In this document: positions 1 through 64,000 of the stretch, in pieces
Layout of the letters: every line of letters begins with the position of its first letter
Numbering within the stretch: the stretch's first letter is position 1
DNA from: Papaver somniferum
Lineage: Eukaryota > Streptophyta > Magnoliopsida > Ranunculales > Papaveraceae
Direction of reading: 5' to 3'
Assembly: GCF_003573695.1 (NCBI RefSeq)
Contig: NC_039368.1
Location: 12,094,360-12,158,359 of the forward strand
Length of the DNA stretch: 64,000 bases
Program-made: the position numbers and the translations under genes
Notes under the pieces: generated by a model
Database searches by the model: none
The model's input: only the letters and a program-made list of their open reading frames with translations
Told to the model about the DNA's origin: nothing

Positions 1-69
1 GGGTTTTTTCGAAGATTTGGAATACAGGCATCACCTTTCTTCAAGAGACAACCTAACCATGCCAACAAA

Positions 70-174
70 TTAAATACTCAGTTGATCTTCTTGCTTAAGT
101 TCTAATATTTTCTTCCAAAATTTTGGGATCAAATGATGTAAGTTCGAGTAAGCAAGCCAGTCATCGACCAGTGT
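70..174 (-). CDS. possible 3'-terminal exon, unrecognised
   Basis: On the minus strand a TTCAG acceptor at 175-179 is followed by 34 codons ending in TAA at 70-72, rich in Leu, Trp and Lys (it contains LVDDWLAYSNLHHLIPKFW). This could be the last exon of a gene whose body has been lost or rearranged. I do not recognise the peptide. The stretch to its right belongs to the locally duplicated 5.6-5.9 kb sequence, so it may be a chance reading frame. Confidence 0.2.
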   Translation of the reverse strand, partial: TLVDDWLAYSNLHHLIPKFWKKILELKQEDQLSI

Positions 175-177
175 CTG

Positions 178-260
178 AAACCATGTCAGTAACAATGGCT
201 GTATGGTGTCTTTCACCAGAATGATTTCCACATTTCCGGTACTAAACAATTGTGTTGTTA
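178..260. repeat. local duplicated segment, copy 1 (continues at 5576)
   Basis: A block containing TTTCACCAGAATGATTTCC and CATTTCCGGTACTAAACAAT recurs at 5825-5900 and, rearranged, at 5585-5680. Copy 1 is interrupted after the TTA at 258-260 by the 261-5572 transposon and resumes at 5576 with TGCAGACGACC. The 5825-5935 copy is uninterrupted (TTGTTATGCAGCTGACC) and so shows the empty site. Confidence 0.8.
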
Positions 261-696
261 GAGCAGTTCCTATGGCAATGGCCAAATCCATTTTTTTGTT
301 GAGCCAGGTGAATGGCCAAACTGGCTTTTCCACTATGGTAAAGCACTGGCTGTTAGATAACTAAGCGCACGAGTTCGAGACAAACGCTGGAGTTTAAAAG
401 AAAAATGCGCGCGTTGAACAGACAAACGCGGGTGCGAAAAGATCAGTCGTGCGCTCAAACAATTCACGCCCACTGCTACTTTTCAATCATTAGCACTACT
501 TTCTTCCATTTCCCGCCCATTAACTTCAATATAGTAATAATAAAAGTTTTAAAAGTATAAGAGTTGTAAGACTTTTATAATATAATAATAAGTTAAAGAA
601 TATAAAAATGAAATGTAGCATGTGAGCTGTAGTAAAAGAAATCTCAGGAAAATGAATTGCACTCAGCGTTTGTGGCATTAACACGGGAGTTTGAAG

Positions 697-859
697 TCTT
701 CACAAATATAGGATCGAGAAGATAATAATTCTTATTATGATGATAATCATAAAATCTAGTTACAGAGCTCTTGAATATATAGAGCACAATATTATGATAA
801 AGCAAAGATCATATATACTAGGAAAGAATATATATTCTTAAATGAGGATAATATTAACA
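697..859 (-). repeat. copia 3' LTR
   Basis: Read on the minus strand the LTR begins TGTTAATATTATCC directly after the polypurine tract and ends GTGAAGA, a non-canonical GA terminus in place of CA that both LTRs share. It is followed by the target duplication at 692-696. Confidence 0.9.
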
Positions 860-870
860 CTCCCCCTCAA
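860..870 (-). promoter_or_regulatory. copia polypurine tract
   Basis: Minus-strand TTGAGGGGGAG lies next to the 3' LTR start, the position and composition of the plus-strand primer in copia elements. Confidence 0.85.
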
Positions 871-3800
871 GTTGGTGCATAGATATCACACATGCCCAAC
901 TTGTACAGAAAACTCAAGTACTTCTTGCTTGACACTCCATGTGTGAGAATATCTGCAAGTTGTTCTTCAGACCGAACCGGTGGCAGCTCAATAATGTTGT
1001 TGTCCACCTTCTCTTTGATGAAGAACCTATCAACCTCCACATGTTTAGTATGATCATGCTGAACAGGATTATGAGCAATATCACGCGCACCTTTGCTATC
1101 ACAATACACAGTAATAGGATCCTCGATAGGAACCCCCAAATACTTAAGGAGAAACTTCAGCCACAAAGTTTCACAAATGCCATCTGCCATACCTCTGAAT
1201 TCAGTCTCTGCACTTGATCGTGTAACAATATTTTGTTTCTTACTTATCCAAGTAACTAAGTTACCTCCCATAAAGGTAAAGTAGCCTGCAGTAGAACGTC
1301 TGCCATCTATTTCTCCTGCATAGTCAGAATCTGTATATGCCACAACCTTTCTATAATCTTCATTTTTAGAGAATAAAATTCATTTTCCAGGAGAAGACTT
1401 CAAATACCTCAAAATACGTAAAACTGCATTCATGTGTTGTTCACCTGGATTGTGCATGAATTTACTAACAACACTGAGTGCATATGAAAGATCTGTCCTT
1501 GTTTGAGATAGATACATCAATCTCCCCACAAGTCTTTGATATCTTCTTTTATCAGCAGGAACTTGATCAGGTTCAATACACAAACTTACCTTTTCTTTTA
1601 AAGGTGTATCGACTGGCTGACATGCCCATTTCTTTTAGCAGATCAAGAACATATTTCCTTTGTGACAAGAAAATGCCTTCACCAGATCGAGAAATTTCAA
1701 TCCCAATGAAGTATTTGAACGAACCAAGATCTTTCATTTGAAATTCCTTTGATAAGTATCTTTGCAAAGATTTCCTGTCCTCTGGATCATTTCCAGTCAC
1801 CACCGTATCATCTATATATATGATAAGAGCAGTAATTTTATCCTTCCTTTTCTTTATGAACAAAGTATGATCAGAATTACTCTGACGATATCCAAAGTTC
1901 CTCATAGATTTGGTGAATCTATCAAACCAGGCCCTTGGAGATTGTTTTAGTCCATACAATGACTTGTTTAGCTTACATACCTTATTACCATGAGATCTTG
2001 GAACTGAAATACCATGTGGGAGCTCCATGTAAACTTCTTCAGTTAATTTACCATGCAAGAAGGCGTTCTTTACATCAAACTGCTGCAAAGGCCAATCCAA
2101 GTTTGCAGCAAGCGATAACAAGACTCGTATTGTATTGATTTTCACTAGTGGAGAATGTATAGTCGATACAGTAAGTTTGGTTGTACCCTTTAGTAACTAA
2201 TCTTGCTTTATAACGTTCAATCTCACCATTTGCCTTGTATTTAATGGTGAAAATCCAACGACACCCCACAATCTTTCTTCCTTCTGGACAATCAACATAA
2301 TCCCAAGTACCATTCTGTAAAAGGGCCCTCATTTCTTCTTCCATAGCTGCTCTCCATTTTGGATCAGCTAATGCTTCCTGCACATTGTTAGGAATAAAAA
2401 CAGTAGATAGTTGATTCACGAATGCCTTATTAGCTTTAGACGAACGATGGTGAGAGACAATTGACTCATAGGGTACTTAACCTTACTAGAGATTTCAGTT
2501 TCATATCTGGGTTTAGGAATACCTCTGTTTACACGTTGTGGAAGTTGTTTGCTTGATTCTTCAAGAACATCCATAGCAGACGATTGGTTTGGTATTTAAT
2601 CTTCTTGAGGTAACGTAGACTCTGGAATCTCTTCTATAATAACTTCATCTTGAATCTCAATACCATGATCCAATATTGTACTTCTTGTTTCTTCTCTTGA
2701 AGAACCTTCATCAACAGATTCTCTGACCATATCATCAGAATTGCTAATAACAGATACATCAATTTCTGATATATCTTCATCATAGTTAAGAGTCTAAATT
2801 TCCTTATGGTACTCCCCCTGAAGTTCAGACTCACATGAAAAATACATGGAATCTTCATGAAAAACAACATCCAAAGTAACAAACATTCTTTTGGTTGGAG
2901 GATAATAGCAATAGTATCCCTTTTTTGTTGCTGCATATCCCACAAATACACACTTAAAAGCTCTAGGAGACAACTTATCACGTTGGTTCTTGTTTAGATG
3001 AACATAAGCTACACAACCAAACACATGAGGTGGCAGATTCGGAACAGTTGGAGCCACAACTGCTTCAGCAAGAGCTTAATGGGGTGTTTGAAACACAATG
3101 GTACTATATGGAACTCGATTTATAAGATATGCTGCAGAAGTAAGTTCCTCACCCCAATACAGCAATGGCATATATGCTTCTATCAATGAAGCACGTACCA
3201 CTTCCATTAAATGACGATTCTTTCTCTCTGCTACTCCATTCTGCTGAGACGTATTAGAGCAAGTAGTTTGATGAATAATTCTGTATCCTTCCAAATAATG
3301 TTGAAGATCAGAATCCATATATTCACCACCATTATCACTACGAAGTACTTGAATATGTTTGTTGTACTGAGTCTTAATCATCTTACGGAACTGTTGAAAC
3401 AAGGCAGTAACTTTACTTTTTTTTTTCATAAGACACGCCCACGTCATCCTAGTGCAATCATCAATAAAAGTAACAAACCATCTTGAACCACCCAGAGTAG
3501 TAGTTTTAGATGGTCCCAAAACATCAGAGTGTATGATCATAAAAGGAACTGGACTTTTATTGAATGATAATGGAAAAGAAGCACGATGGATTTTTTCAAG
3601 TTCACATACTTCACAATGAAAACTAGAAATATCTATTTTTGCAAACAAACTAGGAAATAATTTTTTCAAATAACCAAACGACGCATGTCCCAATCGTCCA
3701 TGCCATAACAAAATTTGAGATTTTTGTCTCTCCCTCTCAGAACCATCAGCAAGAAGAGTTTGACGCAGCTTATCCGAACTACTAGGCACCAAATCCAGAT

Positions 3801-5165
3801 AATATAGCTTCCCACGCTTAACGCCATAACCAATCGTTTGCTTTGTTTTGATGTCCTTAAAAACACAACAGTCGGGCCAAAATATTACTACACAACGTAA
3901 AGTATTAGTTATTTGGGAAACTGATAGGAGATTACAGTCTAATGTAGGAACTACTTAGACAGAATCTAAGTTTAAGGTTTTAGTGAGAGATATTGACCAT
4001 TCACCAGTAATTGGAGCTTGTGGGTCATTTGCAGTAGAGACTGTTTTTTGTAAAGTTGGTTTAAGGGAAGAGATTTGTTTAGATTCACATGTCATATGGT
4101 CTGTGGCACCAGAATCAACTATCCATGAATTATTCGAAACAAGTGAAGAAACATTTAAAACCTTACCATCGTTACCTGCCCTTGCTACTGATGTAGATGT
4201 TACCATGGAATTCTTTCCTTTCTTTGTTGAAGCCATTTGAGCACCAGAATTTTTCTTTGTCTCCTTCTTCCTCTCAAGATGGTGATCCCACCAATCTGGA
4301 TATCCAACCAGCTCGAAACACATGTCAATTGTATGTTCATATTGATTATAGTGTGTACACTTAAGTGATGACTTGTCCACCTCAGTCTTTGAGTATCTCT
4401 GAAAAGACCCTTTTTGATTGTACCGGTTTCGAGTTGCCATAGCAGCAGGTTCAACTTCTTTTGATTCTTTTGCCATCGTTGTACGTCGAATTGATTCACG
4501 ACGAACCAGTGCATAACATGATTCTAATTCAGGAATAGGATCATTTCTCAAGATTTCACCACGGATCTGCTCAAAACTTTCATTTAATCCAGCAAGGAAG
4601 ATATGCACCCTTAGGCGCTGAATTGATTTTCAATAGGCTTCAACATCATTTGGATTCTCCATAACCACCCTGTCACGATGATCCAGCTCTCCAAATATTT
4701 TAGTTAGTTCCCCATAATAAATCGAGAGTGTTCTGCCATTTTGTTTTGCCGAAAACGCTCGTCGATTTAGAGTAAATACCTGCATCTCATCATCTCCATC
4801 ATAAAAGGATTTAGATAATGCATCCCAAATCTCTCGAGCAGTAGGTAACCGAATATATATCTTCATGATTTCTGGTGACATAGACATGAACAACCATCTC
4901 TTGACTTTTTGATTATCTGTGTACCACTTCTCATATCTTGGATCTTCCTCAGTAGGGTTTTTTGTCTTTCCCATAATAAAGGAGCTTTTTTATTTTTCAG
5001 CGATATGCATCTCCATGATTTGTGACCACAAATCATAGTTTGTTTCATCAAGAACAATCCCTGCCTTGAATGTTGCACCTTCAGATTGAACGATAATAGG
5101 AGCATATTTGTTTTCCATCTGCTCTTTTTGTTTTGGTTTATTTTGGTTAGATGATTCTGAATCAC
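867..5165 (-). pseudogene. copia gag-pol, multiply frameshifted
   Basis: From 5' to 3' on the minus strand: gag (about 5165-4200) with a degenerate zinc knuckle in which the second Cys is Tyr (CTHYNQYEHTIDMC); protease with DSGATDHM near 4110; integrase (3792-3076) with an HxxxH-like HGRLGH start, CEVCELEK and the D, D, E positions in HSDVLGP, LRSDNGGEY and NGVAERK; RT (2419-1380) with YIDD at about 1810; RNase H (1343-867) with TDSDYAG and SSAETEF. Frame changes or stops fall near 4625, 3955, 3070, 2430, 2150, 1580 and 1380. It cannot make a complete polyprotein. Product class is certain; lineage is not. Confidence 0.93.
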
Positions 5166-5189
5166 TACCCGTGATTCAAGAACCCTAGA

Positions 5190-5201
5190 TCATAGATACC
5201 A
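5190..5201 (-). promoter_or_regulatory. copia primer-binding site, diverged
   Basis: Directly after the 5' LTR the minus strand reads TGGTATCTATGA. The first seven bases match the initiator-Met primer site TGGTATCAGAGC; the rest has diverged. Confidence 0.7.
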
Positions 5202-5364
5202 TCTTCACAAATATAGGATCGAGAAGATAATAATTCTTATTATGATGACAATCATAAAATCCGGTTACACAGCTCTTAAATATATGGAGCACAATATTAT
5301 GATAAAGCAAGGATCCTATATACTAGGAAAGAGTACATATTCTTAAATGAGGATAATATTAACA
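5202..5364 (-). repeat. copia 5' LTR
   Basis: Partner of 697-859, the same 163-bp length with about 10 substitutions and no indels. Target duplication TGAAG follows at 5365-5369. Confidence 0.9.
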
Positions 5365-5575
5365 TGAAGTTCAAGCGCCAGCGTTTTTCTTTCAAGCGCC
5401 AGCGTTCGTAGCAAGGACGCCCGTCATTATCACAGGCGCGCGCTGGACTGTCCATCTCGATGTTCAAATCAACAAATATATTGATTTGAACATCCATTTT
5501 CCATGTTTGTTCATTCCATAGTGAGAGCAAAATGAACAAACTCCAAGTTTATTCATTCCATAAGAACTGCTCTTA

Positions 5576-6255
5576 TGCAGACGACCGAATGGCGAGAAGG
5601 CAACCGGAATGATTTCCACATTTCCGGTACTAAACCATGTCAGTAACAATAGTTGTATGGGGTCTTTCACCAGAATAATGCGTAAGAAATGCATTTTAAA
5701 TCTGACCGACATTTACACGTGCGACATACATATGAGTGACAGCCTGTGCCAGCCTGTTATCCTTCACCACATCAATCCTTAACGTGGGCTGCATTATTCT
5801 TCTCTGAAACTATATCTGTAACTCTGTCTTTATGGTGTCTTTCACCAGAATGATTTCCACATTTCCGGTACTAAACAATTGTGTTGTTATGCAGCTGACC
5901 AGATGGCGAGAAGGCAACCGGAATTCCAGGTTTTGTCGTTACAAAACCAGGTGCCCCATATAATAATATAACAGGTTCCCTATAACAACGGTGTGTTCAA
6001 GTGTTGACGACATTGGAAACAGGATATGACTAGATTAGACCCCAGAGCGTACGAAATCAGATCACTATTCCCTGCACTGCGCTGAATATGTGAATGCAGC
6101 AACATGTGGCACTTCCACAGCAACTTGAAGAAAAAGAAAAACAAAGAAAGTGAGATTGAGCACGCATTCCTGCTTAGCTTTGTTTTTCCTTTTCTATTGT
6201 GGAGAGGCAGCAAGATTTTAACTAGGAGAATATATAACTTGGCCATCATCATCAG
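5576..6255. other. duplicated segments and gene-free spacer
   Basis: 5576-5940 holds the second half of the interrupted local duplication and the uninterrupted copy. 5940-6255 shows no convincing gene; any 5' exon or promoter of the B3 gene would be expected here, but I cannot fix one. Confidence 0.5.
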
Positions 6256-8864
6256 AAATGCATTTTTTTCAAGATACTCGACATTTCCAGCCATAAAGAC
6301 AAACGATTGGTAAGTATAAAATTTAATTTTCTTCTCTTTAGTTTATAGTAAAAAATAAATAATTAGAAGTGTCACGATTCTTAATTCGGACATGCAAGAA
6401 TATTTGAGTAGGTCTACTTCGATGGTTTAAGAGGAGGTTGTTTAAATTTTTTTCCGTTTCTAGGGTGCTTGATTTCTGATAACTCGTCCGATTCCGAACT
6501 CGAATCATTTTTCAAACCATTTGACTTGAGAAATCCAACTAGAGTATAACTAGAACGTCTATGCAGATGAGTCAGATTTGCATCACCAGTGCTATAGAGA
6601 TATCCATTACCTTTAATGTATTTTTTTTTTTGTTTGTTTGGTGGTTTCGGTTTTAATCAGTCTGTGCACAATGCATAACAGGAGCTTCCAAAAGAATTTA
6701 CCGACAAGTGCGGGACCGAACTGTCTGACAATGCAATTATTAAGGTTCCCAATGGTGGTATCTGGCATATAGGATTAAGGAATGCTGAAGGTGTAATATT
6801 GTTTCAGAGTGGTTGGCCAGAATTTATGGAGTTTTACTCCATTTGTGTTGGACATGTATTACTTTTCAGATATGATGGGAATTCAGAATTTCAACTTCAT
6901 ATATTTGGCATTGATGCTACTGAGATAGAATATCCATCTCATGCAAACGAAAATGCCAATAATGAAGTCGAAATGACATCAACTCATATGGATGAAGATG
7001 AAGTAGTTTCAATACATTCTGGCGGTACTCAAAGCAATTATGAACCTTCCATGTCAAGCGAATCTTCTTACGATTAAAAAGCCGAACCTGGTAAGTCTTT
7101 GATAATTAAACTTGGGTTTCTTGTCTAGTTACATAAATTTTTCCGTCTGATGGTTTTATTTGATCAAAATGTAGAGAGACAAGAATTTTCCCAAAAAACA
7201 GCAAAACAAAGGACGGTTATACCTACAAGAATTCATACCAAGGCATTCAAGGAAACACTTGAAGCAGCTGAAGCATTTAAGTCTGACAATCCATCATTCA
7301 AGCTCATTCTGCAAGCCTTACACTTTAAAGGAACTGTGGTAAGCATTCGGACACTAAACCATACATTTCTCGTTACGCCTCTTAGTAAGTTAGTTACATT
7401 TGGCTAGTGGCCCTTTGATTCAAGAGCTTGGTATACTGGCCAGGGGTACATAGATTAACCTATGAAATGATTTCGGTAAAAGTTTTCACTTCGAGAATCA
7501 TTTATAATCCCTGATAGGCCTGACTAGCAACTACTAATTTCGTCTTTGTAGACAAATATCTGTGATGTTTTATGGTGCTTCTTGAATTTCTTTCTAATGC
7601 AGAAGGTGCCAATTGCTTTCACAAGCTTATTTTTGAGAAACGTAACACGGATGATGATCACTCTTAGCATTTCAGATGGGAGAACTTGGGAAGTCGGATA
7701 TATAATGAAAAACAGAAAGTACGCTGTCTAAGGGCTGGTGTAGATTCCTTGCAGATAATCATTTGATGGAAGGCGATGTTTGTGTCTTTGAACTAGTCGA
7801 TAGGGAAAAAATCAAGATGAATGTTCAATTTTTCAAACAACAAAAAGCATTTGCTAGGAAGATTAATCCTAAAATAAGATATCATGCTGCGCAATTCAAG
7901 GCAATGCGTGAAGCAGTCAGAAAGTTTACGTCTGAGAATCCGTTCTACAAGGTTATTATGCACGCCTCGTATATACAAACACATATGGTGGTAAGCTTTC
8001 CAATTAAATGATCTCAGTAAATTATGTCAGATATGTGAACCGTTCATCAAGGGATTACTACATTACTTAATCTTTGTTCCAATGCAGAGGGTACCTTTGG
8101 CTTTTGCAACCTCACATTTCACAAACATAACACGGATGGTGATCACTCTTATGGTTTCCGATGGGAGAACCTGGGAACTCCGGTATGTTTCCCGATCACC
8201 AAAGCAAAAAGTGCTATCTCAAGGCTGGCATAAATTTGTTGCAGATAATAATTTGAAGGAAGGCGATGTTTGTGTCTTTGAACTAGTTGATAGAAAAAAT
8301 ATCAAAATGCTTGTTCACATTTTTGGACAACAAAAACCATCCGCCAGAAAGCCTACTCCTAAATCAGGTAAGTATACTGCGGAATTTTACGCAACGCTTG
8401 ACGCAGCCGAAAAGTTTACGTCTCAGAATCCGTTCTTCAAGGTCGCTATGCAAGCCGCACACATAAAAAAAGGAACGATGGTAAGATTTTCGACACGCAG
8501 GGCTAGAGATAAATGAAATGATCTCAGTGATCGAGTTTGGAATCATTTATGGAGAGGGGTTACTCCTAACTACAATTCATCTTCGTTGAAAAATATTTGT
8601 GCATTTTTGATGGTTCATCCTAGTTTCTTTCCAATGCAGACGGTACCTGCGGTTTTTGCAACCCAACATTTGACAGACATAACACGGATGGTGATCACTC
8701 TTAAGGTTTCAGATGAGAAAACCTGGGAAGTCCATTATGTTTCTGGAACACCAACTGAAAAAAGGATATCTCTGGGCTGGCGTGAATTTGTTGCGGATAA
8801 TGGTTTGAAGGAAGGAGATGTTTGCGTCTTTGAACTAGTTGATTTTCGGGAAAAATCCAGATGA
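6256..8864 (+). pseudogene. multi-B3-domain (REM/VRN1-like) gene, disrupted
   Basis: Six exons can be read: 6256-6309, 6682-7090, 7175-7338, 7603-7990, 8088-8480 and 8640-8864, each with GT-AG borders and matching phase. Together they encode four B3 DNA-binding domains; family hallmarks are FFKILDISS then LELPKEF in the first, and repeated RMVITLxVSD, GWxxFVADN and EGDVCVFELVD in the others. B3 REM proteins are nuclear DNA-binding factors, often reproductive. Lesions: TAA at 7075-7077 lies in frame 13 bases before the donor at 7091; exon 4 shifts frame near 7728; exon 6 has lost one A near 8853, replacing the last residues. The first exon has no in-frame ATG. Either a recent pseudogene or one using altered splicing; the family call is firm. 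Confidence 0.82.
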
Positions 8865-9357
8865 ATGTTCACATTTTCCGACTTGTCCGAGATACGGTAT
8901 AGACTAGAGTATGAACACCGGAGAACGCACACGCGTGCATAGTAATCTTGTAGTGGCAGAAGTATTAAGAAGTACTCTAAAACATCATTTCAGAGTGTTT
9001 AATTAGGTTATGTTACAAGCAACTAAAAAAGCTTCCAATACCTACAGGGATATATATGTTCTGTGAAGTATTTCGAAACCAAAAAAAGAGGATTTAAAGC
9101 TTTCTTCTTGTTCCCTGAAACACTTTAAATCCTACACCTAAGCCTTCTTCAAGTTATATTTCTCTCTGGCAGCTAACATATTGTTAGTCATATATTGCTC
9201 CTATCCTCCTCTCCACCCCGTCACCCCCCAACTTTATACAACATACAACATATAAAATAACAGAACAAAAGGTGAAGGGTCTATTTCCAAGGTCCCTACT
9301 TATATATGCAATGAAGCGTATGGGCATTTCTAGCTAGCAAGAATTCTGGAGCTGAAC
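8865..9357. other. gene-free spacer between convergent genes
   Basis: This holds the presumed 3' ends of the B3 locus (plus) and the GATA-containing gene (minus). No reading frame, repeat or RNA gene was recognised. Confidence 0.5.
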
Positions 9358-10068
9358 TCATCTGGCAGTGGCAGGTGTACCGTTGACTCTCGTTTCCAGG
9401 ACCTTGTTGTGAGAGTTTCTGCGCATTGAAGCTACATATGTTGGACTCGCTTTAGGACGGTATTCAGGGAAGAGGAGCCCGGACTTGTAACGCACACCAC
9501 AAGCATTGCAGAGGGTTCCGGGACCCATTGGACCTCCTCTCCATACTGCGGTCTTTGTTACCTCACAATGCATACATTTTTGGTATGCAAGCCCAAGCTG
9601 CTCCTGTTGTTGAAGCGAATTGTTACGGTCTGAGCTATGATTTGGCATACATGGTGGCGGCCTCTTCATTTTTTTCTTCTTCTTCTGTTCTTTTCCATTA
9701 ACATTGGGTGTATATGATGGATGGGATTTTACCAAACACTCTGATGCTGAAGATATATAGGAGGAGTTGGGCATTAGTTGGATTTCGACGTCAATCAAAC
9801 ATGATTCATGAGAGGCTAACTTTGGAGCGGGTTGTTCATAGAAAACTGCTGATCGTGGGCGCTTGCTCCGTGCAGGTGTAGGAACAACAGTGTCAGGACT
9901 GAGAGGCATTGTCTTTCCACCAGAGCAAGAGCTGCTATTCTTAAGGACCGTAGCAGAGTCATTCTTCTCATTGTTGTTCGAGTAGTCTTTGTCCACAGTG
10001 ATGCCTCCAGCTGACAAAGAATCATCAACAAAGGTGGATAACCATTCCAATTCAGCAATTTCATCATC
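9358..10068 (-). CDS. GATA zinc-finger transcription factor exon
   Basis: A 236-residue terminal exon begins after TTCTCAG with [16 protein letters not shown], the acidic segment that precedes the finger in plant class A GATA factors, and ends at TGA 9358-9360. The finger is CX2CX18CX2C (CMHC ... CNAC, about residues 168-193) followed by the plant-typical [20 protein letters not shown] and NSHNKVLE. A Lys-rich stretch ([13 protein letters not shown]) before the finger could be a nuclear signal. The loop has AVWRGG where PQWRxG is usual, so a residue near the DNA contact differs. Class A genes normally have an upstream exon; I found none within 10069-10700 except the phase-compatible exon at 10802-10993. 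Confidence 0.9.
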
Positions 10069-13000
10069 CTGAGAAGTGCAACGGATGAGAAGTGAGTACC
10101 AGAATTAGTTACATGGACCAACTTAGCCTCACTGAATGACTTGCTTCATAATTGATTTGCTACATGTGTACATGCAATTCCAGCCAAGTTAAATTTGGTC
10201 ATCCAGCATCTAATGTTGGAGATCAGATACCATAAGTCAACCCTGGCATCTCAGTGATTGTGTAACAGTCTAATTCCCTAAAATTAACATAAGGAGACTT
10301 CTTAACATGTGTCGTAAATGTGTTAACAAGATCTCACTGACAAGGTCAACAAAGGTGTCTATTTTTCGCTCCTTTTAGTTGAGACAGATCATGTAGGCGG
10401 ATTAGCGGATATGAGCTCACATTAACAGTTCTCATGATTTACTCAGGGTTTTAAGTCTCGGTAAATGGACAAATAGACAATTTGAATATCTAGCGAGGAC
10501 GCCTGATGTACCCCGGGATGCAATCTGTATTAAATAACCAGTGATGTGGGATACTCTGCAGAAGCAAGCTTTAGACAATAAAAAACTGGGCCAATGGAGT
10601 CTCATTTACAAGGTGATCAGAGATTGTAAAGCCATTTATCAGATGAATATGTAGGTGGAACATAACTTAAGACTAACATATTTTGAAGTAAGAATTATTG
10701 CAAATTAAAATTATTCTTGAAATGGATAAAATAATTAGTGAATATCAAGGGCTAAGTGCACATCATGATTTCTGGGACCAAATTCAACCAAAGAAACTCA
10801 CCGGGACAGGGAGTGCACTGGAAAGATATGAGCTGTTATTCAGCATATCATTGCATGGATCAGCCGAAGATTCTGGTGGTGGAATTAGAGGAAACATATC
10901 TTGTACGGCATTGATTTCTACTCCTCCACTGCCTTCAGTATCTCCCTTGCCCCGTTCCTCTACCAGCTCTTCATCATCTTCCTTTGTAACATTCTGCACC
11001 ACACAGGTTTGGTAATATTATTCAAACTCCTCAGTGATGCTCGTTTGAAATCGAAGATTAAATTTAGAAATGGATAAAATAATTAGTGAATATCTAAGGC
11101 TAACTGCATGTCATGATTGTTGGAACCAAATATGATCAAAAAGAAACTCACCAAACCAGGGAGTACACTGGAAAGATCTGAGCTGTTATTCGGCATATCA
11201 TTGCACGGATCAACCAAATATTCTGATGGTGGGATTGAAGGAAACATATCTCCTCTACTACCTTCAATATCTCCCTTGCCCCATTCCTCTATCAGCCCTA
11301 TCGACTTTTCATCATCTTCCCTTGTATCTTCCTGCACCAGACAAGTTTGGTATTGTTCAAACTCCTCAGTGATGGTCGTTTGAAATTGAAGATTAAATTA
11401 CATACACCAATTGCCAAGGACAGAAGAGAGGTAGGAGGATATGATACGACAGATGTAGACATGAGAACCAGTGAAACGGGAGAGTTATGTAGGCTGATTA
11501 CTCACATAAAGGTTTTGATTCCTAATGATATTCTAAAAAGCATACCTCTCTGAATTTTGTATTTTGTTCTGCTATAATGAACATAACTCAGCAGATTTTG
11601 TTTCCAGTTCCGTAGGTGAGAACATCTGATTGCAAGTACCTCGCGAATGTTTTCACATTCAGTTTCCCCAACAGTCCTATCCCAGCATTAGGACAAAATC
11701 ACCTCGAATATCGCCCTTAAAAAATCATAACTTCCTTTTTCGAGCAAAATATGAGAACTTTTGGGTGCATGCAGAATAAGTCGATTTACAAACTTCTTAC
11801 CTCGATTGAAACTTTGTGCGCCTCCTGTAGCTCATGGTTACTCCTGTGCTCTTTGCCAACAAGTATTTGCTTCCGGGTAAGCTCATTATCCAATTCATAA
11901 GCTTTCTCTTCCATTCCATTGTGCTGACCATTCGTATCAATTTGGACCTGAAGCTTGTCCCGCCAACTACTCATGTTCTCCAGTCCTTCATGCTTCCCTT
12001 GCCCAGTGGTTTTCTTTCTTGAAGTCTGTGACACATTGTTTAGCATTCTTAAAACTAGAAGATGAAAGCTTTCGGTGCATGCCGAATAGGTCAATTTATA
12101 AACTTCTTACCTTGATTGAAGCTTTACGCGCTTTCTGTAGATCATATAAACTCCTGTGCTTTTTGCTGACAAGGGTTTTCTTCCGGCTAAGCCCACTATG
12201 CAATTCATAATCTTTCACTGCCACTTCATGGTGCAGACCGTTCGTATCAATTCGGACCTGAACCTTGTCCCGACTACTTACGGTTTCCACTCCTTGATGC
12301 TTCGGCTTCTCTTGCACAGTGGTTATCTTTCTTGAAGCCTGTGACACAGTGTTTAGCATTCTTAAAACTAGAATATGAAAACTTTTCGGTGCACGCAGAA
12401 TAAGACAAACAACCTATAAACTTCTTACCTCAATTGAAACTTTGCGCTCCTCCTGTGGATCATGGTTACACTTGTGCTCTTTGCTAACAAGGGTTTTCTT
12501 CCCGCTAAGCTCACTATCCAATTCATAATCTTTCACTTCCAGTTCACTGTGCAGACCATTCGTATCAATTTGGACCTGAACCTTGTCCCGACCACTCATG
12601 ATTTCCACTCCTCCATGCTTCTCTTGTACAGTGGTTATCTTTTGTGAATCCTGTGTCCCATTTTTCAGCATTCTTAAAACTTGAAGTTGCTTGTTTTTGA
12701 AATCCAATTGCGCATCACGCTTCTCAATTTCCTTAGCCTGCTGTTCAATTTCTTTCCTTTGAGCTTCAAACTCTCTCATCAACCTTTCGTTTTCATCCAT
12801 AGTCCTCTTCATTTTTCTCTTTTCTGAAAATTCAAGATGACCATTGAAGTTAAATCAGGTAATACCTAAATAAAAAAGGTTAACTGAACCAATGTGCACG
12901 CACGGAATAGTAGCTTACCTTCATTATAAGCTTGATTAAGGTGATCTCTCTTCTCCGTTATTCGACTAAGGGATGTCGAATTTTCTTCCAACATTTTTCC

Positions 13001-13099
13001 CATGTGTTTCAATTTCTCATTTTTTCCACCTAATTCCGCCGTTAATCTAAGAGCAACATCCTGCAGTCTGCTTAACTCTTCCTGTAAGTCAGTCGCCAT
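9358..13099 (-). CDS. putative chimeric gene: FDM/IDN2-like coiled coil joined to GATA zinc finger
   Basis: Seven minus-strand exons fit one frame: 13099-12919, 12823-12429, 12338-12111, 12025-11801, 11331-11152, 10993-10802 and 10068-9358. Exons 1-2 meet in phase 1 and every later junction is phase 0, so the lengths sum to an open frame of about 703 codons with no stop. Exons 1-2 resemble the coiled coil of FDM/IDN2 proteins (RNA-directed DNA methylation): [20 protein letters not shown] and [16 protein letters not shown]. Exons 2-4 share the linker that precedes the XH domain in that family (KEHKxNHxxQExxKVSIE). Exons 5-6 have [14 protein letters not shown], a weak echo of XH. The XS domain is absent. 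Exon 7 is a GATA finger. Start chosen at ATG 13099, just after a possible 5' UTR acceptor. The alternative is two neighbouring genes, the GATA one lacking a recognisable first exon. Exon homology is likely; the single-transcript model is inference. Confidence 0.5.
10069..10801. other. 733-bp candidate intron
   Basis: No coding resemblance on either strand. If the chimeric model is right this is its largest intron; otherwise it should contain the missing 5' exon or promoter of a GATA gene, for which I see no donor preceded by GATA-like coding. Confidence 0.4.
10700..11400. repeat. two tandem copies of a ~345-bp exon-containing unit
   Basis: 10700-11060 and 11066-11400 align along their length, both beginning near AATGGATAAAATAATTAGTG and ending near AACTCCTCAGTGATG. 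Each carries one in-frame exon (10802-10993 and 11152-11331) with the same GTGAGTTTC donor and GGTGCAG acceptor. The exons are 192 and 180 bases, so both keep the reading frame. Confidence 0.85.
11801..12690. repeat. three tandem copies of a ~310-bp exon-plus-intron unit
   Basis: Units at about 12429-12690, 12111-12375 and 11801-12060 align. Each ends in a GTAAGAAG donor and contains the same coding order ([12 protein letters not shown], then YELDSEL, then KxxLVSKEH). In the two downstream copies a TGTCACAG acceptor cuts the exon to 228 and 225 bases, both divisible by three. Confidence 0.88.
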
Positions 13100-13988
13100 A
13101 ATTAAACCTGAACCTACAATTACCAGTTTAAAAAACAATAAGTACTAAGCCAAGAGAACTTCACATTTCATAGATTCAAGAAACCCAGAACTCAAATTTC
13201 AGGCTCCCCTCTTACAAAACAAGGGCTTTAGTAAGACAGCGATCAATCATTCTATGGACTGAGGTGAAGGCAAGTGGGGCAATTGCCCCCTCTTACCTTC
13301 AATCCAGACAGGCTAATATGAAATCCCTATGTAAAATGGGGGGTTCCCAATTTTTCTTACTCTTTTAAGAAACCATCAAAACATAAACTCAAACAACACA
13401 AACCCACCACATCATATGTAGATAGATACAGAAATGAAACCCTGAAGCTCTAAGAAAACCTTGAAACAAAACAAAAAAGTGGAGATTCTTTACATAACCT
13501 TGAATACTAGAAAATGGAGATCTTTTACATACCTGGTAGTGAGTGCCGGGGTTATTAAAGCTCCTCAACCGGAATACATGTCGTTCTTCTTGAAAATCTC
13601 ACCGGATAAATTTAATAAGAGACAATAGAACAGAGGAGAAGAGCAGAGCGGCAGTATTATTGAAGACTGAAGTGAAGTGAGTGCAGTACATCAAGGCAGT
13701 GCTTTGATGACTGAAACGCGGAATAAAGAGACAAACATTTGTTAGATGGGTTCTCGACACGTGTCGGATTTGTAACGGGACTTTTTGTATAGTCTTCTGG
13801 ATATTTCGTTGCAAATGGCGGTAGCCGGTAGCTGCAGGTTTTCTTTTCACTTTTCAGTACACTTCGTAGTTCGAGAGCCAGGAGTGTTTCAGGTTTCAAC
13901 ACCTGTTAAGAAGCTAAAAAGTTTGGACTTTTGTTTTCTGGGCGGACCCAGGTTTTAGTTTAGATGAGTGACAAGCTTCAATGGGCTT
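13100..13988. other. presumed 5' UTR and promoter of the coiled-coil gene
   Basis: Just upstream of the ATG the minus strand has TTGTAGGTTCAG, a plausible 5' UTR acceptor, preceded by AT-rich sequence with possible donors. No gene or transposon was recognised to about 13988, where the tail of a LINE begins. Confidence 0.4.
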
Positions 13989-14034
13989 GTATTTTTTTTA
14001 TTTTCTTTTTTCAAAAGCATGCATTTTATTAAGA

Positions 14035-16070
14035 TGAACTATGATTTTAGGCATACCAAAAACTTTCAAGGCATACGAAATAGTTTTCCCATCCTAGGTG
14101 ACCTTATAAGGAGTGTCTATTAGGTAGTTCAATTACCTATATATCTTTGAATCTAAAATCGAAAAATAAACTATCCTAAACATCCCTTCTTCTTCCTCCA
14201 GCTAAACCACCTTCTTTTTCTCTCAGATTTTTTTTTCATCACTGTAATTAATTATCGATTCGTGAAAGTTCGATCATCGGTTAAATTGAACTATATAATG
14301 GATCGTACAAAGAAAAAAGAAAACGGCAGGTGATCTAAATCCTCTTCCAATCCATGAATTAAAGAAGAAGAACCAATTGAAGATGAAGGTGTAAAAACTA
14401 TAATTGAACCGGAAATTGAATCGGAAATTCAACCATTTGAAGCTTCAAATACTGAAATGAGGATAAGAAGGTATTCCCTGCAAACCCAATATTTTATTTG
14501 TTGCTTTTCATGGATTGAATGGGTTAAATTGCTAAAAACTTAGGGTTTTTGACGGTTACAGTAGCGGGTTCGGCTGATAATTGAGTTGAGTTTTGAGCCG
14601 AACTGTTCTTGAAATTTCACCCTAAAAGTGTCTATGAACAGTTCGGATAAACCGTAAATATCAATTTTTAGCCGAACCCCAAAATGTGTATTGAATACGT
14701 CCCAGAACAGTGTCAGGTTCGGCTAATACCTTGCAAACCTTCCCGGCCGAACCTGAGAAGTGAAATTTACCCCAGTTGGTTGTTAGGTTCGGCTGACTCG
14801 ATTAGATCACTTTCAAGTCGAACCTCTCTCTGTAAACACTTCGAAAATATTGATTTGCAGGCTCTAGGTTCGGCTAGCTCGTGTTGTTGAGTTATCAGCC
14901 GAACCTTCTCTTTGCACACTCAAGTTTTTCGATCTTGTTTTGGCCATAACTTTTTCGTCCGATGTCGGAATGATCTCATTCTTTTTGCGTTGTATTTGTA
15001 TTTTCATTCTCTTGAAGTTGAAAATAAGATCTAATTGATTTTAATAAGTTTAATATGGACCTTGGTATTCTCCATCATTAGACTTTACTTTCTTAACACT
15101 TTTAGTAATTTCCACTTTTTTTGTTTGGTTCATCCTATGAAAAGTATGCACAATTGAAAACATATGTAATAAAAAGCCTAACCCCTAAATGTATATGAAT
15201 TTAAGTGTTTCATGGAAAATCAGTATCATGTTCGGCTGATGTGATTTTTTGAATATGAGCCGAACTTGGAAAAATATATATTTCGGCTGATACGATATTT
15301 AGAGTGAGAACCGAACCTAACTCTCAGGAATAAGTTCGGCTTGTTATTAGACTTTAATATAAGCCAAACTAGGATCTTGCAAATAGGTTGGAAGTTGGAA
15401 AATGAAGGTTCGGCGTATAACGTTAACAAATTCAACTAGCCGAAATTTTCATCAATTTAGTGGGTTCGGCTTATATTTTTAAGCTGAACATAGTCCTGGT
15501 TCGCCGAACCATGATGAAAAATATAATTTTTTGATGATTTCAAGCTACAAAATGAGGTTAAACATAAAATAGAAGTGTACATATGTGAAGCATTGGGTTC
15601 CTCATCTATGTATTCATCATATGGATTTGGCTCATAAAAATCATCATCTTGAGTTTGAGTTTGTGTAAAATCATTCTCACAATCTAAGAAATCAGTCATT
15701 TCTGGATCATTGTTGTAGTTGATATGTATTTTCCTAGGTTTTTTAGATGAAGAATGACCCTCCTCATCCTCCATTGAATCAAGAAGAAAAATTTTCTCAC
15801 TTTCTCCTTCTCTCCTTCTCAATAAAAACTTTGATTTTTTTTTCCCCAAATTTTTTCATCTAAACAAACCTTTATAATTCTGAAAATTATCTTAATCACT
15901 AAACAAAAGTTTTAATCACTAATCCAGATTACTAACACTAATACGTAAAGGGTAAATTTGCCATTAAAAAAAATTGGTTAAGGGGATTTCTGATTTTGTT
16001 ATTTCACAACTTTTTTTGTCTTTATTCAGTATGCCTAATAAGATTTCAGTATGCCCAAAATCATAGTTCA
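14035..16070. mobile_element. TIR DNA transposon, non-autonomous, with palindrome array
   Basis: The ends are imperfect inverted repeats of about 43 bases: the left starts TGAACTATGATTTTAGGCAT, the right read inward TGAACTATGATTTTGGGCAT, and both reach a second GGCATAC. The flanks TTAAGA (14029-14034) and TTGAGA (16071-16076) may be a diverged 6-bp duplication. It lies in the 3' UTR of a LINE. No transposase is visible. A minus-strand frame at 15849-15457 (acidic, containing DDDFYEPNPYDEYIDEEPN) may be a captured or leftover exon that I do not recognise. Superfamily undetermined. Confidence 0.7.
14569..15517. repeat. array of facing TTCGGCT / AGCCGAA motifs
   Basis: GTTCGGCT and its reverse complement AGCCGAAC alternate about ten times, each pair enclosing roughly 20-35 bases, in two clusters (14569-14910 and 15230-15517) separated by about 300 bases without the motif. 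Several copies have single changes (AAGTCGAAC, AAGCCAAAC, GAACCGAAC). Confidence 0.85.
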
Positions 16071-16149
16071 TTGAGATTGCACGTGGGAATTGTATACCCA
16101 TAAAATCTGCTATTACAATAGAACTTATAGGTGGGGGAATTATATTGTC

Positions 16150-17250
16150 TCACACTATTGTTGCAAGCTTTCCTATAGAGTAATCATCCGCCGCTCGATT
16201 TGCCAGACCGTCTACTGCTTGATTTCCTTCTTTGTAGACGTGCCTAATAGTATATTGCTGAATTTGGGTAAACCTATACTTGATTTCTGCAATCTGGTTA
16301 GAAATATACCATGGAGCGTCGGCGTCTGAGGTTAAAAATCTCGTTACGTTCTCCAAGTCTGTTTCAAATTGAACTTTTGGTCATTCCCCGTTCCGTTATC
16401 GTTCTAGAACCGATGAGCATGGCCCAAGTTTCCGTTGCAAGTGCAGTGGTGATACCCAATGGTTATGCAATTGCTAAGATTGTACCGGCTTCCTCGTTTC
16501 GGCATATAATACCTTCTCCCGCTATTCCAGGATATCCCCTTGCTGCTCCATTCGTGTTAATTTTAATCCAATCTAAGTGGGGTTTGGTCCATCCCACGAA
16601 GATGGTTGTTGTTGCTAGATTTTTTTGCGATGAGTTTGGATAAAGTTGCATCCCATGCAGTACTGGTGGTAAGTGGTTTTGAGCCCAGGTATATTCTTGT
16701 TGGAGTTTAATGTTCATCTGCGTTATATTCGTCGGATTTGGCAGTTGCTGGCGATAGACTGCGTCGCTCCTAGTTATCCATAAGGACCAAAAAAAGAAGC
16801 AAAAGGCTGTGGTGACTGGGGTAGAAGCTTTTATTTGGAGGAGCAGAGAGACTGTCGTCTGATGGGTCAATGAGGTAGGTATGTTATGAGTAGAATTTTG
16901 GTTGTTTGTGAGATGAGCTAGTAGAAGATTCCAGGAATCAATGGTTGTTTGACAATGAAACAAAGTTGGTGAGTTGGATGCGGTTGAGAATGTTGAGGGG
17001 TTGTAGACCCTCATTAATTTCTTTCCACAAGAAAAGTTGTACTTTTAGGGGACACGGGAGTGTCCAAAGGAAGGTAGTTGGTGGGAGAGAGTTTTGATGG
17101 GTTTGTGCAGAGTCGTTGATGAGGCAGTTATACCCTGATGTCATCGTATAGCTTTTGGTAAAAGGCCAAATGATCTTGTCTGGTTGGTTGTTCTGTGGGA
17201 TGAGAATGTTGACGATTCGTTGAACTATGTGCTGGGAAGTAGATTCAACA
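16150..17250 (-). pseudogene. LINE ORF2 C-terminus: zinc-binding region and RNase H
   Basis: Reading left on the minus strand: PDKIIWPFTK near 17180; a reverse-transcriptase zinc-binding region (WTLPCPLKVQLFLWKE, about 17080-17030); RNase H start DWIKINTNGAARGYPG near 16560; RNase H end VYKEGNQAVDGLANRA near 16230. At least two frame changes (near 16990 and 16360) break it. The family is clear from the domain order. Confidence 0.85.
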
Positions 17251-17276
17251 TATCATGATTCCATTTCCTTCTATTT

Positions 17277-18090
17277 TAGGGGTGATATCGGTTAAAGTAA
17301 ATGGAATTTATCGAAATGGCTACTGGCTCAGCCGGTTCCGTTTTGATAACTTTTATCAGATATATAATAGCCGATAACTTTCCATGGATGATTGGAAAAT
17401 TCGGTTGGTTTCATTTTTTTAAGGTTTTTCGGGTATCATATATTATCCCGATAAATTCCGATAAACGAAATTTGGATCATGTAACTAGTCAAAATTGATG
17501 ATGGATAAAGTGGATTTAAAAATTCTTAGAAGTTGTAAGGGTTTAGAAAGATTAGGCTTGTTGCAAAATTGAATTATCAGTGAGAAACAATGAAGTTTTT
17601 TCTTGGGCTTTTGGTGATGTTTCTCGTTATTACAACATGGAAGAGGTGATGTGTTCACTAGTGATATTTGGATGTAAAATTGTCTGATATTTCCTTGAAT
17701 AGGGAATTTGAATTTGTAGGAAGAAATTGAGTTACAAACAGACAATAAGATAGACACAACCTATTTGCAGAAAGTCTTTGTGGTTTTTCACCAAAGAGAA
17801 TACTGTAATTGTAATTTGATGAAATTTTGATAATGAGGAAGAAAAAGATGAAGATGACGACGGTGGTGGTGACTGAGATGAATCTTCTAATAATGGGTTT
17901 ATTAAAACTCTTATCGGAACTTATCAAAATGGAATGTGGATCAGTTGATTCCGTTTCCGTGTCCCAATAATATCTGATAAGAGTTCCGTTCTCTACATCC
18001 GATATCTGTTATGTTGGATAATATCCTACAGGATTCCTTATTATCATAACGGATGACGGATTTTTGGACAGTGATTGACATCCCTAGTTA
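17277..18090. mobile_element. possible hAT-like remnant
   Basis: The left boundary TAGGGGTGATATCGG and the right boundary, read inward, TAGGGATGTCAATCAC resemble hAT-type termini, and both subterminal regions carry ATAACGGAT / TTATCNGATA motifs. No 8-bp target duplication is visible and no transposase is encoded. Confidence 0.35.
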
Positions 18091-18360
18091 AAATAGACAA
18101 AATTGGACTTGGGAACCAGCTGAGCTGGGTAGGGAATTGCACATCCACCCCTCCAGGTGGCTTCGCCCCTGTTTGAAGTGGATAAAACTAGGAAACTGGT
18201 CAAGCATAGTTGTGACCTAATAATCAAAAAATTCTGCAATATTACATGTTTCGGCTTATCTTTCCTCTCATTAATATTTTTTCAGACATCAAAGCATAGT
18301 TCAAATAGATAAATAATTTTTGGTAAACAGTTTTGTCTGATGGGGTTATAACTAATTGTT
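18091..18360. other. spacer left of the retrotransposon nest
   Basis: Unique-looking sequence; with 35501-35653 it formed one stretch before the nest inserted. No RNA gene or repeat recognised. Confidence 0.4.
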
Positions 18361-19489
18361 CTAAGTGTTAGAGCATAGCTTGGTTGAACCCACTAATCAT
18401 TGATATGTCAAGTTTGGTTGTCATATTTTAGTGAATCAAAACTCAATTAAAGAGTCGCTTGATTATGCACTAGAGACAACTTTGTATAGGTTAGACTAGA
18501 AAGTATAGGATTGTGAGACATATAAGTATTACTCGAAGACTTGAAGAATGTTAAGAAGTAATGAGCTACATCGACAACATCATCCTTCCTCTTGAGGTTA
18601 GTCATACTTTGACTTGAAATGTTCCATTCCTAACCTATCTTTCAAGTCGTCATATATTGAAAACATAACTGAGAAGCTGTAAATGATTATACTCTAGTAG
18701 TAGGACATGATCATATGATCATAGTGTTAAGGAATAGGATACGAAGTGTTAGAGCATAGTTCGGTTGAACCCACCAAGCGTTAGTATGTCAAGTTTATTT
18801 GTCATATTTTAGTGAGCCAAAACTCATTTAAAGAGTCGTTTGATTATGTACTAGAGTCAACTTCGTATAGGTTAGCTTGAAAGTATTAGGATATGAGACA
18901 TTACAAGTATTGCGAAGACTTGAAGAAGTGAAGAAGTAAGGAGCTACAACGACAACATCATCCTACCACTTGAGGTTAGTGATATTTGACTTGAATTGTT
19001 TCATTCCCTAATTATCTTTCAAGTCATGCATATTGAAAACAAAACTGCGAAGCATGAATAATTATACTCTAGTTAGACATAGTATTAAGGAATACAATAC
19101 GAGGTTTATTGCTTAACCATTGAACTTTGTATATAAGACATCGACATAATCGTTTGAATGCTATTGTGATTATGTATGGGTGTAATGTGAAGATTTCATC
19201 CTAGGAAACAATGTTTTACATTTGTTTTAAGGAAGTAAATTCATGAACTTGTTTTGTGAATCGAAAGAGAAATCGCCAGGCATTATTGGTATTATTATTC
19301 ATAGCATATCTTTTGAACTACCAATATGTGTGATTATTATAACCACTCATGACTTGTTTATGTTCTTGGTAAAACTATTCACAAAGTTCTGACTTTTGTA
19401 TTGGTATGACTTTTATTAGTGAAACCGATCTTAAGTAATCACCTGAGATGGTATGATCGATTTTGTGTTATTGGTATGACCGACTCTGG

Positions 19490-19700
19490 GTAAAGGGGAA
19501 CCGATCTTAGTAAGAGGTGCAACCTATCACAAAAGGGAATCGATCCTTGTATGAGGTGCAACGAGTTTTTAGTAGAAAGGGGAATCGATCCTATGGACAT
19601 GTGCAACACGTTTTTAGGCAAAGGGGAACCGATCTTATGGACATGTGCAACAAGTACAAGTTAGATACCATATATATGTGGGGAACCGATCCTAGTACCT
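19490..19700 (+). repeat. LTR minisatellite, AACCGATCC-type
   Basis: Five or six units of 30-55 bases centred on GGGGAACCGATCCTA and GTGCAACAAG. The matching positions in the other LTRs are about 27330-27540, 29505-29710 and 33415-33640, with different unit counts. Confidence 0.8.
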
Positions 19701-20236
19701 AGTCAACCGAATTTTGGTAGCTAGCGTGACTATGAAAAGTACTCACATGGAGGTAGAACTGAAACTTCTTTTGGTAGAACCGTGAAACCCATGTTTGGTG
19801 ATTGAGTGTTCTTGATCAATCACATAGTTCTTAAAAGTCAAATGAACCAATTCTAAACTTTTTTGGAAGTGTGGCAAATCGGTTTCAAGATTGTAAGTAT
19901 GAAAGAGGACTTACAAAGTAAGGATGTCGACATACTTTGAACATGTGTAGTAACGCTAATCTTTATTTGTTCAAAGTTATTCCTTAATAGCTGAAGGAAG
20001 AAAATCCCGGATTGGATAAAATAAATTGAGAATCTTTTATTTAAGTTTTAAATTTTATTTTAGGAAAATTAAAATTAGTAATGTTCATTTACTAGTTGGA
20101 GATTTTCCAAGATATTTTCGGTCAATATTTGGACAAACCATTTACAGGAATTATGAAAACCGAATCTGGAATATATTGCATATCTTTAGAATATTTTAGG
20201 TTTTGGAAATTCCTTGGTGTCCAAACTTCCTTGGTC

Positions 20237-20244
20237 TATAAATA
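20237..20244 (+). promoter_or_regulatory. TATA box of the 5' LTR
   Basis: TATAAATA within CTTGGTCTATAAATATG, conserved in the 3' LTR (about 28077-28084) and the chimeric LTR (near 30260). Transcription would start about 30 bases downstream, near GAGCAAACTAATCC. Confidence 0.65.
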
Positions 20245-21572
20245 TGAAAGTTTGCATTTCGAGCAAACTAATCCTCAGAGACAGCAAAACTATCTCAGTG
20301 GTGCTGCTACTGGTGAAGCCGCCTATTCGGAGAGGAGAGTAACCTAATTAGGCGAAATCTCTTACGACCGCTCAGTTTAAAGACTTCTTTGGGATAGAGA
20401 ATCTCTATTAGTACTGTTGGTGGGAAACTAGATACTTGCGATTTATCTTTTGTTTTTTGATTGATTTGATTGACTAACGGTGGTTGAACTTTGATTGCTC
20501 CTGGTTTGTTTATGCTTTAGAATCTTCTCTTCTGATATAAGATTCACTCAAACTAGATCGAAGTTTCGACGGGGATCTTTAGACTGTTTGTAAATCTAAA
20601 GAAGTCTTGTGATAATCCATTGTTAACAGACTCCGTTCTGTGCATGATTGATCACAAGAGGTTCAAGTTGATTGTGTGCAGGTGTTTATTGAAGATCTAA
20701 GAAGATTTGAAGACATAGAATACTTTAAGATTTCTGATTAGGGTTCATAATCTTTAGTGTGCACAATACTTGTTTCGTTAAAAGAGGATCCAACTATAAT
20801 AGGCTTATCCTTTTGGTAGATTAGATTGGTTAGTTGTGTAGATCAGCATCAATACAATTCTTTGTGATTAAAAGTATTGATTGTAAAATATTAAAAATTA
20901 CTTTGGTAGTTGATAATAAGATAGATCTAAGAACCTGACAATGGAGTTTATTGAGATAAACAGAAGAGCCTTTTGTCGAACTCACATCACTTGGTTGAAA
21001 AGAGTTGATACCAAACAGATTTGTTGTTCCTTTACTATTTGGAATACGAACCAAAGGAATTGTTCCAAGTACGTGACTTATTACAGGTCGGAGGCGTGGG
21101 AATACAGACGGAACTTGGTGAACTATAGGTTTAGTTGCTTGGTCTCAACTATACGAAGTTGGTTTGATTTTGTATAGAGGCTTAATCCTGAGAGTATTCA
21201 ATTATGGACAAGGTCCCGGGGTTTTTCTGCATTTGCGGTTTCCTCATTAACAAAATCTTGTTGTCTCATTTACTTTTATTTTCCGCAATTATAATTATTG
21301 TTATTATAATTTAAAGTAAATTACACAAATTCTAATTCCTATTTACTTGATAAGTAATCCTATTGTGTTTGGTTAAGTCCGAACCCTTTATCAAGTAAAC
21401 ATACTTCGTTGTTGTATTGTCTCGATCTTGTATCCATAGACGATCACACGAAGTGTGAACCGATTTGTTGTATTGTCTCAGCTCATTCCATAGACAATCA
21501 CTTTCGGAGAAATGACTTATAGGTGGAAAAGTTTAAGATTGAGGTATATTTGGGTACTCTCGTCTTTTCAAT

Positions 21573-21584
21573 TGGTATCAGAGC
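21573..21584 (+). promoter_or_regulatory. primer-binding site, initiator Met-tRNA type
   Basis: TGGTATCAGAGC begins two bases after the 5' LTR end. Confidence 0.9.
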
Positions 21585-21652
21585 AGGCAAACACGAAAAT
21601 ATCTAACAATCTTTGTTTGGTGCGATCCAACCTATAAGACTGGAATCTAAAA

Positions 21653-23476
21653 ATGGTTTTTATAGAACCTGATAATGATTCAGTTAACATAAAGAAAGAC
21701 ATCAAGAGTATTGAATTAACACTTGATGATGGCATCTACGATTCAATATCTGAAGACCTTCATGAAAGGGAATATACTAGACAAGTTCATCTTGTTAATG
21801 ATGTAGAAACTGGTGATAACTGGAAATCATGCCTAGAAAATCAATTGGATGAAATATCCAATGATGGTGACTCAGATATTGATCGAGATATGGATGATGA
21901 AATCTCAAAATACTCCAAGATACTGAAGCCTTTAGGAAAGAGTAAACTCAAAACTTCTGATGTCATTGATCTCTTAACTCCTCTGTGTCGACAGAACAAG
22001 AAGTTGAGAAAAGTTTTTCAAGGACAATATTGTGGTTCTCGCACCGCCGAATATATTCTTAAAGATCGTACAAACGATCTAAATTCTAAGAAATTAGAAT
22101 GCGAAAATCGAAGATGATTGTTTTTGCCAGAAAAAAAACGTGCTGAATCGGAAGCAATGTTTAATTTTCGACAAGTACAGGGTCTTGAAGAAACAGCCAC
22201 TGCTAGTTCTCTCTAAAACAAAATTGTTAGAGAAAGAGCGTGATGTTGCTCTTGAAAAAATTCACTTGTTGGAAGAGAAACTTGTTGAATCTGATGCAAG
22301 GATTAACTCTCAACAAAAGAGTTTTGAAGAGAAAGAAGGTGTATATCTCTCGCAGGAAAAACATCTTGAGGCTGATCTAGCCGGTGCTCTTGATAGAATC
22401 AAGACGTTGGAAGAAGAAATTTTGGACCTTAAAAAGTTCAATGTTAGATCAAACAATTTAACTTTAATGTTAGAAGCAAGTAGAAATCATCGTGATACAC
22501 GAGGATTGGGTTATAAGGGAATAGATGCTTCAAATATTAACAAAGAGGTAAAATTTGTTAAAACTACTAATTCTTCTCAACCAGAGGCTTCCACTGTTGT
22601 CAAAAATGATACTATTTCTTATGAATAAATAAAGCCAGTCAAGCCTAAGAATTGTGTTCAACCAGTAGCAATCAAAGAGACCGCTTCTGCTAATGTCAAG
22701 AAAGAAACAACGTTGAACAAGGATAAGAAGAAGAAGAAAACTCGTCGAGGTCCAATGCAAGAGGATCCACAAAAAGGTAACACTAAAACTCATACTTCGT
22801 ATGTTTATACTAAGCATTGTTATTATTGTAGTAATAAAGGACACTTCCAATGGGGATGCAAAGTTCGTATAAGATGCAAGATGCACTTTCTTGTGTATCA
22901 AAAGAATTGGCTAAGATTGCTCCCCAAAGGAACTCAGATCGGTATTGTCCTAAGTTTAGGAAAAAGAATTATTATAATGATAGTTCAAATTTTGCATATC
23001 ACTCGACAAGGTCATTTCATAAAAGACCCAATTATAGAAAGAGATATAACTCTTTAAATGCAAAAACAAGATCTGATGTTCCAAATTGGAGAAAGGATGT
23101 TTCGCAAAGTATTCAAAAGGACAATCGTCCTAATGATATGAAGGAGAAGGCCACTTCTGCTAAACCCATCTCTAAATGGGTCCCGAAGTCCTCCATAGCC
23201 AATAAGGGACCAAAATTTAGTCACAAGAATGACTCTCAGCTGTTAATTGTTGGTGACAATAATTATAAGAGTCTTCTTGAAAAACTAAAGAAAGACACCA
23301 TGTCTGAACTCTCTTGTACTAATAAAGGTTCTGATAATGACACTCTTCATCACAAGTCAAAGAAGAAAAACAAGAGATGGAACAAGAGAAAACAAAACAA
23401 GAAAGAGGCCAAGAATGATGATTTTGTCTTAGTCACTCTTGACGAACAAGACAAGGTTCAACTCAACACAACCTAG
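21653..23476 (+). pseudogene. family A gag, frameshifted
   Basis: An acidic N-terminus from ATG 21653 ends at a TGA at 22115-22117; the frame resumes as a Leu/Glu/Lys-rich coiled coil (about 22200-22440), stops at 22626-22628, then shows a CX2CX4HX4C knuckle (CYYCSNKGHFQWGC, about 22818-22860) and a basic Lys/Asn-rich tail to a stop at 23474-23476. This is the layout of SIRE-type gag. Gag packages element RNA. At least three lesions prevent a full product. Confidence 0.8.
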
Positions 23477-24757
23477 TTGTGTTAGAATGTGCATGCTCAC
23501 CTTGGTGCTCAATCTTTTGAAAGGTGAGGAAGCACATGAAAAACTGAGCACATGATCTCTCGGTTATTGTATGATTAATTAACATCTTTAGGGAGATTTC
23601 TTGTCTTCTATTCTCTTACCCTCTCTATCTATATTTGAACTTTTGATAGAAACGGTAAATTGATTTATGAGATGTATGTTTTTCGGTCGTCATAACCTTA
23701 ATATTCGATCTCATATGTTGTGAACCCTTATGGTTTGAGTGACTTTTTGGTTTAGCAGGATTAAGTTTAGCCCATATTGGTAGACTTTATCAAAGGATCA
23801 TGAGGGGTTCTGATAGAAACAATATGTGAAAAAGTCACAATATGTTGAATCGTTTGGTTTAGCATAAAAACATATGTGTTTCGGGGTTTTCAACATTTGC
23901 TTGCAATAGTTAAAAACCGGTTTTGAACATTTGCTTGCAATAGTTAAAAACCGGTTTTCAACATTTGCTTGTAATAGTTAAAAACCGGTTTTCAACCTTT
24001 CTATGGTAAAGGTTGGTTGTTGTTATTATTTTGTTTTGCATAAGGATGACAACATAATGATATTTCGATATCAATTCTCCTTGGAAGAAGATGCAAACAT
24101 ATTGGAGAAGAGGATGCGAAATTTGAGGTAACGAGTTTGTTAGTTAATCGTTTTCCTGTTTAAGAAAAGCCTGAGTTTATTGCGTATATTTATTGCTTTT
24201 GCTTAACAAAATTACGGTACAATTGATGTTTTATTCCATTATTTGTGTATGGATATGTGTGTGATTCAATTGTTTCTGGTTAAGAAAAACTATTATTATC
24301 TTGCTTTATTGTTTGGTATCAATCGTTTAGGCTTACAAAATCTAGGTGCAATTGCGGTGCTTTAATGTCTATGATTGTTTCAATTGCTTCCGGTTGAGGT
24401 GAATAATTATGCAAGTTTATTTATTTGGTTTGTATGAATTGTTTATGGCTTAACGAAAGAAAAGGTTTACGGGATGAATTGTTTAGTCCAATTCGATTCC
24501 GGATAAGAGAAACTAAGTTAATTCTGATGTTAGTTAGACTTATCAAAGAGAAGGTTTCGGCTATTCAAGTCTAATCGAATGTCTTAACAAGAAATGCTAG
24601 TTAACTGACCTAGTTCTTCTTGTTTAAAATTTAAAGGTCTAAGTTATATGGATAACTAGAACCTGATGAGAAAAATAGAGTTATCTTTATTTTGGTCTTG
24701 TCGAACAAGCAGTTGTATTTGTACAATCGTTTCAGCAAAGGAACTAAGGTGCTTAGT
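23477..24757 (+). other. non-coding interior of the family A element
   Basis: No protease, integrase or RT motif in any frame. It includes a short minisatellite (23897-24000) and then a run of degenerate repeats built on CAATTG-TTTC-GGTTAAG and TTTATTGCTT phrases (about 24140-24520). Confidence 0.7.
23897..24000 (+). repeat. three-copy ~38-bp tandem repeat
   Basis: Each unit reads AACATTTGCTTGCAATAGTT followed by AAAAACCGGTTTT, with one or two substitutions between units. Confidence 0.85.
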
Positions 24758-25000
24758 TGATTTTTTGGTTTGCTTTTTTTGTTCCCTGAATCACATTTTC
24801 ATTAATTTGAAAAATTGGAGTTTAAAAAGATACAGCCCAAACTAAACACGAAAATAAAAGCCCACTACATAGGCCTAATAAAAGAAAACATTACAAAGCC
24901 AATTACTTTAACGGAATCTAAAGTACTCCACATCAGGCATCTCTACTCTGATCAAGAAATGTGGCTTCCAATTGTTAACTGCCTTTCTCCTGCTGCCAAG

Positions 25001-25624
25001 TTAGCTCCCCTTTTTTGCAACAGTATCAGCTGAGAAATTAATTTCTCTAAAGCAATGTTGAAAAATGATTGAAGATATTCTGCTTACAGCCTTCTGCCAT
25101 CTCTTCTTTATAAAGCATGGAACCTTCCCTTTAAGAAATCCATCAATAACTGCCTTAGAATCTGAGCTAATGACTATGTTTAGAAGTTTCCATTCACCTG
25201 CCAATTCAGTGGCACATAGCACAGCAAAATTTTCTGTAATATAATTAGTAGTAACACCAATTCCTCCTGATAATGCACCAATCACCTGACACAAGTGATT
25301 CCTAACTACAATACCAAGGCCAGCTGCCCTTGGGTTACCAAAAGATGATCCATCACAGCAAAACATGGTATATCCAATAGGAGGGGGAGACAAGTAACAA
25401 CTTTTGATACATTGAAACTTGTTGGGTCTAATTCCCAAATTAAAGAAATTTATTACCTGGAGATCATAAGATTGATTCCATTTACTACCCTTCATTCTGT
25501 AACCTCCTTCAAACACCAGCTTCTTTATTCTGTTTTTGAATTGGTGTTCATTTGGCTTTATTTCCTCAAAAAAATTCTTATTTTTTTGGAACCATAATTC
25601 TTTTACCACTGAATAGTTATCCAT
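25001..25624 (-). CDS. LINE RNase H domain, open fragment
   Basis: A 207-residue uninterrupted frame ends at TAA 25001-25003. It has the RNase H catalytic positions in FCCDGSSFGN (Asp), ITENFAVL (Glu) and ISSDSKAVID (Asp), and the terminal REINFSADTVAKKG typical of plant LINE RNase H. Upstream, to about 25830, degraded zinc-binding-region coding is visible with stops. It is part of a 5'-truncated LINE, so not an independent gene; the open frame suggests a relatively young insertion. Confidence 0.75.
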   Translation of the reverse strand: MDNYSVVKELWFQKNKNFFEEIKPNEHQFKNRIKKLVFEGGYRMKGSKWNQSYDLQVINFFNLGIRPNKFQCIKSCYLSPPPIGYTMFCCDGSSFGNPRAAGLGIVVRNHLCQVIGALSGGIGVTTNYITENFAVLCATELAGEWKLLNIVISSDSKAVIDGFLKGKVPCFIKKRWQKAVSRISSIIFQHCFREINFSADTVAKKGS

Positions 25625-25866
25625 GCTTCTCTGACAATGGGGCTTTTATTTCTTGCAGAATTCCATATATCTTTAAATGAGCTTGGAAGTTTAGTAGAAA
25701 AAACAGCACATAACCATGTCCAAATGTTTCTACTAAAGGATCATTCCAAATTAGGAATAGAGAATTCATTTCAAAGAAAGGTCTACCTCTTGGAATAATC
25801 TTGTTCCTTGTTTGTTTGTTATTTGATCCATTGTGGTCAATAACGCTCTTGAATTAGGCAAAGGTA

Positions 25867-25953
25867 AGGAAAGAGAGGGATTCGAACCCTCGGTAAACAA
25901 AAGCCTACATAGCAGTTCCAATGCTACGCCTTCAACCACTCGGCCATCTCTCC
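25867..25953 (-). tRNA. trnS-GGA: tRNA-Ser (GGA), organellar type
   Basis: The minus strand folds as a full class II tRNA: acceptor GGAGAGA with TCTTTCC (one G-T pair), D stem GCC/GGC, anticodon stem TAGCA/TGCTA around loop TTGGAAC (anticodon GGA), a long variable arm, and T stem GAGGG/CCCTC around TTCGAAT. Plant nuclear genomes read UCC with an AGA tRNA, while plastids, and many plant mitochondria by transfer, carry trnS-GGA; the sequence closely matches the plastid gene as I know it. All stems are intact. It is embedded in a LINE insertion in nuclear DNA, so it is probably a pseudo-copy. Confidence 0.93.
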
Positions 25954-25982
25954 TACAAAATTTTATGATTTTTTGGTTTGCT

Positions 25983-26588
25983 AAACTATTAGGGAAAATT
26001 GTTTCGGGCAATGGTTTCCTTGGTAACATATCAAAATAAAATTACTTTGTAGTTTCGGTTTTGATATTGGTTATCAAAAATGGTGTGTGGAACCCTTGTG
26101 CTTAACTCTATAGGTTACAAGTCTTTTGAGATTTGCAAGATCCTTTCGTTTTGTCCTTAATTTTTTCGTTTCTTTGTCATTTTGTGACAAAAAGGGGGAT
26201 AAATATATGGAGTAAACAAGTGATACTGGTATTGATTTATATTGATTGGTATCACTAAGGGAAAGGACATTGGTGCTTAAACGTTTATCTAACGAAAGAG
26301 CGAAAGCATAGACTAAGAGGGAGTAGCATATCATATGATACTTGTAGTTATATGGACTACAAAGGAATAACAAAGACGTACGGATTGAAAATATATGGAC
26401 TAAAATATACCTTTAGTGGGAGTATTAGTTTTGTTATTATAATGTCAACAACGTCATTTATGGATTGAATGTATACAGGTTATTGTGCCGTCGAATTCGG
26501 GAATCAAGCGTATGTGCAATGAATTCTTGTAATTTGTTTATCCATATGATGTAAGAGTTTTGTCACTAAAATTTACAAAGGGGGAGAT
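25983..26588 (+). other. end of the family A interior with polypurine tract
   Basis: No coding seen. The region ends AAAGGGGGAGAT (26577-26588), directly before the 3' LTR. Confidence 0.75.
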
Positions 26589-28761
26589 TGTTAGATCATA
26601 GCTCGGTTGAACCCACCAAGCGTTGGTATGTCAAGTTTGGTTGTCATATTTTAGTGAGCCAAAACTCATTTAAAGAGTCTCTTGATTATGTACTAGAGTC
26701 AACTTCGTATAGGTTAGCTTGAAAGTATTAGGATATGAAACATTACAAGTATTGAGAAGACTTGAAGAAGTGAAGAAGTAAGGAGCTACAACAACAAGAT
26801 CATCCTTCCACTTGAGGTTAGTGATATTTGACTTGAACTGTTTCATTCCCTAACGTATCTTTCAAGTAGTACATATTGAAAACAAAACTGTGAAGCATGA
26901 ATAATTATACTCTAGTTAGACATAGCATTAAGGAATACAATACGAGGTTTATTGCTTAACCATTAAACTTTGTATATAAAACATTGACATAATCGTTTGA
27001 ATGCTATTGTGATTATGTATGGGTATAAGGTGAAGATTTCATCCTATGAAACAATGTTTTACATTTGTTTTAAGGAAGTAAATTCATGAACTTGTTTTGT
27101 GAATCGAAAGAGAAATCGCCAGACATTATTGGTATTGTTATTCATTGCATATCTTTTGAACTACCAATATGTGTGATTAGTATAACCGCTCATGAGTTGT
27201 TTATGTTCTTGGTAAAACTATTTACAGAGGCCTGACTTTTTTATTGGTATGACTTTTATTAGTAAAACTGATCTTAAGTAATCACCTAAGATGGTATGAT
27301 CGATTTTGTGTTATTGGTATGACCGACTCTGGGTAAAGGGGAACCAATCCTAGTAAGAGGTGCAACCTATCACAAAGGGGAATCGATCCTTGTATGAGAT
27401 GCAGCAAGTTATTAGTAGAAAGGGGAACCGATCATATGGACATGTGCAACACGTTTTTAGGCAAATGGGAACCGATCCTATGGACATGTGCAGCAAGTAC
27501 AAGTTAGGTATCATATACATGTGGGGAACCGATCCTAGTACCTAGTCAACCAAATTTTGGTATCTAGCGTGAATATGCAAAGTACTCACATGGAGGTAGA
27601 ACCGAAACTTGTTTTGGTAGAACCGTGAAACCCATGTTTGCTGATTGAGTGTTCTTGATCAATCACATAGTTCTTGAAAGTCAGATGAACCAATTCTAAG
27701 CTTGTTTGGAAGTGTGTCAAATCGGTTTCAAGATTGTAAGTATGAAAGAGGACTGAGAAACTAAGGATGTCGACATACTTTGAACATGTGTAGCTAATCT
27801 TTAATTGTTCAAAGTTATTCCTTAATAGCTAAAGGAAGAAAATCCTGGATCGAATAAAATAAATTGAGAATCTTTTATTTAATTATGTTTTTAATTTTAT
27901 TTTGAAAAATGAAAATTAGTAATGTGCATTTACTAGTTGGAGATTTTCCAAGAGATTTTCGGTCAATATTTGGACAAAGAATTTCCAGGAATTATGGAAA
28001 CCGAATCTGGAATATATTGCATATCTTGAGAATATTTTCGGTTTTGGAAATTCCTTGGTTTCCAAACTTCCTTGGTCTATAAATATGAAAGTTTGCATTT
28101 CGAGCAAACTAATCCTCAGAGACAGCAAAACTATCCCAGTTGTGCTGCTACTGGTGAAGCCGCCTATTCGGAGAGGAGAGTAACCTAATAAGGTGAAATC
28201 TCTTACGGACGCTCAGTTTAAAGACTTCTTTGGGATTGTGAAGCTCTATTATTATCGTTGGTGGGAAACAAGATAATTGCGGTTTATCTTTTGTTTTTCG
28301 ATTGATTTGATTGACTAACGGTGGTTGAACTTTGATTGCACCTAGTTTTTATGCTTGAGAATCTTCTCTTCTGATATAAGATTCACTCAAACTAGATCGA
28401 AGTTTCGACGGGGATCTTTAGATTGTTTGTAGATCTAAAGATGTCTTGTCATAATCCATTGTTAACAGACTTCGTTCTGTGCGTGATTTATCACAAGAGA
28501 TTCAATTTGATTGTGTGCAGGTGTTTATTGAAGATCTAAGAAGATTTGAAGACAAAAAAGACTTTGAAGATTTCTGATTTGGGTTCATAATCTTTGGTTG
28601 CACAATACTGGTTCGGTAAAAGAGGATTCAACTATAATCGGTTTATCCTTGTGGTAGATTAGATTGATTAGTTGTGTAGATCGGCATCAATACAATTCTT
28701 TGTGATTAAAAGTATTGATTACAAAATCTTAACAATTACTTTGGTAGTTGATAATAAGATA

Positions 28762-31700
28762 TGTTAGAGCATAACTCGGTTGAACCCACCAAGCGTTGGT
28801 ATGTAAAGTTTGGTTGTCATATTTTAGTGAATCAAAACTCATGTTAAGAGTCGCTTGATTATGTACTAGAGTCAACTTCGTATAGGTTAGCTTGAAAGTA
28901 TTAGGATAATGAGACATTACAAGTATTGTGAAGACTTGAAGATGTGAAGAAGCAAGGAGCTACAACGACAACAATCATCCTTCCACTTGAGGTTAGTGAT
29001 ATTTTACTTGAACTGTTTCATTCCCTAACGTATATTTCAAGTCGTGCATATTAAAAACAAAACTGCGAAGCATATTTGAACTCTAGATAGACATAGTATT
29101 AAGGAATACAATACGAGGTTTATTGCTTAAGCATTAAACTTTGTAGATAAGACATCGCCATAATCATTTGAATGATATTTTGATTATGTATGGGTATGAG
29201 ATGAGGATTTCATCTTAGGGAACAATTTTTTACATGTGTTCTAAGGAAGTAAGTTCATAAACTTGTTTGTGAATCGAAAAGGAAATAGCCAGGCGTTATT
29301 GGTTTTGTTATTCATTGCATATCTTATGAACAAACAATAAGTGTGATTAAGTATAACCGTTCACGACTTGTCGTGTTCTTGGTAGAACTATTCACAAAGG
29401 CCTGACTTATGTATTGGTATGACTTTTATTAGTGAAACCGATCTTAAGTAATCACCTGAGATGGTATGATCGGGTTTGTGATTTTATGTCTGACCAAATA
29501 TGGGAAAGGGGAACCGATCCTAGTAAGAGGTGAAGTACATCACAAAGGAGAACCGATCCTTGTATAAGGTGCAGTAAGGTTTATAGAAGAAAGGGGAAAC
29601 GATCCTATGAACATGTGCAACAAGTTTTTAGGCAAAGGGGAACCGATCCTATGGACATGTGCAACGCATATAAGTTAGATACCATATATATGTGGGGAAC
29701 CGATCCTAGTACCTAGTCAACTGAATTTTGGAAAGCTAGTGTGACTATGCACAGTACTCACATGGAAGGTAGAACCGAAACTTGTTTTGGTAGAACCGTT
29801 AAACACATGATTGTGATTGAATGTTATTTGATCAGTCGCATAGTTCTTGAAAGTCAGATGAACCAATTCTAAACTTGTTTGGAAGTGTGGCAAATCGGTT
29901 TCAAGGTTGTAAGTGTGAAATAGAACTTACAAAGTAAGGATGTCGACATACATTAAACACGTGCTATGAATGTTTATTTCTTTAATTTTTCAAAGTCATT
30001 CCTTAATAGCTAAGGGAAGAGAATCCCAGGATCGAAACATAAATAAGTTAAGAATCTTTTAATTAAGGTAATTAACTTCATTTTTAGGAAAATAAGAATT
30101 AATAATGTGCATTTATTAATTAGAGATTTTTCGAGAGATTTCGATCATTATTTTTGGACAGAGCATTTCCCAGGAATTATGGAAACCGAATTTGTGGTTT
30201 AATGAATATCTTAAGAATATTTTCGGGTTTGGAAATTCCTTGGTGTCCAAACTTCCTTGTCTATAAATACTTGAAGTTTGCATTTCTAACAAACTAATCC
30301 TTCGTAACAACAAACTTCCTCTTTGTTGTGTTGTTACTGGTGTAGCCGCCTATTCGGAGAGGAGAGTAACCTAATTAGGCGAAATCTCTTACGGCCGCTC
30401 AGTTTAAAGTCTTCTTTGGGATTGAGAATCTCTAGCGTGTACCGTTGGTGGGAAACTAGATAATTGCGGTTTATCTTTTGCTTTCATTGATTTGATTGAC
30501 TAACAGTGGTTGAACTTTGATTGCACCTAGTTTGTTTATGTTAGAGCACTGCTCGGTCGAACTCGCATGCGTTGCTATCTCAAGCATGTTTGTCAAGTTT
30601 AGTTGTCAAAACTATATGTCTTGATTTATAGACTACATATAGCTAAGTCTCGGTTTAGAACAGATTAGTGTAGTTGAGCTCCAGACTCCATGACGATCAT
30701 ATTACGAAGACGAAGAACTACTCGAGGAACCAGTGGAACTTCATCCGACTAAAAGGTATGTGGAGACTTGAACTTATCTATCACTCAAAAGTCTATATCT
30801 CTATCTCTTACTCTTGAGACAAAGTCGTATAAGTATGATAGTTTTCATACATACACATTTTCGAGCCGAGTTTACTCGCCTATATTTTTCTCGAAATACG
30901 TGTTGGTAAGCTTTCGCTTTAACCACTTTTCATCTTTATCCGTGACGAAAGTCATGATGAAGTTGCAGTCTTGAAAATAGCTTTGATGACGATAGTCATG
31001 AATAACAATTGTTACAACATTATAGAAGAATTTTTCAATGATTGAAATGTAGAGTTGAGATTATTAACCAACTATGGATATAAACATATATAGCGTGTTC
31101 GCACATTAGTGTATAAATCCATGTGCCGAAAACCAATTGTGTGCACTTGTGCATGCAACATTGGTAAAGGAGACAGGTTGGATACGCGTACTGGCGGAAG
31201 TTTTCTAACCGAAAATTTCTGCTGGAATTTGTAGTTTACAAACTGGAAAACCAGTCACCTTAGTTACGCATTCTTGTGATAATCCATTGTTAACATACTA
31301 TGTTCTGTGCGTGACTGATCATAAGAGATTCAAGTGATTGTGTACAAGTTATTATTGAATATCTAAGAAGATTTGAAGACGAAGAAGATATTAAAGATTT
31401 CTGATTTGTGGGTTCATAATATTTGGTGTACACAATCCTTGTTTCGGTAAAAGAGAATCCAATTAATAATCGGTTTATCCTTGTGATATATTGGAATGAT
31501 TAATTGAGTAGATCGGCATCAACACAATTCCTTGGATTAATAGTGTTGATTGGCTTAATCTTACACGATTACTTCGGTAATTGAACATAAGATAGATATA
31601 AGGACCTGAAGAAGGAGTTTATGTCAAGATAAACAGAAAAGCCTTTGTCCGACTCATATCACTTGGTTGAATAGAGTTGATACCAAACAGATTTGTTGTT

Positions 31701-32243
31701 CCTTTACTGTTTGAAATACGAACCAAAGGAATTGTTCCAAGTACGTGACTTATTTATAAGTTGGAGGAGCGGGAATACAGACGGAACTAGATGAACTATA
31801 GCTTTAGTTGCGTAGTATCAACTATACGAAGTTAGGTGTAATTTTGTGTAGCGGCTTAATCCTGAGAGTATTCAATTCTGGACAAGCTCCCGGGTTTTTT
31901 CTGCATTTGCGGTTTCCTCGTTAACAAAATCTTGCTGTGTCATTTATTTTATATTTCCGCATTATAATTTTTTTATTATAATTAAAGTAAATTACACAAA
32001 CTTTAATTCCTAATTACTTGATAAGTGAATCATATTGTGTTTGTTTAAGTCCGAACCTTTTTATCAAGTAACATACTTCGTTGTTGTATTGTCTCAATCT
32101 CGTATCCATAGACGATGACACGAAGTGTGAAACGATTAGTTGTATAGTCTCGACTCAGTCCATAGATAATCACTTTCGGAGAAAGGACTTATAGGTAGGA
32201 AAAGTTTTAGCTTGAGGTATATTTGGGTACCCTCTTCTTTTCA
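28762..32243 (+). mobile_element. solo LTR, chimera of families A and B
   Basis: Flanked by AGATA at 28757-28761 and 32244-32248. 28762-30538 and 31271-32243 are family A LTR sequence; 30539-31270 is the first 730 bases of a family B LTR (TGTTAGAGCACTGCTCGG). About 110 bases of family A are missing at the junction. Confidence 0.85.
30539..31270 (+). repeat. family B LTR 5' fragment
   Basis: Matches the starts of the family B LTRs at 43119 (plus) and 55786 (minus), including GGTCGAACTCGCATGCGTTG. It ends inside the region where full copies carry TACGCATAC palindromes and continues directly into family A sequence. Confidence 0.8.
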
Positions 32244-32898
32244 AGATAGATCTAAGAACCTGACAAAGGAGCTTATTGAGATAAACAGAAGAGCCTTTTG
32301 TCGAACTCACATCACTAGGTTGAAAAGAGTTGATTCCAAACAGATTTGTTGTTCCTTTACTGTTTGGAATACGAACCAAAGGAATTGTTCCAAGTACGTG
32401 ACTAATTACAGGTCGGAGGCGTGGGAATACAGACAGAACTAGGTGAACTATAGGTTTAGTTGCTTGGTCTCAACTATACGAAGTTGTTTTGATTTTGTAT
32501 AGCGGCTTAATCCTGAGAGTATTCAATTCTGGACAAGGTCCCGGGGATTTTCTGCATTTGCGGTTTCCTCGTTACCAAAATCTTACTGTGTCATTTACTT
32601 TTATTTTCCGCAATTTTAATTGTTGTTATTATAATTTAAAATAAATTACACAAACATTAATTTGTATTTACTTGATAAGTAATCCTATTGTGTTTGGTTA
32701 AGTCCGAACTTTTATCAAGTAAACATACTTCGTTTTTGTATTGTTTCGATCTCGTATCCATGGACGATCACACGAAGTGTGAACCGATTTGTTGTATTGT
32801 CTCAACTCAGTCCATAGACAATCAGTTTCGGAGAAAGGACTTATAGGTGGAAAAGTTTTAGATTGAGGTATATTTGGGTACCCTCGTCTTTTTCACTA

Positions 32899-33210
32899 AG
32901 TATAACGCTTATCTTTTGAACTTCGTATATAAGACATCACATAATCGTATGAATGCTATTGTGATTATGTGTATGGGTAAAGATGAAGATTTCATCCTAG
33001 GAAACAATGTTTGCATTTGTTTAAAGGAAGTACATTCATGAACTTGTTTTATGAAGTATAACGCTTATCTTTTGAACTTCGTATATAAGACATTGCATAA
33101 TCGTATGAATGCTATTGTGATTATGTGTATGGGTAAAGATGAAGATTTCATCCTAGGAAACAATGTTTGCATTTGTTTAAAGGAAGTACATTCATGAACT
33201 TGTTTTATGA
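32899..33210 (+). repeat. 156-bp tandem duplication inside the old LTR
   Basis: AGTATAACGCTTATCTTTTG starts both units (32899 and 33055), which are nearly identical to their ends. Other LTR copies have one unit, so this duplication is specific to this copy and recent. Confidence 0.9.
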
Positions 33211-35495
33211 ATCGAAAGGGAAATCGCTATGCTTATTGGTACTGTTATTCATTGCATATCTTTGGATTATTAATATGTGTGAGTTAGTAGAACCGATCAT
33301 AACTTGTTATGTATTTTGGTAAAACTAATCATGCATGTATTGGTAGACTTTTATTAGTGTAACGATCCTAAGTAATTACCTGAGATGGTATGATGAATAT
33401 TTGTAATTGGTGTTACTGATCCTAGTAATTGGTGTGACCGATCACAAAAGTATTATGTAATCGATCCTTGTAATTGGCGCAACCGGTCCTAGTAATTGGT
33501 TTAACCGATCCTAGTGATTTGTGTGACCGATCACATGTAATACCATGAGAATATGGTAACCGGTCCTGGTAATTGACGTAACTGATCCTGGTAACTGATG
33601 TAACCGGTCCCAGTAACCATATTGAGGTAGAACCGATCCTTGTGTTTGGTAAAACCGTAAACCCATGATTAGTGGATTGATATTTGATCAATCACATAGT
33701 TATCTTGGAATACAGATGAACCAATTCTAACTTGTTTGGAAGTGTGGTATAATCGGTTCCAAGATTGTAAATATGAAAGAGGATTTACATAAGAAAAGAT
33801 GTCGACATACTTTGAACATGCTCAGTAATATTTATCTTTTATTGTTCAAAGATATTCCTTAACTACTCAAGAAGATCCCGAACAAATAAACTAAACTAAG
33901 AATCTTTTAATTAAGGTTATTAGTTTTTGCAAATATCTGGAGAATAAAAAACAGTATTGTCCATTTACCGGTTGGAGATTTTCTTGTGAGATTTCGGTTA
34001 TATTGGACAAAGCATTTCAAGGAATTATGAAACCCGATTTGGAAATATATTGCATATATTGAGAATCTTCGGTTTTGGAAATTCCTTGGTGTCCAAACTT
34101 CCTTGGTCTACAAATACCCAAGTTTGCATTTCGAGCAAACTATCCTAAGAGCCAGCAAAACTTCCTAGTTGTGTTGTTACTGGTGGAGCCGTCTATCCGG
34201 AGAGGAAAGTACCCTAATTAGTCGAAATCTCTTACGACTGCTCGTTTAAAGATTTATGTGGGATCAAGAAGCTCTACGAGTACCGTTGGTGGGAAATTAT
34301 ATAATTGCAGTTTATTATTAGTTTTTGATTGATTTGATTGACTAACGGTTGTTGAACTTTGATTTCACATAGTTTGTTTATTCTTGAGAATCTTCTCTTC
34401 TGATATAAGATTCACTCAAACTAGATCGAAGTATCGACGGGATCTTTAGAACTGTTTGTAGATCTAAAGACGTCTTGTGATAATTCATTGTTAACAGACT
34501 CCGTTATGTGCGTGATTGATCACAAGAGATTCAAGTTGTGTTGTGCGGGTGTTTATTGAAGATCTAAGAAGATTTGAAGACAAAGAAGATTTCTGATTTG
34601 GTTTCTATATCTTCGGTGCACAAAACTTGATCGGCTGGGATCTAACTAATATCAGATTGATTCGATTAATTAGTTGCGTCAGATCGGTAGCAATAATAGA
34701 TCTCTTGAGTTCTATTTGATTGTTACAAATACGGATCTTATTACTTCGGTATTTAAAGATTGGATTGATCTAACCAGGCAAAGGAGTTTATTAATTAAAT
34801 GGAAGAGCCTTTGCATATGACTTGAGATATCTTCATTGGAAAGAATCAATAGAGTTGTTACCAAAAGATTTGTTGTTCCTTTACTTTTTGGAATACGATC
34901 CAAAGGAATTGTTCCATTGCATGTACTTATTGAATGTCGGAAACGCAGGGATACTGAAGAAACTAGGTGAACTATAGGTTTAGTTTCTTGGTATCAACTA
35001 TACGAAGCTAGTGTTGATTTTGTATAGCGGCTTAATTCTGAGAGTATTCAGTTCTGGACTAGATCCCGAGGTTTTTCTGCATTTGCGGTTTCCTCGTTAA
35101 CAAAAGCTTCCTATGCCATTTACTTTATATTTCCGCATTATAATTGTTTTATTATAATTAAAGTAAATTGCACTTTGTACGTTAACATGGCACTTGGTAT
35201 TGATCCTATTGGTTTCTGTCATTACCATACCTTTAATCAAGTGATCACTTTGTTGTTGTATTGTCTCGATTCCATATCCATAGACGATCACACAAAGTGT
35301 ATTGGTTTTCTCCACTTGCCTTTGATATTTAATTCACGAGTTAGCGCAGTTCGGACTAACCCTATATCAAGTGGACACTGTGTTGAAATATTCCTTGAGT
35401 GATTGTTGCTCCAAGAGATTTATACACAGTCGGTCTTGTATAAGTTGTGATCAAAATAAAAGATTGTGGTGTATTTGGGTACCCTCGTCTTTTCA

Positions 35496-35653
35496 CTAAG
35501 ATGGTGAAACAATTTAGCGGATTCATCCAAAGTTTTGTTGTTTATGAGTTTGTTTTTTTTATTTGGTTTTTCCACTTTTGCAACCATTGACGTCCCAGCT
35601 TCTTGTATTCTACTTCCATCTTGCAACTCTTCTTTCGTCGTTGTTGCTGCCAT
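35496..35653 (-). pseudogene. small minus-strand frame cut by the nest
   Basis: ATG at 35653 lies in a good plant context (AAAATGGCAG) and opens MAATTTKEELQDG..., Lys-rich. It runs into the target duplication at 35496-35500; past the nest the same frame would continue at 18360 and stop at 18282-18284, about 78 codons in all. I do not recognise it. It may be the first exon of a host gene or chance. Confidence 0.25.
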
Positions 35654-36440
35654 TTTATTTCCTCAATCAGTCCAAGGGACCTGAATTCACATATATCTGA
35701 CACTCTTCTTTTGAGAGATTTTGCACCTTCCATTTAACCTTTTTCATTTGTCTAAGTAGAAGTACACCTTACATATTTAGTAATTAAAAAATTTGCGGTA
35801 GACAATTATGGTTGAGTTTGGTATCTGACTTCTTACCTGCAAGTCATGTACTTTGGTCAGAGTTGGTTTTATGTTCATTATTAAATGTATGGTTTTGAAT
35901 TGATGCTTTTGATATGGCTATAAATAAGTGTGATTGGTTTTGATGGAGATGCAGTTTTATTTTGTAAAAAATTGAGACATCATTCCTTCTATATAAACCA
36001 ACATTTAATTGCACATAAATCTTCTACTCAACATTTTCAAAAGGATTTAACTGGTTATTAGCAAACCAAGTTACCAAGATTCCAATCACTGTCTAATATT
36101 TGTTCCTTAAAAACCACTCATATTATAACTTAAGCCAACCAAATTGTTTTACTGAATATGCAGTATAACAGAATATGAATTGGTGTTTCTTTTACTATTA
36201 TTCCATAATTTACACAAAAATGAGAAATCAGCGGGATCCTAGTACTAAGGATATCATTGACCATGATTATCTCATGATATAGCATTTCCATATGAAAACC
36301 TCCACTTTTAGTAACAAACCTAATCCCAAGAATAAAAATAAAAAATAAAAAAATCCAGATCGCATTTGTATTCCTATGTTAAATGTTACTATTGTTTCCA
36401 TTGATTAGGTGATGAGTGTAGAAAGACTTTATAATAACAA
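35654..36440. other. gene-free stretch
   Basis: AT-rich sequence with no recognised gene, repeat or transposon end. It lies between the nest's host sequence and the 5' end of a truncated LINE. Confidence 0.4.
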
Positions 36441-38709
36441 CATGGAGAAATAAAAGGCATAAGGATTGGAAAAAGAACACCACCCAGTTTGCACCTCATG
36501 TACGCAGATGACTTGTTAATCACCTGCACTGCCAACCAAAAATCGTGCATGGCACTTCAACAAATTCTGCATAGGTACTCCACTTCAGCTGGCAAATTTA
36601 TTAACAAAGGAAAATCATCCATTATACACCATCCTAGTCTTGATCCGTGGATATCTCAACAACTAAGGAGTACCTTCAACGTCAACACAACATCTCAACC
36701 ACCTACTTACCTAGGTATACAATTCAGGAAAGGAAGGAACTCTTCACATTTGTTTGTTGAACTGCTAAACAGAATCGAAAGGAAGGCTAAGGGATGGATT
36801 GCAAAGTGTGTAAACCAAGCTGGTAGGCTTGTCTTGATCAAGACAGTTCAGACACCTACAACGATCCACATCATGCAGGCACAACAACTCTCAAGTGAAG
36901 TGCACAACAAAATTGACAAAATTACCAGAGATTTTTTTTTTTTGGGCATGATACCCAAACTAGGAAACTGCATCCTATTGGTTGGGAGAGGGTTACCACA
37001 CCAATTTCTTTGGGAGGACTTGGTATAAGAAAGAGCAAGGAACACAACCAGGCTCTACTGCTCAAACTTGTGTGCCATCAACAACATTCAAACTCAATAT
37101 GGACCTCCATTTGCACTCCATGATACCTCAACCCGACCACTTCCTCAACTTCAATCCCAAAACCTCACTCATCATCCCGTCACTTTTGGAAATGTCTAGC
37201 TAACCTTTCTTCTGTTTTGTAGGATTTAGTTTTCTCAAAAATAGGAGATGGATGCAACACCACGATCAATCAATATTGGGTACCTCATACATCACCATAC
37301 AAAGCACAATTCACGAGCCATAACCTTTCACCCAACACCTTAGTGGACTACCTGATCGACTAACCATCAAACACATGGAACCATACCCAAATGAATCACC
37401 ACTTCCCTCCAGATATGGCTCGACAAATCACCAACATCCACCTTCCGAGACACCCAATACCTGACAAAATCATTTGGCCTAACACAAAACATGGAAACTA
37501 CACTTCAAAATCTAGCAACACCCACCTCATCTCAGTATCAAACAACAACACCCAAACAAACCAAAGCAATCATCCACAACCTGTGAATGTCAAAGCAATC
37601 TGGAAGAATCTAAGATGTCCACCAAAAATTAGACTTTTCTTGTGGAATGTCGCCGACAACGGCCTCCCAACCTTCAAAAGGCTACACGGGCTCAATATCA
37701 CCACCATCAACACATGCCCACAACATCCAGAATCAGAGCACCACCTTATATTCGACTGTGATAAATCGAAATCTATTTGGCAAATAATAATGACAAACCT
37801 AGCAAGAGGAAATCACGTTCAGCAGCAACAACATCAAAGGAAACATCAACAACAACGCCAACATCAGCATCAGCAACAACACCAATACACTGGCCCAACA
37901 AACATCCAAGATATCTTAAACACAAACTCAGAATTAACGCAAAGTTTATTGGGTTTCACAATATGGCACATATGGCTGGCACGAAATGCAACAGTGTACA
38001 AAAGATATCGAAAAACACCATTGCAGACTTACCAAATAATCAAGGTAATGTTTGAAGAATACCAGGGCACAAAAGTATACGGGACCTATCATGGCAGGCG
38101 GACCAACAATACCAAGACAACAACAACGAATAACCACCATATCTACTCTCTACATAAGATGGACAGCACCGGCACCAAATTGGAGCATCGAATGAAATCC
38201 CAGGACCAGCAGGAGCAGGAATCATATGCATACATAGCAATGGTAATATGTTAAAAGCTACAACATCACCTTTAGGGATAACTACATCAAATCTGAGGGA
38301 AACATGAGGATTACTACTAGAATTTAGAATAACAGTACAACAACGACGGAACGAGGTTTGGTTCGAGGTCGACTCATAGGCACTAATATCACTAGTGCAT
38401 TCCCAACAACCAAACCCATGGTACCTAACAAATATGCTCAACGAAATCAAATCACTCATGCAGGACGTTCCAAATAAAAAACTCTCACATACTTTGCGGG
38501 AAGCAAACCAGGCGACGGACGAGCTGGCAATCCAAGTTGTGAAGACACAAATACAACAACCTACAACAACAATGACTACCAGCTGGGACGCTAAATTCCC
38601 ACCTTTCCTACAAAATATTGTCTTCAATGACATAATTGGAACGGCCTATCCAAGAACTGTAGCCTCCTCTACTTAAATAAAATGGTTACCCCTTTCAAAA
38701 AAAAAAAAA
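36441..38709 (+). mobile_element. 5'-truncated L1-type LINE with poly(A)
   Basis: Coding begins within RT just before YADD and runs through the zinc-binding region and RNase H to AATAAA (38676-38681) and a 13-A tail (38697-38709). I could not find a matching target duplication. Confidence 0.85.
36489..38674 (+). pseudogene. LINE ORF2 C-terminal half: RT, zinc-binding region, RNase H
   Basis: HLMYADDLLITC (near 36495) is the RT catalytic motif; QPPTYLGIQFRKGR and KAKGWIAKCVNQAGRLVLIK follow as in plant LINEs. The zinc-binding region is WKNLRCPPKIRLFLWNVADNG (about 37605-37670) plus CPQHPESEHHLIFDC. The tail LREANQATDELA near 38500 is the RNase H end. Frame changes near 36950, 37030 and 38130-38400 disable it. 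Between the zinc-binding region and RNase H lies a Gln/His-rich run (37820-37885) not usual for these proteins. Confidence 0.85.
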
Positions 38710-40789
38710 TGAAATTTTCAGAGTTTGACAATGGCCAAATTAGTTTGTTTGGGCCAGCCTCGTTCTTATGAAGGTTTACACTTCGAATGTTTTCAACGAC
38801 TCTAGGCATGACCTGGTTTAAAAAACTGATGTTCCATTACCCATTATCACTCAGAATAATATTACTCACCTTGCGGAAAGTGTTACCAATAATGGGAATA
38901 ATGTCATTTCTACCTAATGTGTTAGAGTACTTGGAGGAGTCCAGTTGTGAGACTAAAGTAGTATACCTTTTTCATCCCCTATATCCCAAACTCCTACATG
39001 TTGAACCATTTTGAGACCAAGATACAAACTTTTTAATAGCCAAAAGTTATCATGGTTTGCATTAAATATATCTATACCAAAGTTCCATACCTTGTGATTG
39101 CGTGTTTCAGACTAAACACCAAAACCAAAACCGAAATATACGGGTTCTAAAGTTTTAAAAACATGACCGAACTACATTCAAAATGGTTTGATGTAAAAAT
39201 AAACCTACTTTGTTCGGTGTAAAATCGTCGGTTTCTAAAAAAAAATTAAAAGCCGATAATAAAGCAAGTACAAAAGAAATCATTTTGAAAACTAGATTAT
39301 ACAATCTCTCATTTCCTCTCTCTTCGTACACAGAAAGACTGCTTAGACCTGCTCCTCTTTCAGCTCTTCGAGTGGATCTGGGCAATATAAGTGTTTGTTT
39401 ACTATTTTCATAGCTTAGAAGGTTAGGGTTCAGATTTTTTTAAACTCATTTCTGTCGTCAAGCACTTTTGCAGGTATTTATTGCTGCGTGTATCCCAGGT
39501 TTCTTCCTTGTATCTATGGTTATTTTACTTTGGTTTCTTGGGTTTAAAAATCATATTCAAAATTAGACTACACTCTCTCTCTCTCTTTTATCTCTCTCTA
39601 TGCACAGAAATTTCTGGCAAGAGGTATAACTTCATGGAGTATGTGTTTATTTACTGTTTTCATAGCATAGACGGTGATGGTTTATAATTTTTTAAGTTAT
39701 TTATTTATTTATTTATTATTATCTGACATTCTCTCTGCCTTCTGGCACATATGCGTGGCCTTTCTTGCTGCGTATTTTCTGCGTTTCCTTCTTGCATTTA
39801 TGGCTATTTTGGTTTCTTGGTGATTTAACTATTCTGGCATCAAGACCCGATCACCAAAATATGGATTATTCCGGTCAAGATTTAGGCATATATAAAACTT
39901 TTGATTTGGAGCTCAATAGCCAGGAATGTAAAAAGTCTGAAACTTCTTAATCAGATTAACTAAGATTTACAATTATCAAAATAACCCACTTGATTACAAA
40001 ATTTACATGTGATAAATAAAAAATCACTTGTTCAGTAAGATTTATGTTTATCGAAGTAAACTACTTATTGGATCAAGTCACGGAACATCAAAATATCAAA
40101 GTCTTCAATATTTTTAATCTTTAAAAGTAAAAACCTGCAAATCGACTGGATTCCATTATATAATTTTTCAAATGAACTGGAATTTGTTAACATTGGCAGA
40201 TTAATAGTTCTATTAACGAAATCTTAATCATTGAGATATTCAAAGTTCTTTAATGACATTACATCAGAAAAGAATGTATATGGAACAAACAATTGTGTTA
40301 GTTCAATAACAAGTAACAAACAACAAAAACTAAACAAAAATCTAGTTTTCCTCCGGCGGCGCTACTAGTACTCCTTGATCCGAAATAAGACTTTAAACTA
40401 GTTAATCATGTTTTTTTCCCAAATTTCATCAAACTGATTGCTACTGACAATAGCCTTGTACTTGGCTCATGTATATTCTAGGACGAGTTTGTAGGAATAT
40501 GAATATCCACTATTTAAGCGCCATGACCAAGGTTTTGTTTGTAACAAGATCTACCAAGTTCGAAAATCAAAACATATACGATAAATGTCATTTCTGAATT
40601 TAACAAAGATCTGGGTATTATATGATTACATTAACATGTACTAATACACCCCAATATCCCTCTACTTAGACATATTAATCCATATACTTAGACATATTAA
40701 TCTTGGAGGAGCCCTTTTGAATTCTTGCAGCCCTTAAAACAGATATCTTAAGTAAATAACTAAAAATACATTAAGTCGTCTGGAGTACT
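38710..40789. other. spacer with a diverged tandem duplication
   Basis: No gene recognised. 39290-39550 and 39560-39825 are diverged copies sharing CTCTCTC...CACAGAAA, TTTACTNTTTTCATAGC and TTGCTGCGT...TTTGGTTTCTTGG. The rest is AT-rich without visible structure. Confidence 0.5.
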
Positions 40790-40860
40790 TATATTTCTTT
40801 TTTATTCTTTTAAAACATAAAGAAAAGTTTATTTATGGATTGATATTACATAATACCAGC

Positions 40861-43118
40861 TAACTTATTCATCCCTTAATACATCTGCATATTCATTTGG
40901 GATGTTACCAAAAAAGTCAAAAGAAGCTCTACTAGTTCTAGCTTTATTAGCCAGTTTATGAGCTGCATTGTTACCTGTTCTTTTAACATATTCAACTGTA
41001 CTAGAAATTAAACAATACAATAGGTTCTTTATTTCTATTATAATCCCCTGGTTTTCTCAATGTACATAAGGAGTTGCACCTGTTATAGAGTTAACTATAT
41101 TTAAGCACTCTGATTAAAAAATCACATTTTCGATATTTATAGTCTTGCCCTATAGGATAGCTTCTCTAACCGTCAAGCATTCCATCTGTTCTGCGTTTAA
41201 TCCTCCATGGAAGTATCTGCCTCTGATGCCATATCTGGTACCTGTATGATCTCTATTAATCAGTCCCACACCAAAAACTTTATGCACGTCATCAAATTAA
41301 AGAAGCATCAATATTTATCTTAAATCGATTAATTAATATTAGGTGGTGTTCATTTAAACTGGGATGTAAGAATGACTTTTCGAAGAAAGTTGATTATGGT
41401 TGTTAATGCAACATTGAGTAATTATGTATGTAACATTTTTCACTGTCGTTATGATGTTGAGGCTCTTATTCTGAAACACTTTAGTACATCTATTCTTCCA
41501 AATGTACCAAGTGGTTATCATCATAGTTGCAACCCACAAGTTTCAGGACTCGGCATCCAGGTTAGATATCTCTATAAACCAGCTTTTGATCCAAGAAACA
41601 AAAATTGTCCAGTTAACTTGTATGTTATGAATAATGTTCATAGTTAGCCAGATAGATGATGTTGACTCACAGTTTATGATGAGATGTTCAAGAGTTTCTG
41701 GTTGAGAATTGCATTGGGGACACATGATGTTGATATTCTGCTTGTAGTGACTAAGATTTACCATAGTGGGAAAAACTCCTCTGAGACATTTCCAAATGAA
41801 AAGTTTAACTCTATGTGGGGTTTTGGTTTTCCACGGTTTTCTCCATATATCTCTTGGATTAATATGTCTTTATTGATTGTTGTTTTGAGATATTGACGTG
41901 AAAAAATTGTAAGAAGATTTGACAGTGAACTTTCCCATCCTATTTGGTTCCCAAATCGTAGAATCTTGAACATATTAAACCAAATGCATTTTAAGAATAA
42001 GATCAGAAACATAATTCGAAAAAATATCTTGAATAAGAGGGACATTTAATCTTCTAGGACTTTGAAGCATTATATCACTGACATATACTATTCTAACTGG
42101 TTCAGCATATTCAGTACTTGGAACTGGTGGATGGTCAAGAACTTTAACATATTTGTCATACGAAACTAAAGTTTTTGTGTCACATCTAATATCCCACCTA
42201 TAAAACCTTCTAACTTGTGTCAGCCCCTGATCTATCCCTTTCCATATCCATGAGGAGATGGAGTGATAATTATGAAGATAAATAAAATCACAGTACGGTG
42301 AATATTTTGGCTTCAAGATTTTAACCCATAATTGGTAATGTTTTGTACAAATCCTCCAAGCTAATTTAGTAATTAGTGTCACATCGTATTGTTCTAGATT
42401 CCTGAAAACCAGACCTCACTCACTTTTAAAATTACAAAGAGACTCCCAAGATATGAAGTTAAGAAATTTATTATTCATATGACTCCACCCAAAATATCCT
42501 CTGAATTGTATCTAGCTGTTTAAGAGTGTTTTTTTGGTAGCTTGAAGTTGCTCATATAGTGAGCTAGGATGGAATTTAAAACTAATTTGATCATTGTATT
42601 TCTAGAAGATTGGTTAAGAATTTTAGAATTCCAGCCATTGAGTTTGTTCTCAAAGGCTTCCCTGATAGAGTTAAAAGATTTTTTTTGGATTTGCCAAGCA
42701 AAAAAAGTAATCCCAAGTATTTCTCAGAAGAAAAAAGCTATTCTACTCCCAGTCTTTCAACTATGATTAATTTTTATTCATGTGACATATCTTCCATAAT
42801 GAAAGCTGTCGATTTAGAAAATTTGATCATTTGACCTAAGATGTTACCAAAGTTCTTGAGAATATTGGTGATACTATTCTGGTCAGCTTGAAATTGGAGC
42901 AAACAATCGTCAGCAAGAAGCATATGATTAACTGAGCGAGCTTCTTTTACAACTCGAATTCCTTGAATGAGATGACTATCTCCAGCAATGCCTAATAATC
43001 TAGATAAGTACTCCATGGCTATAATAAAGAGATAACAAGGGGAGAGTAGATCCCCTGTCTTAATCCTCTTGTAGGAGTATACTCTTCGCAAGAACTACCA
43101 TTCAGTCTGATTGATACT
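40861..43118 (-). pseudogene. LINE ORF2 3' part: end of RT, zinc-binding region, RNase H
   Basis: From right to left: RT core with DLLSPCYLFIIAMEYLSRLL and LLADDCLL (43090-42890), AKLAWRI and SSWIWKGI (42370-42230), zinc-binding CPQCNSQPETLEHLIINC (about 41720-41670), then RNase H ending KRTGNNAAHKLANKA near 40960. Several frame changes and stops. RT motif is LADD in place of YADD. Confidence 0.85.
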
Positions 43119-44389
43119 TGTTAGAGTATTGCTCGGTCGAACTCACAAGTGTCGCTATCTCAAGCTTGTTGTCAAATTTATTTATCAAAAGTATATCTCG
43201 ATTTTAGTCTACAATTAGTTAAGTCTCAGATTAGGTTAGAAGATGTAGTTGAGAATCGGACATCACTGCGTTTTACCGTTTGAAGTCGAAGATCAACCGA
43301 AGCTTTTGGAGAACTTCTTCAGCAAAAGGTAAGTGAAGACTGAACTACCTATTTGTCAAGTTATATTCATCTCTCTATCTATGAGACATTGTCGCATAAC
43401 TAATTAGACTATAATAAGCATATCGAGAATTTCAAGTTAAGTTTATCTTGGTAATTAGTTCTCGAAGTATATAGGGCTAAGCTTAATGAACATTTGTTCA
43501 TACTTGATGAATTTCGGTTACGGACAATTTATTGTTCGTAATCTAAATTATGATTCAAGATTATCATTCGAAAATAGTGTAGAACAATGATATTTTTCAT
43601 TGATGTTATTTGGGAATGTTTCGAATTGATTTAGAGAGAAATATATAACTACTGAAAAATCTGGATCGATATAGGACAGTATGCATACTGGTTTCACAAA
43701 CTGGGAAAACTGTTATAAGTCTGGAGCCGTAGTACATGTACCTAGTATACGTACTGGCGTAGCTATAGTTAGGCAGCGACTTAGTGGTACGCATACCCCA
43801 TATGCATACCACAAAATTTCTATGAACTCGTAAACCTGGAATGGTATGCATACCGAAAAAGAACTGTTGGTTTTGAAACTGGTGTGGTATCCATACCCGG
43901 TACGAAAATCGGAAAAGTTTTGTATGTTCCGAAACTTATATTTGTATTAAGGGTACACATACCCCTACATGTATCATGACAAATATAGTCACGAGTAAGG
44001 TTGAAGTACATGTATCTGGTACACGTACTTACCCTGTCGAATATTTTCAGATGCACATAAAATTATTTCTGTGAGATAATTAGCATTTGAACAAATCTCT
44101 AAGAACACTATATGGACATGAATGATCATATTATAACTTATGTTTGGGATTCAAATTTAAAAGTCTTAAGTTTCAATGAAAATGATTAAGCTTATAGTTC
44201 AATCGGCTAGTTTCGGCTAACCGTCCATGAAGAATGTCTTTGTACACGGTTCGGTTACGAATCATCCTAACCAGAGTGTATATGTTGTTATGTTAATCCA
44301 TTTCAAATATTCACTTAAGGGTGTATATTGTTTGCTTGGTTCCAAAGATATATTATCTTAAACTTAAAGCAACCTATGCTTTGAAAGCC

Positions 44390-44397
44390 TATAAAAG
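44390..44397 (+). promoter_or_regulatory. TATA box of the family B solo LTR
   Basis: TATAAAAG within GCCTATAAAAGGGGAACC, in the position expected before the R region; the other family B LTR has TATATAAA at 50510-50517 (minus strand). Confidence 0.55.
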
Positions 44398-45125
44398 GGG
44401 AACCTCAAACAATTGGGTCTTTGAATCCCGACACTATCTTTGTGTGTCCTAGTTGTAAACTAGAGTCGTCCTCTTCCTAAAACCTTTTTAGGGTTTAGTG
44501 ACTAAAAAGACTTCATATGGATTCGTGAAGCCAGGTCTATCTATCTTTTATCTTGATAGTTCGAGTATCATGATCTTGATTGTTTTTTGAGATTACTCCA
44601 TCAATTAAGATAGATAGAAGTCACAAAGTTCTCTTCGTCTCAGACTTTGTTGATTCCACAAGTTTAATAATTTTGAGGTGTAATAATCTAAGCTGCTCTT
44701 TGGGAAGCATAAGTCCAGATTTTGAGGTTACCTAGACTTTATCTATTGCAATCGATTTCCAGTCTCACCTTGATCTACGATCAAAAAGGAAATCACACAT
44801 GTAGGCTTATCTGCGAGAGGCAGATTGGTTTAAAGTCTTCAATTGAGTTGAATCAACTCTTAGGTTGTAAAGGACGTCATTTAAGGGAATCAATTGCGCG
44901 GAGTCCTGTTGGGATTCAATAGGCGTAAGGAACAAAACTGTAACCGAATTGATGTGAGGGTTTAATTCGGTGTCAACTACATTCTAGTCCGAAGTTAATT
45001 GGTCGTAGGCTAGTGTCTATAACGGTTTAATACAGTTTGGTGTTCAATCTGGATTAGGTCCCGGGATTTTTCTACATTTACGGTTCCCTCGTTATCAAAA
45101 TTTATAGTATCTGTGTTATTTATTT

Positions 45126-46554
45126 GGGTTATTTGGTTTTTGGTACTCAGGTTTTGACCCAAACCTGGGTTTGGTCTAACATTTGTCCGGCCTTTGCGTT
45201 TGGTCTAAAGACCAAAATTGACCAGCGTTGACTCTGTCAAGTGATGATGTGTTTCACTTTTGACTTAATTATTTTCTTTTATGGACCCTCGAATTATAAA
45301 TTATTTTCTTATTACACCCCCAACTATTTTTATCAACAGATCTGGCCATTGGATTGAACGGATTCGGTGAAACCATTCACCTTCATCTTCTTCTGATTCT
45401 AGGTCTTCCAAAGTAAGTGCAGAAGATCCTTAACAATAAAAGTACTTGATACAGAGAATTAGGGATGGAATAGGATTAGTTTTCAACGAAATGGAGAGAT
45501 GAAGAACTTTATAGCATCTCCTCCATCAAAATCTCCTCAAGTTTCATTTTCCTCCATCGATTTATCAACCATCAGCGATAGAATCAGGGTTTTCTGATTG
45601 AAATAAGGGTTAACAGTTTCGGAATTTGAGGTTTATTATCTGTTCATGATGTTAACAATTGAATTTTTTTTGGGAATTTGGGGTTTGTTTTCTGAATACG
45701 ATGGATTTTGGGGTTTGAGTTGTTTAAACTCTAGAAGAAGATGCAGACATAAGATGGGTCTATGGAGATGAATATTCTGATATTGTCTGATTCGTGAGAT
45801 TGTGTTGGATTTGATGGAGATGATGCTGCAGAGAAGAGAGTATTTTGAAGGTTTCAATGAATCTGTGGTGAAAAACAAGATGTAGTTTATGCGAAGTCTG
45901 AGAAGGGTTTTATGTTGAATTGTTGGTGAAGAAGAACTTTTTGAATGGGTTTGATCGATTCATGGAGAGTTAGGGTATGGGATTGAGGAGATGAAAATCA
46001 AGGGTGTTGTATTTGGCTGTGATTAGAAGAAGATAAAGAGTTAATGCTGCTAAAGAATGGATTTAGATGTATGATAGGACAGGGATTTCAGGTTCAGTTC
46101 AAGAAGGAGATGCCGTTGGTGCTCCAATTGGTTCTTGTGATGCTAGTCTATACTGGATGGTTGTGTTTGAGGCTCCGAGAAGATATTGTTTATTGATGTT
46201 TGAATTTCACTTCATGTGATTCAGCTATGTTATTTTCTGAGAAGATTGCGGGGTGTTATCGGTTGCCATTGTATGAGATTTGAGTACTGTAGTTGATGAT
46301 GATTGCCAAGAACAGCAGCAGAAAATAGAGAGAAGGAGAAGAGAAAATAACTCATTTTTGGGGGCCCTGTTAGTGAGTACACAATTATTCGAGGGGTCCA
46401 TTAAAAATTAATTAAGTCAAAAGTTAAACACATCATCACTTGACGAAGTCAACGTGGGTCAATGTGGGTCTTTAGACCAAACGCAAAGGCCGAATAAATG
46501 TTAGACCAAACTCAGGTTTGGGTCAAAACCTAAGTACCAAAAACCAAATAACCC
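45126..46554. mobile_element. Mutator-like element (MULE), non-autonomous
   Basis: Terminal inverted repeats of about 180 bases start GGGTTATTTGGTTTTTGGTA at the left and match inward from 46554 with few differences. The 9-bp flanks TATTTATTT (45117-45125) and TATTTCTTT (46555-46563) agree at eight positions, the Mutator duplication length. It interrupts a family B LTR. The 1.05-kb interior has no transposase; it could be captured sequence, but I recognise no gene in it. Confidence 0.88.
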
Positions 46555-46897
46555 TATTTCTTTTTCTGCATTAATTATATTGTTTATCTTTATAGTTGAA
46601 ATATCACATATCGTACGTTAATCAATCAAAGTAGATACATCCATCCTTGTTTGTTGGATACGACTTGATTGATTTTTGGATATTGATCTTTGGAATCGTC
46701 CAAGTACTCTCACACACAAATTAGGTTCACGAACGTGTCTCTGTAAACTTTCTGATTGTGGGAGAAAGAGATATAACTCTAATAGTATTCTTTGATTGAT
46801 ATTCATTAAGTTGAACTCTCAGAATTGTATTTAAGTTTGGTCATACAGGTTGCCTAAGAAAAATTTGGTGGTGTATTTTGGTATCCCCACATTTTCA

Positions 46898-48729
46898 ATA
46901 TTGTATTGGTTGAGATGCACTGGTGAATCAGTTGTTTCCATTCAACACAGAAACCCAAAGATTGAAACATTTTGTCAAGAAAATTTCATTCTAGACAAAC
47001 GCTTTTGACATATCTAGTTTTAAGGAAATACTTCATGTTTTCTTCTTAGATCTTTTCATTGAATGTATTAATTCATGAGATATTATGATATTATCATTTA
47101 TATATCTCTTAGGAACATATGGTGCCTGAGTTGGAGAGATGATTTTATCCATGAAAGGCTGCATCTTACTAACCAACAATTTAGATATAATTTTATAAGT
47201 AATATTACATAATCAATTGGTCTGTAATCATTAGGAGAAGCTGAGTATTGAGTTTTAGGTATCAAACAAATTGAAGTATTATTTATATTAGGTGGTAGTT
47301 TTCTTGCTTCAAAGAAGTTTTAAGCCATATTAGTAATATCATCACCCATTGGTTCCTATTGAGATTGAAGGAAACCAGCCACAAAACCATCAGGTCCCGG
47401 TGACTTCCAGCTCGGCAGACTCTGAACCATATCGTAAATTTCCTCTCTATCTGGAACCTTAAAAAGTGCTTCATTATTTTTCGAGGAAATAACATTTTGA
47501 ATGTGGTTGAAGAAGGTACCATTAATTAAGGGATTAGTAGTGGTGCTACATCCTAAAAATGTTTAGTGAGGAAGCTAAATAATTATGTTTTAATGTGATA
47601 CCATTGACCATTCGAATATCTTAAAGCTGTGATGTGATTTCTCTCTCTTCTCCTATTAGTGAAATCATGAAAATAAGATGTATTATTATCAACATCTTTA
47701 ATCCAATGGTCTCCTGATTTTTGTTGCCAAAATTCAACTTCTATTTTTCTTTCTTCCAATGATGCAGTTTTATCAATGATGTCTTAGATTTGAAGGCTAG
47801 TTTGATAACTATTTGGCTGAGGTTGAAGAAAATATAAATGATTCTTCAACTGATTAATATGTTGCTCAATATGACCAAAATGTTCTCTTCTCCATCTGGA
47901 TATATTTTTTCCTTAATTATGTAAGCAAACTTGTGTTTAATGTTTTGATCTAAGTGACCATCTGAAGATGATATCAAATAGATAGAGATAAACTGTGAGC
48001 ACGATGAGTCTTTTAACCAATATCTGTAAAGTTTCCAGGAATTCCTAAGTATTGTGCAATCAGCTTCTGTCACTAGAAGAATAGACACTGATTTGATCCT
48101 AGAAAAGGCAAGTGATAGACCTTGGAATCTAGATACTCAATTTTCCATTGATCATTATGCAGAGCCAAATCTAATCTAGTTCTTTTTAAGCGCCTTTGCT
48201 ATTAGATCTATTTGTCCAAGTGTAGTTGTTGTCTACAAACCCCAATTCCATGAGACCAGTTGCATCTATTTATATTGAAAATCCAGTTATTTATAGAAGA
48301 TTAATCAGAAGGTTGTCCCTTATTCTTGAGGTGAACATTAAGGTCTCCTATTACAATCCAAGATTGAAAAACATTTTCACTGAGATCCTTGATATAATCC
48401 CATTGGAGTTTTTCATAAGTGGAGCCATACACACAAGAGAGTAACCATTCTTACTTTGAAGGATTAGAATTAACCAATAAGCGAATCATGTTATCCTGAG
48501 AACAAGTTATATCACATGGGAAACCTTGCTTCCGTAGCAAAATGAGACCTCCAAACAAACCTATTAAGCTAATGAACAAGGAATTTGGATAACAATAAGC
48601 TCTAGCTTCACTAGTTTTTGTTTAAACAAGAAAAATAATATCTGGATTGTATTTCTTAATAATATCAGATGAAAAATCTGTAGTATCCTTAGAAGCAAAA
48701 CCTTGCACATTCCAAGTTAGTATTTTCAT
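46898..48729 (-). pseudogene. LINE ORF2 5' part: endonuclease and start of RT
   Basis: ATG at 48729 opens MKILTWNVQGFASKD, the APE-type endonuclease start of plant LINEs, with a TAA soon after (FLV then stop where FLxET is usual, near 48620). RT motifs follow lower down: LPSWKSPGPDGF (about 47430-47390) and LIPKTQYSASPNDYRPI (about 47260-47210). The frame breaks repeatedly. It joins 43118 across the solo LTR. Confidence 0.8.
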
Positions 48730-48884
48730 GGTTGAAATTTTAGAATTACTAGGGAGGGAAGTTAGAGTATATTAACAGAATTATATTTTCTTATAAATTT
48801 AAACTATGAATTGAGAGTGTAGTACTTGATTCAATATAAGTAATGAGTAGTACTGGTCGCCAGCACTTGAAGATTTTCCCATGA

Positions 48885-49418
48885 TTATTTGAGAATACTT
48901 CTGCTCATACACTTTCCCATGATAAGAAGGATAGGCATTAGGTGATTGATTTTGATCATCGATGACAAGATGAGTGTTTTGTGTGGATTGATCATTTTAA
49001 CTGGAATTTTTTTGACCAGATTGGTTTTGTTCAAAATGACGAATGGGAATTTGAATTGGTTCCTTGAAAGCTCTAGTTGGATGGGCACAATATGGATATG
49101 TGTTATGAGCGTTGTAATTATCACAAGTAACATCAAATTCAGCCATCTCCATATAAGTTCTGAGAAGATTGGGCTCCAGATCCACGCCTACATTCGATGT
49201 GTTATTGAACAAGAAACTTTCCCTATTAAGATTATTCAAAGAGAGATAATCCAAGATGTTAGCTGGATCGATTGTATTTTCACATGAATATATTATATAT
49301 GTGACATTGGTGTTACTTGGACCTCCAGACTCCACAAAGGTTGAAGGGTTGTTTTTCATAGAAGAGTCTTGAAAATGCGGGGGCCTAACAACCACACCCA
49401 ACAATTCGTTTGGAAATC
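48885..49418 (-). pseudogene. LINE ORF1, C-terminal part
   Basis: The minus-strand frame 49404-48997 (GVVVRPPHFQDSSMKNN...) matches the position after the zinc finger in plant LINE ORF1 (xxWLRAPPF). The zinc finger itself is absent from both flanks of the adjacent solo LTR, so some ORF1 sequence was deleted there. Confidence 0.55.
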
Positions 49419-52201
49419 TGAAAGGACTTACTCCAATATACTTTCTAGAGAATCAACTAGACAGTCAGACTCAATCTAGAATAAAGTATATCAAAGAGTT
49501 TAATATTTCTAACTCTTAATTCATTCTGCAATCAACAAATAGAAATCTGCGAGCCCGATTGAATATAAGAGGAATTACTTGAACGGTACCAAAGACCAAT
49601 GTTCAAGTGTCAATAAATGTAAATCAACAATCCAAGGTTGGATATTCTAATCGATTGATCTTAACGCACAACCTGTGATATTTCAATTATATAACAAAAT
49701 ATAATGCAGAAAAGAAATAACACAGACACCATAATTTTGTTAACGAGGAAAACGCAAATGCAGAAAAACCCCGGGACCTAGTCCAGATTGAACACCATAC
49801 TGTATTAAGCCGCTACAGACACTAGCCTACTACCGATTAACTTCGGACTGGACTGTAGTTGAACCCTAATCAATCTCACACTGATTCAAGGTACAGTTGT
49901 GCTCCTTACATCTCTGATCCCATCAGGATACTACGCACTTGATTCCCTTAGCTGATCTCACCCACAACTAAGAGTTGATACGAACCAAAGTCGAAGACTT
50001 GATAAACAAATCTGTTTCACACAGAAAAGTCTATAGGATTGAATAAATCTGTCTCCCACAGATATACCCAAGAGTTTTTGTTCCATGTTTTGATAAATCA
50101 AGGTGAATAGGAACCAATTGATAAACCGGACTTATATTCCCGAAGAACAGCGTAGTATTATCAATCACCTCACAATAAACTTAATCGACTAGAGAAACAA
50201 GTTATTGTGAAATCACAAACGATGAGATGAAGGTGTTTGGGATTATTATTGTGGAACAACCTAGTATTATCAATCACCTCAAGCCAATTTTACAATTGCA
50301 CTCAATCACGATAGAAACAACAAGATCAAATCACACAACCATAAAGAGAATAGTTGGGTATGGCTTCAGAATCCCAATGAAGTCTTCAAGTCGTTAACCT
50401 ACAGGGTCTCGAGAAGAAACCTAAGGTTAAAGGAGAATCGACTCTAGTTATGCAACTAGTAGCACACAAGAGGTGTGGGGATTAGGTTTCCCAGTTACTA
50501 GAGTTCTCCTTTATATAGTTTTCAAACCAGGGTTTGCAATCTAAGTTGCCTTGGTAACAAAGCATTCAATATTCACCGTTAGATGAAAAACCTGATTCAA
50601 CCAAGATAATATCTTTCAACCGTTAGATCTAACTTAGCTTGTTACACACAAATGAAATGTACCCTCATTTAGGTTTATGTAGCCGTACCCAAACGTGTAC
50701 ACCATGTTGGTTCACAAATAATTAACCGAGGTTGGCCATATAATTACTCTCATATCAACCTTATTCATCTTAGCCATACACTAGTGGAAAATGAGTTTTT
50801 TAAGTCTGCTTAAGATTTATAATTCAGACTTTCCCAGACTTTCTTTATATATTGGGCTTCCCAAGATAGTCTTTTTTCACCGAAAAGCAAATCTAGCCTT
50901 CATAGCAGTCCTAATACATGGGGGAAGTTTAGGAAATGTATATACTTCCACGTGGACCTACACTAAGACTGTTGGGGGAACTTGTTCTTATGGTCCCACT
51001 TCAGTTAAGTCTGCGTTAGAAAATTGTTTCTATGAGTTTCTAGAAAGAAATCCTATCTACATTGTTTCTACCGGTCTGCCTCTTCCATCACTTCTCTCTT
51101 TCTCACAGCCTCAGTTCTCTCTCAGTTTCCTAATGAAACCCCTCTCTCACATATCGAATTTCTATCTCAATCTCGGAAATCGAAGATTATTCATAATCCC
51201 ATCTCAAATTCAATCGAACCTCAATCTCACAAATCGAAGCTTATTCATAACCGCATCTCAAAATCAAAACTCGTGAATCAGCAGAAATGAAAAGCAAACA
51301 CTTTTTATTGTAATTCAAAAATCTAGTTTGATTAATGGGAAGAAGAAGATATTGAACTAGAGATCACTGAACTAATTTTTAACTTTGATTTAGTTTTTAC
51401 TTGGGATTGTCATTATTTGATTAGATTAGATTTGATTCGTATTATTTAATTCGATCTGAAGATATAGATCCATCATCGACGACATCATGTACTCTTATTG
51501 CTGCTATTTCTGGTGGTGATGAAGACCCAAGAAGAAGATCTCCTCATGTATAATTGTATAAACCTCATTGTTGTTATAATTTTTTTATTTTTTATTTTTT
51601 TTTATTTTTTTTGATTTTCTCATGTTTTCTTCATTCTGCAAATTGTGGTACTGTAATGAAGGAATTTTACAACATGGGTTTTCCGCAAAGCCGAAACATC
51701 AACTTCGGTGGTTACTCACAAACCCAAATCTGTTGATATCTTTGTTTGTCTTCAAATCCTAAAATAAAACCATCTTTTTAGTAAATTTTTGAAATTGAAA
51801 CAAAACCTTGCCTTTGTTTTTGTTGTTTTTTTAATGTTTGATAGCCATTGAGCTCTGAACAAGCACTTCATTTAAACATACAAGAAGAAGCAGAGTTCAA
51901 CAATCACTTCATTGAGTCTTCATGTGATGTGTTTGCAGGCAAATATTGGCTTTAAAAGGGGTTGGAAACAATCAGCAGAGGACATCTCTGGACCAAGACA
52001 ATCCCTGCACTTTAGCTGCTTGATAAAAGTTCAACGAGGAGCATTTTAGATCATCTTAACTTTCCGTTCACCATTAACACTTCATTCACATCATCTATAC
52101 CGTAGGACAGAAGCTTCATGGTAATCTCGATTTGTACTCAATTTTTATACCTAATGCAGAGTCGTTGTATTTACTAATTCATTACTTTCTTTTGAATGTA
52201 G

Positions 52202-52310
52202 GATTAACCAAATTCATACTACTCATTCCTGGAAATTCCTATTCCACAGTATGACCAACTGACAGAAATTGAATCTAAAGATGATGTGATCATTGGCATC
52301 CTAGATTCTG
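52202..52310 (+). pseudogene. captured subtilase (cucumisin-like) exon fragment
   Basis: After an AG at 52200-52201, IHTTHSWKFL appears in one frame, followed by a frame change and then SKDDVIIGILDSG ending at a GT donor (52311). In plant subtilases the sequence around the prodomain end and catalytic Asp is LHTTRSWDFLG ... VIIGVLDTG, which fits both halves in order and spacing. Subtilases are secreted serine proteases; this piece covers only the cleavage-site and Asp region and cannot be active. Confidence 0.65.
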
Positions 52311-53007
52311 GTAAATATGGAACTGAATTGCCAGCTTATTGGATTGTAGCTTATACTTCCCGAACTCATCTTAATAATATACGACTGTTAATATACTTAT
52401 TAGATCTTGTGTAGATTATCTTGCATACTGTTACTTGTCATTTTGAGATCATGTGTGGATTGTAATCATGTCCTGAATGAAGTTGTTGGAAAATAATTTG
52501 GTTAAGTTCATCTAGTGGCCTAGTAGTAGTGATGATTTGTGTGTTTTCTTAGAATTTATTAGGCTAATTGTTTCAGTGATTTCAAGTTTTATTTAACAAT
52601 GTTTCACTTGATTCACACAGGACTTGTCTGTGCTTCATAGTATGTCTGTTTATCATCACTTGTTTGGCTGTAATTTCCAAAACCAGAGTTTCCATTAAGG
52701 GAATCCAGTCTTACAACTTACAAGTGTCAAGTGTATTTCCATCGTATCAGTAAAATAAGTGTTGGTGTCTGCCGTTAAATCCAATTTGACTGGCGAAAGT
52801 GAAACAATTGAGAGGGACATGCGTCTAAAGGTTTCTCTGTACATTGCATAGGCCCTACAGTATTGTAGTACCAAAGGGAATGAATTGCATGACCTGAATG
52901 CTTTTTGGGTTTTCTTTGACGAGGTTTTGTTGCTACCTTACTGGTTCCGTTATATATTTCTTGTGTGTTTTTTCTCTTGAGATTGCTCTTATAATGTTTC
53001 TGGTACA

Positions 53008-53173
53008 TGACAAGGGATATCTTCATACTTGAGATGGAGTTTGAGCCGTTCTCCACTAGTGGGTCTGTTATGTCATGCGACTTGTTCCTACATTAGTGGG
53101 TTTGTGGTGCAGACCAATGAGATCTTCATACATGAGCAGGAGTTTGAGCCATTCTCTACTAGTGGGTCTGTTG
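53008..53173. repeat. 111-bp-spaced direct repeat in the CACTA interior
   Basis: GATATCTTCATACTTGAGAT at 53008 and its relative at 53119 each run about 55 bases to CTACTAGTGGGTCTGTT with a few differences. Confidence 0.75.
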
Positions 53174-55786
53174 TGCGGATTATGCCTACTCTTGGTTGCA
53201 TACTGGCGGTACAAATTCTTGAATCGATAACATGGATTATGCTTTTGTGAGCCTTTGGTAGATGATTGTTGTGTTTTCTTATTGAATTTATTGCTTTGCT
53301 TTGCATCATTTACTCTCTGCAAAAACATGTTGTCTCTGTGTGTGGACACTTCCATTATTTAATCTCTCATTTTTATAATCATATCTTGTCTGGCTTGTGC
53401 GTGTGTTTGGCTGGTATGGTTTACTTGTTTATGACTCGGAAGGTGTTCGATCTGTGGTATTATATTGGTATGTCATATAGGCTACAATTGTATCCTTATG
53501 TGACCAAACTGACCGTCTAGTTAAACTTGATCATGATAACCTCCTGGTTGAATCCCCAGGCAGTTGATACCTTCTCACTTGAATGTATCACTCATGTGTC
53601 TTTTGGGACAGGATATGGTACACGGTGTTGATTTCAGATCTGCTGTGCGGTACGGTAACTACTTCATGCTTCACAACTTTAAGGTATAACAATATGAGTG
53701 ATTCCTGTAATGAATTCTTTTTTTCTATGTACATGAAGAGCTGAACACATGGTCCTCTTCATGTTATCATAAAACAAGCTAAAACCAAGGATTGCAGCCT
53801 GTCATTCAGGTATATATCTTCTTTACAAGTTAATGAGCACCATTCTCTGATTGTTGCTTGCAGCTGCTCCTTGATTTTTTTGTCATCACCAGTTTAAGTT
53901 AATGAGCACCATACTCTTTTTTTTTTATCATCATCATCTCTTAAAGAATTTCTTGTTTGTGAGAACCAGTCGTACTATGATGTGAACTTTGTTTTTAAAC
54001 TTCTAATGCCCGAATTTATTTTGCCGCAGGTATACTATTTCGATCAGTTGGCAGAGCAGTTCATCTTTTTGCTGGTTTTAGTATATTTTCATTATTTGTA
54101 GGTTGGTTTCCACCTATTGTAAGAAAATACATCTGTAAGAACTTAAATTGGTGTGAATTCAGTAGTTGTGCAGAGCTTTTTGGGGTTTTGACCTAAGTGT
54201 CAGCTCAATTCACATGTGAATTCAATTAATGTGGTACAACAAAACTTGAATTGAATGGTGAATGTTTTGATTAGTGTATGAAATGAGTTTTTAATTTGAA
54301 TTTGAAGAGTTTCTAATCTTCAGTCAGAAACGAGTCAGGGGATTCCGATGAATCAGATTTTCTGAAATAGGTTCAGTCAGAAATACCAGTTAGACTGCGA
54401 TTCAGATGAGTCAACTTTTTTGAAATTATTCAGACCCATATCACTGTAGATTAGATTTTATAGTTTTTAATATTGAATATAATGAAACGTCTGTTTATGT
54501 TAGCACTTATAATAAGTGCACTGAAGTAAGTCGTAATTTAAAAATCTCAGAAACAGTCGTTTTGATAGATCAGACTATAATTCTAGGGCGTCCAGAAGCA
54601 GTCGTTTCTAGTGATGTTAAATCCTTTTCTGGCAGGCTTATTTTTTGATTTTCCACTAGTGAAAACTAGTTTAAATGACTCAAATGAAACTAGTTAATGA
54701 GTTGTTCAATTGCTATATTCTCATGGATTTATACAAGAACACAATTGAAGCAAAATCGGTTTGATTCACTCGAGTCGATACATGAACATTATAGCCACGT
54801 CTTGCAAAGATTGCATTCCTTATTGATAAATGTTTTAGGTTCATGTACAACCGATTTTAGAAAGTAACCTACTTAAGTATGCGTACTTAAGTAACCGTAT
54901 TTGAGTTTTTTTTAGTTTTTAAACTCAGCAGAAATTCACGGACGTGAAATTTTCGCCAGTATGCGTACGTGTACGCGTACTTTAAGTAACCGGATGAGTT
55001 TGGTTTTGGTTTTCAAACTCAGCAGAAATTCACGGATGTGAACTTCCGCCAGTATGCGTACGGGTACGCATACTTACCCAGTCTCCTACAACCTTTTTGT
55101 ATACATACAAGTATGCATACTTTAGGCTCCCGCTTTTAGACTTATACACTAATGTGCGAACACATTATGCTTATATCCAAAGATGGTTACAAGATTCTAA
55201 ACTCTTTATTTCAATCATTGAAACATTCTTCTACAATGACAATAGCCGTTTTCACACACTATTAGCATCAAAGCAATTTTCAAGATATTGAAATAATCAT
55301 TATCGAAACATTCCAAGTCTTACACCAAATGATTGTATCACACAAACCATGTAAGATATTACTCGGAAATTTTATCATGATATAAGATGAACTTGGTCGA
55401 AGCGAAAGCTTACCAACACATATTTCGAGAAATATGTAAGCGAGATATACTCAGCTCGAAATCTCAAATGTGTATAGAGAAAACTATATTATAACACGAC
55501 TTATGTCTCAATATAGGAGATAGAGTAAAAATAGACTTTCCAAGTGATAGATGAGTTTAAGTCTCCACATACATTTTGTCGATGAAGTTCCACAAGCTCT
55601 CCTCAGTAGTTCTTCGTCTTCAAGTGATAAGCGACGTGAAGTCTAAGCTCAACTACACAAACTATGTCCTAGTCCGAGACATCTATAAATAGGCTAGAAA
55701 TCAAGACTTATAGTTTTGATAACTAATATTGACAAACATGCTTGAGATAGCAACGCATGCGAGTTCGACCGAGCAGTGCTCTAACA

Positions 55787-56397
55787 AGTCTAATCAACAT
55801 TTTTTCTCCTACTGCATTCTTCATCCAAATACCTTTTCTTAAAGGGTCTCTGACATATCCAATAAGACTTTTATCTTTTGAACTTTGACTTTGGGTACTG
55901 TACAATCTGGAGGATCAAGATCTTTTACTTCACCTATCACCATTACAATACTTTTAACTATAGGAGGGTTTGCAAATTATGATTGCATGCTGTAAAGTCT
56001 TAGCCATATGAGTTGTTTTGATAAATCCACTTTACTTTTTGGTATCATGGGTTTCCATGGATCCATAAATATCAAGTCTCTTTCTAAGGACATGACCTTA
56101 GATTAAGGACCATGCCAACCCCTCATGTGTAAAAACTTAATCATTTAGCAATAGTTTTGTTTTTTCTTAATGTAGATATCCTTACTGTTGATCTAGAGTT
56201 TCTTAAGATCCTTATCTAACTCAGCAACTGAGTATTCTTTGGATGTGTAGATTTTTCCCAAAAAATCATAACTTCCACTGGCTTGCTCCTTGGGTTAGGT
56301 ATTTTGTAGATAGAATTGGTTGTTTCAAGGCTTTAAGTCTTTCAGAGATAAAGGTTTTTTCTATTCTGTTTTGGACCTCACAAAGTTGGGGATCCAT
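55787..56397 (-). pseudogene. LINE ORF1, N-terminal part
   Basis: ATG at 56397 opens MDPQLCEVQNRIEK; further left come KSLIGYVRDPLRKGIWMKN (about 55870-55815), the DUF4283-type segment that precedes the zinc finger in plant LINE ORF1. Frame changes and stops separate these pieces. The frame ends at the solo LTR at 55786. Confidence 0.6.
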
Positions 56398-56460
56398 GAG
56401 AAAGAGGAAGTTCTCTGAAACTTGTGAACTGGAACTAAAAAAAAAAAAAGAGATAAACAT

Positions 56461-58322
56461 GATAATAAAACCTATGTTTGCGTAAATTTTTATAATGAAT
56501 GTCTTACACCTATAAGAAAGATTGAGAAAAACATCTTTAAGCTAAAAGGTGTAAGGGTAGCTCTAGGGTTATTACGGCCGAGTGTCTGCTGTTAAGGGTA
56601 ACGGCTTGGGATAATATAATATAAAAGTTGATTTTCAGAAAAAGATAAACAAAAGATTCTGTAACAATGTGATCTTTTGGATCTTTCTGTGCAAATCAGA
56701 GATCAAAAGGTGATTTCCAAAAGATGCTGAAAGTGGAAATCAACAAGGTTTATAGGACGGTCAGGAAAACCCACTCCAATTTTCTTAGGCAACATAAAAG
56801 CGTTGCGAACCGGGACCTAAACTATATAAAAAAGTATATCTAAAGAAAAATGGTAAAGCCGAGTTAATTTTGAGTTTTCAGAATAGCTGTTCATCTCAAA
56901 ATGACACTGAATTTTCTCCAAGCATTTTAATGCAACCACAATGGGGAGCCAAAAAAGAAAAGATGTTGGGTCGTCCCGAATTATCCTCTAATAAGATATG
57001 AAAAAAAGAAAACTAATTTTTGATTGGTATCATGGACCACGTTAGGCGAGATCGACAAAATTCTAATGTATTTGGACTATTTATCCATACCGAATATCTT
57101 GTACTCGTCCAATTCCTTATCGAAAATTCAGATATCCCCTTATCTGAAATGTTAAAGGTATATAACTAATTATCCGGTTTTAAAAATTGTAATCATAGAT
57201 TTATTCTAATGAGCCTTACCGACCACTATTGTTGTTTTTAGTCGGCTTAAGGTCCGTTTTTATCAACTAGAAGCATAATTAGTTTTCTAAAAGACAAAAC
57301 AAAGTTCTTTTTTACTCAGCAAGAAGAGTACATTTTTTGCTCTAAAAGTCATTTTAAGATTGACTTTTAAATTTAATTAAGTCGAAAAACTTACTTTTTA
57401 CTCCCGTAAACTTGGGAGATTTTCATTGCCCAACTACAAATAACAAATATACAAGAGATTAGAATTTAGAAGTATACATTCTAGCAACATGTTATAATTA
57501 AAATGTCTGGGGAACCACTTAGCAGCACAATTGATGCCCATTACCTCAGTTACCATGAAAAAATTAGTAGAGAAGACAATAAAGATAATAAGAGTAGATC
57601 CAATGTTATTTCTTTTATTTTAATAGGCCTCTAGACTTCAAAACATGGGAAATTTTAATCAGTCTATAGCTTGTAACAACACTAATTCTAGGAGTAGTGG
57701 CAATCTGCTTACCACTAGCTATGGTTTGTACTCCTCTTAAGCATTACTAGCCTAAGTTTTTTTATATATAAAAAAAGGATATCCATTACCTTTCCAAGAG
57801 GAAAGGCTATGTGAGAATTCATGAGTTCAACTCTCTACCCCAAAAGGGCTTCATGATGTAATAACTGGCTGGGATAAATAACATACATTGTTGGCTTGTT
57901 GCTGATTATCTTGTTGGCTTTCGACAGGATTGTAATATGTCCTACATATCGAAATCGGTGTCAAAATTTCGAACGACTGCTAATGGGGTATGGGTTTACT
58001 TAAGAGGGTACCAAATCCCATATAGGACCCACCCATCTTATTCTTGTATTCCACTTCCATCGGTCCTACATGATTTATTTTTTATTATTTGGCACTCTTT
58101 GTGGGGCATATATATCCTTAGGCTTAACCTTAAACATGACAAAATTTCACTCGCAACCCAATCTTTGAATCCCACGATTTAAAACCTACCAACAAGTCTG
58201 ATTCAACTCGTCTATTTTCCTGTTACAAGATCTGATCGAAGTTTTAGAGACACTCAGAATTATGAAGGATTCTCTCAAAATTACAGCAGTTTCTCGAGGA
58301 AAACCTAGATTCTTTTTCTTCT
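56461..58322. other. spacer; upstream copy of a tandemly duplicated promoter
   Basis: 56461-56940 has nothing recognised. From about 56945 the sequence aligns with 58715-60430: shared blocks include TTTGATTGGTATCATGGACC, CATACCGAATATCTTGTACT and GAAAATTCAGATATCC, and later the ATTACCTTTTCCA region before the gene. Confidence 0.6.
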
Positions 58323-58340
58323 TTGTTCTTGCAATCATCA

Positions 58341-58640
58341 ATGGATTCAATATCTAATTGTTTTACACTAACAATCAAGAATCATCATCATTATCAACAA
58401 CAATATCATGTTTACAAGAATCTCTCATTTAAGCCATTGTTTTTGGGGAATAATAATAAGAGATTTGAGTTTAAAGAATCAAGTTTCTTTCAAACTTCAT
58501 CAATTCAATTTAGTAGGAATATTATTGTTGAAAGAAGAGCTACTAGGGTTTCAGTAGTACTAATTGGAGCGAATATAGAGTTTCCACTTGGATTAAGTAA
58601 ATTTGGGAATAGTATTGAAACTGATAAAATTACCAATTGA
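58341..58640 (+). pseudogene. truncated duplicate of the At5g03900-like first exon
   Basis: ATG 58341 opens MDSISNCFTLTIKNHHHYQQ, closely matching the intact gene at 60449. An extra A near 58627 shifts the frame to a TGA at 58638-58640, about 99 codons. Homology to the intact copy continues only to about 58668, in the first exon, and no downstream exons follow. It has its own copy of the promoter region. It could still give a short plastid-targeted peptide, but I judge it a dead duplicate. Confidence 0.85.
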
Positions 58641-58668
58641 TGTATGAAAAATAGCTATGGATGATGTT

Positions 58669-60448
58669 GATATAAGTGCCCTAAAAATAAAATTTCACAA
58701 ATTTTCTAAAATAAAATAATGTTGGATCATCCCGGACTAGATTCTAACAAGATATGAAAAAAAAAAGATGACTACTTTTTGATTGGTACCATGGACCACG
58801 TTAGGCAAGATCCACAAAATTCTAATGTATTTAGCATGTCTATCCATACCGAATATCTGGTACTCGTCCAATTCCATATCGAAAATTCAGATATCCAATT
58901 ACAAATATATAATTAAAATTGTAATTATGCGGTTTCAAAAATGCTAATTAAATATTTCCTCTATCGAGCCTTATCGATGACTATTGTTGTTTTTAGTTGG
59001 CTTATAAGGTCCGGTTTTATCAACTAGAAGCAGAATTAGTTTCCAAAAGTCAAAACAAAGTTCTTTTTTACTCCACAAGAAGAGTACATTTTTTGCTCTA
59101 GAGGTCATTTTGAAATTTAATTTTCAGATTAATTTTTAACTTTTTAAATTAATTAAGTCGAAAAAATAACCTTTTATGTGTTATCCTCTCTTAAACTCGG
59201 GGGAGTCTCATTGCCCAATCAAAGTATTCATTATCGTAATGCACTATAATCAAAATGTACCGGGGAACCACTTAGCAGCAGAATAGATATCCATTACCTT
59301 TTCAAAAGGGAAGGCTAAGTGAGAATTCGCGAATTCAGCTCTCTCCCAATCCATTGAAGAGCTTCATCATGTAATAGCTGCTTGAGAGAAATAACATACC
59401 TTGTTGGCTTTCAATAGGACTGTAATATTCATGTCGAAAGCCAACAAGGATAAGCTTGTTGGCCTTCTTGTGGTTAGTTTATTATAAGAGGCTTGCCACT
59501 ATGGATAAACTTTATAAACGAGGTAAACTTTTTGTGAATGGTTGCCTTCTTTGTCGTCAGAGTGGGAGTCAAGTTTTCATCTCTTCTTTTTTTGGTGAAT
59601 GGTTGCCTTCTTTGTCGTCAGAGTGGGGAGTCAAGTTTTCATCTCTTCTTTTACTGCAATTTTACGTCCTAAGTGTAGGATTTTCAAGGACTACCGATAC
59701 TTAGTGGGTTAAGCCGAATTGCATAGACCTAATCGTTAAGAATTGGAAATGCAAGTTAGTTTACCCAATTAGAAAAAAGTTGTGGCCTCTTATTCCCATG
59801 TTATTTGTTGGTCTATATGAATAACTCAAAATACTTTAATTTTTGATCACAAAACGATGGTGGTAGATGATTTTATTCGGCAAGTTCAAACCCTAGTCTT
59901 CGACTAGACACGTTCAGATGAGGCGTTAAATAGTTTTAATCTTGATAACACTATCGATAATTGAGATTGTTAGAGGTCCGTGTCTCTTGGTTGGGTTATT
60001 TTTATTATAGCTCTTGAGTTTGTTTTACTTACCTCCGATAAGCACGTTAATATATTGTTATTGTTTGCCGATTAAAAAAATTATCCTTTGCGGATCAAAA
60101 AAAAACAGATTGCTTCAAACAAAAAAAGAAAAAAAAGATTGCAAATAAGAATTTTTATGGCACCCACCCATCGTATTACACTTCCGCCGGTCCCATAAGA
60201 ATTTTTTTTTGGCACTCTCTGTGGGACATACGTATCTTTAGGCTTAACCTTAAACACGACATAACTTCAATGCTAACCCAATCTTTGATTCCCACGGTTT
60301 AAATAGCACCAACAAGTCCGATTCAACTCGTCTATTTTCCTTCTAAAAGATCTGATCGAAATTTAGAGCCACTCAGAAAATTCAAAGATTCTCTCAGTTC
60401 CATGGGGAAAACCTAGATTCTTTTTCTTCTTTGTTCTTGCAATTATCA
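58669..60448. other. promoter region of the intact gene, second duplicate
   Basis: 58715-60430 is the downstream copy of the duplicated block. 59531-59652 contains a 61-bp tandem repeat. The 5' UTR near 60300-60448 matches 58190-58340 closely. Confidence 0.6.
59531..59652 (+). repeat. two-copy 61-bp tandem repeat
   Basis: TGAATGGTTGCCTTCTTTGT begins at 59535 and 59596; the two units are almost identical and so recent. Confidence 0.9.
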
Positions 60449-63400
60449 ATGGCTTCAATATCTACTTGTTTCACACTAACAATCAAAAATCATCATCATT
60501 ATCAACAAAAATCTGATGTTTACAAGAATTTCTCATTAAAGCCATTGATTCTGGGGAATAGTAGTAGTAAGAGATTAGAATTTAAAGAATCAAGTTTCTT
60601 TCAGACTTCATCAATTCAATTTAGGAGGAATGTTGTTGAAAGAAGAGCTACTAGGGTTTCAGTAATACCAATTAGAGCAAATATAGAGTTTCCACTTGGG
60701 ATAAGTAGACCTGGGAATAGTATTGAAACTGATAAATTACCAAGTGATGTAAGAAAAAGAGCTATGGATGCTGTTGATTCATTTGGAGGTAGAGTTACTG
60801 TTGGTGATATCTCTAGTAAATCTGGTTTGAAGTTGGATGAAGCTGAAAAGGCATTACAAGCACTTGCTTCTGATACTAATGGATTCCTGGAGGTAATTTT
60901 AACCTAAACCTTTAATTTTTAGAAGGTTTTATTTGGTTTTGCGAATGAATTTGAAATGTAATTTCTTATGAAATTAGGATTCTGAACTAGAATTGCAAAA
61001 ACAATAGTGGAACTAGACATAGCTGTGTTCAAATTGTATTTCGGGTTTTGATAACTGGAATTGCATCCATGAAAGTTGTAGTTTGATTCTAGAGATGATA
61101 ATTCTCAATAGATTTTAATTTCTCCAGCTTTAAACTATGTGTGCTGGCTGCTTTCGAGCTAAAATTGGATAGCAGAATGGTGCTCAAGTTGTTTCCTTGC
61201 ATCATGGTTCTAGAAACAACAATTGTCTTCATTAGTCGAGTATGAAACTATGTATGCTCGTTGCTAGATGATTGAATAATGTACGTCTGTTAACCGGAAT
61301 TGAATACATTGAAGTGGTAGTTTGAATTTATAAATGACAAATGTTAACAACTTTTTGGTACTCCTGCATTAAACTATGCGTGCTATCTGCTTGATAATTA
61401 TTCTTTAGGATATCATGATTCTCTAGCAACTGCTGCCAAGGTGTGTGACAACGTAAGTTCTCACCTAATTCTAAGCGAGAACGTAGTGAAATTTGGATGC
61501 AATTTGTAGTTGCTTACTTCTTGCTTAGGGACACATTTTTATGACCGACAGGAATCTCTTTCAGTCACCAGAAGATGGCCTCCTAGGCTCCTCAGCTGAT
61601 TTTCGTAAAGAGCTAATGTTACTTATAGTCCCTTTCAAACTGTCTGGTAGCTGTAAGAAACTTGACTTTTCAATAATTTAAGATTTGCTAGAGACATTGT
61701 TTTTGTTTGCCACCATGTGTTTGCTTTGGGAGTTTCTTGGAAAATGGTGTTTATTGTTCTGTAGTGTTCTTTTTTGTTTGTGTGAGTATTTTGTTCTCAC
61801 ATGCTAAAATGTACAAACCTACTTGTATTCTTTTCATCATTAGATGGTGCATTGATACTCTAGATTCATGTCTTTTTTTATAAGCTGCTTCTCTTTGAAG
61901 TTTTTGATTTCGTAAGGGCAATCTTCTTCAAGATGGTTTTGACAGGTATCAGATGAAGGGGACGTTCTTTATGTTTTCCCCAGGGATTATCGCACAAATC
62001 TTTTAGCCAAATCTTTTAGGTTGAAAATTGAACCTTGGTTTGAAAAGGGGAAGGTAATATCACTCACTTTCACATATTTTTCTAAATGTTTACTATTCGA
62101 TAAAACTCAATGTTTGCTCTTAGGTTTGACCAAATAATGGAATATTGACCAATCTACATTTACAGTCTGCAGCTGAATATGTAATAAGGGTTTCGTTTGG
62201 GACGGCTCTTATTGCTTCAATTGTTATCGTTTATACCTCCATCATTGTTCTTCTATCAAGCAGAAGGTACTTTTCCTCGTTTTCTTACCTGTCATTAGGT
62301 CAAGTCTTCCATCCTTAGTAATTGGCTATTCTCATTGTCGTTTATCATTTTTTGTTCGCAGTGATGAAGATAATCGCGGAAGACGTCAAAATAGATCATT
62401 CAATCCAGGCTTCGGATCTTTCTTCCGGCCATCTGATTTATTCTGGTAATAATTTTGAGTGGAAGCTCTTCCCCAACCCTTGTTTGTTGTTTGCAAATAT
62501 GAGAAGTAGTTGAAGAATAAAACACTTTACTGAGGAGCTATACAAAGCACTATGCCGATGTCAAATGTAGAACATCAAATGCAGAGAATGAAAATATTCT
62601 TGATCGAATGCACTCATATCTATCGGAAAATAATTTTCAATGGAGCATATGAATAAAGTCATTCTTCTACGGCCTGTTATATTCTGTAGTTGCGGGGAAA
62701 CACTATGCAGATTGCACAGAGTTCATTTCTCATCTTAACATTTTATAAAAAAAAACTAATTTGCGTTCTCTATACTCATATCTACTAGTTTTGGCTTGCT
62801 TTTTCTGAGTAAGAGGTTTATGGAATAATTTTGTACTCAGTGAAGCTTATCTTGTAGGTATTGGGATCCATACTACTACAGGAGAAGACAACCAAGAACA
62901 GATAATGATGGAATGAACTTCGTTGAATCTGTAATGCCCAAGAGTTGCTCATGTCTTTTCCCTGTTGTCTTCTGATTTGAGATGCAATGTTCTAATTTGA
63001 GTGACAATTTGGTGTAGATATTCTCATTTGTATTTGGTGATGGAGATCCAAATCAAGGACTCGAAGAACAGAGGTGGAAGTTGGTAATGCTTCAGCACTG
63101 ACTTCAGTTTTCAGCTAGTTACTGTTATTTACATGGTTATAAATAGTGGCATCTGTGTCCATATATAATGAAAAAAATATTCATAGAGACATCCTACTGG
63201 AACCTTCAGTCACTCTAGAAAACTAACATAGATAATTTTATTAGTTTTAAAGGGTAGTTCTTAAGAGACAGAATTTTAACATATGCACTGGTTTATGTTT
63301 GACAGAGCTTCGAGAATTTATATCAGGAAATGAGTTTGTTTTAAGTTTTTCTTTCGTCTTTACATTTCTTGAGCTCAGTGCCTTAGTGTATAATTCTGAG

Positions 63401-63648
63401 TAGAGTAACAGTAAACTTTCCTACCGTGTTCCCGTTTATGAATAGATTTGTCATCTTATGTTCATTCATCTGAAAAGGAGCAGCTGTAACTTTCCACGTA
63501 TTCACATTTACTGGTTTAATTATGTAGCAACTGAACCTTTTGTTCCTCAACGTTGTAGATTGGACAATACATAGCTTCAAATGGGGGTGTGGTCACGGCA
63601 GAAGAGCTTGCTCCATATCTTGATGTACCACCATTGGAAAAATCTGAG
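60449..63648 (+). CDS. plastid protein of the At5g03900 type (partial; continues past the window)
   Basis: Exons: 60449-60892, 61946-62053, 62166-62266, 62362-62445, 62858-62930, 63018-63083 and 63559-63648, all GT-AG with matching phases. The protein opens MASISTCFTLTIKNHHHYQQ, a Ser/His-rich start typical of a transit peptide, then LPSDVRKRAMDAVDSFGGRV, EGDVLYVFPRDYRTNLL, one membrane segment in exon 3 (TALIASIVIVYTSIIVLL), YWDPYYYRRR, FSFVFGDGDPNQG and GVVTAEELAPYLDVPP. This matches an Arabidopsis plastid family described as iron-sulfur cluster biosynthesis related; the exact role is not established. The C-terminal exon or exons, about 45 residues by comparison, lie beyond 64000. ATG 60449 is chosen because the frame has no earlier ATG. 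A broken duplicate of exon 1 lies 2.1 kb upstream. Confidence 0.9.
60893..61945 (+). other. first intron of the At5g03900-like gene
   Basis: A 1,053-bp intron with GTAATT donor and GACAG acceptor. No repeat, transposon end or other gene recognised. Confidence 0.75.
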
Positions 63649-64000
63649 GTATTGAGCAGTCTTAGGCTCTTAGCTATTTTTACTTTTTACCATTTGTTAA
63701 GTTCGTTGGTTTTTCCATCAAAATTTGTTTCCTTTAGTTGGAATTCGTGTGTGTTAAAGAAGGTTACAAGCAATTGCGTTATCCAATCAACGGATTTATA
63801 TAATTGTGAGTAATTTGGTATCTATCAGGGTAACATAAAATAGAAATAAAATAAGCTTTGTTGTCGCTTAGGAAGATTAATCATGATTGTAACCTGTATG
63901 CAAGTTAACCTTTTATTTTGTTTCAAATTAAGAAATACCTATTTCCTGAAACCATTCTCCGAGCATGCTAAGTCCTCTTCTGTAAGTATTTGATATTGAA
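63649..64000 (+). other. last visible intron, unfinished
   Basis: No exon matching the rest of the family's C-terminus is seen before the window ends. Confidence 0.6.

Follow-up and report, generated by a model that had tools for sequence, protein, structure and literature searches.

In the analysed window (64,000 nt of Papaver somniferum, NC_039368.1:12,094,360-12,158,359; positions are counted from the window start), a 5′-truncated LINE and a plastid-derived segment containing a complete trnS-GGA lie on the same strand and are enclosed together by one 17-bp target-site duplication (TSD). This single TSD around both parts, and paralogous sites that are empty, argue for joint arrival as one target-primed insertion; it is very probable that plastid piece and LINE were inserted in one event, whatever the route by which the former entered.

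The genome searched was a 2.72-Gb assembly of 34,283 contigs, plastid included. On contig C34283 (152,931 bases), which was taken as the plastid genome, a convergent rps4-like reading frame (44583-45206) comes after trnS-GGA. Elsewhere, the window contains a Copia-type retrotransposon in several frames (867-4629, minus strand; RVT_2, 1576-2196; integrase core and GAG-pre-integrase, 3079-3954). Reading frames at 7995-8516 (plus strand) and 9358-10104 (minus strand), in which a B3 DNA-binding domain and a GATA zinc finger were identified, are likely host transcription-factor genes.

The truncated LINE and its insertion site

The LINE (24781-25748, minus strand) was delimited from Pfam, protein matches, genomic relatives and its 3′ end, and comprises a degenerate stretch upstream of RNase H, the RNase H domain (RVT_3; 25001-25645, Pfam E 7.2e-11) and the 3′ UTR. 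The 3′ end is typical of the family (..TGATTCAGGG plus A-tail), with ..GATTCAGGG and A6-7 as in the relatives; the tail itself (24775-24780, minus strand) has 6 A, or 7 with the first TSD base. Thirty-nine proteins match the LINE frame, 35 of them from P. somniferum, one (P0001) being the window’s own. In the genome, 39 other places were scored (40 scored of 505 candidates, many of them partial), the best at 86%. On the other side the LINE ends near 25750, a point reached by the alignments of 11 of 24 copies; several copies run on there in LINE sequence, and the element is truncated at its 5′ end. A first-pass annotation, made from the sequence alone, had described a 5′-truncated LINE on the same strand as a tRNA and with an A-tail at the far end, and the RVT_3 domain, 3′ end and A6-7 bear this out. 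The LINE starts at about 25748 and does not adjoin the tRNA.

An exact 17-bp direct repeat around tRNA and LINE had likewise been reported, correctly: the word TGATTTTTTGGTTTGCT lies on the 3′ (A-tail) side of the LINE at 24758-24774 and on the plastid (5′) side at 25966-25982, with 17/17 bases identical, 25966-25970 being also plastid sequence. The length of this repeat alone is no proof of a TSD, since the window has 822 pairs of identical 17-mers 101-4999 apart (unsorted pairs, presumably from longer repeats). Words longer than 12 (15-17) were common to two 60-nt stretches 1208 apart in 5/5000 random placements; by arithmetic, ~3.5 placements would be expected to strike the 24758/25966 repeat itself. 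The argument rests instead on the presence of the word at both ends of the composite and on the empty site. The host of the insertion is a high-copy poppy repeat (query 25983-26500 gave 5576 candidates, 40 of them scored), with 92-93% identity in the 39 other copies scored. Five of these 39 were fetched, and all five run across the site with the word present once and no plastid or LINE sequence; the word is exact in one (17/17 bases) and matches at 14-16 of 16 aligned bases in the other four. The left flank of the insertion likewise lies within a very high-copy poppy repeat.

A TSD with an empty site, the family 3′ end with its A-tail, and 5′ truncation are the marks of target-primed reverse transcription, and all are present here. 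On the plus strand the site reads TGCT/AAAC, which matches the LINE endonuclease nick consensus (TTTT/AA-like) only in part. L1-like retroposition in dicots is supported by previous work (PMC4838847).

The plastid segment and its edges

The segment between LINE and target (25749-25965, minus strand) corresponds in the plastid alignment to C34283:44182-44398, comprising a 12-base 5′ flank, trnS-GGA and 118 bases of the trnS-rps4 spacer. The tRNA gene (25867-25953, minus strand) is the same as that of the plastid and was the single tRNA identified by ARAGORN (25866-25954) and Rfam (25867-25953, 58.5 bits), in agreement with the complete tRNA-Ser(GGA) read from the sequence earlier. Identity to the plastid contig is 220/222 over 25749-25970, unbroken from 25970 down to 25749 save at 25803 and 25801; Blast aligned 25746-25970 with 222/225 identical. 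The 118 bases between LINE and tRNA (25749-25866) are trnS-rps4 spacer, stopping short of rps4. The tRNA is thus flanked in both directions by intergenic plastid sequence, at 25749-25866 and at 25954-25965. The segment ends 12-17 bases before the tRNA and 118 bases after it, within spacer, and neither edge is a tRNA end. In its near-identity to plastid DNA, intergenic sequence included, the segment resembles a nuclear plastid insertion (NUPT); it is not a stand-alone insertion at a chromosomal break, one edge abutting the LINE and the other the LINE target.

These results alter the earlier description in several respects. The chimeric LINE insertion stands, with an organellar sense piece at its 5′ end inside one TSD, but the direct fusion of tRNA to LINE does not, 118 spacer bases lying between them and the plastid contig being identical through the spacer. 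An organellar source agrees with the plastid origin of the piece (220/222), whereas copying of only a small tRNA, or of a precursor ending at the tRNA, is unsupported. Plastid identity extending well past the tRNA, to 25840 or beyond, had been named as grounds against the earlier reading; in the alignment it reached 25749. The 12-base leader, read as a sign of an unprocessed precursor, is simply plastid sequence, and identity also runs on past the other end of the tRNA.

Three further readings of this region were discarded. Weak similarity to LINE coding sequence seen by eye at 25770-25866 was rejected, as this stretch is plastid spacer; in a frameshift-tolerant profile alignment, anchored extension halted at 25769 with a score reached by 32/300 shuffles and 48/300 window segments, and the local score of 26 (control mean 30) was reached by 145/200 segments. 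The T after the acceptor stem does not mark a junction, since the poppy plastid itself has T; the base printed at this position is G for Datura, Aconitum (two papers), Prangos and Sesamum, and A for Ipomoea. A transcription start at -12, based on a paper on a spinach serine tRNA, was also dropped, as PMC3276175 cites that paper for trnS.1, beside psbK/psbI, and not for trnS-GGA.

Both edges of the segment show microhomology. At the LINE/plastid junction (25746-25750, minus strand) it is imperfect: the plastid has AATTGGGG, the nearest LINE relatives TTTGGGAATG and the window AATTTGGAATG, with TTGGG in common apart from one change. At the 5′ edge, AATCA (25966-25970, minus strand) belongs both to the end of the target and to plastid sequence, giving 5 bp of microhomology. 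For this base composition, the chance of five consecutive matches at a given edge is ~0.0015. Microhomology is also possible at LINE 5′ junctions and at reverse transcriptase switches.

A query across the LINE/plastid junction (25690-25830) gave 34 matches in the genome, and only the window itself matched at full length; 26 of the remainder match the plastid side only (one of these being the plastid contig) and seven the LINE side only. The suggested start of a SINE is thus not borne out: several copies with tRNA head and LINE tail would be expected, and the junction was found in full once, at the window (1/34 matches). As far as the scored matches reach, the tRNA does not belong to the LINE: no scored LINE place (0/39 others, of 505 candidates) overlaps any of the 40 places listed for the plastid tRNA segment, consistent with the earlier view that the tRNA is no fixed part of the LINE 5′ UTR.

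Besides the plastid contig, 25 places matched the plastid side of this query, and 18 of them were cut out. Every one of the 18 has a plastid stretch of 437 bases or more, and often the full 3-kb locus is plastid (one place is a 1-kb unplaced contig); the plastid piece in the window, with LINE on one side and target on the other, is 222 bases. It is not the only short plastid fragment, since the seven remaining places match over 35-85 bases only (two with 85-base and five with 35-55-base matches). The five shortest (C6:83246293, C12173:3222495, C5:206966758, C5:122217139 and C3:136718604; 89-98%) match the same end of the plastid piece and are possibly a dispersed repeat carrying a plastid fragment. 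One of the NUPTs (C1896:1003080-1003209 and 1003623-1003724) is rearranged internally, so that its trnS region occurs more than once. Base 25803 of the window is matched neither by the plastid nor by any of the 18 distinct places cut out, while 25801 is common to five of the 18 (L014, L015, L026, L028 and L031). Because the patterns at 25801 and 25903 conflict, a plastid ancestor, a NUPT donor and repeated change are indistinguishable.

A search for a plastid donor in viral contigs gave no matches, and in contigs of other genomes none in one search and one in another; plasmids (13 records) and phages (7 records), of bacterial sources, matched the tRNA part only. A GTDB contig labelled as uncultured Clostridia (CAMUZI010000007.1, 1230-1373) has 86% identity to the plastid piece over 144 bases of tRNA and spacer. 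Given this identity across both, the metagenome-assembled contig is probably plastid contamination.

Route of entry of the plastid segment

The explanation we favour, at about an even chance of being correct, is that a fragment of plastid or NUPT DNA was captured as filler while the LINE 5′ end was being joined. The LINE inserted into the high-copy poppy repeat by target-primed reverse transcription, which, as the 3′ end, truncation, TSD and empty site show, began at the A-tail and halted within LINE coding sequence. A plastid fragment of 217-222 bases would have been set between LINE cDNA and target ahead of 5′-end joining; this fragment may have been DNA, from plastid or NUPT, captured by microhomology-guided end joining at both edges. 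The intergenic content and the ~5-bp microhomology at both edges (one imperfect) make us lean to DNA capture, which is also supported by the many copies of the plastid region held in the nucleus (25 non-plastid places matched). Organellar filler in plants is joined via 1-7 bp of microhomology according to a review (PMC7037861). In primate numts imperfect microhomology is documented too, but both-sided microhomology is uncommon there (only 8/71 two-sided cases; PMC2567098), which counts against DNA capture, as does the sense orientation of the piece, which such capture yields half the time.

That orientation leans instead to RNA. Template switching, in which the LINE reverse transcriptase would have moved during the same insertion from LINE RNA to a plastid-derived RNA, with the end of the cDNA then being attached to the target, is a tenable second choice to which we give roughly one part in three of our belief. 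It would account for a foreign piece that is sense to the LINE and inside one TSD; U6/L1 chimeras are 98.3% sense (PMC13174262), and LINE chimeras of like layout are described in mammals (PMC13174262) and a fungus (PMC2104539). In Arabidopsis, a table row in PMC3276175 gives a plastid ncRNA at the rps4 3′ end (45294-45358, +, RT-PCR +). The RNA copied in poppy would have been transcribed either from trnS on into the spacer, in the direction of rps4, or from a NUPT. The Arabidopsis ncRNA (45294-45358) is presumably on the trnS-GGA strand, going by its row and by gene order. Against such a switch, the segment ends at no tRNA end, with 118 spacer bases following the gene; plastid RNA would have to reach the LINE machinery; and DNA joining would be just as likely to leave microhomology at both edges. 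The finding was picked for its tRNA, so that the presence of the gene is weak evidence for either route.

It is unlikely that the plastid piece came by 5′ transduction, from a parental NUPT adjoining a truncated LINE, with a single transcript of both being retroposed. This would give one TSD and the same order of parts, and NUPTs amplified beside retrotransposons have been described (PMC7037861). However, the full junction is present only at the window (1/34 matches) and no parental fused locus was found among the genome matches listed, although a parent could be lost or unassembled.

Still less probable, and very unlikely overall, are two events: insertion of the LINE with its TSD, and later insertion of plastid DNA that happened on the LINE 5′ boundary. 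The ages of the two parts bear on this. The plastid part, over 222 bases, shows a single change absent from all 18 places (two if 25801 is counted), whereas in the LINE 19 of 668 filtered sites carry private substitutions (14/663, 16/665 and 23/672 in the three nearest copies) and there are eight private indel events relative to these copies, four of them deletions; the terminal branch of the window LINE is 0.050. The substitution difference (19/668 vs 1/222; Fisher p 0.036, or p 0.13 with two plastid changes) is weak and does not separate one event from two, as LINE changes that predate insertion contribute to it. The fewer private changes in the plastid part and the LINE indels would fit later plastid arrival too, but the boundary must then have been struck within ~5 of roughly 1000 positions, and the TSD is still 17/17. 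Copying of a mature or precursor tRNA-Ser alone and its direct fusion to the LINE, on the way to forming a SINE, would suit a complete, foldable sense tRNA inside one TSD but is scarcely credible, given plastid identity for 118 bases beyond the tRNA and through the leader, and a junction found once.

Comparison with known chimeras and significance

Mammalian LINE-1 chimeras with U6, U3, 5S or tRNA (PMC13174262) resemble the poppy composite in being bipartite, with a foreign 5′ piece on a truncated LINE, TSDs and an A-tail, and the U6 chimeras also in sense orientation. The mammalian pieces are described as nuclear RNAs, those from tRNA (n=21) being mostly halves and antisense, whereas the poppy piece is a plastid segment, with a whole tRNA and intergenic spacer, in a plant. 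The MGL chimeric retrogenes of Magnaporthe grisea (PMC2104539) similarly have a foreign 5′ piece joined to a LINE 3′ part, with direct repeats around the tripartite element; they are described as recurrent, involving expressed RNAs and having a motif at the switch site, while poppy has one case, of organellar origin. Break-repair filler from NUPTs or numts (PMC7037861, PMC2567098) is alike in its edge microhomology of 1-7 bp, sometimes imperfect, but the poppy segment has one edge on a LINE cDNA end and lies wholly inside a LINE TSD. No description of a LINE-plastid chimera was found in the literature searched at the level of titles and abstract beginnings.

The composite is one fossil insertion and not a new mobile element. 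Being one case, it offers a clear illustration but does not amount to a new system, and sits where LINE chimeras and NUPT patching meet. It shows organelle sequence riding into chromosomes, and so joins LINE insertion and organelle-to-nucleus DNA transfer, which are usually studied apart. Tentatively, and as the lesser of the two main possibilities, a plant LINE reverse transcriptase may have copied plastid-derived RNA in mid-insertion, in which case plastid sequence would have entered the chromosome via RNA and under LINE control. If such patches recur, RNA copying and DNA capture could be told apart by the proportions of plastid pieces that are sense or antisense and that are transcribed or untranscribed, and the places where LINEs insert would form a route of plastid sequence into the nucleus that can be measured.
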